Source of the DNA: Alistipes montrealensis
Lineage (GTDB): Bacteria > Bacteroidota > Bacteroidia > Bacteroidales > Rikenellaceae
NCBI RefSeq assembly: GCF_018362775.1
Contig: NZ_JAGYXY010000003.1
Location: forward strand, 124,001-188,000
Length of the DNA stretch: 64,000 bases
Direction of reading: 5' to 3'
Position numbers and translations under genes: made by a program. Numbering within the stretch: the stretch's first letter is position 1; each line of letters starts with the position of its first letter. Under the pieces are notes generated by a model. The model saw only the letters and a program-made list of their open reading frames with translations. It searched no databases and had not been told where the DNA came from. Positions 1 through 64,000 of this stretch are shown here, in pieces.

Positions 1-114
1 GATTCGAAGGTGGTCTTCTACGAAGGTTCCTACTCGGAGTACGAGGCCTGGAAGAAGGCGCAGGGCGGCGATACGGCGCCCCACCGCGTACGTTACAAGA
101 AATTAATGGCATAA
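1..114 (+). CDS. ettA: C-terminal end of an EttA-like ABC-F translation factor (partial)
   Basis: The window opens inside a reading frame that ends at a TAA at 112-114. The 37 visible residues ([19 protein letters not shown] ... [10 protein letters not shown]) match the C-terminal tail of EttA: a 'FEGNY.EYE..KK' strand followed by a basic 'P.R.(R/K)YK' end. EttA is an ABC-F ATPase that binds the ribosomal E site and gates the first peptide bond according to energy state. No ATPase motifs are visible because the gene starts outside the window. hisS follows 7 nt later, so the two are probably co-transcribed. The assignment rests on the tail only; another ABC-F subgroup is possible. Confidence 0.72.
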
Positions 115-121
115 ATATACA

Positions 122-1465
122 ATGGCACAGAAACCTTCCATTCCCAAAGGCACGCGCGACTTCTCCCCTGCGGAGATGATGCGCCGCCAATATATTTTCG
201 ATTCGATTCGCCGGGTCTTCCGCTCTTACGGCTTTGCGCCGCTGGAAACCCCGTCGATGGAAAACCTTTCGACCCTGCTGGGCAAATACGGCGACGAGGG
301 CGACAAACTCCTGTTCAAGATTCTCAATTCGGGCGACTACGCCGCGGGCCTTTCGGACGAGGAGGTGCGCAACGCATCGAAAATCTGCGAAAAAGGGCTC
401 CGCTACGACCTCACGGTCCCCTTCGCACGTTACGTCGTGCAGCACCAGGGCGAACTGACGTTCCCCTTCAAACGCTATCAGATTCAGCCCGTATGGCGCG
501 CCGACCGCCCTCAGAAGGGCCGTTACCGTGAGTTTTACCAGTGCGATGTCGACGTGATCGGCACGCGGTCGCTGCTGTGCGAGGTCGAGCTGATCGAGAT
601 CGTCGAGCGGGTTTTCAAGGCCCTCGGCATCCGTGTCGCACTGAAGATGAACAACCGCAAGATCCTGTTCGGCATCGCCGAGGCCATCGGCCACGCCGAC
701 AAGATGATGGATATTACCATCGCCATCGACAAACTCGAAAAGATCGGACTGGACAACGTGAAGGCCGAACTGATGGAGCGCGGATTGGGGCAGGAGGCTG
801 TCGACAAACTTCAACCGATACTCGAACTGAGCGGCGATAATTTGCAGAAGATTAAACAACTGCGCGATGTTCTTTCCGTCTCGGAGACGGGCATGAAAGG
901 CATCGAAGAGATGGAAACCGTTTTCGGCTATGTCGATCGGTTGGGTATCGACCTTACGGTCGAGCTGGACCTTTCGCTGGCACGCGGTTTGAACTACTAT
1001 ACGGGAGCGATTTTCGAGGTCAAGGCCCTCGATTTCGCCATCGGCTCGATCTGCGGCGGCGGCCGTTACGACGATCTGACGGGCATCTTCGGTATGCCCA
1101 ACATGTCGGGCGTGGGCATCTCGTTCGGCGCGGACCGCATCTACGACGTGATGACGGGCCTCGGGCTTTTCCCCGAGGATGTCAACTGCTCGACCCGGGT
1201 GCTGTTCGTCAACCTGGGCGCCGAGGAGGAGGCCGCCGTGCTGCCGTTGCTGCGCGATTTGCGCGGCCGTGAAATCGCCGCCGAAATCTACCCCGAAGCG
1301 GGTAAAATGAAGAAGCAAATGGAATACGCCAACCGCCGCGGCATCCCCTACGTGGTGATCGTGGGATCGCAGGAGCTGGAGTCCGGAGCCGCAACCGTCA
1401 AGGACATGCGCTCGGGCGAACAGCGCCAGGTGGCCTTTGCCGAACTGGCCGGAGCGGTTCAATAA
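122..1465 (+). CDS. hisS: Histidyl-tRNA synthetase
   Basis: Class IIa aminoacyl-tRNA synthetase that charges tRNA-His in the cytoplasm. The 447-residue length is normal for the Bacteroidetes form. Visible signatures are the N-terminal 'KGTRDFSP' entry, '[12 protein letters not shown]' near residue 93, the motif 2 stretch '[15 protein letters not shown]' around residues 133-147, the histidine-specific '[14 protein letters not shown]' and the glycine-rich '[10 protein letters not shown]' around 312-321 (motif 3 region). The C-terminal 90 residues form the anticodon-binding alpha/beta domain ('VLFVNLG ... [13 protein letters not shown]'). It begins 7 nt after the preceding ABC-F gene, so it is likely the distal gene of that operon. 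Confidence 0.97.
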
Positions 1466-1504
1466 AGACACTCAACGCCGCTTTCGTCCACTGCGGCGAC
1501 AAAT

Positions 1505-1553
1505 CCCGGGCGGGGGTAAATGCGGTCTTTGACGGTATTCCGGACCGCCCGGG
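1505..1553. repeat. 9-bp GC-rich inverted repeat between hisS and the S41 protease gene
   Basis: CCCGGGCGG (1505-1513) is perfectly complementary to CCGCCCGGG (1545-1553) across a 31-nt loop. It lies 24 nt upstream of the protease ATG. There is no T-tract after it, so it does not look like a simple intrinsic terminator; it may be a leader structure or a weak terminator of the hisS transcript. Confidence 0.45.
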
Positions 1554-1577
1554 TTAAACCCCTAAAATCATTACGCC

Positions 1578-3149
1578 ATGCGCCGATTGTTCGTCATACT
1601 CGCTACCCTTTCCGTCCTGCCCCTCGCGGCGCAGAACGAAGACGACGTGCGCCAACTCCAGAAGTTCGCGCAGGTTTTCCGTTATCTTTCGGGCCTTTAT
1701 GTCGATGACGTGGACATGAAACCCGTCGTCGAAGGAGCCATCACGGGCATGCTCGAAGAGCTCGACCCCCACTCGGCCTATATCGGAGCCGAGGAGATGA
1801 AAGGCGTGCAGGAGAGTTTCGACGGCGAATTCAGCGGCATCGGTGTGGAGTTCAACGTGCTGCGCGACACGGTGATCGTGGTCAACACCATCGCCGGAGG
1901 CCCTGCCGAACGGGTCGGCGTGCGTGCCAACGACCGTATCGTGCGCATCGATACGCTGAGTTCCGTGGGTATGGGACGTGCCGACGTGCCCAAATACCTG
2001 CGCGGAAAGACCGGCACGAAGGTCGAGATCGACGTTGTGCGCCACGGTACGCCCGGGCAGCTTCATTTCGTGATCGTCCGTGACAAAATTCCCCTGAACA
2101 CCGTCGATGCTTCCTACAAGGTCGCCGACGACATCGGCTACATCAAGGTCAACCGTTTCGGCCGTACCACGATGGAGGAATTTACCGAGGCTTTCCGCAA
2201 ACTGGGTAAACCCGGAGGCCTGATCCTCGACCTGAGGGGCAACGGCGGCGGCCTGCTGGAGCAGGCGATCGAGATGGCGGGATTTTTCCTGCCGCGCGGG
2301 GCCGTGATCGTCTCTACGGAGGGGCGCGCCGTCCCGGCTTCGTCGTTCCGCGCCCAGAACAACGGCGAGGACCTCAAGGACCGCCTCGTGGTGCTGATCG
2401 ACGAGTCGTCGGCTTCGGCCTCGGAGATCGTCGCGGGGGCTGTGCAGGACTGGGACCGCGGCGTGGTCGTAGGCCGTCCGAGTTTCGGCAAGGGACTCGT
2501 GCAGCGCCAGATCGGGCTGCCCGACGGGTCGGCCGTGCGTATTACCGTAGCTCGCTACCACACTCCTTCGGGCCGCGTTATTCAGCGGCCTTATGAAAAG
2601 GGCAAACGCCGCGAATATTACCTCGACCACCTGCGCCGCTACGACGACGCTGCGCGCGATTCGCTCGACGCGGAGGCTCCGGCTTACCGCACGCTTCGCA
2701 CCGGACGTACGGTTTACGGCGGCGGCGGGATTCGTCCCGACGTTCTTGTCGAAGCCGACACGGCAGGCTATTCGAATTATTACGCCGAACTGATCCGCCG
2801 CGGCGTCGTGGCCGATTTCGTGGGCGACTGGCTCGACGGATCGCGTGACAGCCTTTCGCGCCGTTATACGACCTTCGGCGCGTTCGACGCGGGATATACC
2901 CCTTCGGACGAAGTGCTCGACGCCCTTACGGCGCTCGGCGAAACCCGGGGCGTGAAGTTCGATGCGGAAGGGTTCGCCGTTTCCGAACCCCTGATGCGGA
3001 TGCAGCTCAAGGCCCTCGCAGCCCAGCGCCTGTTCGGTACTGGCGCTTATTTCCAGGTCATTAACCCGGCCATGAGTCCTGCGTATGCCCGGGCCGTGGC
3101 GATTCTCGAAGATTGGGACAAGTCGGGACAACCCGTCCTGGAGCCGTAA
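1578..3149 (+). CDS. S41-family carboxyl-terminal processing protease (CtpA/Tsp-like)
   Basis: A periplasmic serine protease of the tail-specific protease family, 523 aa. An N-terminal signal peptide is visible (MRRLFVILATLSVLPLAAQ). A PDZ domain spans about residues 80-170 ('GIGVEFNVLRDTVIVVNTI ... RANDRIVRID'), followed by the S41 core with 'GLILDLRGNGGG', the nucleophile region 'SASASEIVAGA' (Ser about 280) and the general-base lysine in 'FGKGLVQ' (Lys about 305). The 25-residue spacing matches the Ser-Lys dyad of Tsp. The C-terminal 150 residues are a family-typical helical tail. It stands alone between hisS and the DUF3276 gene. Its substrates cannot be deduced. Confidence 0.93.
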   Translation: MRRLFVILATLSVLPLAAQNEDDVRQLQKFAQVFRYLSGLYVDDVDMKPVVEGAITGMLEELDPHSAYIGAEEMKGVQESFDGEFSGIGVEFNVLRDTVIVVNTIAGGPAERVGVRANDRIVRIDTLSSVGMGRADVPKYLRGKTGTKVEIDVVRHGTPGQLHFVIVRDKIPLNTVDASYKVADDIGYIKVNRFGRTTMEEFTEAFRKLGKPGGLILDLRGNGGGLLEQAIEMAGFFLPRGAVIVSTEGRAVPASSFRAQNNGEDLKDRLVVLIDESSASASEIVAGAVQDWDRGVVVGRPSFGKGLVQRQIGLPDGSAVRITVARYHTPSGRVIQRPYEKGKRREYYLDHLRRYDDAARDSLDAEAPAYRTLRTGRTVYGGGGIRPDVLVEADTAGYSNYYAELIRRGVVADFVGDWLDGSRDSLSRRYTTFGAFDAGYTPSDEVLDALTALGETRGVKFDAEGFAVSEPLMRMQLKALAAQRLFGTGAYFQVINPAMSPAYARAVAILEDWDKSGQPVLEP

Positions 3150-3165
3150 AAATAGCGTCTCTGTT

Positions 3166-3197
3166 TTTGGAAATTTCCATTTCTTTTCGTATATTCG
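3166..3197 (+). promoter_or_regulatory. Bacteroidetes sigma-A promoter for the DUF3276 gene
   Basis: TTTG (3166-3169), a 20-nt spacer and TATATTCG (3190-3197; one mismatch to TAnnTTTG) form a -33/-7 promoter 51 nt before the ATG at 3249. Confidence 0.65.
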
Positions 3198-3248
3198 TTG
3201 ATACGAGATGCGAATTGATATACTGAAACTAACCCAAAAACGACTCCT

Positions 3249-3545
3249 ATGCTTCCCCCTACCCAGCCCCGTCGCGAAAGCGAGGATTACGGAGACCAGA
3301 TTCTTTCCAAGGCCGTAAAAGCGGGCCGACGAACCTATTTCTTCGATGTCCGCTCCACGCGCGGCGACGACTACTTTCTGACCATCACCGAGAGCCGCAA
3401 AATCACGGCCCCCGACGGCACGTCAAGTTACGACCGCCACAAAATATTCCTTTACAAGGAAGATTTCTCGAAATTCGCCGAAGGGCTGAACGAAGTCGTC
3501 GAGTTCATTCGCCGCTCGAAGGAGTGTCCCGAACCGGTGAAATAG
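3249..3545 (+). CDS. DUF3276 / PUR-family nucleic-acid-binding protein
   Basis: 98-residue cytoplasmic protein of the bacterial PUR-alpha-like family (DUF3276), which is nearly universal in Bacteroidetes and binds single-stranded nucleic acid through a PUR repeat. Typical features are the opening 'ILSKAVKAGRRTYFFDVRST', the central 'DYFLTITESRK' strand and the 'KIFLYKEDFSKFAEGL' helix leading to a charged tail. It has its own promoter and is monocistronic. The family is recognised with confidence; the cellular role is not well defined. Confidence 0.85.
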   Translation: MLPPTQPRRESEDYGDQILSKAVKAGRRTYFFDVRSTRGDDYFLTITESRKITAPDGTSSYDRHKIFLYKEDFSKFAEGLNEVVEFIRRSKECPEPVK

Positions 3546-3887
3546 TCCCTGGTTCCGGCTGTTTCACAAACAGCCTCCGGGGCGATCCCTGTCATTGTGC
3601 CATCCTGTTCGGTTATGGTCGGGGAGCATGCTGTCCTGCCTTTCGGGAGACGGGCAAATCCGTTGAGCCGCAAGCCCTTGCCTGATAAATTCATCTGCGG
3701 TTGTTTCGTAACGGCCGTATAGCCTGAAAAATTGATGAAAACTTAATTTTCAGGTTGCGGGCTTTCGCCTTTTATCGCTACCTTTGACTTCGCCGAAGAT
3801 ACTCCCGCCCGGCAAAGTGCAAGCAAGCTTGCTTTTGCCCTCGCTTATTCGTATCTTTGCGTGCAAAACCAAATACGCAAACAGACT
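3546..3887. other. 342-nt intergenic region before the DUF368 gene
   Basis: I see no gene here. It holds a short hairpin just after the DUF3276 stop (GGCTGTTT at 3557-3564 with AAACAGCC at 3568-3575, no T-tract) and an 8-bp inverted repeat (CCTGAAAA 3723-3730 / TTTTCAGG 3747-3754). It also holds a first -7-like box TACCTTTG (3779-3786) and the main promoter at 3828-3859. The centre shows no recognisable pattern. Confidence 0.6.
3828..3859 (+). promoter_or_regulatory. Promoter of the DUF368 gene (shared module with dnaE)
   Basis: CTTG (3828-3831), a 20-nt spacer and a perfect TATCTTTG (3852-3859) lie 28 nt before the ATG. The spacer contains TTTTGCCCTCGCTT, which is identical to the spacer of the dnaE promoter at 7286-7317. 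A GGCAAA / TTTTGCC inverted repeat (3811-3816 and 3833-3839) spans the -33 box. Confidence 0.75.
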
Positions 3888-4829
3888 ATGAATTTCTCCC
3901 GGTACATCGTACTCGCACTGAAAGGATGCGCCATGGGTATGGCCGATGTCGTTCCCGGCGTTTCGGGCGGTACGATCGCCTTTATCTCGGGTATCTACGA
4001 AGAATTGCTCGATTCGATTCGCAGCGTCAACGCCACGGCGCTCAAACTGTTGCTGAAACTCCGCCTCGGCGAGTTCTGGCGACATGTCAACGGCAGTTTC
4101 CTGCTGCCCGTGCTGCTGGGGATCGCCATTGCTATCTTCTCGCTGGCGCGGCTGATGACCTATCTGCTGACTTACCACCCTATTGCCATCTGGTCGTTTT
4201 TCTTCGGTCTGATCATCGCTTCATCGGTGCTTGTCGCCCGGCAGATCGGACACTGGAACTGGCGGACTGTCCTGGCCTTTGCCGTCGGGGCCGTCGCCGC
4301 GTGGTGGATTACCGTCGCTACGCCCGCCGAAACGCCCAACGACTGGTGGTTCGTGATGCTGTCCGGGGCCATTGCCATTTGCGCCATGATCCTGCCCGGC
4401 ATCTCCGGGGCTTTCATCCTGCTGCTGCTGGGTAAATACCAGTACATCATGCAGGCCGTCGGAGACTTCAATATCCCCGTTATCGCGGTCTTCGTCATCG
4501 GAGCCGTGGCGGGTATCATCTCTTTCTCACACCTGCTGTCCTGGCTGCTCAAGCACCTGCACGACATCACGGTGGCCGTGCTGATGGGTTTCATGGTCGG
4601 TTCGCTCAACAAGGTCTGGCCCTGGAAGGAGACCGTGGAGACCTACCTCGACAGTCATGGCGTCGCACAGCCGCTCGTTCAGCACAACGTTGCCCCCGGG
4701 GCGTTCGAACAACTTACGGGACAGCCGTCGCTGCTCGTGCAGGCTATTTTGCTCTGCGCCGTCGGATTCCTGGCTATCTACGGCATCGAGTTGCTGGCCC
4801 GTATCATCGTTAAAAAAGAGGAGAAATAA
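3888..4829 (+). CDS. popT: DUF368 family membrane protein (PopT-type undecaprenyl-phosphate translocase)
   Basis: 313-aa polytopic inner-membrane protein of the DUF368 family. Members of this family were shown in other bacteria to return undecaprenyl phosphate across the membrane for reuse in wall and glycan synthesis; applying that to this protein is inference. The family signatures 'GMADVVPGVSGGTIAFISGIYE' (N-terminal) and 'MILPGISGAFILLLLGKY' (middle) form an internally repeated pair of re-entrant motifs, surrounded by multiple hydrophobic segments. The ATG at 3888 is chosen because an in-frame GTG at 3861 overlaps the promoter -7 box. aroE begins 3 nt after its stop. Confidence 0.85.
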   Translation: MNFSRYIVLALKGCAMGMADVVPGVSGGTIAFISGIYEELLDSIRSVNATALKLLLKLRLGEFWRHVNGSFLLPVLLGIAIAIFSLARLMTYLLTYHPIAIWSFFFGLIIASSVLVARQIGHWNWRTVLAFAVGAVAAWWITVATPAETPNDWWFVMLSGAIAICAMILPGISGAFILLLLGKYQYIMQAVGDFNIPVIAVFVIGAVAGIISFSHLLSWLLKHLHDITVAVLMGFMVGSLNKVWPWKETVETYLDSHGVAQPLVQHNVAPGAFEQLTGQPSLLVQAILLCAVGFLAIYGIELLARIIVKKEEK

Positions 4830-4832
4830 ACC

Positions 4833-5570
4833 ATGCGTCGTTTCGGACTGATCGGTCGTCCGTTGGGCCATTCGGCTTCGGCGGCCTACTTCACGGAGAA
4901 GTTTAACAGGGAGGGTATAAGCGATTGTGAATATTCGCTTTACGAGTTGCCTTCGATCGAGGACCTGCCCGGCCTGCTGGCCCGGGTCCCGGAACTCTGC
5001 GGGCTGAACGTCACGATTCCTTATAAACGCGACGTGATCGCCTTTTTGGACTCGGTTTCACACGAAGCACAGGCTATCGGGGCAGTCAACTGCATCCGCC
5101 GCAGCGCGGACGGACGCCTCGCGGGGCATAATACGGACGTTATCGGTCTCCGGGCCGCATTGAACGAGTTATTGGGAACCGCCGTGCCGGAACAGGCTTT
5201 GGTGCTCGGCACGGGAGGCGCTTCGCAGGCTGTTCAGTACGCCCTTGCCGAACGCGACATTCCCTTTGCGCTGGTTTCGCGCGAGGCGTCGAAAGGCAAC
5301 TATACCTACGACAACCTGCCTTGTGAAGTCGTGGAGACCAGTCGGCTGATTATCAACGCATCGCCCGTGGGGACCTATCCCAATGTCGATGCCGCGCCGC
5401 GTATCCCCTACGCCTATGTCACGCCGGAACACTATTTGCTCGATCTGGTCTACAATCCGCCGCTGACGCAGTTTCTCGACTATGGCCGCCAGCGCGGGGC
5501 GCATATCCTGAACGGACGAACGATGTTCGTGGAGCAGGCCGAAGCCTCGTGGCGTATCTGGAATGCTTAA
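4833..5570 (+). CDS. aroE: Shikimate dehydrogenase
   Basis: NADPH-dependent reduction of 3-dehydroshikimate in aromatic amino-acid synthesis. The 245-aa length is slightly short but normal for the Bacteroidetes AroE group. The N-terminal substrate domain shows 'GLIGRPLGHSASAAYF' and 'LNVTIPYKRDV', with the catalytic lysine at residue 65. 'NCIRR ... GHNTDVIGL' supplies the conserved Asp, and 'LVLGTGGASQAVQYAL' is the Rossmann nucleotide-binding loop. It sits 3 nt downstream of popT and is probably translated from the same mRNA. A 30-nt gap separates it from the next secreted protein. Confidence 0.95.
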   Translation: MRRFGLIGRPLGHSASAAYFTEKFNREGISDCEYSLYELPSIEDLPGLLARVPELCGLNVTIPYKRDVIAFLDSVSHEAQAIGAVNCIRRSADGRLAGHNTDVIGLRAALNELLGTAVPEQALVLGTGGASQAVQYALAERDIPFALVSREASKGNYTYDNLPCEVVETSRLIINASPVGTYPNVDAAPRIPYAYVTPEHYLLDLVYNPPLTQFLDYGRQRGAHILNGRTMFVEQAEASWRIWNA

Positions 5571-5600
5571 AGCGACGCCTTAACTAAAACCTATAATCGC

Positions 5601-6341
5601 ATGAAAAACATCTTATTGACTCTCTGTGCAATCGTCGCCTGCTGGGCCGGGGCCTTCGCGCAGGATTTGACGCCGCCCCGTTTCGACGGAGCCGTAATTC
5701 AGGTTTTCATGACGCGCATGGCCGCTATGGCTGAAAAGATCGCCGTCGAGCAGCAGATTCCGGCCGACTCGCTCTCGCCGGTCGTAGGGATCGCCCTGCA
5801 CATTGACAAAACGGGAAATGCGGCCGAATGGACGTATATGGACAATACACGCGAAGGTCGCGACCGTGCGGAGTTCGCTCCTGCAACGGCCGCCACACGC
5901 CGGGTGCTGAAAGAAGCCTATGCCCGCCTGGGCGGAAAATGGAACCCTGCAACCACGGCGGACGGGCGTCCGGCCTCTTACACTTCGCGGATGACGATCC
6001 GCATTCCCGTCGAGAAGGTCGAGCGGGCACTGAATCCCGATCCGCTGTTGTTTATGGGCGGGAATCCGGAGAAGAGTTTCCATGAATGGGCCAAAGTGCG
6101 TATCCGTTACGACGAACGCTTTACGGAAAAGGGCGTAGACGGAGTTGCGCACGTACGCTTCTATGTCGAGCCGGACGGACGGATCACGATCGACAAGGTC
6201 GTGCAGACTCCCAACGACAAGCTGGCGAAGGAGATGATTCGCGTCATCCGCAACAGCAAGGGGAAATGGACGCCCCGCAAGGTGCGCGGCGTTCCTCAGC
6301 GTACGGCCTTCGACTACCGGGTCAATTACGGTGGCAACTGA
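5601..6341 (+). CDS. Secreted protein with two TonB_C-like domains
   Basis: 246-aa protein with a clear signal peptide (MKNILLTLCAIVACWAGAFAQ). The C-terminal half reads as a TonB C-terminal domain: 'VDGVAHVRFYVEPDGRITIDKVVQTPNDKLAKEMIRVIRNSKGKWTP' in my reading, followed by a final strand 'TAFDYRVNYGG'. The first half (about residues 30-135) has the same order of elements (PPRF start, 'VVGIALHIDKTGNAAEW', a helix ending in 'GKWNPA', a final strand), so I read it as a second, diverged copy. There is no membrane anchor like that of classical TonB, so it is probably a free periplasmic protein. Its role is unknown. Confidence 0.65.
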   Translation: MKNILLTLCAIVACWAGAFAQDLTPPRFDGAVIQVFMTRMAAMAEKIAVEQQIPADSLSPVVGIALHIDKTGNAAEWTYMDNTREGRDRAEFAPATAATRRVLKEAYARLGGKWNPATTADGRPASYTSRMTIRIPVEKVERALNPDPLLFMGGNPEKSFHEWAKVRIRYDERFTEKGVDGVAHVRFYVEPDGRITIDKVVQTPNDKLAKEMIRVIRNSKGKWTPRKVRGVPQRTAFDYRVNYGGN

Positions 6342-6346
6342 AAATG

Positions 6347-6377
6347 AAAAACTCCGCCCGACGGCGGAGTTTTTTTA
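6347..6377. terminator. Bidirectional intrinsic terminator
   Basis: ACTCCGCC (6351-6358), loop CGAC, GGCGGAGT (6363-6370), flanked by an A-run before and a T-run after. It serves both the plus-strand TonB_C-like gene and the convergent DUF1643 gene. Confidence 0.9.
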
Positions 6378-6926
6378 TTGGAGTTTTGCGATGTAGCCGA
6401 TAACGTCGAAGGCGGTCAGCCCGTATGCATAAGGAGCGTAAAGCGGATGGCGGGGATTGCCTTTTGCCGTAGGATCCCCGATTTTCAGCCAACGGCCGCG
6501 ATGGGTACTTAAAACGGAGTGAATATCCCGGAAACACTGCTTTAAATAGGGCTTTACGGCAATGTCGTTGCCGAACGCCACCAGGATGTCGGCGGCCGGA
6601 TAGCGTTTCGCGAGACGGGCTATCCCGTCCAGATTGCGCTGGTGCATCGCTTCGTCGAGCGCCGGGGACATGCTCCATTTGTCCGTGGCGCGTTCGGACG
6701 AGAGGTTCAGCATGGTGAATCCGTCATACCCGGCATTGGCGGCAAACCGCGTAACCTTGCGCAGCGTAGGGTCCGGACGCAACTCATTCGCCGTGCTGGG
6801 GTTGAGCCCGATGACGAAAAGCATCCTCTCCCCGGCTTGCTCCAGGATAAAGCGATAAGCGCCTTGCTCCCGCCCGGTTTCTTCCCAGTATGTCGGTTTG
6901 TAGCGGATAACAGGACACTGTTTCAT
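6375..6926 (-). CDS. DUF1643 domain-containing protein
   Basis: 183-aa cytoplasmic protein of the DUF1643 family, function unknown. Family features are 'RFILEQAGERMLFVIGLNPSTANE', the 'DPTLRKVTRFA' segment, 'GFTMLNLSSERATD' and the C-terminal 'HPLYAPYAYGL'. The ATG at 6926 overlaps the stop of the upstream DUF2007 gene in an ATGA arrangement, which fixes the start and implies translational coupling. The pair forms a two-gene minus-strand operon. The frame stays open upstream to 7286, but that part has no family match and lies over the next gene. Confidence 0.85.
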   Translation of the reverse strand: MKQCPVIRYKPTYWEETGREQGAYRFILEQAGERMLFVIGLNPSTANELRPDPTLRKVTRFAANAGYDGFTMLNLSSERATDKWSMSPALDEAMHQRNLDGIARLAKRYPAADILVAFGNDIAVKPYLKQCFRDIHSVLSTHRGRWLKIGDPTAKGNPRHPLYAPYAYGLTAFDVIGYIAKLQ

Positions 6927-7132
6927 CGGTGCCGCAGCATCGCTTTGGCTTTTTCGAACTCCTCTTCGCGGACGACTACCTGGGCAGGCATGGTCCCGAT
7001 CGGATAGATGGCCGACATGTATTCGTTGCGGATAGTCGACCAGATGCCGGCGCTGTCGAGCATCGACTTGGCTATTTCGGCCTCTGTAATGGTGTTGTAC
7101 TCCGCCAGTACAACCAACGAGTCGTCTTTCAT
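6923..7132 (-). CDS. DUF2007 domain-containing small protein
   Basis: 69-aa protein of the DUF2007 (putative signal-transducing, PII-like fold) family: 'VVLAEYNTITEAEIAKSMLDSAGI', then 'VVVREEEFEKAKAML'. The ferredoxin-like beta-alpha-beta pattern and the 'AE.AKS.L..AGI' helix are typical. It overlaps the DUF1643 start by four bases. A ligand or partner cannot be inferred. Confidence 0.8.
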   Translation of the reverse strand: MKDDSLVVLAEYNTITEAEIAKSMLDSAGIWSTIRNEYMSAIYPIGTMPAQVVVREEEFEKAKAMLRHR

Positions 7133-7285
7133 ATTTTTTCGGTTTTGGTTCGGTATTTAAAGTTAAGCATTTTGTTGATAAAATGCAAGAGCCCTGCCAC
7201 GAATCTTCAATAAATACGTTATCTTTGTCTGACGATAACTTCAGGCACAGATAGACTGCACTTCGGCAAAACAAGTTGCCCGGCA

Positions 7286-7317
7286 CTTGATTTTGCCCTC
7301 GCTTTGTATTATCTTTG
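7286..7317 (+). promoter_or_regulatory. dnaE promoter
   Basis: CTTG (7286-7289), a 20-nt spacer and TATCTTTG (7310-7317), with the ATG 22 nt further on. The spacer shares TTTTGCCCTCGCTT with the popT promoter, and a GGCAAA / TTTTGCC inverted repeat (7265-7270, 7291-7297) surrounds the -33 box. A second -7-like box, TATCTTTG, lies at 7220-7227. Confidence 0.8.
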
Positions 7318-7338
7318 CATACGCAAAATTTTGACGCA

Positions 7339-10300
7339 ATGCCCCAGTTCGTACATCTTCACGTACATACCCAATATTCGATTCTGGACGGTCAGGCCAG
7401 CATCCCCCGACTCGTGGACAAAGCCATGGCCGACGGCCAGCCCGGCATCGCCGTGACAGACCACGGCGACATGTTCGGCATCAAGGAGTTTTTCAATTAC
7501 GTCCAGAAGGTCAAAGGCAAGAATAAAGACAAGGCCGCTGAATGCGAAGCCCGCATCGCCGCCCTGCGCGACGGCACGGAGGCCTGTGCCGACCCCGCTG
7601 CGGAGATCGCCAAATGTGAGAAACAGTTGGCGGAGTGCAAGCGCCGGCTGGCCTTCAAACCGATCATCGGCTGCGAGGTCTACGTGGCGCGCCGCCGGCT
7701 GCACGACAAGGAAGGCAAGCCCGACCAGAGCGGCTACCACCTGATCCTGCTGGCCAAGAACCTCAAGGGTTACCACAACCTCATCAAGATCGTTTCGAAA
7801 GCGTGGACCGACGGTTTCTACATGCGTCCGCGAACCGACCGTGCGGAGATCGAGAAATACCACGAGGGACTGATCTGCTGTTCGGCCTGTCTGGCCGGCG
7901 AGGTTCCGCGCGCCATTACGGCGAACGACCTCGAAAAGGCCGACGAGTCGATCCAATGGCACAAGAAGGTCTTCGGCGACGACTATTACCTGGAGTTGCA
8001 GCTCCACAAGGCTACCGTCGAGCGGGCCAACCACGAAGCCTACCCCATGCAGTTGCATGTCAACAAATACCTGCGTGAACTGGCCGCGAAGCACAACGTG
8101 CGGATGGTCTGCACCAACGACGTGCATTTCGTGGACGAGGACAACGCCGAGGCGCACGACCGTCTGATCTGCCTTTCGACGGGCAAGGACCTCGACGACC
8201 CCAAGCGCATGCTCTACTCCAAACAGGAGTGGCTGAAAACCACGGCCGAGATGGCCGCGATCTTCGGCGAGACCGACCCCGAAGCGATGGCCACGACCGT
8301 GGACATCTGCAACCAGGTCGAGTGCTACTCGATCGACCATGCGCCGATCATGCCCGAATTCGAAATTCCCGTCGAGTTCGGAACCGAAGCCGAATACCGC
8401 GCCCGCCTCACGGAGAAAGACCTTTTCGACGAATTCACGCGCGACGAAAACGGCAATGTGGTGATGTCGGAGGAGGACGGGCTCAAGAAAATCCAGAAAC
8501 TGGGCGGATACGACAAACTCTACCGCATCAAGTTCGAAGCCGACTACCTGGCCAAGCTGACGATGGACGGCGCGCATAAGCGCTATGGCGATCAGTTGAC
8601 CGAAGAGCAGGAGGAACGACTGAAATTCGAGCTGCACATCATGAAGACGATGGGTTTCCCGGGCTACTTCCTGATCGTGCAGGACTTCATACGCGCCGCA
8701 CGCGAAGAGTTGGACGTGTCGGTGGGACCGGGCCGCGGTTCGGCCGCAGGTTCGGCTGTGGCCTACTGCCTCGGCATCACGCAGATCGACCCGATCGCCT
8801 ACGACCTGCTGTTCGAGCGTTTTCTGAATCCTGACCGTATCTCGCTCCCCGATATCGACGTTGACTTCGACGACGACGGACGCGGACGCGTCCTGAACTG
8901 GGTGACGCAGAAATACGGCAAGGAAAAGGTCGCGCATATCATCACCTACGGTACGATGGCCACCAAACTGGCCATCAAGGACGTGGCGCGCGTGCAGAAA
9001 CTGATGCTCTCGGAGTCGGACCGCCTCTGCAAACTGGTTCCGGACAAGATTCCGGACAAGAAGCTCAACCTGCAGACCGCCATCGACTACGTTCCCGAGC
9101 TGAAAGCCGCCGAGCAGTCGGACAACCCGATCCTGCGCGACACGATCCGTTATGCCAAGATGTTGGAAGGCAACGTCCGCAATACGGGCGTGCATGCTTG
9201 CGGTACGATCATCTGCCGCGACGACATCACCGACTGGGTCCCCGTCTCGACGGCCGACGACAAGGAGACCGGCGAGAAGATGCTCGTCACGCAGTATGAA
9301 GGTTCGGTAATCGAGGACACGGGCCTTATCAAGATGGACTTCCTGGGTCTGAAGACCCTTTCGATCATCAAGGATGCCGTGGAGAACGTCCGCCAGACCA
9401 AGGGTATTGCGGTCGACATCGACGATTTCACGATCATCAACGACCCTGTGACCTATAAACTCTACGGCGAGGGCCGCACCGTCGGAACGTTCCAGTTCGA
9501 GTCCGCGGGTATGCAGAAATACCTCCGCGAATTACAGCCCTCGACCTTCGAGGACCTGATCGCCATGAATGCCCTCTACCGGCCCGGCCCGATGGACTAT
9601 ATCCCCGACTTCATCGCCCGTAAGCACGGCCGCAGTCCCATCGTGTACGACATCCCCGTCATGGAGAAGTACCTGAAGGACACCTACGGCATCACGGTCT
9701 ACCAGGAGCAGGTCATGCTCTTGTCGCGTCTTTTGGCCAACTTCACCCGCGGCGAGTCGGACACGCTGCGTAAGGCGATGGGTAAGAAACTCAAGGACAA
9801 GTTGGACCACCTGAAGCCCAAGTTCATCGAGGGCGGCAAGAAGAACGGCCACGACGCGAAGGTGCTCGAAAAGATCTGGGGCGACTGGGAGAAATTCGCC
9901 TCCTATGCGTTCAACAAGTCGCACGCCACGTGCTACTCGTGGGTAGCTTACCAGACGGCGTACCTCAAGGCCAACTACCCTTCGGAGTATATGGCCGCCG
10001 TGCTGAGCCGAAACCTCACGAACATCGAGCAGTTGACGCTTTACATGAACGAGTGTAAGCGCATGGGCATCAGTGTTATGGGGCCCGACATCAACGAATC
10101 GATGCGGCAGTTCTCGTCCAACGCAGCCGGTGACGTGCGTTTCGGTCTCGCGGCCGTGAAGGGCGTCGGCGCAGCAGCCGTGGAGAGCATCATCGCCGAA
10201 CGTAAGGCCAACGGTCCGTTCAAGGATATCTACGACTTCATCGAGCGGGTTAACTATTCGCTCGTCAACCGCAAATGCCTCGAAAACCTCGCTTATGCCG

Positions 10301-11151
10301 GGGCGTTCGACTCGATCACGGATTTCGCCCGCTGCAAGTTCTTCGGCATCGACCTGCGCGATTCGAGCGGCATCACCTTTATCGAGCAGTTGATGCGTTA
10401 CGGACAGCGCTTCCAGACCGAGCAGAACAACGCCCAGCAAAGTCTGTTCGGCGGCGGCGAGCACGTCGACATCCAGCGCCCGGTACTTCCGTCCTGTGCC
10501 GACTGGAGCCAGTTGGAGAAACTTACGAAGGAGCGCGAAATGGTGGGACTCTACCTTTCGGCACACCCGCTGGACGACTATAAGGTCATCATCGACCATA
10601 TGTGCAAGACCCAGCTTTCGGAACTGGAGAACCTCGACGCTATCAAAGGGCAGGAGATCGCTGTGGCCGGCATGGTCGTAAGCGTCTCGAACCTGATGAC
10701 TAAAACCGGCAAACCGTGGGGCAAGTTCAAACTCGAAGATTATAACGGCGGCCACGAGTTCGCCCTCTTCGGCAAGGATTACGAGAACTTCCGCAAATAC
10801 CTGTTTCCGGACTATTTTCTCTTTATCCGGGGCCGTGTGCAGCCTAAGCCCTACAACGACCAGGAACTCGAGTTCAAGATCATTTCGATGGTCCAGCTCC
10901 AGGAGATGCGCGACACGATGATCAAGGAGATGTACGTGCACCTGCCGATCGAGGATGTGACCGAAAAGCTGATCCGCGAACTTACGCAGAAGGTCAAGGA
11001 GTCGAAGGGCGACACGCTGCTGCGGCTGAGCGTCTACGACCGCGAAGCGCAGGTCTCGCTGGGCCTCTTTTCGAAGAGTCACAAGGTGAGCCTCTCGCCG
11101 TCTTTGGTCGGATTCCTGGATGACAACCACATTCACTATTCAATCGCATAA
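7339..11151 (+). CDS. dnaE: DNA polymerase III alpha subunit
   Basis: Replicative polymerase catalytic subunit of the DnaE1 type, 1270 aa. Domains in order: N-terminal PHP domain ('FVHLHVHTQYSILDG'); a charged insertion at about residues 55-100; palm/fingers with 'VGPGRGSAAGSAVAYCL' and the catalytic aspartates in 'LPDIDVDFDDDGR' near residues 503-508; the tandem HhH region; and a C-terminal OB fold ('GQEIAVAGMVVSVSNLMTKTGK'). The start is ATG 7339, because an in-frame TTG at 7315 lies inside the -7 promoter box. trxA follows 35 nt downstream and an aldose epimerase 3 nt after that, so the three are probably one operon. Confidence 0.97.
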   Translation: MPQFVHLHVHTQYSILDGQASIPRLVDKAMADGQPGIAVTDHGDMFGIKEFFNYVQKVKGKNKDKAAECEARIAALRDGTEACADPAAEIAKCEKQLAECKRRLAFKPIIGCEVYVARRRLHDKEGKPDQSGYHLILLAKNLKGYHNLIKIVSKAWTDGFYMRPRTDRAEIEKYHEGLICCSACLAGEVPRAITANDLEKADESIQWHKKVFGDDYYLELQLHKATVERANHEAYPMQLHVNKYLRELAAKHNVRMVCTNDVHFVDEDNAEAHDRLICLSTGKDLDDPKRMLYSKQEWLKTTAEMAAIFGETDPEAMATTVDICNQVECYSIDHAPIMPEFEIPVEFGTEAEYRARLTEKDLFDEFTRDENGNVVMSEEDGLKKIQKLGGYDKLYRIKFEADYLAKLTMDGAHKRYGDQLTEEQEERLKFELHIMKTMGFPGYFLIVQDFIRAAREELDVSVGPGRGSAAGSAVAYCLGITQIDPIAYDLLFERFLNPDRISLPDIDVDFDDDGRGRVLNWVTQKYGKEKVAHIITYGTMATKLAIKDVARVQKLMLSESDRLCKLVPDKIPDKKLNLQTAIDYVPELKAAEQSDNPILRDTIRYAKMLEGNVRNTGVHACGTIICRDDITDWVPVSTADDKETGEKMLVTQYEGSVIEDTGLIKMDFLGLKTLSIIKDAVENVRQTKGIAVDIDDFTIINDPVTYKLYGEGRTVGTFQFESAGMQKYLRELQPSTFEDLIAMNALYRPGPMDYIPDFIARKHGRSPIVYDIPVMEKYLKDTYGITVYQEQVMLLSRLLANFTRGESDTLRKAMGKKLKDKLDHLKPKFIEGGKKNGHDAKVLEKIWGDWEKFASYAFNKSHATCYSWVAYQTAYLKANYPSEYMAAVLSRNLTNIEQLTLYMNECKRMGISVMGPDINESMRQFSSNAAGDVRFGLAAVKGVGAAAVESIIAERKANGPFKDIYDFIERVNYSLVNRKCLENLAYAGAFDSITDFARCKFFGIDLRDSSGITFIEQLMRYGQRFQTEQNNAQQSLFGGGEHVDIQRPVLPSCADWSQLEKLTKEREMVGLYLSAHPLDDYKVIIDHMCKTQLSELENLDAIKGQEIAVAGMVVSVSNLMTKTGKPWGKFKLEDYNGGHEFALFGKDYENFRKYLFPDYFLFIRGRVQPKPYNDQELEFKIISMVQLQEMRDTMIKEMYVHLPIEDVTEKLIRELTQKVKESKGDTLLRLSVYDREAQVSLGLFSKSHKVSLSPSLVGFLDDNHIHYSIA

Positions 11152-11186
11152 TCGGACATAAAATCATAATTTAAAACTGTGAAACA

Positions 11187-11501
11187 ATGGCATTAGCAAT
11201 CAACAAAGACAATTTCGAGGCGCTGGTCGCAGGCGATCAGCCGGTAGTTATCGACTTCTGGGCCGAGTGGTGCGGTCCCTGCCGTACGATGTCGCCCATC
11301 GTGGATGAACTGGCTGCGGAGTTCGAAGGCAAAGTCGTCATCGGCAAGTGCGATGTGGAGGAAAACGACGACATCACGATAAAGTACGGCGTGAGGAACA
11401 TCCCGACGATCATCTTCCTCAAGGGCGGCGAACTCGTCGACAAACAGGTCGGCGCCTGCTCGAAGGACGCCCTGAAAGCCAAAATTGAGAAACTGCTCTA
11501 A
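11187..11501 (+). CDS. trxA: Thioredoxin
   Basis: 104-aa cytoplasmic thioredoxin. The redox site W-C-G-P-C is at residues 28-32 ('DFWAEWCGPCRTM'), the buried Asp lies in 'VIDFWA', and the cis-proline loop is 'VRNIPTIIFLKGGE'. It reduces protein disulfides using thioredoxin reductase. It lies between dnaE and the epimerase gene. Confidence 0.96.
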   Translation: MALAINKDNFEALVAGDQPVVIDFWAEWCGPCRTMSPIVDELAAEFEGKVVIGKCDVEENDDITIKYGVRNIPTIIFLKGGELVDKQVGACSKDALKAKIEKLL

Positions 11502-11504
11502 GCG

Positions 11505-12497
11505 ATGCTGCGTACCATCGACTTCCACGGACTGAAAGGCGTGGAGTTTTCCAAGGGCGATTATACGGCGATCCTTATTCCGGAGATGGGGGCCAACCTC
11601 GTGCGGCTGGCCAACACCAGGCTGGGCGCGGAGATTCTGCGTACGCCCGGAGCCGACGAGGTCGAGACTTTCAAGGCCCGTCCCCAGGTCTTCGGACTGC
11701 CCATCCTGTTCCCGCCCAACCGCATCGCCGACGGCCGTTATACGTTCGAAGGTCGCACGTACCAGTACCCGATCACCATCGAGAAGGAACACAACTACCA
11801 CCACGGCGTCCTCAAGAGCGAGGCGTTCATGGTGTCGAAAGCCCGTGAGACGGACGAAGAGGTGATGATCGAGTGCCGTTATTATGCCAATGCAGGCAAC
11901 GATGCGATTTTCCGCGATTTTCCGCACGAGTTCAAGTGCAAAATCACCTATTGGCTCTCGGCCGAAGGGCTGGAGCAGGAGGTGATGTTTTCGAACCGCA
12001 GCAAGATGCGCATGCCCGTGGGCGTAGGCTTCCATACCCCGCTGTCGATTCCGTTTGCAGGAGGCTCGGACGCTGATTACGTGATGCGCGCCGCAGTTGG
12101 AGAACAGGTTGAACTCAGCGAACGTAACCTGCCGACAGGAAGGAAGTTGCCGTTGTCGGAGAAATTTGCCAAACTGCGCAGCGGAGGCCTTCGGGTCACC
12201 GGCTGTGAACCGATCGAAGCCGGGTTTACGCTGAGCGAAATCGACGTGGACGGCAAGCATTTCCGCGGTGCATTGGTCGAGAATATCCGTACGGGTGTGA
12301 GGACCTTTTACGAGGTGGATTCCCAGACGACCTACTGGACGATCTGGAACAACGGCGGGCAGGTCCCCTACTGTTGTCCCGAACCGCAGTCGTGGACTAC
12401 GAACGCCCCCAACCTCGCCGCACCCGCGGCCGAAGGATTCCGGTCCATCGCTCCGGGCGAATCGTGGCGCATGACTTTCCGGCTCTACGCTAAATAA
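11505..12497 (+). CDS. Aldose 1-epimerase family protein (GalM-like)
   Basis: 330-aa mutarotase-fold protein. Recognisable features are 'GANLVRLANTRLGAEILRTP', the 'LPILFPPNRIADGRYTFEGR' segment typical of the GalM/YeaD superfamily, the histidine pair region 'HNYHHGVL', 'GVGFHTPLSIPF' and the acidic 'FTLSEIDVDG'. Such enzymes interconvert alpha and beta sugar anomers; the exact sugar is not evident. It starts 3 nt after trxA and is followed by a strong terminator, so it is the last gene of the dnaE operon. Confidence 0.82.
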   Translation: MLRTIDFHGLKGVEFSKGDYTAILIPEMGANLVRLANTRLGAEILRTPGADEVETFKARPQVFGLPILFPPNRIADGRYTFEGRTYQYPITIEKEHNYHHGVLKSEAFMVSKARETDEEVMIECRYYANAGNDAIFRDFPHEFKCKITYWLSAEGLEQEVMFSNRSKMRMPVGVGFHTPLSIPFAGGSDADYVMRAAVGEQVELSERNLPTGRKLPLSEKFAKLRSGGLRVTGCEPIEAGFTLSEIDVDGKHFRGALVENIRTGVRTFYEVDSQTTYWTIWNNGGQVPYCCPEPQSWTTNAPNLAAPAAEGFRSIAPGESWRMTFRLYAK

Positions 12498-12530
12498 TAA
12501 AAGAGGAGGTCCGAAGACCTCCTCTTTTAT
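12497..12530. terminator. Bidirectional terminator between the epimerase and nitroreductase genes
   Basis: A perfect 15-bp stem, ATAAAAGAGGAGGTC (12497-12511) with GACCTCCTCTTTTAT (12516-12530), and loop CGAA. The U-rich ends on both strands suit convergent genes. Confidence 0.93.
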
Positions 12531-13049
12531 TTAGAACGACTCATTGAACACCGTTTCCGACAGCGGTTTGCGCAGCATGTCGTGACGGTCGGGATCGGAC
12601 GGGATGCCTTCCCCGTAGCCGACGAGCAGGATATTGACGGGTTCCACATGTTCGGGCAGCGAGAACTCCTCGCGCACGGCTTCGGGCTTGAACATACAGA
12701 TCCACAGCGTGTCGAGGTCCAGCGATGCCGCGGCGAGCATCATGTGGTCGGTGACGATCGAAGCGTCGATGTCGCCGATCTTCTTGTCGTCGTACTTGCG
12801 GGTCCACACCTCGTCAGTATCGGCGCAGACGATGATAGCCGTCGGAGCTCCGAAATTACGCGTACAGCGCGCAAGGCGCTCCATCCCTTCTTTCGATTGC
12901 ACGACTACCAGCCGCTGGGGCTGGCGGTTGGCTCCCGTGGGAGCTACACGGCCGGCTTCGAGGATAAGGGCCAGCTTCTCCGGCTCGACCTGTTTGTCGA
13001 GGTATTTGCGGCAGGCGTACCGCTTCTTCGCCAATGCTAGAAAATCCAT
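12531..13049 (-). CDS. Nitroreductase family flavoprotein
   Basis: 172-aa FMN-dependent oxidoreductase of the nitroreductase fold. The N-terminal 'LALAKKRYACRKYLDKQVEPEKLALILEAGRVAPTGANRQPQR' pattern (R-x-S/C-x-R, then APT/S-x-x-N-x-Q-P) gives the FMN-phosphate site. 'DIDASIVTDHMMLAAASLDLDTLWICMF' is the central helix, and 'LLVGYGE' closes the FMN pocket. The length is typical of the short subgroup. The natural electron acceptor is unknown. It is monocistronic, with a TACCTTTG -7 box just upstream. Confidence 0.88.
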   Translation of the reverse strand: MDFLALAKKRYACRKYLDKQVEPEKLALILEAGRVAPTGANRQPQRLVVVQSKEGMERLARCTRNFGAPTAIIVCADTDEVWTRKYDDKKIGDIDASIVTDHMMLAAASLDLDTLWICMFKPEAVREEFSLPEHVEPVNILLVGYGEGIPSDPDRHDMLRKPLSETVFNESF

Positions 13050-13069
13050 GCTTTTTCAGTTTACAAAGG

Positions 13070-13099
13070 CAAAGGTAATAAAAATCGGGCCACGGCAAT
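13070..13099 (-). promoter_or_regulatory. Promoter of the nitroreductase gene
   Basis: On the minus strand, TACCTTTG (complement of 13070-13077) has an ATTG (13096-13099) 18 nt upstream. The ATG is 20 nt downstream. Confidence 0.6.
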
Positions 13100-13118
13100 C
13101 CCTCCCTGCGGCAGAATT

Positions 13119-13145
13119 TGTCAGTCGGCACTGACATTCTGTCAG
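13119..13145. promoter_or_regulatory. Overlapping TGTCAG inverted repeats upstream of htpG
   Basis: Three half-sites in a row: TGTCAGT (13119-13125), ACTGACA (13130-13136) and TGTCAG (13140-13145). The first pair is a 7-bp palindrome with a 4-nt spacer, and the second (CTGACA TTC TGTCAG) is a 6-bp palindrome with a 3-nt spacer. Probably a stress-regulator operator; the binding protein is not known to me. Confidence 0.6.
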
Positions 13146-13156
13146 AAAAAAGGCGC

Positions 13157-13172
13157 TGGCACACCGTTTGTT
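13157..13172 (+). promoter_or_regulatory. Sigma-54-like -24/-12 promoter candidate for htpG
   Basis: TGGCACACCGTTTGTT compares with TGGCACG-N4-TTGC(A/T). All -24 bases match except the final G; at -12, TTG is present but the C is T. The ATG at 13216 is 43 nt downstream. It stands directly after the TGTCAG palindromes. Confidence 0.45.
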
Positions 13173-13215
13173 GAATCAGAAGCAGGAAATCATAAAAACA
13201 ACAACGATAAAAACT

Positions 13216-15276
13216 ATGAAAAACGGAAAAATCGGAGTTACAACGGAGAACATTTTCCCCGTGATCAAAAAATTCCTTTACTCAGACCATGAAATTTTCC
13301 TGCGTGAGTTGATCTCGAATGCCGTGGATGCCACCCAGAAACTGAAGACCCTTTCGTCGATCGGCGAGGCCAAGGGCGAACTGGGCGACCTGACGATCCA
13401 TGTAGCCGCGGACAAGGATAAAAAGACGCTCACGGTGACGGACCGCGGCGTGGGTATGACGGCCGAAGAGGTGGACAAATACATCAACCAGATCGCTTTC
13501 TCGGGAGCCGAGGAGTTTATGGAGAAATATAAGAACCAGGCCATCATCGGGCACTTCGGACTGGGCTTCTACTCTTCGTTCATGGTCGCCGACAAGGTCG
13601 AAATCTTCACGAAATCCTTTAAGGAGGGAGCTAAAACGGTGCATTGGAGCTGCACCGGGTCGCCCGAGTTCGAAATGGAGGAGACCGACGAGGCCCGTGA
13701 CCGCGGTACGACGATCGTCCTGCACCTTGCGGAAGACACGCTGGAGTATGCCGAGGATTCGAAGATCGAAGGCCTGCTGAAGAAATACTGCCGCTTCCTG
13801 CCCGTGCCCATCGCCTTCGGCAAGGTCAAGGAGTGGAAGGACGGTAAATATGTCGATACCGACAAAGACAACATCATCAACAACATCGATCCGCTGTGGA
13901 CCCGCAAGCCCGCGGAGATCACCGAGGAGCAATACAAGGAGTTCTACCACGAACTGTACCCGATGAGCGACGAACCGCTGTTCTCGATCCACCTGAACAT
14001 CGACTATCCGTTCCACCTGACGGGTATCCTCTATTTCCCGAAGATTCACAACAATTTCGAGATTCAGAAGAACAAGATACAGCTCTACTCGAATCAGGTG
14101 TATGTGACCGACCAGGTCGAGGGCATCGTACCGGAGTACCTGACGCTGCTGCACGGCGTGATCGACTCGCCGGACATTCCGCTGAACGTTTCGCGCAGCT
14201 ACCTGCAGAGCGACGCCAATGTGAAGAAGATTTCGAGCTACATCACCCGCAAGGTCGCAGACCGCCTGCAGGAGTTGTTCACGACGATGCGTTCGGACTA
14301 TGAATCGAAGTGGGACGACCTGAAAATCTTCATCCAGTACGGCATCCTCACCGACGAGAAGTTCGCTGAGAAAGCCGCGGAGATCATGCTCTGGAAGAAC
14401 ATCGAAGGCAAGTACTTCACCCCCAAAGAGTATGTCGAGAAGGTCAAGGAGAACCAGACCGACAAGAACAAGACGGTGATTTTCCTTTACGTCGACGACC
14501 CCGTGGAGAAACACACGTTCCTCGAAGCGGCCAAAGGTAAGGGGTACGACGTGCTCGTCATGGACGGACAGTTGGACAACCACTACGTCAACTGGTACGA
14601 GTCGAAGAACAAGGAGAGCCGTTTCGTGCGCGTGGACAGCGACGTGATCGACAAACTGATCCAGAAGGAGGAGAACGTCAAGATGTCGCTCAGCGAAGGT
14701 CAGCAGGAGGTGCTGACGCCCGTGTTTGAGAGCCAGATGCCCAAGGACGAGAAGATTCACTACAACATTTCGTTCGAGGCCATGTCGCCCGACGAGGCGC
14801 CGGTGGTCATCACGCAGAACGAGTTCATGCGCCGCATGAAGGAGATGGCCCAGACGGGCGGCGGCGGTATGAGCCAGTTCTACGGCCAGATGCCCGACAA
14901 CTTCACCATTGCGGTGAACGGCAACCACCCTATCGTCATCGACATCCTGGCCGACGTGGAGAAATCTTACGGCGACAAGCTCAAGACGATCACCAAAAAA
15001 ATCGATGCGGCGGTGGCCGAAGAGAAACGTTTCGACGAGGTCGTGAAGGACAAGAAGGAAGAAGATCTCTCGGCGGAGGAGAAATCGACCCGCGAGGAGT
15101 TGTCGAAGAAGATCGTTTCCCTGCGCGACGAGCGCAACGAACGCCTGCGCGAGATCGGCAGTGAAAACCGCCTTGTCAAGCAGATCATCGACCTGGCGCT
15201 GCTGACCAACGGCATGCTCAAGGGCAAGAACCTGACGGATTTCATTCAGCGTTCGATTTCGCTGATCGAAAAATAG
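13216..15276 (+). CDS. htpG: Molecular chaperone HtpG (Hsp90)
   Basis: 686-aa cytosolic Hsp90 ATPase that remodels client proteins. The N-terminal GHKL ATPase shows 'HEIFLRELISNAVDATQKL' (catalytic Glu/Asn), 'VTDRGVGMTAEEV' and 'GHFGLGFYSSFMVADKV'. The middle domain has 'NNFEIQKNKIQLYSNQVYVTD' and 'PLNVSRSYLQSD', and the C-terminal dimerisation helices end at 'RSISLIEK'. The ATG at 13216 (MKNGKIGVTT) is chosen; an in-frame TTG at 13168 falls in the promoter region. It is monocistronic and ends at a strong terminator. Confidence 0.97.
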   Translation: MKNGKIGVTTENIFPVIKKFLYSDHEIFLRELISNAVDATQKLKTLSSIGEAKGELGDLTIHVAADKDKKTLTVTDRGVGMTAEEVDKYINQIAFSGAEEFMEKYKNQAIIGHFGLGFYSSFMVADKVEIFTKSFKEGAKTVHWSCTGSPEFEMEETDEARDRGTTIVLHLAEDTLEYAEDSKIEGLLKKYCRFLPVPIAFGKVKEWKDGKYVDTDKDNIINNIDPLWTRKPAEITEEQYKEFYHELYPMSDEPLFSIHLNIDYPFHLTGILYFPKIHNNFEIQKNKIQLYSNQVYVTDQVEGIVPEYLTLLHGVIDSPDIPLNVSRSYLQSDANVKKISSYITRKVADRLQELFTTMRSDYESKWDDLKIFIQYGILTDEKFAEKAAEIMLWKNIEGKYFTPKEYVEKVKENQTDKNKTVIFLYVDDPVEKHTFLEAAKGKGYDVLVMDGQLDNHYVNWYESKNKESRFVRVDSDVIDKLIQKEENVKMSLSEGQQEVLTPVFESQMPKDEKIHYNISFEAMSPDEAPVVITQNEFMRRMKEMAQTGGGGMSQFYGQMPDNFTIAVNGNHPIVIDILADVEKSYGDKLKTITKKIDAAVAEEKRFDEVVKDKKEEDLSAEEKSTREELSKKIVSLRDERNERLREIGSENRLVKQIIDLALLTNGMLKGKNLTDFIQRSISLIEK

Positions 15277-15300
15277 GTTCCGAAAAACTTTTGTGGGAGA

Positions 15301-15328
15301 GGCTGCACTTTCGGGTGCGGCCTTTTTT
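15301..15328 (+). terminator. htpG terminator
   Basis: GGCTGCAC (15301-15308), loop TTTCGG, GTGCGGCC (15315-15322; one G-U pair), then six T. Confidence 0.92.
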
Positions 15329-15436
15329 GTTTTCGCCGTACTTATTCCGTAACTTTTTCCGCGATTATTGCGTCCAAACGGTATAATCTGAGAAACAAAT
15401 CGTTATATTTGTTTTATCACTACAAATCCAACCCTT

Positions 15437-17332
15437 ATGAAAAACCTCCTGATCCTGATTACCGCGGCGGCCGGAACGTTCCTGTCGTCCTGTACCCCGG
15501 CCGACCGCGTCGTGGAAAACCCGCTGATCGAAACGGCCAACACGCGAACGCTCGACATCGTGAAAGTCGAACTGAGCGACACGGCGACCGTGCTGCATGT
15601 GAACGCCTACTTCCGGCCCAAAAACTGGATCGTCATTTCGTCGGACAGCTACCTGCAGGTTCCCGCCATGAAATTCCGCCTGACGGAGGCCGAAGGAATC
15701 ACACCCGACTCGCTGTTCTGGATGCCCGATTCGGGCGAAGCGTCGTTCGTACTCAAGTTCCCGCCTCTGCCCCGCGGCACGAAATCGTTCGACTTTATCG
15801 AATCGGACTGCGACGACTGTTTCAAACTCTACGGCATAGACCTGACGGGTAAAAAGGAGTATCCCGAATATCCCGAAGGCTTGCCGAAGGCACTGCGCAA
15901 AGCCCCGAAGGACGGTCCTGTGCCCGATCCGATTTTGGCGGTCGGCGAGACGACCGTAAACGTTCATTTCTTAGGGTTCCGCGAAGGGATGTTCAAGGAG
16001 GCGACGCTTTATGTCAATTCGCTGTTCGACAGACAGAAACAGTACGATGCGCCGGTAGACCCCGAAAGCGGCGTTGCGACCTTCCGGTTCGAACAATACG
16101 GTACATCGCTGATCTTTGGCGAACCCGTCAGTCCCAGTTCGATGTTCGTGAGTTTCTGGACGGCCCCCGGGGAGACGGCGGATATCTACATCGACCTTGC
16201 GGAGAAAGGAAAATCCATCGTCCAGCGCCGCGACAAGGAGCACGAAGCTCCGCATAACCACACTCTGTATGCAACGGGAGCCTATGCCGATCTGAATATG
16301 CTCTGCGACCGGAACGAATGCGGAAGGATCGCGCTCAACAAATACACGGGTGAATTCGCCGACTACCGGATGACGGCGGACGAATATACGCAGATGATCG
16401 TGTCGAAATACAAGGCGCTCTCCGACAGCGTCGCCCGCAGCGGCATGTCGGAGATGGTCAAGGAAATGTCGTTACTTTCATTGCAGCAGGAAACACTTCT
16501 AGCTATCGCATCCGGCACGTTCCTGATGGAGCATAACTACCGGGCGGTGAACAACAAATGGGAGCGCAGCGACAAAATCGATTACAAATTCGCAGAGATC
16601 GGTCCGGAGCATATCGCCGCTGTCTGCAACCTTTTCGACGCTACCGATCCCAAACTGGTGATGGGTTCCAATATCGGCGATTACCGTCTTGCGGCGGTGA
16701 ATCCGCATGTAGACTGGTCGAAAACCGCGAACATCACCGAAGGCCCGCTGGCCGACCTGCATAAAACTGGGCTCCTGCCCTCCAAAGCCGAGAATAACGA
16801 ACTCACGGAAGAGGATCTCGCCGAACTCCGGTCGCTGAAAAATCCCTTCTATGCCGAGGCCTGCGAAGCCATCCAGGCCAAGGTGCGCAAAGACCTGGCT
16901 GCGCTGGAAGGTACGGTAAAGATCGAGCAGGCGCCCGACGTAAGCCTCGATAAACTCTTCGACGCCATCGTCGCGCCCTACAAGGGCAAGGTCGTGATGG
17001 TCGACTTCTGGAACACCTGGTGCGGACCGTGCCAGGCCGCGATCAAGGCCAACGAGCCGCTCAAGACCGGAGAGTTGAAGAGCAACGATTTGGTCTGGAT
17101 TTACATCGCCAACGAGACTTCGCCGCTGGTGACCTACAAGACCCAGATCGGTAAAATCGCCGGCAAGCACTACCGGCTGAACGACAAACAGTGGGAATAC
17201 CTGTGCAAGCAGTTCAAAGTCGACGGCATCCCCTCCTACGTGGTGGTCGACAGGGACGGAACCTACAAACTGCGCAACGACCTGCGGGACCACGGCAAAC
17301 TGAAAAAGACGCTCAAAGCAATGATCGAATAA
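15437..17332 (+). CDS. TlpA-like thioredoxin-domain lipoprotein
   Basis: 631-aa exported protein. The lipobox 'FLSSC' (Cys about residue 20) marks it as a lipoprotein. The first 500 residues are Bacteroidetes-specific periplasmic sequence with a beta-rich N-terminal part and a helical middle ('DEYTQMIVSKYKALSDSVARSG'). The C-terminal 130 residues are a TlpA/ResA thioredoxin fold with the redox pair in 'DFWNTWCGPCQAA' (Cys529, Cys532) and the cis-Pro loop 'VDGIPSYVVVD'. It is likely an envelope disulfide reductase, or a protein coupled to one. It is monocistronic. An upstream TATATTTG (15404-15411) could be a -7 box, but I find no matching -33. Confidence 0.8.
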   Translation: MKNLLILITAAAGTFLSSCTPADRVVENPLIETANTRTLDIVKVELSDTATVLHVNAYFRPKNWIVISSDSYLQVPAMKFRLTEAEGITPDSLFWMPDSGEASFVLKFPPLPRGTKSFDFIESDCDDCFKLYGIDLTGKKEYPEYPEGLPKALRKAPKDGPVPDPILAVGETTVNVHFLGFREGMFKEATLYVNSLFDRQKQYDAPVDPESGVATFRFEQYGTSLIFGEPVSPSSMFVSFWTAPGETADIYIDLAEKGKSIVQRRDKEHEAPHNHTLYATGAYADLNMLCDRNECGRIALNKYTGEFADYRMTADEYTQMIVSKYKALSDSVARSGMSEMVKEMSLLSLQQETLLAIASGTFLMEHNYRAVNNKWERSDKIDYKFAEIGPEHIAAVCNLFDATDPKLVMGSNIGDYRLAAVNPHVDWSKTANITEGPLADLHKTGLLPSKAENNELTEEDLAELRSLKNPFYAEACEAIQAKVRKDLAALEGTVKIEQAPDVSLDKLFDAIVAPYKGKVVMVDFWNTWCGPCQAAIKANEPLKTGELKSNDLVWIYIANETSPLVTYKTQIGKIAGKHYRLNDKQWEYLCKQFKVDGIPSYVVVDRDGTYKLRNDLRDHGKLKKTLKAMIE

Positions 17333-17336
17333 CGAA

Positions 17337-17365
17337 AACGACCGCCTCCTTCCGGGGCGGTCGTT
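17337..17365. terminator. Hairpin between convergent TlpA-like and ABC-F genes
   Basis: AACGACCGCC (17337-17346) pairs with GGCGGTCGTT (17356-17365) over a 9-nt loop. The A- and T-flanks are modest, but the position between convergent genes supports a shared terminator. Confidence 0.7.
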
Positions 17366-17414
17366 CCGTTGAAGGCGGGAACAGGGCAGGGCGAAAACCC
17401 AAAGTGTCCGGTCC

Positions 17415-19055
17415 TTATGCGTTTCGCCGCTCGATCTCGCTGATACTTTCGATCTTTTTCTTCCGGAGGAAGCCGTAAACGCCGTCGAGGTGCTCGATGA
17501 CGCGGCCGTGTGAAAATTCGTAGATCTTGTGCGTCAGTCCGTCGAGAAAATCGCGGTCGTGGGAGACGATGATCAGCGTGCCGTCGAACGCCATCAGTGC
17601 TTCCTTGAGAATTTCCTTGGTCTTCAGGTCGAGGTGGTTGGTCGGCTCGTCGAGAATCAGCAGGTTGACGGGCTCCAGCAGCAGTTTGATCATCGCCAGA
17701 CGGGTCCGCTCGCCGCCGGAAAGCACCTTGACGAGTTTTTCGCTGGCATCCTTGCCGAACATGAAAGCGCCGAGGATATCGCGGATACGGGTCCGGATGT
17801 CGCCCACGGCGATGTCGTCGATGGTTTTGAAGACGGTGATCGACTCGTCGAGCCCCGACGCTTCGTTCTGCGCGAAATAGCCGATCTTGACGTTGTGGCC
17901 CATCTGGATAGCACCTTCGAAGTCGATCTGGCCCATGATTGCCTTGACCATCGTGGACTTACCTTCGCCGTTGCGGCCCACGAAGGCGACTTTGTCGCCC
18001 CGCTCGATGGTGATCGATACGTCGCTGAATACACGGTGGTTGCCGTATGCCTTGCCCAGCTCGGTCGTGATGACGGGATAGGAACCCGACCGCGGAGCAG
18101 GCGGGAAACGCAGGTTCAATGCCGACGTATCCTCCTCGTCCACCTCGATAAGTTCCAGTTTTTCGAGCATCCGCACACGCGACTGCACCTGGTTGGTCTT
18201 CGAATAGGTTCCCTTGAACCGCTCGATAAACTCCCGGGTCTCGGCGATCATCTTCTGCTGGTTGTCGTAGGCCGCCTGCTGCTGCTCGCGCCGTTCGCGC
18301 CGTAGTTCCAGGTAATGCGAATAGTTGACCTTGTAGTCGTAGATGCGTCCGCGCGTGATCTCGATGGTACGTGTTGTGATGTGATCCACGAAGGCCTTGT
18401 CGTGTGAAATGACCATCACGGCCTTGGCGTTGTTCATCAGAAAATCCTCCAGCCATTCGATGGATTCGATGTCGAGGTGGTTCGTAGGCTCGTCCAGCAA
18501 CAGCAGGTCGGGTTTCTGAAGCAGCAGTTTGGCCAGTTCGATGCGCATGCGCCATCCGCCCGAAAATTCGGAAGTCTGCCGCGTGAAGTCCGAGCGTTCG
18601 AAACCCAGACCCAAAAGGATGCGTTCCACATCCTCCTGATAGTTGGTGAGGTCCACGGCATAGAATTTCTCGGAAATGGCCGTCACCTCCTCGATCAGGC
18701 GCATGTACGATTCGCTTTCATAGTCGGTGCGGGTCGTGAGCTGCTCGTTGAGCGCCGCGATCTGCCGCTCGATCTCGAACAGGTGTTCGAAAGCCCGCGA
18801 GGTCTCTTCGACGAGCGTGCGGCCGTCTTCTACCGTCAGGTGCTGGGGCAGATACCCCACTTTGCCGCCCTCGCTCACCGTTACACGGCCGCGCGTTGGG
18901 GTTCGCACCCCGGCGATGATCTTCAGCAGGGTCGATTTGCCGGCTCCGTTCTTGCCCATCAGGGCGATCCGGTCCTTGTCGCCGATGACGAACGAAATGT
19001 CTTTGAAAAGCGTCGTGCCGCTGAACTCTACGGTCAGGGAGTCTATTGAAATCAT
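17415..19055 (-). CDS. ABC-F family ATP-binding protein
   Basis: 546-aa soluble tandem ATPase with no membrane domain. ABC1 has Walker A 'GKNGAGKST', signature 'FSGGWRMR' and Walker B 'LLLLDEPTNHLDIE'. The linker is charged and helical ('ELRRERREQQQAAYDNQQKM', the P-site tRNA-interaction motif region). ABC2 has 'GRNGEGKST', 'LSGGERTR' and 'LLILDEPTNHLDLK'. ABC-F proteins act on ribosomes as translation factors or ribosome-protection proteins. The C-terminal extension is short, so it is not an Uup-type coiled-coil protein. There is no evidence that it confers drug resistance. It has its own promoter. Confidence 0.9.
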   Translation of the reverse strand: MISIDSLTVEFSGTTLFKDISFVIGDKDRIALMGKNGAGKSTLLKIIAGVRTPTRGRVTVSEGGKVGYLPQHLTVEDGRTLVEETSRAFEHLFEIERQIAALNEQLTTRTDYESESYMRLIEEVTAISEKFYAVDLTNYQEDVERILLGLGFERSDFTRQTSEFSGGWRMRIELAKLLLQKPDLLLLDEPTNHLDIESIEWLEDFLMNNAKAVMVISHDKAFVDHITTRTIEITRGRIYDYKVNYSHYLELRRERREQQQAAYDNQQKMIAETREFIERFKGTYSKTNQVQSRVRMLEKLELIEVDEEDTSALNLRFPPAPRSGSYPVITTELGKAYGNHRVFSDVSITIERGDKVAFVGRNGEGKSTMVKAIMGQIDFEGAIQMGHNVKIGYFAQNEASGLDESITVFKTIDDIAVGDIRTRIRDILGAFMFGKDASEKLVKVLSGGERTRLAMIKLLLEPVNLLILDEPTNHLDLKTKEILKEALMAFDGTLIIVSHDRDFLDGLTHKIYEFSHGRVIEHLDGVYGFLRKKKIESISEIERRNA

Positions 19056-19076
19056 AAGTTATTGCAAATTGAGCGG

Positions 19077-19108
19077 TAAAGGTACGAAAAAGGACGGACG
19101 CCTCCAAA
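19077..19108 (-). promoter_or_regulatory. Promoter of the ABC-F gene
   Basis: Reading the minus strand: TTTG (complement of 19105-19108), a 20-nt spacer and TACCTTTA (complement of 19077-19084), 21 nt before the ATG. Confidence 0.7.
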
Positions 19109-19167
19109 ATTGGACAGCGTGCGGCACGGCAAAACCTTACGGATGATAAAAGTGCCGTTATAGAACC

Positions 19168-19195
19168 GAAAAAACCGCTTCGGGTTGCGAAGCGG
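19168..19195 (-). terminator. Terminator of the seven-gene dnaN operon
   Basis: On the minus strand, CCGCTTCG and CGAAGCGG (19188-19195 and 19175-19182) form an 8-bp stem with a 5-nt loop, followed by six U (19169-19174). Confidence 0.88.
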
Positions 19196-19221
19196 CGTGG
19201 AATAGCCCGAAAATCGGGGTT

Positions 19222-19635
19222 TTATTCTTCGGTCCAACGGTTTCGGATCAGTTCCAGGAACCACTCCGGACAGCGGCACGGACGCCGCGAATCGCTGTGT
19301 ATAAAACCCAACTGCGTCATGCCCGTGTTCAGCAGGTCGCCCTTCTCGTTGTAGATTTCGTAGAAGAAATTGATGCGTGTGCTGGGAATCTCCCTGAGGA
19401 TGATGCGCACCGTCAGCAGTTCGTCGAAATAGGCAGGTTTGCGGTATTTAGACTGCACTTCGAGGATCGGCATCATGATCCCCCGGCGTTCGACTTCGGC
19501 GAACGACATGCCTAACTCGCGCAGAAACTCGCTGCGGGCGGCTTCGTAGTAGCAGATGTAATTCGAATGGTGGCAAATGGCCATCTGGTCGGTGTGTTTG
19601 TACCACACGCGTATCTGACAATCGTGGCTTAACAT
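19222..19635 (-). CDS. Acyl-CoA thioesterase, 4-hydroxybenzoyl-CoA thioesterase (YbgC-like) family
   Basis: 137-aa hotdog-fold thioesterase. 'IRVWYKHTDQMAICHHSNYICYYEAARSEFLRELG' carries the family pattern Y-x-D-x-x-x-x-x-H-x-x-Y-x-x-(Y/W)-x-E-x-A-R, with the Asp as the likely catalytic residue. The length is normal. It hydrolyses acyl thioesters; the physiological acyl chain is unknown. It is the last gene of a minus-strand operon, 7 nt after the FAD synthetase gene and followed by a terminator. Confidence 0.88.
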   Translation of the reverse strand: MLSHDCQIRVWYKHTDQMAICHHSNYICYYEAARSEFLRELGMSFAEVERRGIMMPILEVQSKYRKPAYFDELLTVRIILREIPSTRINFFYEIYNEKGDLLNTGMTQLGFIHSDSRRPCRCPEWFLELIRNRWTEE

Positions 19636-19642
19636 GGCTTCT

Positions 19643-20275
19643 CTATTTTTTCGTTTTTAATTTTCCGGGGTACGGATTCGGGCCGGCAGCATCGGAGCGG
19701 TCCATCGCCTCTGAAACCGGCTTCCCGGGCCGGGGGCCTAACAGCAATTCGGCCTCTGCGGTTTTTCCCTCTTCCAACAGGCGCCGGATCTTTGTCGAAC
19801 TGACGTTCATACCGCCAACGCTGCACGGTTCGACTTTCACGACCTTCAGTCGTCCCGGCGCTGCGAGCGCCTCGCAGTCGATCCGGTCATGGCCGAAGCG
19901 GTGGTTGAAACCTGCAACGAGGGTTTCGGCTCCGACCCGGCCGATCAGGTAGTCGTTCACGAACTCCTCGCCGGAGAGGGCACTGAACGTTCGGTCGAAC
20001 GGTATGACGATTACATTGTCGACTCCCAGTTCCGCCAGCAGGGACAGTTTCTCGTCGAGCGTCGTCAGCAGGCGCAGCCCTTCGGCCCGGCCCAGCGTGA
20101 TGCGCGGATGCGGCTCGAAGGTCAGCACGATACTCTCGCCGCCGTTGGCGCGGGCTTCGGCGACCAGCCGCCCGATCAAAGCCCGGTGGCCCAGGTGTAC
20201 GCCGTCGTACGACCCGACGGTCACCGCCGGACGGACGAATTGCGGAAGCGTATCGAAACCGTGAAAAACCCTCAT
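19643..20275 (-). CDS. ribF: FAD synthetase (RibF N-terminal domain only)
   Basis: 210-aa protein covering only the FMN adenylyltransferase half of bifunctional RibF. Visible are 'AVTVGSYDGVHLGHRALI' (HxGH nucleotidyltransferase motif), 'IVLTFEPHPRITL', 'DNVIVIPFDRTFSALSGEEFV', 'VAGFNHRFGHDR' and the 'ISSTKIR-like' motif as 'VSSTKIRRLLEEG'. The protein then ends after 'LLLGPRPGKP' plus a 25-residue tail, where normal RibF continues with about 120 residues of riboflavin kinase. The next gene begins 7 nt on, so the kinase half is absent here and not frameshifted. ATG 20275 is preferred over an in-frame GTG at 20293 because GGGAGAGG precedes it. Confidence 0.85.
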   Translation of the reverse strand: MRVFHGFDTLPQFVRPAVTVGSYDGVHLGHRALIGRLVAEARANGGESIVLTFEPHPRITLGRAEGLRLLTTLDEKLSLLAELGVDNVIVIPFDRTFSALSGEEFVNDYLIGRVGAETLVAGFNHRFGHDRIDCEALAAPGRLKVVKVEPCSVGGMNVSSTKIRRLLEEGKTAEAELLLGPRPGKPVSEAMDRSDAAGPNPYPGKLKTKK

Positions 20276-20297
20276 CTCTCCCTCTCCCGGCACGCGT

Positions 20298-20945
20298 TTA
20301 CGAGTTGCTGCCGTCGCTCTCCTTGACGAAGTAGGCGACTTTTTCGAGCAGCGTGGTGATGTCGTAGTTCTCGACGATGATTCCCTGGGGGAAATTCAGC
20401 GGCGTGGAGGTGAAGTTCAACACGCCCCGTATGCCGGCGTTGATGATCGGCAGCACGAGGCTCGGGGCCACTTTCGTCGGCGACGAAACTATGACGATCG
20501 AAATATCCTTGTCCTCGACCACCTCTTCGAAGGTGTCCATGTGGTAGCACGGGATGCCGTCGATGGTCTTGCCGACCTTTCCGGGATCGACATCGAACGC
20601 CGCCGTGATCCGCAGCTTGAGGCCTTTGCCGTTGAAGTATTTGGTGATGGCCTGGCCCAGGTGGCCCATGCCCAGCACAGCGATGTTCATCGCCGAGGGG
20701 CTGTCGAGGATGCGGCTGATGTACTCGATCAGCACCTGCACGTCGTAGCCCTTCTTCGTATCGCTCGAAAAACCGATCAGCATCAGATCGCGGCGCACCT
20801 GCACGGCGGTGATGCCGTGGATACCCGCCAGCACATGCGAAAAAATGTGCGTGATACCCTGCCGGTGGCTGGCAAGCAGCGTACGGCGGTATTCGCTCAG
20901 CCGTTCGATGGTTTTCTCCGGAATCGTATTCGTCAAGGATGCCAT
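20298..20945 (-). CDS. rex: Redox-sensing transcriptional repressor Rex
   Basis: 215-aa NADH/NAD+-responsive repressor. The N-terminal winged helix ('IPEKTIERLSEYRRTLL', 'TAVQVRRDLMLIGFS') is followed by a Rossmann domain with 'IAVLGMGHLGQAI' and 'VLNFTSTPL', and ends with the C-terminal domain-swapped helix. In other bacteria Rex represses fermentation and respiration genes when NADH is low. It sits in the dnaN operon between the LysM protein (6 nt) and FAD synthetase (22 nt). I did not find a convincing Rex box near this operon's promoter. Confidence 0.94.
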   Translation of the reverse strand: MASLTNTIPEKTIERLSEYRRTLLASHRQGITHIFSHVLAGIHGITAVQVRRDLMLIGFSSDTKKGYDVQVLIEYISRILDSPSAMNIAVLGMGHLGQAITKYFNGKGLKLRITAAFDVDPGKVGKTIDGIPCYHMDTFEEVVEDKDISIVIVSSPTKVAPSLVLPIINAGIRGVLNFTSTPLNFPQGIIVENYDITTLLEKVAYFVKESDGSNS

Positions 20946-20951
20946 GGTTCT

Positions 20952-22778
20952 CTATTCGATGGTTATGGTGAAATCGCTGTTGTAGTTGACCCGTGTCCAG
21001 TTGCGGTTGACGTGGTTGTCGCGGCCTTCGTCCTGTCCGAACAGGTAGGTCGTCTGCAACGGCGTATAGCGGCGGCCTTCGAGGTCGTACTCGATGTCGC
21101 CGTACATGGCCGGGGCGAAGATCATCGCCGTGTCGTAACCCCGGTATGAGAAGAGTGTCGGAAGCGCGCCGAACGAACGGATATAGGCGTTGTCGAACGC
21201 CTTCACGGTCTGCGAATCGCGCTTGGCGTGGTAGGTCGAGAAGAAGATCACACGGTCTTTGAAGAACATCGCGCGATCGACGGTGTTGTAGCGGTTCCAG
21301 CGGGTATTGCCCAGCACCACGAAACGCGGGGCCGTGCGGCCGCGGCTCGTGAGGCTCGTATCGGCCGACGCGAGGGCCGCGAGAATGCGGTCGATGTCCA
21401 CCTCGCTGTCGGAGAGAATGATGAAGACGTTGTCGTCCGTATTTTCCAGCAGCGGTGTGAGGTCGCTCGGGCTGTTGGCCGAGCGGGACGAAGGATGCTC
21501 GTATTTATAGGTGTACCGGCGGTATTCCGAATCGCCCAGCAGCGCGAGCATCTCGCGTTCGAACTCCTTGTCGGTCGTCTCGGTGTAGATCAGCGTCACA
21601 CGCCTGTCGCCGTTGATCAGGTCACCCGCCTTCTCGTACTTGCGCGAAGGGTCGGGAGCGAGCTGGAACAGCGCGTCGCTGTTCATCGCTTCGATATTGG
21701 CCAGCGGCGATACCACGGGGACCTGTTTGCGCTCGGCGAAACGGAGCACCGGGGCCAGTCCCTCTTCGTAGACGGGACCGACGATCAGGTTCGCTTTCCG
21801 GAAAGCGTCGCTTTCGACGATCTCGCGGATGCGTGCCGAATCGCGGGCCGTGTTGTAGAGGTCTACGTTCACCGAACGGCCGTATTTGGTCTTTACGCTG
21901 TCCAGTCCCAGCAGGAAACCCTGGTAAAACTCCAGGTAGTTGCCGTTGGCTTCGCCGTCGACGGCAAGGGGCAGCAGCAGCGCCACATTGAGCGGCTCGC
22001 TGGCCCGGAGCGCCCTGAAGTCGATCTGTACGGCCTGGGGCTCTGCATCCGGAACACTGTCCCGGTGCTGGAGGCTGTCGGCGCTCGCAGGGGCCTGTCC
22101 GGCCTCGGGTGCAGGAATCTTGACCATGGCCCCGGCCTTGAGGTCCGCGGGTTTCAACCCCCCGTTGAGCGCACTGAACTCGGCTTCCGTGATCCCGAAG
22201 CGGCGCGAAAGCGAATAGAACGTTTCGCCCGGATGGACGATGTGGTAGGCCGTTCCCTTGTCGGCTACGCTGTTCAGCGACTGGCGGTACTCCTCCCACT
22301 GCTCTTTCGTGCCGGCTTCGTCCTCCGATCCGATCTGTTTCTTGCGGATCAGAATCCGTTCGCCGAGGCGCATGTGCAGCGGATCGAGGTTCGGATTGTC
22401 CTCCAGGATGGTTTTTACCGGAATTTCATACTGACGCGAAATAGCGTAGAGCGTCTCGCCCTTCGAGATGAAGTGGAAATCGAAAGTCTTGCGCAGCTTC
22501 TTGTCCGATTTGGGTTCGGGAACATCGGCCACGAAGGGAATCTTGATGTTCTCGGCAGTTTTCAGGCCGCGGGCAATCGAGGGGTTGTTTTCGAGAATCA
22601 CCTTCTCGCCCACCCCGTAGGTTTTCGAAAGTCCGTAGAGCGTCTCGCCCGCCTGCACCGTGTGGATATAATACTTCGCACCGTTGATGTAGACGATCGT
22701 CTGGGACTTCCCGGCCGCCAGGGCGCAAAGTCCCCACGCGATCAGCAGGAGTGTGGCAAAGAGTCGTTTCATCGTCAT
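20952..22778 (-). CDS. Three LysM domains plus type-I periplasmic-binding-protein domain
   Basis: 608-aa exported protein. After a signal peptide (KRLFATLLLIAWGLCALAAG) come three LysM repeats, beginning 'YYIHTVQAGETLYGLSKTYGV', 'FHFISKGETLYAISRQYEI' and 'YHIVHPGETFYSLSRRFGI' (in order, within the first 280 residues). The rest is a type-I PBP/LppC-like domain ('LNVALLLPLAVDGEANGNYLEF', 'NLIVGPVYEEGLAPVL', 'VPVVSPLANIEAMN'). LysM binds peptidoglycan, and the second half resembles the LpoA C-terminal domain, so a wall-synthesis helper role is plausible but inferred. The start overlaps the exonuclease stop (ATGA); an internal ATG at 22772 is an alternative. Confidence 0.85.
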   Translation of the reverse strand: MTMKRLFATLLLIAWGLCALAAGKSQTIVYINGAKYYIHTVQAGETLYGLSKTYGVGEKVILENNPSIARGLKTAENIKIPFVADVPEPKSDKKLRKTFDFHFISKGETLYAISRQYEIPVKTILEDNPNLDPLHMRLGERILIRKKQIGSEDEAGTKEQWEEYRQSLNSVADKGTAYHIVHPGETFYSLSRRFGITEAEFSALNGGLKPADLKAGAMVKIPAPEAGQAPASADSLQHRDSVPDAEPQAVQIDFRALRASEPLNVALLLPLAVDGEANGNYLEFYQGFLLGLDSVKTKYGRSVNVDLYNTARDSARIREIVESDAFRKANLIVGPVYEEGLAPVLRFAERKQVPVVSPLANIEAMNSDALFQLAPDPSRKYEKAGDLINGDRRVTLIYTETTDKEFEREMLALLGDSEYRRYTYKYEHPSSRSANSPSDLTPLLENTDDNVFIILSDSEVDIDRILAALASADTSLTSRGRTAPRFVVLGNTRWNRYNTVDRAMFFKDRVIFFSTYHAKRDSQTVKAFDNAYIRSFGALPTLFSYRGYDTAMIFAPAMYGDIEYDLEGRRYTPLQTTYLFGQDEGRDNHVNRNWTRVNYNSDFTITIE

Positions 22779-23542
22779 TTCATTTTTTCGCGCATCCGGA
22801 TTTCGGTGATGACCTTCTTGGTGTAGAGCGGGAAATCGCCGTTCATCATCCAGGCGTAATAACTGGGTTCGATGCGGAATACCTCGGCGACCGAACGCCC
22901 CTTGTACTTGCCGAACCCGAAAACCTCCTCGCCCTTCTCGTTGAAGAGGATGCGCCCGGCATAGTCGGCCGCCTCGGCGCGGCACGAGTATTCGGCCAGC
23001 TTGTCGATGTCGTTCTCCAAATCGTCGTACCGGTCCAACTGGGCCATCAGCACCTCGTAGGTAGCCTTCGTGTCGGCTTCGGCCGAGTGGGCGTCCTCCA
23101 GGTTGCGGTCGCAGTAGAACTTATAGGCCGCTACCAGCGTGCGCTGTTCCTTCTTGTGGAAGATATTTTGCACGTCGATGAACTTGCGGCGTTTGAAATC
23201 CACGTCCACACCGGCGCGCAGGAACTCCTCGACCAGCACCGGCAGGTCGAAGCGGTTCGAGTTGAAACCGCCGAAATCGCAGCCGCGGACAAACTGTTCG
23301 AGCGAACGCGCCACCTGCGCGAACGTCGGGCAGTCCTTCACGTCCTCGTCCGTGATTCCGTGTACGGCCGTAGCTTCCTCGGGAATGTGCATCTCGGGGT
23401 TCAGCCGCCGGGTTTTGGTGATCTCTTCGCCGTCGGGCATGACCTTTATCATCGAAATTTCCACGATGCGGTCCCGTGCGGTATCCACGCCGGTGGTTTC
23501 GAGGTCGAAAAATATGATCGGGCGTTTGAGGTTTAACTTCAT
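22775..23542 (-). CDS. DnaQ-like 3'-5' exonuclease
   Basis: 255-aa DEDD-superfamily exonuclease. Exo I is 'IIFFDLETTGVD' (catalytic Asp, Glu), Exo II is 'GFNSNRFDLPVL' (Asp) and Exo III is 'HSAEADTKATYEVL' (His, Asp), which is the DEDDh arrangement. A C-terminal extension with 'FGKYKGRSVAEVFRIEPSYYAWMMN' is common in Bacteroidetes homologues. It lies 13 nt downstream of dnaN and overlaps the LysM gene. Co-transcription with the sliding clamp makes a proofreading or repair role reasonable. Confidence 0.9.
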   Translation of the reverse strand: MKLNLKRPIIFFDLETTGVDTARDRIVEISMIKVMPDGEEITKTRRLNPEMHIPEEATAVHGITDEDVKDCPTFAQVARSLEQFVRGCDFGGFNSNRFDLPVLVEEFLRAGVDVDFKRRKFIDVQNIFHKKEQRTLVAAYKFYCDRNLEDAHSAEADTKATYEVLMAQLDRYDDLENDIDKLAEYSCRAEAADYAGRILFNEKGEEVFGFGKYKGRSVAEVFRIEPSYYAWMMNGDFPLYTKKVITEIRMREKMK

Positions 23543-23555
23543 CCGTTGACTGCCG

Positions 23556-24680
23556 TTATGCGTTGATCATCATCGGCATCAGCAGCATCAGCGTCGCGCT
23601 CGACTGCTTGTCGTCATAAATGGGTTTGAAAACGCCTGCGCGGGTCGAATCGGCCAGTTCCACCACCACGGTCGGGGTGTCCATGTTCGAAAGGATTTCG
23701 ACGAGGAACGTCGATTTGAAGCCGATCGAAATGGCCTGCCCGTCGTAGCTGCACGAAATCGTCTCGTTGGCCGACACCGAAAAGTCGATGTCCTGGGCCG
23801 TGAGGGTGATCTGGTTACCGGCGATGTCCATGCGGATGAGGTTCGTCGTGGGGTTCGAGCAGACGGCGACACGCTTGATGCCGTTGACCAGTTCGATCCG
23901 GTCCACGAGCACCTTGTTGGGGTTGTTGGCCGGAATCACGGCGTTGTAGTTCGGGTAGTTGCCCTCGATCAGGCGGCAGACGAGCGTGTGGCTCTTGAGT
24001 TTGAACAGGGCGTTCTTCGAGTCGAACGCCACTTCGATGGCGTCGTCCTCCTTGAGCAGCACCGATTTCAACAGGTTGGCGGGCTTCTTCGGAAGGATGA
24101 ACGATGCCGTTACGTCGTTTTCGGTCTCGGCTTCGTATTTCACGAGTTTGTGTGCGTCGGTTCCCACGAACGTGAGTGCATTGGGCGCCAGGTTGATATA
24201 GATGCCGTTCATCACGGGACGGAGTTCATCGTCCGCCGTGGCGAAAATCGTCTTGTTGATACCGTTCACGAGCGTGTCCACGTCGAGGCGGAGTTCCTTC
24301 TTCTCGGCACTCAGCACCGGCACGGCGGGATAGCTTACGGCGCTGGCTCCGGGAATCGAGAGCGATCCGCTCTTCCAGTTGATCTTGATCTCCCAGTTTT
24401 TGTCGTTGACCTCGATGGTCAGCGGCAGTTCGGGGAACTCCTTCAGCGAGTCGAGCATCAGTTTGGCCGGAGCGGCGATCGTACCTTCGTTCTCGACGCT
24501 GTCCACCTCGATCGAACCGACGAGCGTCGTTTCGAGGTCCGAAGTAGTAACCTGCAGCGTACTGCCGTTGAGTTCCATGAGGAAGTAGTCCAGGATGGGC
24601 AGCGTGTTTTTATTGCTGATAACCTTGCCGGTCGTAGCCAGAAGCGAGAGCAGGGCCGAGCTTGATACGGAAAATTTCAT
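23556..24680 (-). CDS. dnaN: DNA polymerase III beta subunit (sliding clamp)
   Basis: 374-aa processivity clamp. The three-fold clamp architecture is evident: 'MKFSVSSSALLSLLATTGKVISNKNTLPILDYFLMEL' opens domain 1, 'RPVMNGIYINL ... VGTDAHKLVKYE' lies in domain 2, and 'NLIRMDIAGNQITLTAQD', 'GFKSTFLVEILSNMDTPTVVVEL' and the C-terminal 'LMLLMPMM' (protein-binding cleft) lie in domain 3. It is not next to dnaA here; instead it is second in an operon after a nucleoside phosphorylase. Confidence 0.97.
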   Translation of the reverse strand: MKFSVSSSALLSLLATTGKVISNKNTLPILDYFLMELNGSTLQVTTSDLETTLVGSIEVDSVENEGTIAAPAKLMLDSLKEFPELPLTIEVNDKNWEIKINWKSGSLSIPGASAVSYPAVPVLSAEKKELRLDVDTLVNGINKTIFATADDELRPVMNGIYINLAPNALTFVGTDAHKLVKYEAETENDVTASFILPKKPANLLKSVLLKEDDAIEVAFDSKNALFKLKSHTLVCRLIEGNYPNYNAVIPANNPNKVLVDRIELVNGIKRVAVCSNPTTNLIRMDIAGNQITLTAQDIDFSVSANETISCSYDGQAISIGFKSTFLVEILSNMDTPTVVVELADSTRAGVFKPIYDDKQSSATLMLLMPMMINA

Positions 24681-24713
24681 ACGTTGTTTCTGTTTTTGTC
24701 TGTTTATGGTTTC

Positions 24714-25592
24714 TTACTTTAAAATAGCCAGTTTGTCGAGGGCCGTTTCGATCATCTTCCGTACGAACGGCTTGTAATCGGTATTCACGTCCTGCGCGAT
24801 ACGCTGCGCGATGATCGTGCAGATCGTGGCGGCGCGGTGGCCCATCAGGGCAGCCAGGCCGGCCAGGGCCGAACCCTCCATCTCGAAGTTGGTGACACGG
24901 CGTCCTTCGTAGTCGAACGACTCGATTTTTTCGTTCAGGTGCACGTCGTGCGGTTCGAGGCGTACCCAGCGGCCCTGCGGGGCATAGAAGCCCGGAGCGG
25001 CGATGGTGATACCTTCGCGCGTAACGTCGCGGAAATGCTCGAAAAGCGCCTTGTCGGCATTGACGAAATAGGGACGCGGCATCTTCTCATACCAGCCCGT
25101 ATGCTTCACGAACGCCTCTTCGAGGCCCAGGTCGCAGACCGCGTCGCGGCCTTTGTAGTAGCTCAGCAGGCCGTCGAAGCCGCACGAAGTGCGCGAAAAG
25201 ACGAATTCGCCGACCTCGATGTCGGGCTGGATGGCCCCCGAAGTGCCGAGGCGGACCAGCGTAAGCTGCTTTTTCACGGCTTTCTCCTGCCGTGTGGCAA
25301 AATCGACGTTGGCCAGGGCGTCCAGCTCCGTGACGCAGATGTCGATGTTACCGATGCCGATGCCGGTCGAGAGGACCGTCATGCGTTTGCCTTTATAGGA
25401 ACCCGTCACTGTTTTGAACTCGCGGTTCGCAACTTCACACTCCTTCGTATCGAAATATTCGGCAACCAGGGCCACGCGGCCGGGGTCGCCTACCAGGATC
25501 ACCGTATCGGCCAATTGGCCGGGTTGGAGGTGCAGATGGAAAATCGAACCGTCATCGTTGATAATCAATTCGGAAGCGGGAATGGTTCTCAT
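24714..25592 (-). CDS. Nucleoside phosphorylase (uridine phosphorylase-like)
   Basis: 292-aa NP-I family phosphorylase that cleaves nucleosides with phosphate to free base and (deoxy)ribose 1-phosphate. 'TVILVGDPGRVALVAEYFD' is the phosphate-binding loop and 'STGIGIGNIDICVTEL' the second phosphate segment. 'LVRLGTSGAIQPDIEVGEFV' and 'VTNFEMEGSALAGLAALMGH' contain the ribose-binding Met-Glu pair. The closest general match is the uridine phosphorylase branch of Bacteroidetes; base specificity is uncertain. It is the first gene of the minus-strand dnaN operon and diverges from glmM. Confidence 0.85.
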   Translation of the reverse strand: MRTIPASELIINDDGSIFHLHLQPGQLADTVILVGDPGRVALVAEYFDTKECEVANREFKTVTGSYKGKRMTVLSTGIGIGNIDICVTELDALANVDFATRQEKAVKKQLTLVRLGTSGAIQPDIEVGEFVFSRTSCGFDGLLSYYKGRDAVCDLGLEEAFVKHTGWYEKMPRPYFVNADKALFEHFRDVTREGITIAAPGFYAPQGRWVRLEPHDVHLNEKIESFDYEGRRVTNFEMEGSALAGLAALMGHRAATICTIIAQRIAQDVNTDYKPFVRKMIETALDKLAILK

Positions 25593-25623
25593 AATTGTCG
25601 TTTTTTAATTTCCATAATTGGCA

Positions 25624-25654
25624 TAAAAGTAATATATTTACCTCGAATATCAAA
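25624..25654 (-). promoter_or_regulatory. Promoter of the nucleoside phosphorylase-dnaN operon
   Basis: Minus strand: TTTG (complement of 25651-25654), a 19-nt spacer and TACTTTTA (complement of 25624-25631; one mismatch). The ATG is 31 nt downstream. A plus-strand TATATTTA (25633-25640), preceded by TTTC at 20 nt, could drive glmM, so the divergent promoters would overlap. Confidence 0.6.
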
Positions 25655-25706
25655 ACATCGGGGTGAATTTTTCATAAATATAAGTATACATAAAACCGAA
25701 TACAAC

Positions 25707-27095
25707 ATGACACTCATCAAATCCATCTCGGGCATCCGCGGCACCATCGGCGGGCCCACGGGCGAGAACCTGACGCCGCCCGACGTTGTGAAATTCACCA
25801 CGGCCTACGTGCGTCTGATCGCCCAGCGCAGTCCGGGCAAAAAACTTACCATAGTCGTAGGACGCGACGCCCGTATTTCGGGCGAAATGGTTTCGAACCT
25901 CGTGGAAGGAACCCTTCTGGCCTGTGGCGCCGATGTCATCAACGTCGGGCTGTGCACCACGCCCGGAACAGAAATGGCCGTGATCACCAAAAAGGCCGAC
26001 GGCGGCATCATCATCACCGCGTCGCACAATCCCCGCCAGTGGAACGCCCTGAAACTGCTGAACTCCGACGGCGAGTTTCTCAACGACGCCGAGGGCAAAC
26101 AGGTGCTGGCCATGTCCGAGGAGGAGGATTACGACTACCCTGCCATCGACGCCATCGGGCATGTGCTGTCGCGCGAGGACTTCAACGAAATCCACATCCA
26201 TCAGGTGTTGGATTTGCCGTTAGTGGACATTGCGGCCGTGCGCAAACGCCGCTTCAAGGTGGTCGTCGACGCCGTAAACTCGGTGGGCGGCATCGTGATG
26301 CCCAAACTGCTGCGCGAACTGGGCTGTGAAGTCGTGGAATTGAACTGCGATCCCACGGGCGAATTCGCCCACAATCCCGAACCCCTGCCGCAGAACCTTA
26401 CCCAGATTTCGGAGGTCATCGTGCGCGAGAAGGCCGACCTGGGTATCGTCGTCGATCCCGATGTAGACCGTCTGGCATTCGTTTCCGAGGACGGTTCGAT
26501 GTTCGTCGAGGAGTATACGCTGGTGGCCGTCGCCGATTACATTCTTTCGGAGAAGCCCGGCAATACGGTTTCAAACCTTTCGTCGTCGCGCGCCCTGCGG
26601 GACGTTACCGAGCGCCACGGCGGCAAATACTACGCCTCGGCCGTCGGCGAGGTCAATGTCGTGACGAAGATGAAGGAGGTCGGCGCCGTGATCGGCGGCG
26701 AAGGCAACGGCGGCGTGATCTATCCCGAGCTCCACTACGGCCGCGACGCGCTGGTGGGTACGGCACTCTTTTTGACGTGGCTTGCCAAGAAAGGCATGAC
26801 GATGACCCAGTTGCGTGCAACTTACCCTTCGTACTTCGCTTCGAAAAACAAAATCGAACTGACGCCCGCCATCGACGTAGATAAAGTGCTGCGTGAGGTG
26901 AAGGAACGTTATTCCGGTGAAAACGTGAATGATATCGACGGCGTAAAAATCGATTTCCCCGAAAATTGGGTACACCTGCGCAAGTCGAATACCGAACCGA
27001 TCATCCGCGTTTACACCGAAGCCAAGTCGATGGCTGAAGCCGACGCGCTGGCACAGCGATTCATTGCCGAAATCAAGGAAATCTGTAACATTTAA
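25707..27095 (+). CDS. glmM: Phosphoglucosamine mutase
   Basis: 462-aa alpha-D-phosphohexomutase that converts GlcN-6-P to GlcN-1-P for UDP-GlcNAc. 'SISGIRGTIGGPTGENLTP' is the N-terminal substrate loop. 'GIIITASHNPRQWNALKLL' holds the phosphorylated serine (Ser106), 'DPDVDRLAFV' is the Mg loop, 'GGEGNGGVIYPELHYGRDAL' the sugar-binding loop and 'RKSNTEPIIRVYTEA' the phosphate loop. Some phosphomannomutases look alike; glmS 2.7 kb downstream favours GlmM. ATG 25707 begins the conserved domain, although the frame is open far upstream. It heads a four-gene operon. Confidence 0.88.
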   Translation: MTLIKSISGIRGTIGGPTGENLTPPDVVKFTTAYVRLIAQRSPGKKLTIVVGRDARISGEMVSNLVEGTLLACGADVINVGLCTTPGTEMAVITKKADGGIIITASHNPRQWNALKLLNSDGEFLNDAEGKQVLAMSEEEDYDYPAIDAIGHVLSREDFNEIHIHQVLDLPLVDIAAVRKRRFKVVVDAVNSVGGIVMPKLLRELGCEVVELNCDPTGEFAHNPEPLPQNLTQISEVIVREKADLGIVVDPDVDRLAFVSEDGSMFVEEYTLVAVADYILSEKPGNTVSNLSSSRALRDVTERHGGKYYASAVGEVNVVTKMKEVGAVIGGEGNGGVIYPELHYGRDALVGTALFLTWLAKKGMTMTQLRATYPSYFASKNKIELTPAIDVDKVLREVKERYSGENVNDIDGVKIDFPENWVHLRKSNTEPIIRVYTEAKSMAEADALAQRFIAEIKEICNI

Positions 27096-27099
27096 GACA

Positions 27100-27546
27100 A
27101 TGAAAAGCAAATTACTGATTCTCGCCGCAGCCGTCGCAATGGTCTCCTGCGGCGGAAACGCACAAAAAAAGACGGCTGCCGCCGACACGCAGAAAACCGC
27201 CGCGGCGGCTCCCGACATGCACAACGCCGAGACTTCGCTCGACTACCTGGGTACGTACAAGGGTACGCTGCCCGCGGCCGACTGCCCGGGTATCCAGACG
27301 ACGCTGACGCTCAAGCCCGACGGCACGTACGCCCTTCACCTGAAATACATCGACCGGGATTCGGAGTTCGACGAGCAGGGAACCTATACGGTTCGGGAAA
27401 ATCTGCTGACGCTGACGCACGGCGAAGGCGAGCAGCCCGAATATTATAAAGTCGAAGAGAACCGTCTGCGTCGTCTCGACGCCGAAAAACAGGCCGTCAC
27501 CGGCGTACTTGCAGAGAGTTTCATCTTACAAAAAACAGCCGAATAA
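27100..27546 (+). CDS. NlpE-like lipoprotein
   Basis: 148-aa lipoprotein with the lipobox 'AMVSC' (Cys about residue 15), then a low-complexity Ala/Lys/Thr linker. The NlpE N-terminal domain follows: 'YLGTYKGTLPAADCPGIQTTLTLKPDGTYALHLKY', with strands continuing to 'TGVLAESFILQK'. In E. coli NlpE senses copper and lipoprotein stress; here only the domain is certain. It starts 4 nt after glmM, and its stop codon abuts the ATG of the following peptidase gene, so the three are tightly coupled. Confidence 0.8.
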   Translation: MKSKLLILAAAVAMVSCGGNAQKKTAAADTQKTAAAAPDMHNAETSLDYLGTYKGTLPAADCPGIQTTLTLKPDGTYALHLKYIDRDSEFDEQGTYTVRENLLTLTHGEGEQPEYYKVEENRLRRLDAEKQAVTGVLAESFILQKTAE

Positions 27547-28914
27547 ATGGATAAAGCAAAAGATTATATAAAGACCCATAAAGATCGCTTCATCAGCGAG
27601 TTGTTCGACCTGATCCGAATCCCTTCAATCAGTGCCGAATCGGAGCATAAACCCGACATGCAGCGTTGCGCCGAGTTCCTCGCGGCAGCACTCGTGAAGG
27701 CCGGCGCCGACCGCGGCGAAGTGATTCCGACGGAAGGCAATCCGGTGGTTTTCGCCGAGAAGATCGTCGACCCCAAAGCCAAAACGGTGCTGGTTTACGG
27801 CCACTACGACGTGATGCCCGTGGACCCGCGCAGCGAATGGCGTACGGAGCCTTTCGAACCGGTCATCAAGGACGGCCGCATCTGGGGCCGGGGTGCCGAC
27901 GACGACAAGGGCCAGTTGTGGATGCACGCCAAGGCGTTCGAGGCGATGTGCGCCACGGATTCGCTGCCCTGCAATGTGAAATTCATGCTCGAAGGCGAGG
28001 AGGAGATCGGGTCGCCCAGCCTCTACAGGTTCTGCGAGCAGAACAAGAAGATGCTCAAAGCCGATATTATATTGGTATCGGACACCTCGATGATTTCGAT
28101 GCAGACCCCGTCGATCACCTGCGGACTGCGGGGCCTCGCATATATGGAGGTCGAGGTGACGGGGCCCGACAAGGACCTTCATTCGGGACTGTTCGGCGGC
28201 GCTGTGGCCAACCCGGCCAACGTGCTGACGCGGCTGGCAGCGAGCCTGGTCGACGAAAACGGGCGGGTGACGATTCCCGGTTTCTACGACGACGTACGCG
28301 AGTTGACGCCCGCCGAGCGCAAGGCGTTCAACAAAGCGCCGTTCAACCTTTCGGACTACAAAAAGTCGCTCAATATCGGCGATGTGGAGGGTGAAGCCGG
28401 CTTTACGACGCTCGAACGTACGGGTGTGCGCCCGTCGCTCGACATCAACGGCATCTGGGGCGGTTACACGGGCGAGGGGACCAAGACGGTCATTCCGTCG
28501 AAGGCTTCGGCCAAGATTTCGATGCGTCTCGTGCCGAATCAGGACTACCGCAAGATTTCGAAGCTGTTCGAAAAGCATTTCCGCGCCATTGCGCCCAAGA
28601 GCGTGAAGGTGGTCGTAAAATCGCTCCACGGCGGCATGCCCTATGTCTCCCCGACCGACATGCCGGCCTACAAAGCGGCAGAGAAGGCCGTCGAGGCGAC
28701 TTTCGGCAAAAAGCCGCTGCCCTTCTATTCGGGCGGTTCGATTCCGATTATCAGCGGATTCGAGTCGATCCTGGGTATCAAGTCGCTCCTGATCGGCTTC
28801 GGACTGGCGGAAGATGCGATCCACTCGCCGAACGAGAGCTACGGCCTCGAACAGTTCGACAAGGGTGTGGAGACGATTCCGCTTTTTTACAAGTATTTTG
28901 CTGAAAATGAATAG
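27547..28914 (+). CDS. M20-family metallodipeptidase
   Basis: 455-aa zinc peptidase of the M20/ArgE-CPG2 family (carnosinase/CNDP-like branch). 'VLVYGHYDVMPVDP' supplies the first zinc His and Asp, 'GRGADDDKGQLWMH' the bridging Asp, 'MLEGEEEIGSPSL' the catalytic and zinc Glu residues, and 'LHSGLFGGAVANPA' the dimerisation-domain His. The late His lies near 'DAIHSPNES'. There is no signal peptide, so it is cytoplasmic. It starts at the base right after the NlpE-like stop codon. Confidence 0.92.
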   Translation: MDKAKDYIKTHKDRFISELFDLIRIPSISAESEHKPDMQRCAEFLAAALVKAGADRGEVIPTEGNPVVFAEKIVDPKAKTVLVYGHYDVMPVDPRSEWRTEPFEPVIKDGRIWGRGADDDKGQLWMHAKAFEAMCATDSLPCNVKFMLEGEEEIGSPSLYRFCEQNKKMLKADIILVSDTSMISMQTPSITCGLRGLAYMEVEVTGPDKDLHSGLFGGAVANPANVLTRLAASLVDENGRVTIPGFYDDVRELTPAERKAFNKAPFNLSDYKKSLNIGDVEGEAGFTTLERTGVRPSLDINGIWGGYTGEGTKTVIPSKASAKISMRLVPNQDYRKISKLFEKHFRAIAPKSVKVVVKSLHGGMPYVSPTDMPAYKAAEKAVEATFGKKPLPFYSGGSIPIISGFESILGIKSLLIGFGLAEDAIHSPNESYGLEQFDKGVETIPLFYKYFAENE

Positions 28915-29698
28915 TATGTACGACGAGTTCCTGGAATTTGCCGTGCAGATGGCAAAGGGTGCAGGCGGGATACAACTCTCCTACTTCCGGGGCGACGACC
29001 TGTCGATCCGGACCAAATCCAATGTCTACGACGTGGTTACGCGCGCTGACAAGGAGAGCGAGGAGTATATCGCGAAGGCCATTACGGCGTGCTACCCCGA
29101 TCACGCCATCCTGGGCGAGGAAGGCGGCTCCCGGGGCAACGCTTTGGGCGACTACCGCTGGGTCGTCGATCCGCTCGACGGCACGACCAATTACAGCCAG
29201 GGACTTCCGTTGTTTACCGTCTCGATAGCCCTCCAATACAAGGGCGAGACCATCGCGGGTGTCGTCTATGCGCCTTACCTGAAGGAGCTTTTCACGGCGA
29301 CGAAAGGCGGCGGGGCTTATCTGGAGACTGTTCTCCGCACGCCGGAACGCCTCCGTGTCGGACAGAAACAGACCCTTTCCACGTCGGTCATTGCCACGGG
29401 ATTTCCCTACGACAAGGATGTCAACCCCGACAACAACAGCGACAACGTCGCACGGATTATCCCCCATGTACGGGATGTACGGCGGCTGGGGTCCGCGGCT
29501 TACGACATCTGCTGCGTCGCCGCCGGACTGCTGGACGGTTACTGGGAACTGGCGCTGCACGAATGGGACGTATGCGCCGCCGACCTGATCCTGCGGGAAG
29601 CGGGAGGCGTCATTTCCGACCTGCGCGAAGACCGCGGTATCTCGATGATCGCCGGGAATGAAACAATCGTCGGGGAGATTCGGAAATACGTTCGGTAA
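28907..29698 (+). CDS. Inositol monophosphatase family protein
   Basis: 263-aa Mg-dependent phosphatase. 'SNVYDVVTRADKESEEYI' and 'ILGEEGG' give the first metal ligands, 'WVVDPLDGTTNYSQGLP' is the family signature, and 'HEWDVCAADLILREAGG' the C-terminal signature. Members dephosphorylate inositol phosphates, PAP or fructose bisphosphate; the substrate cannot be told from sequence. ATG 28907 overlaps the upstream peptidase stop by 8 nt; ATG 28916 (MYDEF) is an equally good start. It is the last gene of the glmM operon. Confidence 0.88.
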   Translation: MNSMYDEFLEFAVQMAKGAGGIQLSYFRGDDLSIRTKSNVYDVVTRADKESEEYIAKAITACYPDHAILGEEGGSRGNALGDYRWVVDPLDGTTNYSQGLPLFTVSIALQYKGETIAGVVYAPYLKELFTATKGGGAYLETVLRTPERLRVGQKQTLSTSVIATGFPYDKDVNPDNNSDNVARIIPHVRDVRRLGSAAYDICCVAAGLLDGYWELALHEWDVCAADLILREAGGVISDLREDRGISMIAGNETIVGEIRKYVR

Positions 29699-29745
29699 AT
29701 TCATTAAACATCAGACGGTTATACGCGTTGTAGCCGTTTCCGGAA

Positions 29746-29771
29746 AAGGGCGGGAGTAAATTCCCGCCCTT
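29746..29771. terminator. Hairpin after the glmM operon
   Basis: AAGGGCGGG (29746-29754) pairs with CCCGCCCTT (29763-29771) over an 8-nt loop. The T-tail is poor on the plus strand, so its efficiency is uncertain. Confidence 0.65.
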
Positions 29772-29839
29772 ACACATGTGTGATTATTAAAAATTTTTCT
29801 TAATTTTATCCCGGACAAAAACAGAGAAAACACATGTGT
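29772..29839. promoter_or_regulatory. Paired ACACATGTGT palindromes around the glmS promoter
   Basis: The 10-bp palindrome ACACATGTGT occurs at 29772-29781 and again at 29830-29839, where its ATG is the glmS start codon. The centres are 58 nt apart. Between them is an AT-rich stretch with TAATTTTA (29801-29808), a one-mismatch -7 box. Confidence 0.5.
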
Positions 29840-31678
29840 GGAATCGTTGGATATGTCGGACGGCGCGACGCCTGTCCGATTCTGATAAAGGGGCTGCACC
29901 GCCTCGAATACCGGGGATATGACAGCGCCGGCGTAGCGCTGGTCAACCCGCAAGGTACGTTGAACGTCTTTAAATGCAAAGGCAAGGTCGCCGACCTGGA
30001 GCACTTCCTCGACGGGAAGGACCTCGGCGGCAGTATCGGCATCGCCCACACCCGTTGGGCTACGCACGGAGTCCCGAACGACGCCAACGCCCATCCCCAC
30101 TATTCCGAATCGGAGAATATCGCCTTGATCCACAACGGCATCATCGAGAACTATCGCGTCCTGAAGGATGCGCTCGAGGAGAACGGATATACGTTCCGCA
30201 GCAGCACCGACTCCGAAGTGCTGGTGAACCTGATCGAATACGTCCGTGCGACAAACGGCTGCACGCTGCTCGAAGCCGTACGGCAGGCCCTCAAGCAGGT
30301 GGTCGGAGCCTATGCCATCGCCGTCGTCGAGAAGGGTAACCACGACGAGATCATCGCCGCGCGGCAGAGCAGTCCGATGGTCGTCGGCATCGGCGAAGGC
30401 GAGTTTTTCCTCTCGTCCGACGCCGCGTCGATCATCGAATACACACAGGATTTCGTCTATGCAGGCGACGGCGAAATCGCCGTGATCAACCGCAACGCCC
30501 CGCTGAAGATCGTTACGCTGGACAACCACGACGCGAAGATCGACATCCGGAAACTCCAGCTTTCGATTTCGCAGCTCGAAAAGGGCGGTTATCCCCATTT
30601 CATGCTCAAGGAGATTTACGAGCAGCCCCGGACCATCGTCGACTGCATCCGCGGGCGGATCAACCCCGACACCTGCGAGGTGAAACTGTCGGGGGTGATC
30701 GACCACCGCGACAAGTTCGTGAACGCCCGCCGCATCGTCTTCGTGGCGTGCGGCACGTCGTGGCACGCCTCGCTGATCGGCGAGCACCTGATCGAATCGA
30801 TCTGCCGCATTCCCGTCGAGGTGGAATACGCCTCGGAGTTTCGTTACCGCAACCCGATCATCCGCGGGGACGACATCGTAATCGCCGTGTCGCAGTCGGG
30901 CGAGACGGCCGACACGCTGGCTGCCGTCGAACTGGCCCGCAAAGCCGGGGCGTTCGTCTTCGGCATCTGCAACGTCGTAGGGTCGTCGATCGCCCGCGCT
31001 ACGGATTCGGGGGCCTACATCCACGTCGGTCCGGAGATCGGCGTCGCCTCGACGAAGGCATTCACCGGGCAGGTGACCGTGATGGCCATGCTGGCGCTGG
31101 CCGTGGGCCGCGAGCGGGGAACCGTTACGGACGAATACTACAACGAGGTGTCGGCCGCCCTGCTGCACCTGCCCGGGACCATGGAGGAGGTGCTGAAGGT
31201 CGCCCCGCAGGTCGCCGACCTGGCGAAGATTTTCACCTATGCCCATAATTTCATCTACCTCGGACGGGGCTACAACTACCCTACGGCGCTCGAAGGGGCG
31301 CTCAAACTCAAGGAGATTTCGTATATCCATGCCGAGGGCTACCCGGCCGCCGAAATGAAGCACGGCCCCATTGCGCTGATCGACGCCGAGATGCCCACCG
31401 TAGCCATCGCCACGCCGGACCACACCTACGAAAAAACGGCCTCGAACATCGAGGAGATTCGGGCCCGCGGCGGGAAGATCATCGCCGTCATCGCCCGCAA
31501 CGACGAGCATGTGCGCCGCTCGGCCGATTTCGTGATCGAAGTCCCGGTGATCACCGAATGCCTGATGCCCGTCGTGGTGTCGGTTCCGTTGCAGTTGCTG
31601 GCCTACTACATCGCGGTTTACAAAGGCCGCAACGTCGACCAGCCGCGCAATCTGGCCAAGTCGGTGACGGTGGAGTAA
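29834..31678 (+). CDS. glmS: Glutamine--fructose-6-phosphate aminotransferase (isomerizing)
   Basis: 614-aa enzyme making GlcN-6-P from fructose-6-P and glutamine, the first committed step to UDP-GlcNAc. The N-terminal Ntn glutaminase begins with the nucleophile Cys2 ('MCGIVGYVG') and includes 'HTRWATHGVPNDANAHPH'. Two SIS sugar-isomerase domains follow ('VACGTSWHASLIGEHLIE', 'AVSQSGETADTLAAVELA', then 'YLGRGYNYPTALEGALKLKEISYIHAEG'). The C-terminal 'KSVTVE' is the conserved tail. It has a separate transcription unit from glmM. Confidence 0.97.
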   Translation: MCGIVGYVGRRDACPILIKGLHRLEYRGYDSAGVALVNPQGTLNVFKCKGKVADLEHFLDGKDLGGSIGIAHTRWATHGVPNDANAHPHYSESENIALIHNGIIENYRVLKDALEENGYTFRSSTDSEVLVNLIEYVRATNGCTLLEAVRQALKQVVGAYAIAVVEKGNHDEIIAARQSSPMVVGIGEGEFFLSSDAASIIEYTQDFVYAGDGEIAVINRNAPLKIVTLDNHDAKIDIRKLQLSISQLEKGGYPHFMLKEIYEQPRTIVDCIRGRINPDTCEVKLSGVIDHRDKFVNARRIVFVACGTSWHASLIGEHLIESICRIPVEVEYASEFRYRNPIIRGDDIVIAVSQSGETADTLAAVELARKAGAFVFGICNVVGSSIARATDSGAYIHVGPEIGVASTKAFTGQVTVMAMLALAVGRERGTVTDEYYNEVSAALLHLPGTMEEVLKVAPQVADLAKIFTYAHNFIYLGRGYNYPTALEGALKLKEISYIHAEGYPAAEMKHGPIALIDAEMPTVAIATPDHTYEKTASNIEEIRARGGKIIAVIARNDEHVRRSADFVIEVPVITECLMPVVVSVPLQLLAYYIAVYKGRNVDQPRNLAKSVTVE

Positions 31679-31700
31679 CCGCCGTTCGGACGACAAACAG

Positions 31701-31734
31701 AAATCCGCAGCCTTCTTCGGAAAGCTGCGGATTT
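31701..31734. terminator. Bidirectional terminator between glmS and the esterase gene
   Basis: AAATCCGCAGC (31701-31711) pairs perfectly with GCTGCGGATTT (31724-31734), with U-rich ends on both strands. Confidence 0.9.
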
Positions 31735-31753
31735 TTCAGTCGCGGCAAGCAGG

Positions 31754-32716
31754 TCAGTGACCGTAATTGGCGTCGATGTAGTCGGAAATATCGAAGTCCT
31801 TGGGCACTTCCGGCACATCGAGCGGCGTGACGTAGGTGTCGATTACGAGCGGCTGGCGTTTGAAGACCAGTTTTTCGAGGAACGAATCGATCTCGCTGCG
31901 GTTCTCGGTCATCGGACGCCACGCCATCGAATGGTTCGTATTGGCGACCGAGTAGAACCAGTGCGGAACCTTGCGGCGCGTGAGGTCGTCGGCAATGTGT
32001 TTCGAACCGAACAAATACACTCCGTCGACTCCGACCACACCGTAGGGAACGTTGCGGTCGGCATCGCCGTGAAAAAGCATTATCGGCGCGGGATTGCGTG
32101 TCCAGCGCAACTCGCCTTGCATGTCGCAAATAGCTCCGGCAAAAGCGATTACCCCAGCATAGTTAAAGTCCTGCTTGAGTTTCTCGGCCGCCATCGGATG
32201 TGCGTTACAAATGCCGTATTCACCCATCAATACCGTGATGGCTCCGGCGCTCGACCCGCACGTCACGATCCGGGCGGGATCGACATCCGGCATGTGTCCG
32301 CAGATGTAGGCCGTAGCGTCGTACAAATCTTCGGTCGCCATCGAAAGCGTCGATTCCAACGCCTGCGTGAAATGGGCTTCATCGAGCAGCCCGGCCGCTT
32401 TTGCCCGCTTCATCCCCAGCCGGTAGTCGATCGAGACGACGACAAATCCCCGGCGGGCATAATAGTCGAAGAAGGGCTGGAAACGCCGGTTGTCCCGTGT
32501 TCCGGTCATGAACCCGCCGCCGAAAAGGAACACCAGGCAGGGTTTCAACCGGCTGTCGGGCGTGAGGGCAGCATAACGGTCCAGCCGCAGCGTATCGGCG
32601 TCGTGCACGGCATATGCGAAGGTGGTCTTTTCGATTTTCCACGGCGCGGCGCCGTCATTCTGCGCCCCGGCCGTAGCCGCCAGGAACAGTGCAACGATCA
32701 GAAACAAGCGTCTCAT
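31754..32716 (-). CDS. Secreted alpha/beta-hydrolase (carboxylesterase-like)
   Basis: 320-aa protein with a signal peptide (MRRLFLIVALFLAATAGAQ). The alpha/beta-hydrolase core has the oxyanion segment 'LVFLFGGGFMTGTRDN' (an FGGGF variant of HGGG), 'VVVSIDYRLGMK', the nucleophile elbow 'GSSAGAI', an acid in 'HGDADRNVPY' and a His in 'NTNHSMAW'. This fits the carboxylesterase/lipase (BD-FAE, esterase D) group acting in the periplasm. It is the last gene of the glyA-DUF2461-esterase operon, with only 1 nt between it and DUF2461. Confidence 0.82.
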   Translation of the reverse strand: MRRLFLIVALFLAATAGAQNDGAAPWKIEKTTFAYAVHDADTLRLDRYAALTPDSRLKPCLVFLFGGGFMTGTRDNRRFQPFFDYYARRGFVVVSIDYRLGMKRAKAAGLLDEAHFTQALESTLSMATEDLYDATAYICGHMPDVDPARIVTCGSSAGAITVLMGEYGICNAHPMAAEKLKQDFNYAGVIAFAGAICDMQGELRWTRNPAPIMLFHGDADRNVPYGVVGVDGVYLFGSKHIADDLTRRKVPHWFYSVANTNHSMAWRPMTENRSEIDSFLEKLVFKRQPLVIDTYVTPLDVPEVPKDFDISDYIDANYGH

Positions 32717-32717
32717 G

Positions 32718-33398
32718 CTACTTCATCTCTTCGTAGGCGTACTGGATCGCACGGTTCAGAATGGCGATGAACGGCTGCGTGCGGCGGAACTCCTCGACGG
32801 TCCGGTCGAGCAGGCCGGGAGCCAGCAGGAACTCCTCGGTGATCGGCTGTTCGATGTAGAAATCCTTCAGCTTCAGCATCTCGGCATATTCGCTGTCGGC
32901 CGGAAACCCGGTCGGAACCCGCTTGAGCTTGTTGTTGTCGCACAACCGGAAGCCTTTGGCCTTTTTGATCGCCGCCTCGATTTCCGCACCGTTGTCGAGA
33001 ACCTCCTCCCGGATCGAACGCAGAACCGTCGGTTCGATGCAGACGGCTCCCGCCGAAAGCAGGTTGCACCACACCAGTGAGTCGGCACAGGGTTCGATGT
33101 GGAAATAGTAGCCCGCATAACCCGATTTCTTGCCCTTCGGAGCGATGTAGGCCCCGATGTAGTTCTTATAGGGCGTCTTGTCGTTCGAGAAGCGCGTGTC
33201 GCGGGCAATGCGGTAGGTGCAGTCCTGCGGACGCAGGCCGCGCACCGTGGGATCGAACGACGCGATGCCCTCGATCAGTTGCCCGGTGAAATCGGCGAAC
33301 CGCCCTTTCACCCGGGTCCATTCGGCGCGATTGGCGTCGAACCACTCCCGGGTGTTGTTGTCGTGCAGCCGGCGGAAGAAATCGATGACCTCTTTCAT
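32718..33398 (-). CDS. DUF2461 domain-containing protein
   Basis: 226-aa protein of the DUF2461 (TIGR02453) family. It opens 'FFRRLHDNNTREWFDANRAEW', a hallmark 'L..NN.R.WF..N...' motif, with later 'YRIARDTRFSNDKTPYKNYIGAYI' and 'GYYFHIEPC'. No enzyme function is established to my knowledge. It lies directly between glyA (1 nt) and the esterase, so it is co-transcribed. Confidence 0.88.
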   Translation of the reverse strand: MKEVIDFFRRLHDNNTREWFDANRAEWTRVKGRFADFTGQLIEGIASFDPTVRGLRPQDCTYRIARDTRFSNDKTPYKNYIGAYIAPKGKKSGYAGYYFHIEPCADSLVWCNLLSAGAVCIEPTVLRSIREEVLDNGAEIEAAIKKAKGFRLCDNNKLKRVPTGFPADSEYAEMLKLKDFYIEQPITEEFLLAPGLLDRTVEEFRRTQPFIAILNRAIQYAYEEMK

Positions 33399-33399
33399 A

Positions 33400-34680
33400 T
33401 TACCATGCGAAAAGCGGATAGTCGGCCATCAGGGCGTTCACGTCCTTGCGCACGGCGGCGATATTGGCTTCGTTCTCCGGATCGTGCAGCACACGGTCGA
33501 TCAGCCCGACGATGTAGTCCATCTTGTCCTCCTTCAGGCCGCGGGTCGTGATGGCCGGAGTACCGAAGCGAAGTCCCGAGGTCTGGAACGGCGAACGGCT
33601 GTCGAAAGGAACCATGTTCTTGTTGGTGGTGATGTCGGCTGCCACGAGGCACTTCTCGGCCAGCTTACCCGTCAGTTCGGGGAATTTCGTGCGCAGGTCG
33701 ACGAGCATCAGGTGGTTGTCCGTACCGCCCGAAACGATCTTGTAACCGCGCTTGACGAAGGCTGCGGCCATGGCGGCGGCGTTCTTCTGCACCTGCGCCT
33801 GGTACTCCTTGTAGGCGGGTTCCAGCGCTTCGCCGAAAGCGACGGCCTTGGCAGCGATGACATGCTCCAGCGGACCGCCCTGAATACCCGGGAAAACGGC
33901 CGAATTGAGAATCTGCGACATCATCTTCACGGCGCCCTTCGGCGTGGTCTGTCCCCAGGGATTTTCGAAGTCCTTACCCATCAGGATAATGCCGCCGCGC
34001 GGTCCGCGCAGGGTCTTGTGGGTCGTCGAGGTGACGATATGGGCGTATTTAACGGGATTCTCCAGCAGTCCGGCGGCAATCAGGCCCGCCGTGTGGGCCA
34101 TGTCCACGAGCAGCAGAGCGCCTACCTTGTCGGCGATCTCGCGCATGCGTTTGTAGTCCCATTCGCGCGAATAGGCCGAAGCGCCGCCGACGATCAGTTT
34201 GGGCTTGCACTCCAGGGCTTTGCGCTCCATGGCGTCGTAGTCGATCGTACCGGTCGCCTCGTCGAGCTGGTAGCCTACGGCCTCGAAATATTTACCCGAC
34301 ATGTTGACCGGCGAACCGTGTGAAAGGTGTCCTCCGTGCGACAGGTCGAGGCCCATGAAAGTGTCGCCCGGCTGCATGCAGGCGAAGAAAACGGCCATGT
34401 TGGCCTGCGCGCCCGAGTGGGGCTGCACGTTGGCGTATTCCGCGCCGTAAAGACGGCAGATGCGCTCGATGGCCAGCGTCTCGACTTTGTCCACGACTTC
34501 GCAGCCGCCGTAGTAACGTGCCCCGGGATATCCCTCGGCGTATTTATTGGTCAGTACCGAGCCCATGGCCTCCATCACCTGCTCGCTGACGAAGTTCTCC
34601 GAAGCGATCAGCTCGATGCCATGCATCTGACGGCTGCGCTCGGCGGCAATCAAATCGAAAATCTGGGAATCTCTTTTCAT
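33400..34680 (-). CDS. glyA: Serine hydroxymethyltransferase
   Basis: 426-aa PLP enzyme that interconverts serine plus tetrahydrofolate with glycine plus methylene-THF. '[39 protein letters not shown]' is the N-terminal signature, '[12 protein letters not shown]' follows, and '[18 protein letters not shown]' contains the PLP-lysine. The length is normal. It is the first gene of a three-gene minus-strand operon; a TATCTTTA box (complement of 34716-34723) lies 35 nt upstream without a well-spaced -33. Confidence 0.97.
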
Positions 34681-34775
34681 TATAGTAAGGGTTTATGAAA
34701 TGCTTTTATGGCTGGTAAAGATAAGCAAAAATGCCGAAATTAGAGTACTGCGCAAAGGTTTAAGATATTTTTTGC

Positions 34776-34783
34776 TATCTTTG
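34776..34783 (+). promoter_or_regulatory. -7 element upstream of fabG
   Basis: A perfect TATCTTTG, 43 nt before the fabG ATG. No good TTTG was found at 19-21 nt upstream. Confidence 0.6.
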
Positions 34784-34826
34784 TGCTGCAAAATTGGTAG
34801 ATAGTACCTTAAAAAATAGAACCATT

Positions 34827-35573
34827 ATGAAATTACTGGACGGAAAAGTGGCCGTTGTAACCGGCGCCGCACGCGGCATCGGCAAGGCCATTGCACTCGA
34901 ATTTGCCAAAGAAGGCGCCAACGTAGCGTTCACCGACCTCGTGATCGACGAGAACGGCAAGGCTACCGAAGCCGAGATCGCAGCGCTGGGCGTGAAAGCC
35001 AAGGGCTACGCTTCGAACGCCGCCAACTTCGAAGAGACGCACAAGGTCATCGAAGAGATCGTGAAGGATTTCGGTCGCATCGACATCCTCGTAAACAATG
35101 CCGGAATCACGAAGGACGGCCTGATGATGCGCATGTCGGAGGCCCAGTGGGACGCCGTGCTGACGGTGAACCTCAAGTCGGCGTTCAACTTCATCCATGC
35201 CGTAACGCCCGTCATGGCCAAGCAGAAGAGCGGCTCGATCATCAACATGTCGTCGGTGGTGGGAGTCAGCGGCAACGCCGGCCAGTGCAACTATTCGGCG
35301 TCGAAAGCCGGTATGATCGGCCTCGCGAAGTCGATCGCCAAGGAGATGGGCCCCCGCGGTATCCGCGCCAACGCCATCGCTCCGGGCTTCATCATGACCG
35401 AGATGACCGACAAACTGCCCGACGAGGTGAAGGAAGGCTGGTACAAGCAGATTCCGCTTCGCCGCGGAGGTACGCCGGAAGACGTTGCCAAGGTGGCGTT
35501 GTTCCTCGCTTCGGACCTTTCGTCGTATGTCAGCGGACAGGTTATCCACTGCTGCGGCGCGATGAACTGCTAA
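34827..35573 (+). CDS. fabG: 3-oxoacyl-ACP reductase FabG
   Basis: 248-aa short-chain dehydrogenase, the NADPH-dependent ketoacyl reduction step of fatty-acid elongation. 'VVTGAARGIGKAIALEFAKEGA' is the cofactor loop, 'LVNNAGIT' the NNAG motif, and 'INMSSVVGVSGNAGQCNYSASKAG' the Ser-Tyr-x-x-x-Lys active site. 'PRGIRANAIAPGFIMTEMT' and the C-terminal 'YVSGQVIHCCGAM' match FabG rather than a generic SDR. ATG 34827 follows the promoter; an in-frame TTG at 34794 is rejected. It is monocistronic and ends at a terminator. Confidence 0.93.
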   Translation: MKLLDGKVAVVTGAARGIGKAIALEFAKEGANVAFTDLVIDENGKATEAEIAALGVKAKGYASNAANFEETHKVIEEIVKDFGRIDILVNNAGITKDGLMMRMSEAQWDAVLTVNLKSAFNFIHAVTPVMAKQKSGSIINMSSVVGVSGNAGQCNYSASKAGMIGLAKSIAKEMGPRGIRANAIAPGFIMTEMTDKLPDEVKEGWYKQIPLRRGGTPEDVAKVALFLASDLSSYVSGQVIHCCGAMNC

Positions 35574-35636
35574 AAAACAATAGACGGCAAAAGAATCGCA
35601 GAGAAGATGCCGTCAGGCATCAGCCGAAAATAAGAG

Positions 35637-35668
35637 CGTCCGCCAAGTTTACTTGGACGGACGTTTTT
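35637..35668 (+). terminator. fabG terminator
   Basis: CGTCCGCCAAGT (35637-35648) pairs with ACTTGG-CGGACG (35651-35663, one A bulged), followed by five T. Confidence 0.87.
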
Positions 35669-35847
35669 ATTTGCAGTCAGGGAGTTTTTGCAATTCTTTT
35701 ACTGTTATTGCGCCGCCAGCAGTCACGGGCGGAGGAGCGGAACGAAGCGAAGGTAAATCCCGCCGCAGATAATCCGGAACCGCCCGTCGCCCTGTGCAAC
35801 TTGCATCTTTTTTGCTATCTTTGAGGCTGTAACGGCGTCGATTCGCA

Positions 35848-35878
35848 TTTGCACCCGTCAGGCTTTTTACTATCTTTG
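35848..35878 (+). promoter_or_regulatory. Promoter of the PorV-like gene, abutting its start codon
   Basis: TTTG (35848-35851), a 19-nt spacer and TATCTTTG (35871-35878). Only five bases separate the -7 box from the ATG at 35884, so transcription should start at or next to the A of the start codon. A second -7 box (35816-35823) further upstream could supply a leadered transcript. Confidence 0.75.
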
Positions 35879-35883
35879 CAACT

Positions 35884-36759
35884 ATGAAACGATTCGTAAC
35901 CCTGCTGGCCGCACTGGCCGCGCTCCACACATACGCCCAGGAGGCGACGCTCCCCAGCCCCGACGCCAAGTCGCTGGGCATGGGCGGCGTGATGATGACC
36001 ACCCTTTCCGGCTCGCACGCCATTTACAACAACTCCTCGACGGCCATTTTCTCGAACACGCCGTCGCAGATATCCTCGTCCTACTACGGGCAGCAGAACT
36101 TCGACTACTATGCCGTATCGGGATTTTGCCGCTTCGACAACATCAACCTCGTGCAGGCCGGCTGGCGGCAGTACCTGCGCGGACACGGAAACAACGACAT
36201 GGCCGTCGATCTGGGTTATTCGCGCCGCATCGGCGACAAATGGGCCGTCGGACTCGTAGGCCGCTACATGCACCTGAAACGTTCGGACGCTACAGCCGAC
36301 GCATTGGCCGTGGACCTGAGCGCCGCTTACCAACTGCCGCTGGAGAATGTCGGCAGCTATTCGACGCTGCGGGCGGGAGCCAAACTGGGGAATCTGGGCG
36401 GCTATCTGCGCAGCACGGGATATACCCTGCCGATGGATTTCACGGTAGGCGCCGCCCTGGATACGTTTCTTTCCGACGCCCACGAAATCACGGTCGGAAC
36501 CGACCTGGGCTACTATTTTTCGCCCGCCGAGGTCCGCGGGTTTCAAATGTCGCTGGGCGCCGAGTACAACCTGATGCAACTCGTGCAACTGCGTACGGGC
36601 TACCATTACGGCGAACGGCGCGACTATTACCCGAGCTACTGGACCGTCGGCGCGGGTCTGCGCATCCTTCACCTGCGGCTCGATTTCGCCTACCTCTTCG
36701 CCAAAAAACACACACTGCTGCGCAATACGTACAGCATCAGTTTCGGACTCGATTTCTGA
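35884..36759 (+). CDS. PorV/PorQ-family outer-membrane beta-barrel protein
   Basis: 291-aa exported protein with signal peptide (MKRFVTLLAALAALHTYAQ) and a mature start 'SPDAKSLGMGGVMMTTLSGSHAIYNNSSTAI', the conserved N-terminal hatch of PorV/PorQ (UPF0164/FadL-like) proteins. Alternating strands continue to the final 'YSISFGLDF', ending in an aromatic C-terminus as expected for Bam substrates. PorV and PorQ take part in type IX secretion in related bacteria, but no other T9SS gene is in the window, so its function here is unproven. Confidence 0.78.
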   Translation: MKRFVTLLAALAALHTYAQEATLPSPDAKSLGMGGVMMTTLSGSHAIYNNSSTAIFSNTPSQISSSYYGQQNFDYYAVSGFCRFDNINLVQAGWRQYLRGHGNNDMAVDLGYSRRIGDKWAVGLVGRYMHLKRSDATADALAVDLSAAYQLPLENVGSYSTLRAGAKLGNLGGYLRSTGYTLPMDFTVGAALDTFLSDAHEITVGTDLGYYFSPAEVRGFQMSLGAEYNLMQLVQLRTGYHYGERRDYYPSYWTVGAGLRILHLRLDFAYLFAKKHTLLRNTYSISFGLDF

Positions 36760-36764
36760 TCCGG

Positions 36765-37244
36765 TTATTTTCGGCAAAGACTTTCCAGAATCCCTTCGCA
36801 GCCGTCCTCCAGCATGTCGAGCACCAGCTCGAACCCTTCGTGTCCCTCGTAATAGGGGTCGGGAACGTACGTGCGGTCGGGATGACGGCGGCAGAACTCC
36901 GCCATGCGGAATATCTTCCGGGCGGCCTCGCGCGACGGCGCCAGCCGGTTGAGCGACTCGTAATTCATATCATCCATCGCCACGATCATATCGAAGCGTT
37001 CGAAGTCCTCCTCGCGGACCTGCCGGGAACGGTGTGTCAGCGCATAACCGCGGCGTGAGGCTGCACTGCGCATGCGTGAATCGGGCAGTTCGCCCCGGTG
37101 TCCCCCGTAGGTTCCCGCAGAGTCGATTTCGAAGTTGCCGGCCACTCCTTTTTCCTCCACGATACGGTGCATGATACCGTCGGCGGCCGGAGAGCGGCAA
37201 ATATTGCCCAAACAGACGAATAAAATCCTTGTTTTCATATCCAT
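36765..37244 (-). CDS. Low-molecular-weight protein-tyrosine phosphatase
   Basis: 159-aa phosphatase with the P-loop 'VCLGNICRSP' (C-x5-R-S) near the N-terminus and the general acid in 'YVPDPYYEG'. 'DSAGTYGGHRGELPDSRM' and 'SRQVREEDFERFDMIVAMD' are typical. Family members dephosphorylate phosphotyrosine proteins, often tyrosine kinases of capsule synthesis; no such kinase is nearby. The start is either ATG 37244 (MDMK) or ATG 37238 (MK). A TATCTTTG -7 box ends only 4 nt before the former. Confidence 0.92.
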   Translation of the reverse strand: MDMKTRILFVCLGNICRSPAADGIMHRIVEEKGVAGNFEIDSAGTYGGHRGELPDSRMRSAASRRGYALTHRSRQVREEDFERFDMIVAMDDMNYESLNRLAPSREAARKIFRMAEFCRRHPDRTYVPDPYYEGHEGFELVLDMLEDGCEGILESLCRK

Positions 37245-37248
37245 AGGG

Positions 37249-37256
37249 CAAAGATA
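37249..37256 (-). promoter_or_regulatory. -7 element of the tyrosine-phosphatase gene
   Basis: Minus-strand TATCTTTG (complement of 37249-37256), with a TTTG (complement of 37274-37277) 17 nt upstream. It lies 4 nt from the first possible ATG and 10 nt from the second. Confidence 0.6.
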
Positions 37257-37294
37257 GGAAAAATTCCGGAACGCAAATTGCAGGATACGGGGGC

Positions 37295-37723
37295 ATGAGA
37301 AAAAGAATTTCAGACTGGATCGAACAATACAGGTGCATGGACTGGGCGGTGCTCTACCTGCGGCTGTTCACGGGTGGCATGATGTTATTTCACAACATCG
37401 GCAAAATACAGAATTACAACGAGATAATCAATTCATATCCATCGTTGCTTTACATCAATTCCGCCGCCGTATTCGTCGTCGTCACGGTGGTCGAAGTACT
37501 TCTTTCGGTACTTATCATTATGGGGCTCTGGGTGCGGATGTCGGCCTTCCTGATGTCGCTGGGCATCCTCCTGGCATTCGCCTGGGGCGGATTCGGTGCC
37601 GGGGAATTGGAATTCACATGGCTCGGGGTCTATGTATTCCTGATCGTTTCGGGCGGCGGGCTCTACGCCTTCGACGCGGCGCTTACCCCTCCCGACAGAA
37701 AAAAACAACGAATCGAACAATAA
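37295..37723 (+). CDS. DoxX family membrane protein
   Basis: 142-aa inner-membrane protein with four hydrophobic segments. 'WAVLYLRLFTGGMMLFHNIGKIQNY' is the usual DoxX first helix with the 'R...G..ml.HG..K' pattern, followed by 'AAVFVVVTVVEVLLSVLIIMGLWVRMSAFLMSLGILLAFAWGG'. DoxX-like proteins have been linked to quinone and redox homeostasis, but the function of this one is unknown. It is transcribed away from the phosphatase gene, with only 50 nt between them. Confidence 0.83.
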   Translation: MRKRISDWIEQYRCMDWAVLYLRLFTGGMMLFHNIGKIQNYNEIINSYPSLLYINSAAVFVVVTVVEVLLSVLIIMGLWVRMSAFLMSLGILLAFAWGGFGAGELEFTWLGVYVFLIVSGGGLYAFDAALTPPDRKKQRIEQ

Positions 37724-37739
37724 TAACCATCCCCTTCGT

Positions 37740-37769
37740 CTTGATCTTCGAAGAAATATCGTACCTTTG
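37740..37769 (+). promoter_or_regulatory. Promoter of the YtfJ-like gene
   Basis: CTTG (37740-37743), an 18-nt spacer and TACCTTTG (37762-37769), 42 nt before the ATG at 37812. Confidence 0.65.
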
Positions 37770-37811
37770 CCGCGATTTGTTTTCATTAGAAACCAACAAA
37801 AACAGAACGTA

Positions 37812-38330
37812 ATGAAGATGAAAGTAATCGTGATGCTGGCCGCTTTCGCGCTGACCGCATCGGTTGCAACGGCACAGGAGCTGCCCCGCAAAGTACAGAA
37901 TGTCGAAGTGCTCGACCTGGACGGGAATCCGGCCAAGCTGCCCTATTTCGGCGAAAAGAACCTGATGATATTCTATGTGGATCCCGACCGTCACAAACAG
38001 AACGAGGATTTCACGATCGAACTGGAGCAAAACCACCGCGCCGAGAGCGATAACATTTACGGCTTCGGGGTGATGAACCTCAAGGACGCCCCGATGGTTC
38101 CCAACGGCATGGCCCGCAACATGGCCAAGAAGCGCACGGCCAAGAACGGCGCGACGGTGCTGGCCGACCAGGACCGCATCCTGAGCACGGCATGGGCGCT
38201 GGGCGACTGCAACAACCAATTCGTGCTGATGATCGTATCGAAGGAAGGCGAACTGGTGTTCCTGCGCAAGGGAGTTCTCTCCGAGGCCGACAAGCAAGCC
38301 TTTTACGCAACCATCGACAAGTATAAATAA
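37812..38330 (+). CDS. Periplasmic thioredoxin-fold protein (YtfJ-like), no active-site cysteines
   Basis: 172-aa protein with a signal peptide (MKVIVMLAAFALTASVATAQ). 'QNVEVLDLDGNPAKLPYFGEKNLMIFYVDPDRHKQNEDF' resembles the start of a redoxin domain and the YtfJ family, with 'ATVLADQDRILSTAWALGD' and 'FVLMIVSKEGELVFLRKG' as later core strands. The only cysteine is in 'GDCNNQF'; there is no CxxC, so it is unlikely to be a standard oxidoreductase. Its function is unknown. ATG 37812 is used because an in-frame upstream start overlaps the promoter. Confidence 0.7.
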   Translation: MKMKVIVMLAAFALTASVATAQELPRKVQNVEVLDLDGNPAKLPYFGEKNLMIFYVDPDRHKQNEDFTIELEQNHRAESDNIYGFGVMNLKDAPMVPNGMARNMAKKRTAKNGATVLADQDRILSTAWALGDCNNQFVLMIVSKEGELVFLRKGVLSEADKQAFYATIDKYK

Positions 38331-38417
38331 TATATTCCGGATCGTATCCGGCGTTATCCGGTCCCGTGTGAGAAATCCGGCGGTCTCCGGCTCACGGTAT
38401 TGTGCCGTGCCTGCGAG

Positions 38418-38463
38418 TTTACTCCCACCCTAAACCCCTCCCGGAGAGGGGCTTTACTCACAC
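38418..38463. repeat. Hairpin flanked by 11-bp direct repeats
   Basis: TTTACTCCCAC (38418-38428) and TTTACTCACAC (38453-38463) flank a GC-rich hairpin (CCCCTC ... GAGGGG). It lies in the 185-nt gap before the Omp85-like gene. It could be a small dispersed repeat or a terminator remnant. Confidence 0.4.
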
Positions 38464-38515
38464 TGCCGACCTGTAACCGACGGATACGAAATACCGGATC
38501 ATAAACCGATCCCGA

Positions 38516-39712
38516 ATGTTTCGCCACCTCGCCGTCCTGCTTATCATAATCACTGGCCTGCACTTTACGGTGCGCGCCCAGGATTCCGGCATTCCCACGT
38601 CCGACGGCGATACACTCCATTACACCTATACCCCGCTGCCGCAGGAAGCTCCGAAAAAGAAGCCCTTTCTGCGGCGCGTCGTCGATTATTTCGGAGAGTC
38701 GACCACCGACAAGACCTTTGAGAAAAAGATCGACTTCACCTTCGCCGGCGGTCCCAGCTATTCGAAAAACACGAGTTTCGGCATCGGCCTGCTGGCCGCA
38801 GGGCTTTACCGCCTCGACCGTACGGATTCGATTACGTCCCCGTCGGACATCTCGATCTTCGGCAGCGTCTCGGTATCGGGATTCTATGCGCTGGGCGTCA
38901 CGGGAAACACGATCTTTTCGCGGAACAAGCGGCGCATAGACTACACGGTGATGTTCTCCTCGGCTCCCCGCAGCCTGTGGGGCATCGGTTACAACGCCGG
39001 GCGCTATAATCCCGAAAGTACCTATTCCGAGAAACACTACCTGGTCGAGGGACGTTACCTGCACGAGTTTCTGCCGCATGCCTATATCGGGGGACTGGTA
39101 AGTTTCGAGCACACCCGGGGGCTGAAATTCACCCAGCCGGAATACCTCCGCGGGGAGAAACTGAAATACACCGCCACGGGTGTCGGCGCGATCCTGGAGT
39201 ACGATTCGCGCGACTTCATCCCCAATCCGTTCCGGGGTATTTACGTGAGTTTCCAGGAGACGCTTTTCCTGAAAGGACTGGGCAACTGCGACAAGACGCT
39301 CTGGCGCACGACCTTCACGGCCGACGCCTACCAGCGGGTTTGGAAAGACGGCGTTCTTGCCGCCGATTTGTATGGCGTATTTAACTCTGACGGTACTCCG
39401 TGGCCGATGCTCGCCCGTATGGGCGGCAGCCAGCGGATGCGCGGCTACTACCAGGGCCGCTATACCGACAACGATATGATAACCGTTCAGGTCGAACTGC
39501 GCCAGCGCATCTGGCGGCGGATCGGATGTGCGGTGTGGGGCGGCGCGGGTAACGTTTTTCCCTCGCTGTCGCGCTTCGACTGGTCGCAGACGCTTCCGAA
39601 CTACGGCGTAGGCTTCCGGTGGGAACTGAAAAAACGGGTGAATGTACGCCTCGATTACGGATTCGGCAAGAAAACGAGCGGATTCCTGCTGAACATCAAC
39701 GAGGCTTTTTAA
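38516..39712 (+). CDS. Omp85/BamA-type outer-membrane barrel without POTRA domains
   Basis: 398-aa exported protein (signal MFRHLAVLLIIITGLHFTVRAQ). After a 60-residue linker comes a 16-strand-type barrel matching the Omp85/D15 surface-antigen domain: 'TGVGAILEYDSRDFIPNPFRGIYVSF' (the 'YDTRD....P..G' motif), 'MGGSQRMRGYYQGRYTDNDM' (counterpart of the L6 VRGF loop) and 'GVGFRWELKKRVNVRLDYGFG' near the end. It lacks the N-terminal POTRA repeats needed for insertase partners, so it belongs to the short 'BamA/TamA-like' group of unknown role. Confidence 0.82.
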   Translation: MFRHLAVLLIIITGLHFTVRAQDSGIPTSDGDTLHYTYTPLPQEAPKKKPFLRRVVDYFGESTTDKTFEKKIDFTFAGGPSYSKNTSFGIGLLAAGLYRLDRTDSITSPSDISIFGSVSVSGFYALGVTGNTIFSRNKRRIDYTVMFSSAPRSLWGIGYNAGRYNPESTYSEKHYLVEGRYLHEFLPHAYIGGLVSFEHTRGLKFTQPEYLRGEKLKYTATGVGAILEYDSRDFIPNPFRGIYVSFQETLFLKGLGNCDKTLWRTTFTADAYQRVWKDGVLAADLYGVFNSDGTPWPMLARMGGSQRMRGYYQGRYTDNDMITVQVELRQRIWRRIGCAVWGGAGNVFPSLSRFDWSQTLPNYGVGFRWELKKRVNVRLDYGFGKKTSGFLLNINEAF

Positions 39713-39727
39713 GAACGTACTTGACTT

Positions 39728-41440
39728 ATGAGTGCCGAACCGACCAAGAAGAACCGACAGCGGGTCGTGAAAACCCGCAGCCGCTTTACCACTTTACTGA
39801 CTGTCTACTTCTTCGTAGCGCTGATTATTCCCAATTGCGTGCTGGCAAATACGGAGCCTTACTCCATATGGACCGTCGAGGCGCTGATCCTTATGCCTTT
39901 GGGATTCTACATGATGTGGAGCGTGGCGCTGCGGCGTTCTGGCGTGATGATCTGGCTGGCATTCCCGTTCATCTTCTTCTGCGCCTTCCAGATCGTGCTG
40001 CTGTACCTCTTCGGCAACTCGATCATTGCGACGGACATGTTCACCAACCTGCTGACGACCAATCCGGGCGAGGCGGGCGAACTGCTGGGCAACATCTACC
40101 CCTCGGTGATCCTCGTCTGCGTACTCTACCTGCCGCTGCTGTGGCTTGCGGCGCGTGAAATCGGGCACAAACGCTACATCACGCGCACCGCGCGCATGAA
40201 CATCGGCCTGACCGGTGCGGCGCTCTTCGCGCTGGGCCTGCTGACCCTGTGGCCTGCCTACCGCGTCAGCGAAGACCGGCATGTGCTGCGCGACGAGATT
40301 TTCCCGCTCAATATCATGTACAACCTCGGGCTGAGCGGCTCCGAGTTCCGTAAATCGTACAATTTTCAGAAGACCTCCGAGGGATTCACCTACGAGGCCG
40401 AGCGCACAGCCCAGGCCCCGGGACGCGAAGTCTACGTATATATCATAGGCGAGGCGGCGCGTGCGATGAACTGGCAGCTTTACGGCTACGAACGCGAGAC
40501 CAATCCCCTGCTCTCGCAGGTCGGTGACCTGGTGGTTTTCCGCAATATGCTCACCCAGAGCAACACCACCCACAAGAGCGTGCCGCTGATCCTTTCGTCC
40601 GTGTCTACCGACGAACACGAAGAACTTTACCGCCGCAAGGGCCTTCCGGCACTTTTCAACGAAGCGGGATTCGACACCTGGTTCATCTCCAACCAGTCGC
40701 CGCAGGGGGCGATGATCGACCACCTGGCCCACGATGCCAAGCACGTGATCTACATCCGTTCGCCGCGTCACGACATGCAGTTGCTCGACGAAATGCGCCG
40801 GGTGCTGGACAAGAGCGATTCCCGGAAAATACTTTTCATACTCCACTGCTACGGTTCGCACTTCAGCTATCACCAGCGTTACCCGCGTGAATTCGCCCAT
40901 TTCCAACCCGACGACGACGTGGCGATCGCCTTGCAGCACCGCCCGATGCTCGTCAACGCCTACGACAATTCGATCCGTTACACGGATTATTTCCTTGCGC
41001 AGACCATCGGTTTCCTGCGTTCGCAGCAGGGAACCTCGTCGGCGCTGCTCTACTGTGCCGACCACGGCGAAGACCTGATCGACGACGCCCGTGAGCGATT
41101 CCTGCACGCATCGCCCACAACGACGGCCTACCAGCTATATGTGGCGTCGCTGGCCTGGTTCTCGGAGGACTACCGGCAGCATTTCCCCGAAAAGGTCGCC
41201 GCCGCCGAAGCCAACGAGACGGCTCCTGCGACGACGCATGCGCTGTTCCACACGATGGCCGACATGGCTTCGATCCGCGGACGGTTCCTCACGACAAAGG
41301 TGTCGCTCGTAAGTCCCGATTTCGACCGTGCGGCTCCGCGCCGTTACCTGAACGACCACAACGAAGCCGTTCCCTTCCCCAAGACGGGCCTCAAGCCCGA
41401 AGATATGGAGGTATTCCGGCGCTACGGCATCGAACTTTAG
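39728..41440 (+). CDS. Phosphoethanolamine transferase-like sulfatase-fold membrane enzyme
   Basis: 570-aa protein. The first 180 residues hold about five transmembrane helices, and the rest is a periplasmic alkaline-phosphatase/sulfatase-fold domain. EptA-type ligands are visible: 'IGEAARAMNWQLYGYERETNP' (metal Glu about 242), 'SNTTHKSVPLIL' (nucleophile Thr about 280-281) and 'YCADHGEDL' (metal Asp-His 445-446), with a His in 'FLHASPTTT'. Such enzymes move phosphoethanolamine from lipid to lipid A or glycans, which can lower binding of cationic peptides. The acceptor here is not known. It starts 15 nt after the barrel gene. Confidence 0.85.
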   Translation: MSAEPTKKNRQRVVKTRSRFTTLLTVYFFVALIIPNCVLANTEPYSIWTVEALILMPLGFYMMWSVALRRSGVMIWLAFPFIFFCAFQIVLLYLFGNSIIATDMFTNLLTTNPGEAGELLGNIYPSVILVCVLYLPLLWLAAREIGHKRYITRTARMNIGLTGAALFALGLLTLWPAYRVSEDRHVLRDEIFPLNIMYNLGLSGSEFRKSYNFQKTSEGFTYEAERTAQAPGREVYVYIIGEAARAMNWQLYGYERETNPLLSQVGDLVVFRNMLTQSNTTHKSVPLILSSVSTDEHEELYRRKGLPALFNEAGFDTWFISNQSPQGAMIDHLAHDAKHVIYIRSPRHDMQLLDEMRRVLDKSDSRKILFILHCYGSHFSYHQRYPREFAHFQPDDDVAIALQHRPMLVNAYDNSIRYTDYFLAQTIGFLRSQQGTSSALLYCADHGEDLIDDARERFLHASPTTTAYQLYVASLAWFSEDYRQHFPEKVAAAEANETAPATTHALFHTMADMASIRGRFLTTKVSLVSPDFDRAAPRRYLNDHNEAVPFPKTGLKPEDMEVFRRYGIEL

Positions 41441-41453
41441 ACGATACTGAAAT

Positions 41454-41487
41454 AATTAGGGCTGCTCCTGACGGGGCAGCCCTAATT
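41454..41487. terminator. Bidirectional terminator
   Basis: AATTAGGGCTGC (41454-41465) pairs perfectly with GCAGCCCTAATT (41476-41487), between the transferase gene and the convergent histone-like gene. Confidence 0.9.
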
Positions 41488-41507
41488 GTTTAAATTCGGG
41501 GTCCGAA

Positions 41508-41681
41508 TTATTTCGCAGCGTCTACGGAAACCTTGCGGAACTCCTTCATCATCTTCGAAATTTCCAGAGCCGATTTGCGGGCGCGAGTGCCTGCAGCCTT
41601 GTTGTTTTTCTCTACCTGAGCAGCTGCGTTGGCTGCAAATACCTCAAACTCTGCGTTGATTTTTGCTACTAATTCTTTCAT
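41508..41681 (-). CDS. Histone H1-like DNA-associated small protein (Hc1 family)
   Basis: 57-aa basic protein: MKELVAKINAEFEVFAANA, then 'VEKNNKAAGTRARKSALEISKMMKEFRKVS'. It matches the short Bacteroidetes 'histone H1' (Hc1-like) family, in which 'NKAAGTRARK.SLEI.K..KEFRK.S' is invariant. It is probably nucleoid-associated. ATG 41681 is chosen: a TATCTTTG -7 box (complement of 41716-41723) lies 34 nt upstream, and a longer frame to 41747 would cross it. It is a single gene with its own terminator. Confidence 0.87.
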   Translation of the reverse strand: MKELVAKINAEFEVFAANAAAQVEKNNKAAGTRARKSALEISKMMKEFRKVSVDAAK

Positions 41682-41715
41682 AGTTTTATTTATTAAATTG
41701 GGTTTGTTATCAACG

Positions 41716-41723
41716 CAAAGATA
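41716..41723 (-). promoter_or_regulatory. -7 element of the histone-like gene
   Basis: Minus-strand TATCTTTG, complement of 41716-41723. No clear -33. Confidence 0.6.
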
Positions 41724-41845
41724 TAAAATTATTCTAATCCACACCATCGGGAGCCTGAAAAAACCGCCTTTTTTACAAGAAAATACCTATTTTAGAGGGG
41801 TGACGGTACGTTTTTTGCCTTTCCACCGGGGTAAAACATACCCTT

Positions 41846-42955
41846 ATGGACAGATTTTTCCTTACAACATGCCTATTTGCCGCGCTCCTCACGGGCTGCG
41901 GAAAGCACACGCCGAAGCAGGTGATGCCGCCCCTGCGGGTCGGAGTAGCCGTGTCGGCGGTCGACAGCGTTCCCAACCGCATGAGCTTCATCGGTTACCT
42001 CGCGAGCAACTTCGACGCCGTGATCCAGCCGCGCGTAACCGGCTACCTCTCGTCGAAACAATACGGCAACGGCATGCCTGTCCGGCGCGGGCAGCTGCTC
42101 TTCACCATCGACCCCAACCAGTTGTCGACTTCGATGCTGGCGGCCGAGGCCGAGCTCGAATCGGCCCGGGCGCAGGCCCTCGAAGCCCGCAACAACTACG
42201 ACCGCGCCGTACCGCTGGCCCGCATCAACGCCATCAGCCAGTCGCAGTTGGACCAGTATACGGCGCAATGGAAAGCCGCCGAGGCGTCTGTGCGTTCCGC
42301 GGAGCAGTCGCTGCTGAGCGCCCGGCTCAATGTGAGTTACACCGAACTGCGTTCGCCGATCGACGGCATCATCGAACACACAGCAGCGCATGTGGGCGAC
42401 TATGTGGGCCCGGGCACGCAGTTCAGCGTACTGACGACCGTATCGAACATCGACACGCTGACGGTCGACGTGGCGATCCCCATGTCGCAGTACCTGCGCT
42501 ATGCAGGGGACCGGACTTCGATTTACGACAACGATGGGCTGCTCTCGGACATCCGTCTCGTGCTGGCCGACGGCTCGCAGTATCCCCACGAGGGACTCTA
42601 CGACTACACGCGCAAGGACGTTTCGTCCGCTACCGGGACGCTCGTGCTGGTGGTGATGTTCCCCAACCCCGACGAAGCGCTGAAACCGGGCCAGTTCGCC
42701 CGCGTCGAGGCCAACGTCGGACCCGTGCGGCCGAGGATCGTCGTTCCCCAGCAGGCCGTGAGCCAGGCGCAGGACATCTCGTCGGTGTGGGTCGTGGCGG
42801 CCGACAGCACGGCGCAGTACCGCCGCGTCACGCCCGGTGAAACCTACGGCGCACTGTGGTGCATCGACGAAGGACTGGACAGCGGCGAACAGGTCGTGGT
42901 CGCCGGACAGCAGAAACTGCGCAACGGCGCGAAGGTAATTCCCGAAAAGAGGTAG
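41846..42955 (+). CDS. RND efflux periplasmic adaptor (MexA/AcrA-like lipoprotein)
   Basis: 369-aa membrane-fusion protein. The lipobox 'LLTGCG' (Cys about residue 17) anchors it to the inner membrane. 'SFIGYLASNFDAVIQPRVTGYLSSKQYGNGMPVRRGQLLFTID' is the lipoyl/beta-barrel signature, followed by a helical hairpin ('LLAAEAELESARAQALEARNNY'-type) and 'LNVSYTELRSPIDGIIEH' (second lipoyl half). It links the permease to the outer-membrane channel. It is the first of three tightly spaced genes; the permease starts 4 nt after its stop. Confidence 0.92.
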   Translation: MDRFFLTTCLFAALLTGCGKHTPKQVMPPLRVGVAVSAVDSVPNRMSFIGYLASNFDAVIQPRVTGYLSSKQYGNGMPVRRGQLLFTIDPNQLSTSMLAAEAELESARAQALEARNNYDRAVPLARINAISQSQLDQYTAQWKAAEASVRSAEQSLLSARLNVSYTELRSPIDGIIEHTAAHVGDYVGPGTQFSVLTTVSNIDTLTVDVAIPMSQYLRYAGDRTSIYDNDGLLSDIRLVLADGSQYPHEGLYDYTRKDVSSATGTLVLVVMFPNPDEALKPGQFARVEANVGPVRPRIVVPQQAVSQAQDISSVWVVAADSTAQYRRVTPGETYGALWCIDEGLDSGEQVVVAGQQKLRNGAKVIPEKR

Positions 42956-42959
42956 CGCC

Positions 42960-45900
42960 ATGGAGAAATTTTTCGTATCGCGCCCGATCTTCGCCATCTC
43001 GCTGGCCATCGTCATCGTGCTGGTCGGACTGATCTCGATCATGAGCCTGCCGATCGAGCAGTATCCCGACATCACGCCTCCGGTCGTGGAGGTGTCGGCC
43101 ACCTACGACGGCGCCGACGCCGAGACCGTGAACAACGCCGTCGCAACACCCGTGGCGCAGGCCGTGATGGGCGTCAGCGACATGCTCTACATGCAGGCCA
43201 CCAGTTCGAACAACGGTGCGATGGTGCTGCAAGTCACCTTCGACATCGGGTCGGACCCCGACCTCGACGCCATCTTCACCCAGAACAACGTCGCCTCGGC
43301 CACGGCCGAACTGCCCGCTACGGTCACCAAGCAAGGTGTCACCACGCGCAAAACCATGACGGGATTCCTGATGGTCTACTCGCTGCACAGCGACGGACGC
43401 TACGACGGGGAGTTCCTCTCGAATTACGCCTACATCAACCTCCAGAACGAACTGCTGAAGATCGACGGCGTGGGCAAGGTCTCGATCATGGGGGCCGGCG
43501 AATACGCCATGCGCATCTGGCTCAAACCCGACGTGCTGAAATACTACGGCATTGCGGTCGACGAGGTGATCGCCGCCATCGAGAAACAGGGAGGCATCTA
43601 CCCTGCCGGGCAATTCGGCGCAGAACCGGCTCCCGACGGCGTGGCCTACACCTATACGGTGACCATGCCGCCGCAAATCTCCACAGCCGGCGAGTTTGCC
43701 GACATCGTTGTCAGGACCACCTCCTCGGGCGAACAGATTCGCCTGCGGGACATCGCCGAGGTCTCCCTGGGCAGCCAGACCTACGGGGTCAGCTCTTCGT
43801 TCGAAAGCGACCCGACGGCCATGATCGTCATCTACCAGCAGCCGGGCAGCAACGCCGTGGCTGTCGGCGGCAAAGTCAAAGCCGCGATGGAACGCCTCTC
43901 GGAGCGTTTCCCCGACGGCGTCGAAGCCGCCACGATCGTCGACACGACCACGAGTATCGACGCCGGCGTGAAGGACATCTTCCGCACGCTGATCATCGCG
44001 CTGATACTGGTCATCTTCATCATCTACCTCTTCCTGCAGGACTGGCGGGCCACGGTCATTCCGCTCGTGGCGATTCCCGTGTCGCTCGTCGGTGCGTTCG
44101 CGCTGTTTCCGCTGCTGGGATTCTCGATCAACATCATCTCGCTGCTGGGCCTCGTGCTGGCCATCGGCCTTGTGGTCGACGACGCCATCGTCGTGGTCGA
44201 GGCTGCGCAGGTCAATATCGAACGGGGTATGAAGCCGCATGCGGCGGCACTGGAAGCCATGCGCAACGTCGCCTCGCCGATCGTCGCTACGACCGTCGTA
44301 CTGCTGGCCGTCTTCGTCCCCGTGTCGTTCACGGGCGGCATCACGGGACGGCTGTTCCAGCAATTCTCCGTCACGATCGCCGTGTCGGTGGTGATCTCGG
44401 CGTTCAACGCCCTGACGCTCTCCCCGGCGCTCTGCGCCCTGTTGCTGCGCCACCGGGAACCGTCGCAAAAAGGTTTCTTCGCCGCCTTCAACCGCTGGTT
44501 CGCCCGGCAGATGGAGCATTACAGTACGTTTACCCCGACGCTGATGCGCCACGTCGCCCGCACGGGCATTTTCGTGGCCGTGGTCCTCGGGGTGATCTTC
44601 GTCGTGTGGCGCAAGCTGCCCGCCGGATTCCTGCCCGAAGAGGACCAGGGCTATGTAATGGTGATGGTCTCGACGCCCGAAGCCTCGTCGCTACAGATAA
44701 CCCGGCAGGCCATGGCCGAGGCCGACGCCGTGATCCGCACGCTGCCCGAAGTGGCATCGACTTCGTTCGCCGCGGGATTCAACATGATGGCCGGCATCGC
44801 CTCGACATCGAGCGGCATCATCTTCGCCAAGCTCGTCGACTACTCCGACCGCAAGCTCTCGGCCATGCAGATCGCCCAGCGGCTCACCGGGGAACTCTAC
44901 GTCGCGGTTCCGGGAGCCGAATGCTACGCCTTCATCCCGCCTTCGATCCCGGGCCTGGGCATCACCTCGGGTGTATCGGTGGAGGTGCAGGACCTCGAAG
45001 GACGCGGCACGGCCTACCTGCTCGAAAACGCCGAAAAGCTGATGGACTCGCTGCGCCGAAGCCCCTCGATCGCTTCGGTCACCACGCAGTTCAACGCCGG
45101 GGTTCCCCAGCGGCGGCTGCGCATCGACAAACAGCAGGCGCTGGCCGCCGGCGTGGACCTCGGAACGCTTTACGGCGAACTGACGACCCTGCTGGGCGGG
45201 GCGTATATCAACAACTTCACGCGTTTCGGCAAACTCTACCAGACCTACATCCAGGCTGCGCCCGATTACCGGCTCGACCATCGGTCACTCGACAGTTACT
45301 ACGTCGCCTCGGCGTCGGGTGAGAGCGTCCCCGTAGCATCGTTCATCGACGTTGTCGACACCGTGGGCGTGGAGTACGTTTCGCAGTTCAACCTCTACCG
45401 GTCGATCTCGCTCACCGTCACCCCGGCGGCGCGGGCCTCAACGACGACCGTCATGCAGGAAATCACCGCGACGGCCTCCGACGTGCTGCCCGACGACATC
45501 GGCACGGCATGGAGCGGAACCTCATACCAGGAGGCCAACGCCTCGAAGACCGGGGGACTGGTCTACGTGCTGGCTCTCGTATTCGTGTTCCTCGCCCTGG
45601 CGGCCCTCTACGAATCGTGGGGACTTCCGCTGGCGATCCTGATGAGCGTTCCCGTAGCGGTGCTGGGCGCAGTGCTGTTCATCGGCGGCTCGCACCTGAT
45701 GAATGCACTCTACGTCAACGACATCTACATGCAGATTTCACTCGTGATGCTGATCGGACTGGCGGCCAAAAACGCCATCCTCGTGGTGGAATACGCCGAC
45801 AGGCTGTTCCGCGAGCAGGGTGCGTCGCTGATGGATGCGGCGATCGGGGCCGCGAAACTCCGCGTGCGGCCGATCATCATGACCGCCTTCGCCTTCATTC

Positions 45901-46097
45901 TGGGCGTCATGCCCCTCGTCTTCGCCAGCGGCGTCTATGCTACGGCCCGCAACATCATGGGCGTAGCGCTCGTGGGCGGCATGCTGTTCGCTACGCTGCT
46001 GGGCATCTTCGTCTACCCTGCGCTCTATTACTTCGTGGGAAAAATCGGAGGTTTCGAGAAACGCCGCGAACGCAAAAAACAGGAGGAAGCACAATGA
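42960..46097 (+). CDS. RND efflux permease, HAE1 family (AcrB-like)
   Basis: 1045-aa proton-driven inner-membrane pump. 'FFVSRPIFAISLAIVIVLVGLISIMSLPIEQYPDITPP' is the canonical HAE1 start. TM helix 4 carries 'GLVLAIGLVVDDAIVVVE', including the proton-relay Asp-Asp pair, and 'PVSLVGAFALFPLLGFSINI' is also diagnostic. The second half repeats the layout, with 'LIGLAAKNAILVVEYAD'. The substrate range cannot be read from sequence. It is fourth-base coupled to the outer-membrane gene (ATGA overlap). Confidence 0.95.
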   Translation: MEKFFVSRPIFAISLAIVIVLVGLISIMSLPIEQYPDITPPVVEVSATYDGADAETVNNAVATPVAQAVMGVSDMLYMQATSSNNGAMVLQVTFDIGSDPDLDAIFTQNNVASATAELPATVTKQGVTTRKTMTGFLMVYSLHSDGRYDGEFLSNYAYINLQNELLKIDGVGKVSIMGAGEYAMRIWLKPDVLKYYGIAVDEVIAAIEKQGGIYPAGQFGAEPAPDGVAYTYTVTMPPQISTAGEFADIVVRTTSSGEQIRLRDIAEVSLGSQTYGVSSSFESDPTAMIVIYQQPGSNAVAVGGKVKAAMERLSERFPDGVEAATIVDTTTSIDAGVKDIFRTLIIALILVIFIIYLFLQDWRATVIPLVAIPVSLVGAFALFPLLGFSINIISLLGLVLAIGLVVDDAIVVVEAAQVNIERGMKPHAAALEAMRNVASPIVATTVVLLAVFVPVSFTGGITGRLFQQFSVTIAVSVVISAFNALTLSPALCALLLRHREPSQKGFFAAFNRWFARQMEHYSTFTPTLMRHVARTGIFVAVVLGVIFVVWRKLPAGFLPEEDQGYVMVMVSTPEASSLQITRQAMAEADAVIRTLPEVASTSFAAGFNMMAGIASTSSGIIFAKLVDYSDRKLSAMQIAQRLTGELYVAVPGAECYAFIPPSIPGLGITSGVSVEVQDLEGRGTAYLLENAEKLMDSLRRSPSIASVTTQFNAGVPQRRLRIDKQQALAAGVDLGTLYGELTTLLGGAYINNFTRFGKLYQTYIQAAPDYRLDHRSLDSYYVASASGESVPVASFIDVVDTVGVEYVSQFNLYRSISLTVTPAARASTTTVMQEITATASDVLPDDIGTAWSGTSYQEANASKTGGLVYVLALVFVFLALAALYESWGLPLAILMSVPVAVLGAVLFIGGSHLMNALYVNDIYMQISLVMLIGLAAKNAILVVEYADRLFREQGASLMDAAIGAAKLRVRPIIMTAFAFILGVMPLVFASGVYATARNIMGVALVGGMLFATLLGIFVYPALYYFVGKIGGFEKRRERKKQEEAQ

Positions 46098-47476
46098 AAA
46101 CGAAAATCATAATCGCCGCCCTGCTGCTGGCGGCCTGTACGCCGAAATTCTACCCGCCGCAGGTCGCGACGCCCGAAAACTACATCTACGGCGACGGATT
46201 CTCGTCCGACACGACGGGCGTAGGCGAACGCTGGTGGGAGCTTTTCGGCGACACGACGCTCAACGCGCTGGTCGGACGGGCCCTGGCGAACAACCGCGAT
46301 GCGGCGGCCGCCGCCGCCCGGGTCGAAGAGGCGCGGGCCAACCTCAGGGCCACCCGGGCGCAATACCTGCCGCAGGTCGGCATCGGAGCCACCGCCGAGG
46401 GCGAATACACGCCCCAGACCAAGATCGTGCAGTCGTATGCCGTCGAGCCGACGCTCTCGTGGGAGTTGTCGTTGTTCGGGGCGCTGCGCAACGCCAAGCG
46501 TGCCGCCAAGGCGGAGATAGCCTCCGCAGAATGGGCGTTGGCAGGAGTGCGGCTCTCGCTGGCTGCCGAGGTCGCCACGACCTATTTCACCCTGCTGGGG
46601 TACGAGCGCGACCTCTCGATCGCCCGCCAGACCCTTCGCCTGCGGCGCGAATCGGCCGCGCTGATCGACTCGATGTTCCGCTACGGCATGTCCGACGGCG
46701 TGGCGCTGGAGCAGGCCCGGAGTCTGGTCTACACCGCCGAAGCGGACATCCCGCAGTATGCGCGGGCCGTGGAGCAGACGTGGCTGTCGATGGGGATTCT
46801 GCTGGGCGAGACGCCTTCCCGGGCGCAACTCTCCGGTGCTGGACTGCACCTGCTGACCGACTACCGCCCTGCGGAGATTCCCGTGGGACTGCCTTCGGAA
46901 TTGCTCAAACGCCGTCCCGACATCCGCCAGGCGCATTTCGACATGCTCCACGCTGCGGCGCAGGCCGGGCAGGCCCGAAGCGCTCGTTTTCCGTCTATTT
47001 CGCTGACTGCCAAAGGCGGAGTTGCATCCAATTCAATCAAAGGTTTAACTGCGGCGAATCCCTGGGCATGGGATGCCCTGGGCTCCATCGCCGAGCCGAT
47101 ATTCGGATTCGGAAAACTGCGCAATGCCGAGCGGGCCGCGATGGCGGCCTACACGCAGTCGGCCAAGAACTACGAGCAGACCGTGCTGACGGCTTTTGCC
47201 GATGTGGAGAAGGCATTGGTGGCCATCACGACCTACCGCGACCAGACCGAACGCACGGGCGAACTGGTGCTTTCGAACGACCGCATCGCCACGATGACCC
47301 GCGCGCTCTACCGCAGCGGATTGTCCGGCTACCTCGACGTGATCGACGCCGAACGCAGCCTCTACCAGTCGCAGATGGCACTTGTCAACCTCGTGGCGCA
47401 GCAGTATATCAACTACGTCACGCTCTGCAAAGCGCTGGGCGGCGGGTGGACTGCCGCAATTAAGAATGAAGAATGA
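46094..47476 (+). CDS. RND efflux outer-membrane channel lipoprotein (OprM/CusC-like)
   Basis: 460-aa TolC-superfamily factor. The lipobox 'LLLAAC' gives an N-terminal lipid anchor. 'ERWWELFGDTTLNALVGRALANNRDAAAAAARVEEARANLRATRAQYLPQVG' in the first repeat and the repeated coiled-coil pair later ('LLKRRPDIRQAHFDMLHAAAQ', 'LSGYLDVIDAERSLYQSQMALV') define the NodT family. The ATG at 46094 overlaps the permease stop. It completes the tripartite pump. Confidence 0.92.
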   Translation: MKTKIIIAALLLAACTPKFYPPQVATPENYIYGDGFSSDTTGVGERWWELFGDTTLNALVGRALANNRDAAAAAARVEEARANLRATRAQYLPQVGIGATAEGEYTPQTKIVQSYAVEPTLSWELSLFGALRNAKRAAKAEIASAEWALAGVRLSLAAEVATTYFTLLGYERDLSIARQTLRLRRESAALIDSMFRYGMSDGVALEQARSLVYTAEADIPQYARAVEQTWLSMGILLGETPSRAQLSGAGLHLLTDYRPAEIPVGLPSELLKRRPDIRQAHFDMLHAAAQAGQARSARFPSISLTAKGGVASNSIKGLTAANPWAWDALGSIAEPIFGFGKLRNAERAAMAAYTQSAKNYEQTVLTAFADVEKALVAITTYRDQTERTGELVLSNDRIATMTRALYRSGLSGYLDVIDAERSLYQSQMALVNLVAQQYINYVTLCKALGGGWTAAIKNEE

Positions 47477-47584
47477 AAAATTAAAAATCGTGTTATTCAG
47501 ACATAATAGGGCCAGACCAGTAAATCCGCAAATTTTCAATTCCTAATTTTTCATTTTCAATTCAGGGCATACCTACTTATGGGG

Positions 47585-47616
47585 ATTGCACATATCGCCG
47601 TAAAGTCGTACCTTTG
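47585..47616 (+). promoter_or_regulatory. Promoter of feoAB
   Basis: ATTG (47585-47588), a 20-nt spacer and TACCTTTG (47609-47616), with the ATG 18 nt later, giving a very short leader. Confidence 0.72.
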
Positions 47617-47634
47617 GACGCAAAACAGAAGAAA

Positions 47635-50187
47635 ATGCGTCTATCCGAACTGAAAACCGGCGAGTCGGCAACGATCGTCAAGGTGATGGGACACGGAGGT
47701 TTCCGCCGCCGCATCATGGAGATGGGTTTCGTCCGCGGACAACGGGTCGAAGTCATCCTGAACGCGCCCCTGAAGGATCCGATCGAATATAAAATCATGG
47801 GCTACGACATCTCGCTGCGGCGCAGCGAAGCCGACATGGTCGTCGTGCTCACCGACAGCGAAGCCGGGGAATACCTCGCCAGGCGCGAACATCATCACCA
47901 TCATCACCACCATTTGCAATCCGGGGTGTGCGAATGCCCCGCGAGCGAAACGCCGTCGCCGGACGCTCCGGCAGCGGAATTCGGTGCAACGGAACCCGGC
48001 GAGGCCTGCTGCGCGAGTATCGACGAGGTCGTAGCGCGCCACACCCGGACTATCTACGTCGCACTGGTCGGCAACCCCAACAGCGGTAAAACGTCGCTTT
48101 TCAACGCCATATCGGGCGGCCACGAGCATGTGGGCAATTACAGCGGCGTGACCGTCGGGGCCAAAATCGGCAACCGCATCTACCGCGGCTATCGTTTCGA
48201 AGTAACCGACCTGCCCGGAACTTATGCCCTTTCGGCCTACACGCCCGAAGAGCGTTACGTGCGCAATCACCTCGCCACGAAAACTCCCGACGTGGTGATC
48301 AACTCGGTAGTAGCCTCAAACTTAGAGCGTAACCTCTATTTAACTACGGAGTTGATTGATATAAACCCGCGCATGGTCGTAGCACTCAACATGTTCGACG
48401 AACTGAACGACAGCGGGGCGAAACTCGACTACGACAACCTGGGCCGCATGCTGGGCGTGCCGATGGTCCCGGTCGAAGCGCGCAACAACCGCGGCATCGA
48501 GGCCCTGCTGGACACGGTGATCGACGTATACGAGAACCGTGACGAGCGCGTGCGCCACATCCACATCAACATGGGCCCGGTGATCGACGAAAGTTTGCGC
48601 AAGCTGAACAGCGACATGGGCGCCTTCCGCGACGAACTTCCGAAAGCCTTCCCGCCCCGCTACTACGCGATGAAGATGCTCGAAGGCGACAAGCAGGCCG
48701 AGGAGAGCCTCCGCAACTGTGAGCGTTATCCCGCTTGGGTCGAGATTCGGGACCGGGAAGCCAAACGCATCGCCGAGGCCCTGGGCGAGGATGTCGAAAC
48801 GGCTTTCGCCAACCAGAAATACGGCTTTATCCAGGGCGCGCTGAAGGAGACCTTCACCCCCGGGCGGCGCGAGGAGGTCACGACGACGGCCATGATCGAC
48901 ACTTTCGTCACGCATAAACTGTGGGGATTCCCGATCTTCTTTGCGCTGATGTGGTTGATGTTCTGGTGCACGTTCAGCCTCGGGGCCTATCCGCAGGAGT
49001 GGATCGACGCGCTGGTGGGTTGGATCAGCACCGGGCTGGATACAATATTGCCCGCAGGACCGCTCCGCGACCTGTTGGTCGACGGCATCATCGGCGGCGT
49101 GGGAGCCGTGATCGTCTTCCTGCCGAACATCATGATACTTTATCTCTTCATCTCGTTCATGGAAGATTCGGGCTACCTGGCCCGTGCGGCGTTCATCATG
49201 GACCGCGTGATGCACCGGATCGGGGTACACGGAAAATCGTTCATCCCGCTGATCATGGGTTTCGGCTGCAACGTACCCGCCATCATGGCCTGCCGGACCA
49301 TCGAGAGCCGCAGCAGCCGCCTGATAACCATACTTATTACACCGTTCATGTCATGCAGCGCCCGAATCCCGATTTACCTGTTGCTGGCGGGAACGTTTTT
49401 CGCCGCCAACGCCGGGATGGTGATGCTGGGACTCTACATACTGGGCGTCGTGCTGGCTGTAATTACGGCCCGGCTGATGCGCAGGTTCCTCTTCCCGGTG
49501 GACGAGACGCCGTTTGTGATGGAACTGCCGCCCTACCGCCTGCCGACATGGAAAACCACGCTCAGCCACATGTGGGACAAGTGTGCGCAGTACCTCAAAA
49601 AGATGGGCGGCATGATCCTGATCGCCTCGGTAGTCGTCTGGTTCCTGAGCTACTATCCCCGCACGGATGCGACCGCCGGAACCGAAGCGCACTACGAAAA
49701 CTCCTATCTCGGCCGGCTGGGCAAAGGCTGCGAGCCGGTATTCAGCCCCCTGGGATTCAACTGGAAAGCCAGCGTGGCGTTGCTGTCGGGGCTCCCGGCC
49801 AAGGAGATCGTGGTCTCGACGCTCGGCGTGCTCTACTCCGAGGGCGCCATGACGGAAGCCGCCCCCGCAGGGACGGAAAACGTCATCGGCGGCGCAGAGG
49901 GTCCTACGCAGATCATCGTCGCAGAAGAACGGGCCGCGGCTCCCGAACCGGCCGAAGACGAGGAAATGGCGTCGCTTTCGCAGCGGCTGCTCGCCAGCGG
50001 CGACTTCACGACCGCCTCGGCGCTGGCGTTCCTGGTGTTCATCCTGCTTTATGTGCCCTGTATCGCCACGGTGGTGGCCATCGGCGCCGAAGCGGGGTGG
50101 AAATGGGCCACGGCATCGGTTATCTACAACACGGCGCTGGCATGGCTCGTGGCGTGGATCGTTTATCGCATCGCATCGATATTCTAA
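47635..50187 (+). CDS. feoB: FeoA-FeoB fusion ferrous iron transporter with His-rich linker
   Basis: 850-aa fusion. Residues 1-75 are a FeoA SH3-like domain ('KTGESATIVKVMGHGGFRRRIMEMG'). A linker follows with eight consecutive His (86-93) and a Cys-containing segment ('GVCECPASE', 'GEACCAS'). The FeoB G domain has G1 'GNPNSGKTS' (146-154), G3 'DLPGTYALS' and the G4-like 'NMFDELND'. The membrane part has the two Gate motifs ('GFGCNVPAIMACRTIESRSSRL', 'GLPAKEIVVSTLGVLY'). It imports Fe(II) under low oxygen. ATG 47635 is used because an in-frame TTG at 47614 lies in the -7 box. Confidence 0.95.
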   Translation: MRLSELKTGESATIVKVMGHGGFRRRIMEMGFVRGQRVEVILNAPLKDPIEYKIMGYDISLRRSEADMVVVLTDSEAGEYLARREHHHHHHHHLQSGVCECPASETPSPDAPAAEFGATEPGEACCASIDEVVARHTRTIYVALVGNPNSGKTSLFNAISGGHEHVGNYSGVTVGAKIGNRIYRGYRFEVTDLPGTYALSAYTPEERYVRNHLATKTPDVVINSVVASNLERNLYLTTELIDINPRMVVALNMFDELNDSGAKLDYDNLGRMLGVPMVPVEARNNRGIEALLDTVIDVYENRDERVRHIHINMGPVIDESLRKLNSDMGAFRDELPKAFPPRYYAMKMLEGDKQAEESLRNCERYPAWVEIRDREAKRIAEALGEDVETAFANQKYGFIQGALKETFTPGRREEVTTTAMIDTFVTHKLWGFPIFFALMWLMFWCTFSLGAYPQEWIDALVGWISTGLDTILPAGPLRDLLVDGIIGGVGAVIVFLPNIMILYLFISFMEDSGYLARAAFIMDRVMHRIGVHGKSFIPLIMGFGCNVPAIMACRTIESRSSRLITILITPFMSCSARIPIYLLLAGTFFAANAGMVMLGLYILGVVLAVITARLMRRFLFPVDETPFVMELPPYRLPTWKTTLSHMWDKCAQYLKKMGGMILIASVVVWFLSYYPRTDATAGTEAHYENSYLGRLGKGCEPVFSPLGFNWKASVALLSGLPAKEIVVSTLGVLYSEGAMTEAAPAGTENVIGGAEGPTQIIVAEERAAAPEPAEDEEMASLSQRLLASGDFTTASALAFLVFILLYVPCIATVVAIGAEAGWKWATASVIYNTALAWLVAWIVYRIASIF

Positions 50188-50190
50188 CCG

Positions 50191-50349
50191 ATGGGCTGGC
50201 AGAACTATGTTGTATGGGCCATCGGGCTGGCAGTCGCGGCGATCGTCGCGAGACGGCTGTGGTGCTTCGTGCGCGGACGGCGGCGGGGAGGCTGCGCGTC
50301 GTGTGCGTCGACACAATGTCCGCTGAAAAAGTTCAACGAAAAGAATTAA
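50191..50349 (+). CDS. FeoB-associated Cys-rich membrane protein
   Basis: A 52-aa gene starting 3 nt after feoB: MGWQNYVVWAIGLAVAAIVA, then RRLWCFVRGRRRGGCASC and ASTQCPLKKFNEKN. It has one transmembrane helix followed by a basic segment and the C-x-x-C-x4-C-P-L cluster that defines the 'FeoB_associated' (FeoC-like small partner) family. The position directly after feoB supports the call. The cysteines may bind metal, but the role is not established. Confidence 0.87.
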   Translation: MGWQNYVVWAIGLAVAAIVARRLWCFVRGRRRGGCASCASTQCPLKKFNEKN

Positions 50350-50353
50350 ACCG

Positions 50354-50361
50354 TATCTTTG
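50354..50361 (+). promoter_or_regulatory. -7 element upstream of the LrgA-like gene
   Basis: A perfect TATCTTTG just after the FeoB-associated gene, 85 nt before ATG 50447. No good -33 is present. The predicted transcript would begin just before the hairpin at 50386-50412. Confidence 0.55.
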
Positions 50362-50385
50362 CCGCCGCAAACGACGGCGGTTTTC

Positions 50386-50412
50386 CGAAGCCGGCTGTAA
50401 AGTCCGGCTTCG
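50386..50412 (+). promoter_or_regulatory. 5'-leader hairpin of the LrgA/LrgB operon
   Basis: CGAAGCCGG (50386-50394) pairs perfectly with CCGGCTTCG (50404-50412) around a 9-nt loop. There is no T-run after it. It ends 34 nt before ATG 50447. Confidence 0.5.
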
Positions 50413-50446
50413 AATGTATAGGCCGGCCGACGAAGTGCATACGACT

Positions 50447-50818
50447 ATGGCAGGACTCTTCTATATTCTATTTTTCTGGCTGACAGGCAATGCGTTGAGC
50501 CTCCTTACCGGAGGTTATGTTTCAGGTAACATCATCGGCATGATCCTGCTTTTCGCGGCGTTGTGCCTCAAGTGGGTGCGGGCCGAGACGGTACGCCCTG
50601 CGGCGCGCTTCCTGCTGGGAGCCATGGCGCTGTTCTTCGTGCCCTACGGCGTGGGGCTGATGGACTCCTATCAGGTGATCCTCGAAAACCTCTGGGCCAT
50701 CGTCGTCTCGGGAATCGTCTCGACGATTCTCGTGCTGATCGTCTCCGGCAAAACATTCCAAAGCCTGAACCGACGCGCCCGCCTGAGACACCTCAAACAC
50801 CTCCGCCACGATGCTTGA
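50447..50818 (+). CDS. CidA/LrgA family holin-like membrane protein
   Basis: 123-aa protein with four hydrophobic helices. The family pattern is seen in 'GNALSLLTGGYVSGNIIGMILLFAALCLKWV' (cf. 'P.SviGm.ll...L') and 'ALFFVPYGVGLMDSYQVI' (the 'FvPagVG' motif), with a basic C-terminus. LrgA-type proteins pair with LrgB and have been implicated in murein-hydrolase control and, more recently, in export of small organic acids such as pyruvate or glycolate. ATG 50447 is preferred to ATG 50414, which sits directly against the leader hairpin. It overlaps the lrgB-like start by 8 nt. Confidence 0.85.
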   Translation: MAGLFYILFFWLTGNALSLLTGGYVSGNIIGMILLFAALCLKWVRAETVRPAARFLLGAMALFFVPYGVGLMDSYQVILENLWAIVVSGIVSTILVLIVSGKTFQSLNRRARLRHLKHLRHDA

Positions 50819-51509
50819 CGCCGCATTTCTCTCTTCGGACCTCTTTCTGCTGACCCTCACCGTGGGCCTCTACTGCCTCGGGGCGCTGATTTACCGCTGC
50901 GCGAGGCTGCCGCTGCTCCACCCGGTGTTGCTCACGTTCATCGCCGTGATCGTCTTCCTGCGCTGCGCCGGAATCGGTTACGAACGTTACCGGGACGCGA
51001 CGGGCATCCTCAATTTCGCCCTCGGGATGTCGGTCGTGGCGCTCGGATACCTGCTTTACGAGCAACTCGAACGCCTGCGCGGAAGCCTGCTTCCGGTAGG
51101 TGTGGCGACCCTTGCGGGATGCGTCGCGGGGGTGCTGAGCGTGGTCTATATCGCCATGGCGTTCGGGACCGAGCGGCAGATTCTCAACTCCATAGCCCCG
51201 AAGTCGGTGACCGTGCCGATAGCCGTATCGGTCGCCGGCCCGCTGGGCGGCAACGTGTCGGTAACGTCGGTCGTGGTCTTCTGCGTGGGGATTTTCGGCA
51301 GTATCTTCGGCGAATGGATCCTGCGCCGCTGCGGGGTCCGCGATCCCGAGGCGCGGGGTTTCGCCCTCGGAGCCGCCGCACACGGCATCGGCACGGCGCG
51401 GGCCATCGAGATGGGCGCTGCCGAAGGAGCCCTGAGCGGTCTTGCAATGGCCCTGATGGGACTGGCGACAGCATTGCTCATGCCGCTGATGGAGCGGTAT
51501 CTCTATTGA
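50811..51509 (+). CDS. LrgB family membrane protein
   Basis: 232-aa polytopic membrane protein. 'HPVLLTFIAVIVFLRCAGIGYERYRDATGILNFALG' and 'SIAPKSVTVPIAVSVAGPLGGNVSVTSV' (the 'PKSvTtPia' motif) are diagnostic, as is 'GFALGAAAHGIGTARAIEMG'. It is always the partner of an LrgA/CidA protein, which overlaps it upstream here. The pair resembles PlgG/PxcAB transporters; the substrate is not known. Confidence 0.93.
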   Translation: MLDAAFLSSDLFLLTLTVGLYCLGALIYRCARLPLLHPVLLTFIAVIVFLRCAGIGYERYRDATGILNFALGMSVVALGYLLYEQLERLRGSLLPVGVATLAGCVAGVLSVVYIAMAFGTERQILNSIAPKSVTVPIAVSVAGPLGGNVSVTSVVVFCVGIFGSIFGEWILRRCGVRDPEARGFALGAAAHGIGTARAIEMGAAEGALSGLAMALMGLATALLMPLMERYLY

Positions 51510-51624
51510 ACCGGAGCGGATTTCGGCAGGCTGAAAACTCGACGAATATCCGGATCGCCCGCTATTCGGGCTCGATAGCGCACAATTTTTCACGCCGATT
51601 TATTAATTTTATTAATTATTTCCC

Positions 51625-51632
51625 TATCTTTG
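51625..51632 (+). promoter_or_regulatory. -7 element of the aminotransferase gene
   Basis: A perfect TATCTTTG in an AT-rich stretch, 33 nt before ATG 51666. No clear TTTG at the expected distance. Confidence 0.6.
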
Positions 51633-51665
51633 TCCGGAAGCATAATCCCAAACATAACTTATACT

Positions 51666-52853
51666 ATGGCAAAAGCAGTCAACATCGCCCGTTCACACCG
51701 GTTGGACGGCATCGGAGAGTACTATTTTTCGCGTCGTTTGCGCGAGATCGCCGAGATTGAAGCGGCAACGGGCCGCCAGATCGTAAAACTGGCCATGGGC
51801 AGCCCCGACCTGCCGCCCCACCAGTCCGTGATCGACCGCCTGGCGAAAGAGGCACAGCGTCCCGACGTGCATAAATACATGTCTTACCAGGGTGAGCCCA
51901 TCCTGCGCAAGGCCTTTGCCGACTGGTATAAGAAATGGTATCGCACAGAACTGGATTTCAAGTCGGAGGTGTTGCCGCTGATCGGTTCGAAGGAAGGTAT
52001 CATGCACATCTGCATGACGTTCCTCAATAAGGGCGACAAAGTCCTCGTCCCGAACCCGGGCTACCCGACCTATTCGGCGGCCGTACGTCTGGCAGGCGGC
52101 GAGATGCTCCCCTATGCGCTGAACAAGCAGACCAATTTCTACCCCGATTTCGACGCGATCGAAAAGGCAGGGCTCGACGGTGTGAAGATGATGCTCGTCA
52201 ACTACCCCAACATGCCGACGGGACAGACCCCTTCGATGGAATTGTTCCAGAAAATCATCGACTTCGGAGCCAAGCACAACATCCTGATCGTGCATGACAA
52301 CCCGTACAGCTTCATCCGCAACGCCGAACACCCGATCTCGATCATGGAGGCCGAGGGTGCAAAGGACGTGGCTCTGGAGATGAACTCACTGTCGAAAGGC
52401 CACTCGATGGCCGGCTGGCGCGTGGGCGTCGTCGTGGGCAAGAAGGAGTGGATCGACTCGATCCTCACGTTCAAGTCGAACATGGACTCGGGTATGTTCT
52501 ACCCCATCCAGGCCGCTGCCGACACCGCACTGGCGCTGGGCGAGGAGTGGTTCAAGGAGCTGAACGGCATCTACTATGCCCGTGAGAAGCAGGCTTACGA
52601 ACTGCTCGACGCGCTGGGATGCCGCTATCGCAAGAACCAGGCAGGCCTGTTCATCTGGGCCGAACTGCCCGAGGGTTACAAGGGCGACAGCTTCGCGTTC
52701 TCGGACGAGGTGATGGAGAAGACCGACGTGTTCCTGACCCCCGGCGGTATTTTCGGTTCGGAAGGCAACGGCTACATCCGCATCACGCTCTGCTGCCCCG
52801 AAGCCCTGCTGAAGAAGGCTACCGAAAAGATCAAGATCGCTTTCGGCAAGTAA
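51666..52853 (+). CDS. PLP-dependent class I/II aminotransferase
   Basis: 395-aa fold-type I aminotransferase. 'IVKLAMGSPDLPPHQSVIDRL' opens the core, 'VPNPGYPTYSAAVRLAGGEMLPY' precedes 'LVNYPNMPTGQTPSMELF', and 'ALEMNSLSKGHSMAGWRVG' carries the PLP lysine and the R-x-G loop. Overall it resembles LL-diaminopimelate or succinyl-DAP aminotransferases and the aspartate aminotransferase subgroup Ib. The substrate is not resolved. ATG 51666 follows the promoter; a longer frame would cross the -7 box. It is monocistronic with a strong terminator. Confidence 0.88.
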   Translation: MAKAVNIARSHRLDGIGEYYFSRRLREIAEIEAATGRQIVKLAMGSPDLPPHQSVIDRLAKEAQRPDVHKYMSYQGEPILRKAFADWYKKWYRTELDFKSEVLPLIGSKEGIMHICMTFLNKGDKVLVPNPGYPTYSAAVRLAGGEMLPYALNKQTNFYPDFDAIEKAGLDGVKMMLVNYPNMPTGQTPSMELFQKIIDFGAKHNILIVHDNPYSFIRNAEHPISIMEAEGAKDVALEMNSLSKGHSMAGWRVGVVVGKKEWIDSILTFKSNMDSGMFYPIQAAADTALALGEEWFKELNGIYYAREKQAYELLDALGCRYRKNQAGLFIWAELPEGYKGDSFAFSDEVMEKTDVFLTPGGIFGSEGNGYIRITLCCPEALLKKATEKIKIAFGK

Positions 52854-52871
52854 ACGCCGATTTACAGATAG

Positions 52872-52904
52872 AGACAGCCGTCCTTTGGGACGGCTGTCTT
52901 TTTT
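52872..52904 (+). terminator. Terminator of the aminotransferase gene
   Basis: AGACAGCCGTCC (52872-52883), loop TTTG, GGACGGCTGTCT (52888-52899) and a T-run: a perfect 12-bp stem. Confidence 0.93.
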
Positions 52905-52926
52905 GTGCCCGGACAGGCGGCAATAA

Positions 52927-52951
52927 CAAAAAAGCCCCCTCTTGCGAGGGG
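52927..52951 (-). terminator. Terminator of the purT-cyclophilin-acyltransferase operon
   Basis: On the minus strand, CCCCTC and GAGGGG (52936-52941 / 52946-52951) form a stem with loop GCAA, followed by a U-rich tail (complement of the A-run at 52928-52933). Confidence 0.82.
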
Positions 52952-52971
52952 ACTTACAGGCCGGTCGGCGG

Positions 52972-54132
52972 TTATTTCATCAGCCAATGCCGCTTGAGCC
53001 ATTCGCGGACAGGCAGGTCGTAAAGTTTCAGGCAGGCCCACGCCAACCCTACCGAGGCGACGAACACCGAAACGCTGACAAAAATATGCGTCCCGAGCGG
53101 TGCATCGGGATTGTTCGCCGCCCATCCCCACTGCATGTAGACAAGCGGATAGTGTGTGATATAGAGCGGGAAGGAGATTTCGCCGAGGAACTTGCAGACG
53201 GCTATCGACCGGGCGTCCGTGACACGGCTTCCGGCGCCCATCGAGACGATCAGCGGGAAGACGAGCAGGATGACCAGCGCCTGGTAGCCGCCGTCGATCC
53301 ACGGCATCGAAACGCTGCCGACATGGGGCGTCACCAGTGCCGCGGCTACGAGCAGCGAACACCACCAGAATCCACCCCGCACCCGAATCGCCGCGCCGAG
53401 GCGCGAGAGCAGCAGTCCCGCGAAGAAGGGATAGAGCAGGCGCGAGAAGCCGATGTAGACTTGAGTCGGGGTGAGACTCCAGCCGCCGATGACGGTATAG
53501 GCCGCAGAGCGGTCGGCGGGAAGCATGCCGAACAGATCGAGGTTCAGCGTCAGATCGATCGTCAGCACCGCAGCAGCGGCCACGAACAAACCCAGCACGA
53601 ATTTGGGAAAACGGCGGATGACAAGTGCATAGAGAATATTGGCGATGTACTCGTAGAACAGCGACCAGGCGGGACCGTTCAGGGGATAGGTTTCACCCCA
53701 GCCGCGGATGTCCCAGGCCATCGGGGCAGGGAGCAGCGTGCAGCCCAGCAGGAAAATCAGCAATACCTGCCACCAGGGCGTCGCCCCGATCGCCGGAAAA
53801 GCGCCGCAGGCTCCGAAGTAAAAGAATAGTGCGCCGACGAGCATCCCCATGACGACCATCGGATGCAGACGCACCAGACGGCGTTTGAAGAAGTCCTTGA
53901 GCGACATTTTGTTCCAGCGGTCGTCGTAGGCATATCCGATCACAAAGCCCGAAAGCACGAAGAAGAAATCGACGGCCAGGTAGCCGTGGTTGAGAATCTG
54001 GAAGGCAGGGCCTTTGGAGTAGGTTTCGAACAGGTGGAAGGCTACCACGATCATCGCCGCCACACCGCGCAATCCGTCGAGGATTTCGTAGCGGGGCTTG
54101 GAAGCCAGGTAACCGGTTGAAGCCGCAGTCAT
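52972..54132 (-). CDS. Acyltransferase family 3 membrane protein
   Basis: 386-aa integral-membrane acyltransferase (Acyl_transf_3, OatA/NodX/WecH type). 'RYEILDGLRGVAAMIVVAFHLFETYSKG' has the catalytic-type His after helix 1 and the 'LDGLRG' signature. 'GYLAVDFFFVLSGFVIGYAYD' and 'FFKRRLVRLHPMVV' give the R-x-x-R-x-x-P motif. About ten TM helices follow. These enzymes O-acetylate sugars, lipids or wall polymers; the acceptor is unknown. It lies 23 nt downstream of the cyclophilin gene, in the purT operon. Confidence 0.87.
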   Translation of the reverse strand: MTAASTGYLASKPRYEILDGLRGVAAMIVVAFHLFETYSKGPAFQILNHGYLAVDFFFVLSGFVIGYAYDDRWNKMSLKDFFKRRLVRLHPMVVMGMLVGALFFYFGACGAFPAIGATPWWQVLLIFLLGCTLLPAPMAWDIRGWGETYPLNGPAWSLFYEYIANILYALVIRRFPKFVLGLFVAAAAVLTIDLTLNLDLFGMLPADRSAAYTVIGGWSLTPTQVYIGFSRLLYPFFAGLLLSRLGAAIRVRGGFWWCSLLVAAALVTPHVGSVSMPWIDGGYQALVILLVFPLIVSMGAGSRVTDARSIAVCKFLGEISFPLYITHYPLVYMQWGWAANNPDAPLGTHIFVSVSVFVASVGLAWACLKLYDLPVREWLKRHWLMK

Positions 54133-54155
54133 GGATTTGAGTTTGGGAACCGGGG

Positions 54156-54596
54156 CTACTCTTCGACGATGCGGATCGAGAGAATCTTATCGCCCGGACG
54201 GATGTCGTCGATCACGTCCAGCCCTTCGACCACCTGCCCGAAGCAGGTGTGGCGGCCGTCGAGGTGCTGCGTGTTCTCGCGGTTATGGCAGATAAAGAAC
54301 TGCGAACCGCCCGTATCGCGTCCGGCATGGGCCATTGACAGCACGCCGCGGTCGTGACGCTGGCGCGGGGCCGAAGTCTCGCACTTGATCTTGTAGCCCG
54401 GGCCTCCCGTGCCGTCGCCCTTGGGACAGCCGCCCTGGATGACGAAATCGGGAATAACGCGGTGGAAGGTCAGTCCGTCGTAGAAATTATGTCCGGCCAG
54501 TTCGACGAAATTGGCCACTGTTCCGGGGGTTTCGTCGGCATACAGCTCGGCTTTCATCACCCCTTTTTCGGTCGAAATAATTGCGTACTTTTTCAT
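54156..54596 (-). CDS. Peptidyl-prolyl cis-trans isomerase (cyclophilin type)
   Basis: 146-aa cytoplasmic cyclophilin. The active-site segments '[27 protein letters not shown]' and '[18 protein letters not shown]', with '[20 protein letters not shown]', carry the conserved Arg, Phe, Gln and His residues. It catalyses proline isomerisation in folding proteins. ATG 54596 is chosen, starting 13 nt after purT. There is no signal peptide. Confidence 0.95.
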
Positions 54597-54609
54597 GGTC
54601 GTATCGGTT

Positions 54610-55779
54610 TTACTCTTTAACAATGACTTTTGCAGCTGCGGCCTTTACCCGCTCGCGCAGGGCCTCGAGACTACTTCCGTGCGGCTCGTAACCCACGACG
54701 ACGCCCATACGGCGGTTCACGCGCGCCGAGGGCTTGCCGAAGATGCGGATGTCGGTGCGCGGATCGGCGACAACGGCCTCGCCCACCCCTTCGTAATGCG
54801 GCGTTGCGGTCTCGACGCCCGAAAGGATTACGGCGCTGGCTCCCATGCGTTCGAAGGTAACCGCCGGAATCGGAATCCCCAGCACGGCCCGCAGGTGCAG
54901 TTCGAACTCGTTGAGATTCTGCGTCCCGGCCAGCGTCACCATACCGGTGTCGTGCGGACGGGGCGACAACTCGGAGAAGTAAACACCGTTGTCGCGGCTC
55001 AGGAAGAACTCCACGCCCCACAGGCCGGCCCCGGTAAGGGCTTCGGTGACGGCGGCGGCCATGCGCTGCGCCTCGGCGAGGTGTTCGGGAGCGACTTCGG
55101 GCGACTGGAAACTTTCGCGATAGTCGCCGCCTTTCTGCACATGGCCTATCGGCGGGCAGAAAAGCGTCGGACCGTTCTTCTGGGTGACGGTCAGCAGCGT
55201 GATTTCGCTGTCGAAGCGGATGAACTCCTCGATGATCAGTTCGCGGATATCTCCGCGCGACCCTTCGCAGCCGTAATGCCAGGCGTGCTCCAGTTCGTCG
55301 GGTCCTTTCACCAGCGACTGGCCCTTGCCCGAAGAGGACATCAGCGGCTTTACCACACACGGGAAGCCGATCTTTCCGGCGGCCTCGCGCAACTCGTCGA
55401 ACGACGTGGCGTAGAAGTATTTCGCCGTTTTCAGCCCCAGTTCCTTCGCCGCGAGGTCGCGGATGGCCTTGCGGTTCATCGTGAAATTCACGGCCCGGGC
55501 ACTCGGGACGACCTGTACGCCGGCACGCTCGAAATCGTAAAGCCGTTCGGTGCGGATGGCCTCGATCTCGGGAACGATGATGTCGGGGCGGTGCTTTTCG
55601 ACCGCTGCGGCCAGCGCATCGCCGTCGAGCATGTCGAACACCTCGCAGGCGTCGGCCACCTGCATAGCGGGAGCTCCCGCATACTTATCGCACGCCACGA
55701 CGGTCTGGCCCAGTCGCTGCGCCGCAATTACGAACTCCTTGCCCAGCTCGCCGGAACCCAGAAGAAGTATCTTTTTCAT
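54610..55779 (-). CDS. purT: Formate-dependent phosphoribosylglycinamide formyltransferase
   Basis: 389-aa ATP-grasp enzyme that forms FGAR from GAR, ATP and formate in purine synthesis, independent of folate. '[24 protein letters not shown]' and '[17 protein letters not shown]' are the N-terminal loop. '[19 protein letters not shown]' is the ATP-grasp lysine and glycine loop, '[29 protein letters not shown]' the substrate region, and '[14 protein letters not shown]' the metal-binding motif. It heads the operon with the cyclophilin and acyltransferase genes. A TATCTTTG box on the minus strand (55910-55917) is a likely promoter element. Confidence 0.96.
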
Positions 55780-55909
55780 AGAAATTATGTAGTGTTATTA
55801 GGTTTTATAATATGTAAACCGGACCGCTCCCGACCGCAACGGCAGACGAGCGCAACGGATCGGGCATTAGCCGAAAGTCCGGAGTATCGCTTTCTGTTTT
55901 TTTGCGACA

Positions 55910-55917
55910 CAAAGATA
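55910..55917 (-). promoter_or_regulatory. -7 element of the purT operon
   Basis: Minus-strand TATCTTTG, 130 nt upstream of the purT ATG. A long leader would follow; no -33 with good spacing was found. Confidence 0.5.
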
Positions 55918-55968
55918 GTTTTTTCCCGTCGAATTTTGTACCTTGCAGCAATAAAACTACCCGAACCG

Positions 55969-57834
55969 ATGAAATACCCTAAAATCTTACTGTGCTTTAG
56001 TGTGTTGTGGTCAACGATCGCTTTTTCGACCGTAACCGCGGCAACCGCTCCCTGCGACACGCTCCGCGTCGCTTTCCTCACGGACATTCACGTAACGCCC
56101 GGCAATGTGCAGGACTCGCTCTTCCGCGTCGCGGTCGCCGAGGTCAACGTCTCGCCGTGCGATGTCGTGATCTTCGGCGGCGACCTCACGAACCTGGGCA
56201 GCGACGCCGAACTCAGGCATGTCCACGACCTGATCTCGCAGCTCGAAAAGCCGTGGCATGCCGTTCCGGGCAACCACGAAAGCACGTGGTCCGAAAGTGC
56301 CTGCACGACCTTTGCCAAGGTGTTCGGCCACGACGGACGCACCGCTTTCCGTGCCGGGGGCTACCTCTTCCTGGGGTATGCTTCGGGACCTTTCATGAAG
56401 ATGGCCATGGGAGCCGTGCGCACCGAGGACCTCACGTGGCTGGCCGAAGAGGCCGCGAAAGCCCGGCCGGGGGAACGGATCGTGAGCCTCTGCCACTATC
56501 CACTCAACAAGGATCTCACCAACCGGGCCGAGGTGACGGCGACACTCCGGCGGCTGGGCATCCCGCTCACGCTGTTCGGACACTACCACCAGGCTCCGTC
56601 GCTCTATAATTTCGACTCCGTGGCAGGAATTCAGGGGCGCGCCCTGCGGGGTAAGAACGACACTGACGCGGGTTACACACTGCTCGATTTCTGGGGCGAC
56701 TCGGTCCGCGTCCGGGAGAAGGTGCTGGGAGCGGCTCCGCGCACCTGTTTCGCAATCCGCTTAGAGGACGATCCGCAAGTGCTCGCCATCGCCTCCGACC
56801 CGATGCCCGCTGCGCCTGACTACGAGGCGCACGCACAATTCGTCCTGCAAGACAGCGCTACGGTCTACACCGGAGCGGCATTTTACAAAGACATCGTATA
56901 TTATGGTACTACGCAGGGCGTGCTGCGCGCCTACGACACGCGCCGCGGCCGGGAACTCTGGCAGAAACGCTTCGGCGGAGCGCTCTACTCCACGCCGATC
57001 GCAGCCGAGGGGTTGGTTATCGTCGGCACGACGACCGACGGACTGCGCGCCTACGACGCCCGCACGGGCCGCGAACGGTGGCACATAGATACCCCGACGC
57101 CGATCGTCGGGCAGGGACTCGTCGACGGCCGGGGCCGCAACACGGCACTCTACATCGGACTCGGAAACGGCACGATGGCTAAAATCGCGGTGCGCGACGG
57201 CAGCATCCTATGGCGTTACGACTACGGACGCGGCCAGTCGCAGGGGCAGCCCGCGCTGGCGGACGGAAAACTGGTATTCGGGGCCTGGAACCGCCGCCTT
57301 TACTGCCTCGACGCCGCAACGGGAACCCTTTGCTGGAAGTGGAGCAACGGCTCGAAAAGCTCGTTCCAGTCTCCGGGCAACATCGTCCCCCGGATCAGCG
57401 GCGGACGCGTTTTCATCGACGCTCCCGACCGGGCCATCACCAGTATCGACCTGGCGACCGGGCGCGTCGTCTGGCGCTGTACGGATTACAAGGCCCGCGA
57501 ATCGTCGGGCATAAGCGCCGACGGCAAACGCTTCTACGTCAAAACCATGGACGGAGAACTGCTGGCCATAGACACGGCTTCGGACTCGTTTCGCCAACTA
57601 TGGCTCACTCCCGTAGGCTTCGGCTACGACTACACGGCCTGTCCGGTAACCGTAAGCGACGGCATCGCCTACCTGGCCGACCGTTCGGGCAACGTCGCAG
57701 CCGTGCGCGAGGACGGCACATTGTTGTGGTGTGTCAAGTGCTGCAATTCGGCGGCGAACTTCATCACCGCGGCTCCCGACGGTTCGCTGTGGGCGACTTT
57801 CGCCGAAGGAAAACTCTTCAGAATCCCTAAATAG
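55969..57834 (+). CDS. Metallophosphoesterase fused to a PQQ-like beta-propeller
   Basis: 621-aa exported protein with a signal peptide (ending about residue 25). Residues 30-260 are a calcineurin-like phosphoesterase with metal ligands D39/H41 ('LTDIHVT'), D72 ('GGDLTN'), N102/H103 ('GNHES'), H176 ('CHYPL') and H205/H207 ('GHYHQ'). Residues 290-621 hold about seven PQQ/BamB-type propeller repeats, such as 'LRAYDTRRGRELWQKRF', 'LRAYDARTGRERWHID' and 'YCLDAATGTLCWKW'. The metallophosphoesterase likely acts on a periplasmic phosphoester, and the propeller may bind a ligand or scaffold. ATG 55969 is the first start in keeping with the signal peptide, although the frame is open well upstream. Confidence 0.85.
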   Translation: MKYPKILLCFSVLWSTIAFSTVTAATAPCDTLRVAFLTDIHVTPGNVQDSLFRVAVAEVNVSPCDVVIFGGDLTNLGSDAELRHVHDLISQLEKPWHAVPGNHESTWSESACTTFAKVFGHDGRTAFRAGGYLFLGYASGPFMKMAMGAVRTEDLTWLAEEAAKARPGERIVSLCHYPLNKDLTNRAEVTATLRRLGIPLTLFGHYHQAPSLYNFDSVAGIQGRALRGKNDTDAGYTLLDFWGDSVRVREKVLGAAPRTCFAIRLEDDPQVLAIASDPMPAAPDYEAHAQFVLQDSATVYTGAAFYKDIVYYGTTQGVLRAYDTRRGRELWQKRFGGALYSTPIAAEGLVIVGTTTDGLRAYDARTGRERWHIDTPTPIVGQGLVDGRGRNTALYIGLGNGTMAKIAVRDGSILWRYDYGRGQSQGQPALADGKLVFGAWNRRLYCLDAATGTLCWKWSNGSKSSFQSPGNIVPRISGGRVFIDAPDRAITSIDLATGRVVWRCTDYKARESSGISADGKRFYVKTMDGELLAIDTASDSFRQLWLTPVGFGYDYTACPVTVSDGIAYLADRSGNVAAVREDGTLLWCVKCCNSAANFITAAPDGSLWATFAEGKLFRIPK

Positions 57835-57859
57835 TTGGCGCTAAAGCAATATTTGTAAA

Positions 57860-57895
57860 AAACGGACCGGATAATTTGTATCGGTCCGTTTTTTT
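57860..57895 (+). terminator. Terminator of the phosphoesterase-propeller gene
   Basis: AAACGGACCG (57860-57869) pairs with CGGTCCGTTT (57882-57891) around a 12-nt loop, followed by T's. The loop contains the -33 box of the next promoter. Confidence 0.85.
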
Positions 57896-57905
57896 CGTAC
57901 CTTTG
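57875..57905 (+). promoter_or_regulatory. Promoter of the LruC lipoprotein gene, embedded in the terminator
   Basis: TTTG (57875-57878), a 19-nt spacer and TACCTTTG (57898-57905). The -33 lies in the terminator loop and the -7 just after its T-run. The leader to the ATG is about 70 nt. Confidence 0.72.
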
Positions 57906-57977
57906 TCGCAGGATTTACATTTCCGCCCAAAGACAAAACATCTTGGCCCACGGCGGACGCGCACTGCAACACCATAC

Positions 57978-59972
57978 ATGCAAACAAATATGAAAAGAGC
58001 AGTCTATGCACTTTTGTCACTGACACTTCTGGGCGGTTGTGTCAAGGACATTTCGGACAACGGTTCGACAAAACCCGGGGAGGAGTTCAACAAATTCGAC
58101 TTCTCGACGGTAAAAGCTACCACCCTTTCGGTGGATTACGGCACACAGGCCGAAGTATACTTCGAAGTCTACGACGCCGCACCCGTACGGGAGAACGCCG
58201 AAGGCACGGCGTATGAAAAAGTCGAAGGCATCGAGCCGCTTTATGCGGGCTATACCGATGCAGAGGGCCGTTTTTCGGCAAAGATCGACCTCCCGGCCTA
58301 TCTCGCCAAAGCCTATATCTACACCCCCAACGTCCACGCCCGGACGCTGCTGACCGCCGACAAGAACGGTGCGGCACTGACGGCTTCGGCCCTCGATACC
58401 GAAACTGCCGCCGCAGCGAAAGCTACCCGCGCCGGTTACGAGTCGGCAGCCGTCACCGGCGACGGCTGGAAGACGTGGCTCGGGACTTACGACGACACCT
58501 ACGGCCGCATCGACTATGCCTATACGGGCGACGAACTGCGCGAGAAGAACTGGAAGAAGCTCTACAACGCCGCCAACAAGGTTTTCGACACTTCGAAGGC
58601 CTGCCCCGAAGAATATCGCTCGTCGAGCGACCTCTACCTGGAAAAGGACGCCGAGGTCGCCATCACGTTCCTGATGAGCAACACTTGCTGGAACTGCTCG
58701 ATGGGCTACTATTATTACGATGCCGCGGAACATCCCGCATCGCTCAAGGACGTGCATCCCATTATGATCTTCCCCAACACGCAGGACGGAAAATGGAGCA
58801 ACGACCCCAAAAAGGCCGCCAAATACAAAGGCGTGGACCGCGGAACCGCCGTGCAACTGATGTTCTACCCGAAAATCGCCGAGGGCAGCAAAGAAGGCGC
58901 CACCACGGTCTTCCCGAAGGGCTACCGCATCGGATTCGTCCTTGCCACCAACGCCTGGGGCAACCGGCTTCCCGGATTCACGGGAGTCAAAAAATACCGG
59001 GCGGCCACGTCCGACGGCCTGAGCATCAACGACAAGGGCGTCGCCTACAAGCAGCCCCGGACGGCCGTTTACCGCTACACCAACTCGTCGCTTGACCTCA
59101 ATTCGGTGATCTGCTCGTTCGAGGACTACACGACCGACCAGAACTTCAGCGACGTGATCTTCACGATGAAATCGAATCCGGTGGACGCCGTGGTCGACAT
59201 TCCGTCGGTCGACGAGAAACCCGGAGCCGACGACACCAAACGCGAAGTGCGCCTGCTGAAGGGCATCTATGCGTTCGAAGACCTGTGGCCCAGCCGCGGC
59301 GACTACGACATGAACGACGTGATGGTGAAACTCGACTACACGAAGACGGTCGGCAGCAAGGGTATTTACGAGGAATCGTATCTCTTCAAGACCTTCAACA
59401 ACCTTGCAGGGCTCGAAAACGGACTGGCCTTCACCCTCGGAGGCGACGCCGTATCGTCCGAGCTGGAGTTCTCGATACTCCGTCCCGCCGGCAAGGACAA
59501 TCCGTCGCCGGAATACGAATCGTATGCCGTTGAGCGCGAGGGCAACGTATTCCTGCTGACCCCCAACGTGAAGCAGGATATGGGTGCGACCTACAAGATC
59601 ACGGCAAAGTACGCTTCGCCGATCGCCGAAGGGAAAGCCGCTGTCGTCAAGCCTTTCATCTATCGCACGACCGACGACGACCTCACCCCGGGCCTGCGCA
59701 AGGAGGTACACCTGCCCTTCGAAGCGCCGACCGCCAAAGCGGATACGAAATTCTTCGGCACGAGCGACGACAAGTCCGATCCGGCTTCGGGACGCTACTA
59801 CGTTCGCGCCGAGAGTTACCCCTTCGCCTTCTTCCTTTCGGGTGCGACGGAGGTAGACCTCTCCAAGCTGCTCGACCCCGTAAACGAGAAGACGCCCATC
59901 GACAAGCTCTACCCCGCTTACATGGGCTGGGCATCGTCGAACGGCGCCGACAATGCCGACTGGTACAAATAG
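57978..59972 (+). CDS. LruC/DUF4842 domain lipoprotein
   Basis: 664-aa lipoprotein with the lipobox 'LLGGC' (Cys about residue 21). The N-terminal third is a beta-rich extracellular-type domain. 'YAFEDLWPSRGDYDMNDV' near residue 435 is the hallmark Asp-rich loop of LruC/DUF4114/DUF4842 proteins, likely binding calcium, and the C-terminal part has further beta-sandwich strands. A Cys pair 'NTCWNCSMGYYYYD' stands out in the middle. Probably surface-exposed, function unknown. The start may be ATG 57978 or 57990 (MKRAVYALL). Confidence 0.75.
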   Translation: MQTNMKRAVYALLSLTLLGGCVKDISDNGSTKPGEEFNKFDFSTVKATTLSVDYGTQAEVYFEVYDAAPVRENAEGTAYEKVEGIEPLYAGYTDAEGRFSAKIDLPAYLAKAYIYTPNVHARTLLTADKNGAALTASALDTETAAAAKATRAGYESAAVTGDGWKTWLGTYDDTYGRIDYAYTGDELREKNWKKLYNAANKVFDTSKACPEEYRSSSDLYLEKDAEVAITFLMSNTCWNCSMGYYYYDAAEHPASLKDVHPIMIFPNTQDGKWSNDPKKAAKYKGVDRGTAVQLMFYPKIAEGSKEGATTVFPKGYRIGFVLATNAWGNRLPGFTGVKKYRAATSDGLSINDKGVAYKQPRTAVYRYTNSSLDLNSVICSFEDYTTDQNFSDVIFTMKSNPVDAVVDIPSVDEKPGADDTKREVRLLKGIYAFEDLWPSRGDYDMNDVMVKLDYTKTVGSKGIYEESYLFKTFNNLAGLENGLAFTLGGDAVSSELEFSILRPAGKDNPSPEYESYAVEREGNVFLLTPNVKQDMGATYKITAKYASPIAEGKAAVVKPFIYRTTDDDLTPGLRKEVHLPFEAPTAKADTKFFGTSDDKSDPASGRYYVRAESYPFAFFLSGATEVDLSKLLDPVNEKTPIDKLYPAYMGWASSNGADNADWYK

Positions 59973-59991
59973 CCCAGGCAGGCATCATACA

Positions 59992-60021
59992 AAACAGGCT
60001 CCCGAAGGAGCCTGTTTTTTT
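59992..60021 (+). terminator. Terminator of the LruC lipoprotein gene
   Basis: AAACAGGCTCC (59992-60002), loop CGAA, GGAGCCTGTTT (60007-60017) and more T's: a perfect 11-bp stem. It probably works in both directions, as the acyltransferase gene is convergent. Confidence 0.92.
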
Positions 60022-61036
60022 ATGGTTTGCGGTTAAGCAGGTCTTTCTGGGCGACGAACTGCGGAATGAGCCGGATGATGACGGGCGTCAGCGCGAGGCA
60101 GACAAGGAGCGTCAGCACCAGCAGAACGACCGACTGCACCCAGCTGTCGGCCAGAAACCGCGACACGAGCGGCCGCAGGAAAAAGAGCAGCGGACCGTGG
60201 ATGCCGAGCGTGATGATCGAATAGCGGCCCAGGTAGGTGACGACGGGGACACTCTTCAGTTCCTTGCACAGGAGCATGACGGCAAAGATGCCGGCGAAAG
60301 CCGCGAGATAGACCTGAAAGATATTTCCCGGGTAATTATTGGTCCGCATCCCCAGGGGCGTAGCCGTGAAATACATCGCCGCAACAGCCAGCACGACGAA
60401 CACCGGAATCAGTTTGTCGAAACGGTGGTGCGGATAGAGGAAAAAGTTGTAACGGCGAATCCAGAACCCCGCGAAATAGAACGGCATGGCCGTCATGGCC
60501 ACGTCGATATAAAACGGCAGCTCGATCCGCTCTTTGCCCAGCCAGAATCCGGCGACACCGATCAGCAAGGTCACGGCGAACAATGCCGGAACGTGTTTGT
60601 CGCGCAGGTAGTGAACGATGTAAAACAGGATGTTGCAATTGAAGAGCGCAACCAGGAACCAAACCGGGGGATTGAAGCGGATCAATTCGTGCCCCCGGAA
60701 AACCAGCAGGAGTTCGCTCCAGCGTACCGGAAGCTGGAACGTTCCGGGCAACGCCTTCGAAATACCGTACATCAGCAGGAACGAACCCAGGTAAAAGACC
60801 AGGAAGGGAACGAGCAGTTTGTCTGTTTTACGGAGAAGGAAGCCCGCAAATCCTTCGTAGGACTTGAAGAAAAGCCCCGAAACGAAGAAATAGAGCGGCA
60901 TGACGAAACTCGACAGGATTCGCCCGGTCGTGGGACCGTCGAAGATTCCCCCGACATGCACCATCACAACCAGCATGATACACAGACCCTTTGTAAGGTC
61001 GATGAAATCAATCCGCCGAGTCAGTTGTTCGTTCAT
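60020..61036 (-). CDS. Acyltransferase family 3 membrane protein (second)
   Basis: 338-aa polytopic protein. 'RIDFIDLTKGLCIMLVVMVHVGGI' carries the 'iD..kGi.i..Vv..H' signature of OatA/YeiB-like acyltransferases, followed by 'SFVMPLYFFVSGLFFKSYEGFAGFLLRKTDKLLVPFLVF'. About ten TM helices extend to the C-terminus. It probably acetylates or acylates an envelope sugar or glycan. It is unlinked to a carbohydrate cluster and is monocistronic. A TATCTTTG -7 box ends 5 nt before its ATG. Confidence 0.85.
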   Translation of the reverse strand: MNEQLTRRIDFIDLTKGLCIMLVVMVHVGGIFDGPTTGRILSSFVMPLYFFVSGLFFKSYEGFAGFLLRKTDKLLVPFLVFYLGSFLLMYGISKALPGTFQLPVRWSELLLVFRGHELIRFNPPVWFLVALFNCNILFYIVHYLRDKHVPALFAVTLLIGVAGFWLGKERIELPFYIDVAMTAMPFYFAGFWIRRYNFFLYPHHRFDKLIPVFVVLAVAAMYFTATPLGMRTNNYPGNIFQVYLAAFAGIFAVMLLCKELKSVPVVTYLGRYSIITLGIHGPLLFFLRPLVSRFLADSWVQSVVLLVLTLLVCLALTPVIIRLIPQFVAQKDLLNRKP

Positions 61037-61041
61037 TGCGG

Positions 61042-61049
61042 CAAAGATA
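61042..61049 (-). promoter_or_regulatory. -7 element of the second acyltransferase gene
   Basis: Minus-strand TATCTTTG (complement of 61042-61049); only five bases (61037-61041) separate it from the ATG at 61036. No -33 was found with normal spacing. Confidence 0.55.
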
Positions 61050-61164
61050 ATAATTTCGGATTGACGATATAGACCATTCCGGTGGAAAAAAACGCATTAA
61101 AACGTCCAAACACGCCACAAAAGAGGGATGCCCCGGCGAGAGGATGCCGGATTCTGCGGAAATG

Positions 61165-61456
61165 GGCGGGAGTCGAACGTGGCGAAGCCATCCTCACCGA
61201 CCGAGCGCCGTTGTCGCCCGCAGGGCGGTACGGGGTTTCGCGACGGAGGTAACCCGCATCCAAAAAAAACAGTGCCCCGGAGAACCGGAACGCTGCGTTT
61301 CAGTGGAGGTGGCGGGAGTCGAACGTGGCGAAGCCATCCTCACCGACCGAGCGCCGTTGTCGCCCGCAGGGCGGTACGGGGTTTCGCGACGGAGGTAACC
61401 CGCGTCCAAAAAAAACAGCGCCCCGGAGAACCGGAACGCTGCGTTTCAGTGGAGGT
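61165..61456 (-). repeat. Two 146-bp tandem units derived from the tmRNA 3' end
   Basis: Units 61165-61310 and 61311-61456 differ at only two positions I can see (cgcAtcc/cgcGtcc and cagTgcc/cagCgcc). Read on the minus strand, each contains TTTGGACGCGG, a 75-nt insert, GTTCGACTCCCGCC (shared with the ssrA T-arm and acceptor stem), an acceptor end and a terminator. A third, intact and uninterrupted copy is the real ssrA 3' end at 61457 onward. The distal unit loses identity at 61165. Confidence 0.85.
61408..61441 (-). terminator. ssrA terminator
   Basis: Minus strand: CAGCG ... CCGG-loop-CCGG ... CGCTG (61416-61441) followed by eight U (complement of 61408-61415). The same structure recurs 146 nt further on at 61262-61295, with one broken base pair in its stem. 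Confidence 0.85.
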
Positions 61457-61850
61457 GGCGGGAGTCGAACCCGCGTCCAAACAGGGAACCCGAAAGCTTT
61501 CTACACGCTTAGCCACCATTTGATCCTTCTCCCCGTGCCTGGCAGGCAGCGACCGAACGCGGGGCCCAGTTCCTAAATTTTCGCGCACCGGCCGGAACAC
61601 TCCGGCGCACTATCTCTAAATGGATGATACCCCGTATGAAGAGCCGTTAAAGAGCGGAACGTCCCTTCGGGATACTCGTCGCCAAAGCGCCTAGGCTTCA
61701 GCGATTAAGCCAATTTTCCTTGAAAATTAGGCAGCGAGTGCAAGGCTGTTATTGCCATTTGTAGTTCGAGCATCGGGATTAACGAGCCGCCACACAGCGC
61801 TCGGCGTGCTTACAATCAAACTCTGCCTGCTGTCAAAACCAGGCACCCCC
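61450..61850 (-). ncRNA. ssrA: tmRNA (transfer-messenger RNA)
   Basis: About 401-nt tmRNA that rescues stalled ribosomes by trans-translation with SmpB. The 5' end GGGGGTG (complement of 61844-61850) pairs with the 3' CACCTCC to form the acceptor stem, with discriminator A at 61450. The T-arm reads GCGGGTTCGACTCCCGC. The 5' part has the conserved 'CCTGGTTTTGACAGC' start. The tag frame is on the minus strand at 61756-61727, giving GNNSLALAA and then TAA, which fits the Bacteroidetes G..(Y)ALAA type. CCA is not encoded. Confidence 0.93.
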
Positions 61851-61884
61851 GGTCTTTCCGTGCAAAGTCAATCGGAAACTGATG

Positions 61885-61892
61885 CAAAGATA
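61885..61892 (-). promoter_or_regulatory. -7 element of ssrA
   Basis: Minus-strand TATCTTTG (complement of 61885-61892), 34 nt upstream of the mature tmRNA 5' end. Confidence 0.6.
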
Positions 61893-61954
61893 GTGCATTT
61901 TTTCGGATTTACGCCCTTCCGTCCCGGGAAATTGCATGCGGCGCTCCCCTCCCG

Positions 61955-64000
61955 CTACCTTTTCGATAACAGGTGGCGGAGTTTCTGCCGCAGTTTGTCG
62001 CCCGTAAGCGGCTTGGGGAGGTAGTCGGTGCACCCTGCGTCGAGCGCCCGCTGCCGGTCCTGGTCGTAGGCAAACGCCGTCACGGCAATGATCGGAACCG
62101 AAGTATTGCACTGCCGGATTTGCCGTGTAGCCTCCAGGCCGTCCATGCCGGGCATCTGGATATCCATCAGCACCACATCGGGCTGCAACTCGCGGAACAG
62201 CCGCACAGCCTCGATCCCGTCACGTGCATGCACGACCTCGTACTCCTTTTTAAGCGTCATCATGACGAGCAGGAAACTGCTCTCGGTATCTTCGGCTACC
62301 AGCACTACCGGCCGTTTTCCCGATGCGGGGATAACCAGAGCTTCCATTTCCGCGGCTTCGTCCTCCATTTCGGAGAAATCGCCGGTCCCGACGGGAACCG
62401 TAAACCAGAAACACGATCCCTTGCCGACTTCCGACTCCAGGCCGATCTGCCCGCCCATCTGCTCGACGATCGATTTGCAGATCGAAAGTCCCAGCCCCGT
62501 TCCCTGGACAAAACTGTTGAGTTTGACGAAGCGTTCGAAAACGGCGGCCTGCTTCTCCGGGGCGATTCCCGAACCGGTATCCGCGACCTGAAAACGAATC
62601 CGGTCGCCGGTCACTTCGTAGTCCAGCGAGATAGATCCCTTTTCCGTAAATTTCAGGGCGTTGTTGATGAAGTTGGTGATAATCTGCGTCAGCCGGTTTT
62701 TATCCCCGTAAATCATCCGCCGGGGCTCGCGACGGACAAAACGCAAGTCGACCGGACGATCGCCGACCTTCAAACCGAGCGCACGTACCGCCTCCTCGCA
62801 CATCAGGTTGACATCGAACACGCTGTAATTGAACTCGAAGGTTCCGGCTTCGATCTTCGAAAGGTCCAGGATATCGGAGATCAGTTTGAGCAGCAGGTCG
62901 TTGTTCTCCTCGACCAGGTGCATGAACTCCCGCCGTTCCTCGATGTCTTCGGTCTCGGTCAGCAGGTTCGAGAAACCCACGATGGCGTTGAGCGGCGTAC
63001 GGATTTCGTGGCTCATGTTGGCCAGGAAGGCCGACTTGAGGCGGTTCGACTCTTCGGCTTTCTCCTTGGCTTCGCGCAGGTCCTGTTCCAGGGCCTTCTG
63101 CACGTTGATCTGCAACGATGCGCCCACAAGCATCTGCGGCTTATGGCCGGCATCCCACTCCATGACGATGGCAAAACTCTTGACCCAGTAATATTCCGTC
63201 GCACCGGGGACATAAAAGACACGGTATTCCTGCTGCAGGATGTCCGTTCGCCCTTCGTGCAGGTCTACGTATGCCTTGCGGATGCGTTCGCGGTCGTCGG
63301 GATGGATCAGGTCGTAATACACGTCCGACGGGACGATCAACTGGTTATTCTCGATGTCATAGGACCCGGGGGTATATTCGAAATCGCAGTCGATCAACTC
63401 CGTGCGCTTGTCCCAGGTCCACGGCGTAAGTCCCGTGGCGCGCAGGACCAGTTTGTATTTCTCATAGAGTTTTTCACGCTCCCTGTTGTGCTCTTCCATA
63501 TGCAGCTGCCCGAGGTGCTCCTCCGTACGGTCGATGCAGAAGATGTCGTCGACACCCGCTTCGCTGCTACGGAACGTCAGGCATTTGAAATAGCGGTCGC
63601 CCGTTTCGCCCGGCACGACGAAGATGTCGGATTCCAGGCTGAGACAGCGCATTTCCGCATGGGAAGGGAGCAGGTCGCTCAGTTTTTTGCCGACGACCTC
63701 GTCGCCGCTGCATCCGAAAGCGTGCTCGAAGGCGGTGTTCACATCCAGGAAAACGAAGTCCCCGCCGGCCTCGAGCGGTTTGCGGCGGATATAGATCACC
63801 GGCATGTTGTCCACCAGGCGGCGATACCGGGCCAGAAGGTTATACTCGCGGCGAAGCTGGCTTTGCCGCTGGAAGGAAAACCGCAGCCACAAACCTCCGC
63901 CGATCACAACGAGCAGCAACAGCGACAGCGCAGAGATGAACTGGAACTTGTATTTTTCGAAAAATCCCGGCGGAACCTGCGAATAGACCGCATCGCCGGG
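61955..64000 (-). CDS. Hybrid sensor histidine kinase / response regulator (partial)
   Basis: The frame stays open through the window edge, so the N-terminus is missing; at least 680 residues are visible. A transmembrane segment (FISALSLLLLVVIGGGLWL) near the edge implies an upstream periplasmic sensor. Next come two PAS-like domains, a HisKA domain with 'ANMSHEIRTPLNAIVGF', an HATPase domain with 'INNALKFTEKG' (N box), 'DTGSGIAPE' and 'GTGLGLSI', and a C-terminal REC domain with phosphoacceptor Asp in 'VLMDIQMPGMDGLE' and Lys in 'DYLPKPL'. The phrase 'VPPGFFEKYKFQ' before the TM is common in Bacteroidetes hybrids with PBP-like sensors. The signal is unknown. Confidence 0.93.
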   Translation of the reverse strand, partial: PGDAVYSQVPPGFFEKYKFQFISALSLLLLVVIGGGLWLRFSFQRQSQLRREYNLLARYRRLVDNMPVIYIRRKPLEAGGDFVFLDVNTAFEHAFGCSGDEVVGKKLSDLLPSHAEMRCLSLESDIFVVPGETGDRYFKCLTFRSSEAGVDDIFCIDRTEEHLGQLHMEEHNREREKLYEKYKLVLRATGLTPWTWDKRTELIDCDFEYTPGSYDIENNQLIVPSDVYYDLIHPDDRERIRKAYVDLHEGRTDILQQEYRVFYVPGATEYYWVKSFAIVMEWDAGHKPQMLVGASLQINVQKALEQDLREAKEKAEESNRLKSAFLANMSHEIRTPLNAIVGFSNLLTETEDIEERREFMHLVEENNDLLLKLISDILDLSKIEAGTFEFNYSVFDVNLMCEEAVRALGLKVGDRPVDLRFVRREPRRMIYGDKNRLTQIITNFINNALKFTEKGSISLDYEVTGDRIRFQVADTGSGIAPEKQAAVFERFVKLNSFVQGTGLGLSICKSIVEQMGGQIGLESEVGKGSCFWFTVPVGTGDFSEMEDEAAEMEALVIPASGKRPVVLVAEDTESSFLLVMMTLKKEYEVVHARDGIEAVRLFRELQPDVVLMDIQMPGMDGLEATRQIRQCNTSVPIIAVTAFAYDQDRQRALDAGCTDYLPKPLTGDKLRQKLRHLLSKR

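Follow-up and report, generated by a model that had tools for sequence, protein, structure and literature searches.

The window, by which we mean the whole stretch of 64,000 nucleotides from Alistipes montrealensis that was analysed, carries on its minus strand an intact ssrA gene for tmRNA, the sole match at gathering score in an Rfam scan of the window. The gene is followed by two tandem units, and the locus comprises these features.

61449..61850, minus: intact ssrA (tmRNA), called by ARAGORN; Rfam RF00023 at 61447-61850, 144.6 bits
61457..61470, minus: T-loop/T-stem core of the authentic ssrA 3' end, GTTCGACTCCCGCC (repeat search, sequence)
61408..61447, minus: proximal ssrA terminator hairpin with T-run, within unit 1 (read from the sequence)
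61311..61456, minus: unit 1, the proximal tandem unit of 146 bp, with 2 differences from unit 2 (repeat search)
61319..61400, minus: type A hairpin element of unit 1 (model R1, 73.6 bits, E 1.9e-16, scores that are not independent of training, since the training set of R1 contains one window copy, row L060 of alignment A1)
61311..61324, minus: displaced T-loop core that opens the second 3' half, 21/21 against the ssrA 3' end
61165..61310, minus: unit 2, the distal tandem unit of 146 bp (repeat search)
61262..61301, minus: distal ssrA terminator hairpin with T-run, within unit 2 (read from the sequence)
61173..61254, minus: type A hairpin element of unit 2 (R1, 73.6 bits, E 1.9e-16, with the same dependence on training)
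61165..61178, minus: last displaced T-loop core; the acceptor part past the core has diverged (15/21 match)

Read along the minus strand, the order is ssrA, terminator, the 5' strand of the T-stem (GGACGCGGG), TT, an insert, GTTCGACTCCCGCCACCTCCA and the terminator again. The 146-bp block is present twice, as direct repeats at 61165-61310 and 61311-61456 (146 nt, 99% identity, 2/146 positions different), with the 14-nt core at 61165, 61311 and 61457; in the distal unit, the acceptor part is missing from the final ssrA 3' half (15/21). The first-pass annotation had described two nearly identical units that each repeat the ssrA 3' half and its terminator, with a split T-arm in both and an intact true ssrA 3' end beside them, and all of this was borne out, the insert standing between the T-stem 5' strand and the T-loop. 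What it missed is that the conserved part is the insert itself, which recurs at other tRNA genes of related genomes. In unit 1, the element follows the plan GGTT-(hairpin ACC..GGT)-GA-(hairpin GGATGGC..GCCAC)-GTTCGA.

By BLAST, the 146-bp unit is unique to the ssrA locus in the window's own 3.48-Mb assembly. A motif-free scan for second 3' halves in the examined parts of the same genome covered 50 tRNA/tmRNA genes, 45 of them testable, and returned ssrA as the only real case. The cut-off for a 3' half was set at 13/18, as 11/18 admitted background and was dropped. Two tRNA-Val entries of locus L382 passed 13/18 and were rejected because the copy sits behind run-in N of the assembly. At L382 (G000 C8) a tRNA-Asn/tRNA-Val block is duplicated, and the N at its joints suggest that this arose in scaffolding. 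A tRNA-Ser (cga) that ARAGORN calls at 42138-42220 of the window, minus strand, is absent from the Rfam tRNA list of the genome and is possibly a false call. The same scan in genome G102 took in 33 genes, 27 of which have the motif and 300 nt downstream; eight pass, and three further genes carry elements whose 3' half is poorer or missing.

A covarying double hairpin in the genus

A BLAST search with the unit against 61 genomes matched seven, all within the genus, with partial matches near a tRNA-Glu gene and near tRNA-Lys genes. In G002 the ssrA copies are also in tandem and only ~75% alike to the window unit. The apical stem is kept there with other letters (GCCC/GGGC in the window, ATTT/AAAT in G002), and ssrA loci differ in the number of units. 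For the wider survey the genus was sampled with 180 genomes, one per species. The pattern GGTTACCTC-N{38,64}-TCGGTGA occurs in 35/180 of them as against one for the reversed control, some single matches being due to chance; seven loci that matched the pattern but did not have the structure (L058, L063, L065, L075, L077, L080, L081) were dropped ahead of modelling. Alignment A1 holds 51 elements from 59 distinct sequences, some with corrected ends; eight were omitted, mainly for doubtful ends or near-duplication.

The alignment speaks for a conserved fold. Of its 1032 cells, 90.8% are paired, compared with 25-48% in slid controls, a comparison that favours pairing to some degree because the pairing was proposed from the same sequences. 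There are 144 double-change cells against a shuffle mean of 38.6, a number that 0/500 shuffles reach, and seven G-U cells. A weak measure of covariation gives 32 further pair types against 28.9, a value attained by 43/500 shuffles. The covariance model built from the 51 copies (R1) finds 126 matches in 34/180 genus genomes, up to 18 per genome, which is a lower bound because strict filters were used. We call this family type A. Its members are non-coding, measure ~75-100 bp and have the form GG-TT-(long imperfect hairpin)-GA-(second hairpin)-TTCGA; the element therefore sits between the T-stem and the T-loop of a partial tRNA/tmRNA copy, and this copy lies downstream of the intact gene. The window insert is a member of this covarying family, not a random scar. 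Each window unit carries one type A element of ~75-100 bp, and the second unit would have arisen by tandem duplication of the block made of 3' half, terminator, T-stem and element.

A purely local origin, in which the ssrA 3' end was simply duplicated in tandem and slippage and template switching kept the stems of neutral palindromes perfect, would account for the two near-identical units and for a unit number that varies among ssrA loci. It leaves unexplained the blocks common to 51 aligned copies at many tRNA loci, and also the copies in an intergenic repeat described below, and we regard it as improbable. The first-pass suggestion of a locally amplified small repeat fares in the same way: it holds for the copy number in the window, but not for the family.

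Position behind tRNA and tmRNA genes

Type A is represented by 125 distinct copies. A tRNA or tmRNA gene on the same strand stands no more than 700 nt upstream of 109 of them, 11 are too near a sequence end for judgement, and five are without such a gene (L073, L286, L288, L290 and L291, the last a weak R1 match of 35.6 bits); two R1 matches in L298 were excluded from these counts as repeats of L066. For 18/109 no TTCRA lies within 60 nt, and several of these copies are inner array members. The remaining 91 scored copies span 19 types of tRNA/tmRNA gene. The 3' half that follows the element is mostly that of the gene in front: it matches the copy's own gene at 13/18 or more in 69/91 (at least 17/18 in 55) and falls short of 13/18 in 22/91, while about 10% of non-cognate halves reach 13/18. 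On average a copy matches its own gene at 15.5/18 and other genes at 10.3, and the own gene is strictly the best match for 63/91 copies. In many Val copies, and in some Gln and Lys copies, the match is confined to the T-stem part. It had been argued beforehand that a unit found at many loci unrelated to tRNA or tmRNA genes would be a general dispersed repeat. The core is indeed dispersed, yet almost exclusively at tRNA/tmRNA genes.

A second sequence of the same plan, type B (GGTTGCGnGGATA..TATCCnCGCGAG), occurs at 61 places in 39/180 genus genomes. When all loci were read, 38/46 distinct copies stood after a tRNA or tmRNA gene on the same strand, eight were too near an end, and none lacked a gene; the 3' half reaches 13/18 in 29/34 scored copies. 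Types A and B share the plan GG-TT-(hairpin)-GA-(hairpin)-TTCGA, but their sequences are unlike. A third hairpin sequence (GCCGA..TCGGC), which we refer to as type C and whose plan is similar, takes the same T-loop position at ssrA of G087 (L020) and G091 (L039). At ssrA of G144 there are tandem units of ~160 bp (L011, 1949 and 2110, minus strand) in which the second T-loop is preceded by a much shorter insert, neither A nor B. A survey of tRNA-Cys found a second 3' half at 9/30 loci from 29 genomes, with 3/30 loci ending within 200 nt. The element is type A in G080, G112, G102 and G194, and type B in G085, G104, G031, G087 and G088; in G102 a type B unit follows the type A unit, and G006 has a truncated type A.

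A place in the T-loop and a duplicated 3' half are the classic pattern of attachment sites, and the first-pass annotation had read the units as scars of successive integration and excision at ssrA. In its fuller form this reading makes the copies remnants of phages or islands that entered and left at 3' ends, with the insert as the conserved attP arm of their integrase. The T-loop tie, the duplication of the displaced 3' half and the existence of filled and empty sites all agree with it. Scars of successive integrase-driven islands are nevertheless unsupported, as what is repeated is the insert: a double hairpin that covaries, measures ~75-100 nt and occurs at 19 gene types (91 scored copies). 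One conserved arm at so many types misfits integrases that are specific for a tRNA; moreover, bare elements stand in head-to-tail arrays, copies exist outside tRNA genes, and three strict patterns gave no match in IMG/VR, in a search run without a positive control. We consider this reading quite unlikely. At L073, a frame on the plus strand (1923-3059, cut at the locus end) matches the integrase arm-binding domain PF17293 (E 2.3e-5); at a threshold of E 0.001 it matches no catalytic integrase domain. The frame lies upstream of a complete type A element, in the position that the tRNA has at other copies, and a tRNA-Glu 3' fragment adjoins; since it takes the place of the tRNA, element and island look separate at L073. 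A weaker pattern matched at least 120 stretches of viral contigs; 11 of the 120 listed pass one stem check, none of these has other family features by eye, and the matches were put down to chance.

Searches outside the genus gave nothing beyond background. The type A pattern, run on a class sample of 247, matched ten other genomes once each against 11 for the reversed control, and these matches were dismissed as chance. BLAST with the unit returned no match in 24 genomes from the order, R1 none in a further family (59 genomes, without a positive control), and the type B search none in a 393-genome sample of the order that included the genome of the window. As the work outside the genus relied on patterns, BLAST and R1 only, it would have passed over relatives that have other sequences. 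In the literature, as far as its texts were accessible to us, including passages of PMC8040213, PMC2800124 and PMC9897764 and with subscription journals and preprints outside the scope, the element family is not described.

Folded DNA or RNA, and the proposed entry of the element

The apical stems, parsed in 58/63 type A cores and 47/51 type B sequences, contain 384 Watson-Crick pairs and a single G-T pair (1/385), with three A-C and 16 other pairs set aside, some of these from misparsed loops. The acceptor and T-stems of the tRNAs at the loci read served as control and contain 1230 Watson-Crick and 104 G-T pairs (104/1334), with four A-C and 19 others set aside. Fisher's test of Watson-Crick against G-T pairs in element and tRNA stems gives P 5e-11, a value that is optimistic because the copies share ancestry. 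The near-absence of G-T from stems that are otherwise variable points to folded DNA. A strict Watson-Crick constraint is expected of folded DNA, or of template-switching repair. Under plain duplication, template switching would likewise remove G-T mismatches. Folded as DNA, the window element does no better than its shuffles (z -0.25); three other stretches have z -1.1, -2.2 and -5.5.

These data bear on the idea that the elements are structured regulatory or tRNA-mimicking RNAs, co-transcribed with the gene; they would fold into a three-way junction that the T-stem closes, and would either take part in the processing of tRNA or serve as a decoy 3' end. The conserved structure, the orientation on the gene's strand and the mostly cognate 3' half would suit such RNAs, as would the invariant blocks GGTTACCTC and TCGGTGA, though both of these are in the pattern that gathered the copies. 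Against it speak the ratio of G-T to Watson-Crick pairs (1 to 384, as against 104 to 1230 in tRNA stems) and the patchy distribution (type A in 34/180 genomes, type B in 39/180). At most of the loci displayed, gene and element are separated by a terminator-like hairpin (tRNA-Gly of G102 is an exception); as the window element, too, lies behind the terminator of its gene, it is less likely to act as a transcript, and the position of the terminators fits the DNA reading. Nor does any element in the window or at 13 further loci match Rfam at gathering score, the matches at these loci being only tRNA, tmRNA and one SAM-II. We therefore judge an RNA function to be unlikely; the element family probably spreads as folded DNA and does not work as RNA. 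The SAM-II riboswitch lies at 1166-1226 of L213, above gathering score. A permissive Rfam scan of L006 (351 bases) gave ten sub-threshold matches, the best of which, mir-4679 (E 3.8e-6), lies beyond the element.

Filled and empty sites give an indication of how the element may enter. At tRNA-Cys of G088, the 247 bp from the end of the gene to the end of the second 3' half include a type B element and are followed by a terminator, which resembles the one directly after tRNA-Cys in G078 and G091, where there is no insert. In G029, three type A copies (L286, L288 and L290) stand at nACATT^CCC of an intergenic repeat, which occurs without the element at another locus of the same genome (L277), just behind a tRNA-Met element. 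The elements have TT at both ends, extending up to ACATT in the intergenic repeat, and in head-to-tail arrays they are joined at TT; the longest of these, at tRNA-Asp of G102, has four elements. Inner elements of the arrays viewed have a T-run in the second hairpin. The G088 site, the G029 repeat and the TT-joined arrays together suggest TT-ACC...A as the unit and TT as its point of entry. The three copies away from tRNA genes, which come from one genome and have similar flanks, may represent one insertion that spread with the host repeat. An intergenic palindrome starting ACATTCCC, which serves as a host for copies away from tRNA genes, occurs at L018, L040, L277, L286 and other loci.

Two further arrangements bear on this. 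At tRNA-Cys of G112, a type A element follows a terminator resembling that of empty sites in other species, an order less well explained by one simple insertion. Many longer spacers contain a larger unit of terminator, palindrome with GAGCAAGCTCCC, left motif and element, of which the duplicated 3' half may be a part. Much of the distribution may be vertical, because several tRNA sites are common to different species. In the spacers between tRNA and element (for example L213, L214 and L208), a palindromic module with GAGCAAGCTCCC or a variant of it is recurrent, and at some loci its loop looks, by eye, complementary to the left motif TTGCTCAC.

Together, our data suggest small, mobile, non-coding hairpin DNA elements that enter at TT and prefer the T-loops of tRNAs, a reading to which we assign a probability of roughly 0.6. 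The element would enter as folded DNA, with the T-loops of tRNA and tmRNA genes as its preferred sites. No enzyme was found in a transposase survey that covered Y1 (PF01797) in the 180 genus genomes. We rejected the Y1 transposase as the mover, as it is present in G062 and G063 only, neither of which has type A or B; the PF01797 control matched in 5/14 known genomes. If the mobile-hairpin reading is correct, tRNA 3' ends host tiny non-coding DNA hairpins besides phages and islands, and the family offers a natural test of folded-DNA recombination with many sequence solutions per shape. It would also account for the fragments of tRNA 3' ends, and for the tandem repeats next to tRNA genes, that the genus shows. 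The scarcity of G-T pairs is a simple marker of DNA-level as opposed to RNA-level structure in genome scans.

Comparison with known systems

The elements share with phages, ICEs and islands that target tRNA or tmRNA genes the T-loop target, the duplicated 3' half and the restored gene. They differ from these in that the units viewed have neither integrase nor cargo, and in that one type of element is found at many tRNA genes. REP and BIME palindromes are short, dispersed and non-coding, and often come in pairs or arrays. In all of this they are like the elements described here; unlike the REP/BIME-RAYT system, nearly all of our elements are at tRNA/tmRNA genes, and Y1_Tnp occurs in 2/180 genomes, neither of them a carrier.

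The junction of integron attC sites lies between the G and the TT of GTT. The head-to-tail arrays of our elements with their junction beside TT resemble cassette arrays. Types A and B have a plan but not a sequence in common, and recognition of the element by its fold may be proposed by analogy with attC. Unlike integron cassettes, the elements are gene-less in the units viewed, and their docking site is the T-loop of a tRNA. It is possible, though we hold it only tentatively, that T-loops are the docking sites of an integron-like system, in which a putative shape-reading recombinase would insert gene-less cassettes in the form of folded single-stranded DNA and stack them at TT, with the T-arm as primary site; the cassettes would have several unrelated sequences but one three-way-junction plan. 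In the parts of the account available to us, attC sites are described as recognised by their folded structure, with little sequence conservation (PMC2727003).

Mitochondrial repetitive and double hairpin elements, according to the available passages of their description, consist of one or two hairpins, occur in tandem copies and are thought to be mobile in fungi by a mechanism that is still open (PMC2800124). Our elements are likewise small units of one or two hairpins in tandem copies; the same passages mention no tie to a tRNA T-loop and no duplicated cognate tRNA 3' half for the mitochondrial ones (PMC2800124). Within Bacteroidales, the accessible portions of a study of Porphyromonas gingivalis describe MITEs as short non-autonomous repeats of its genome (PMC4596501). 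Like MITEs, the elements have a short direct repeat at their ends (TT) and both filled and empty sites, including an empty copy at another locus of the same genome; unlike MITEs, they have a site-specific target.
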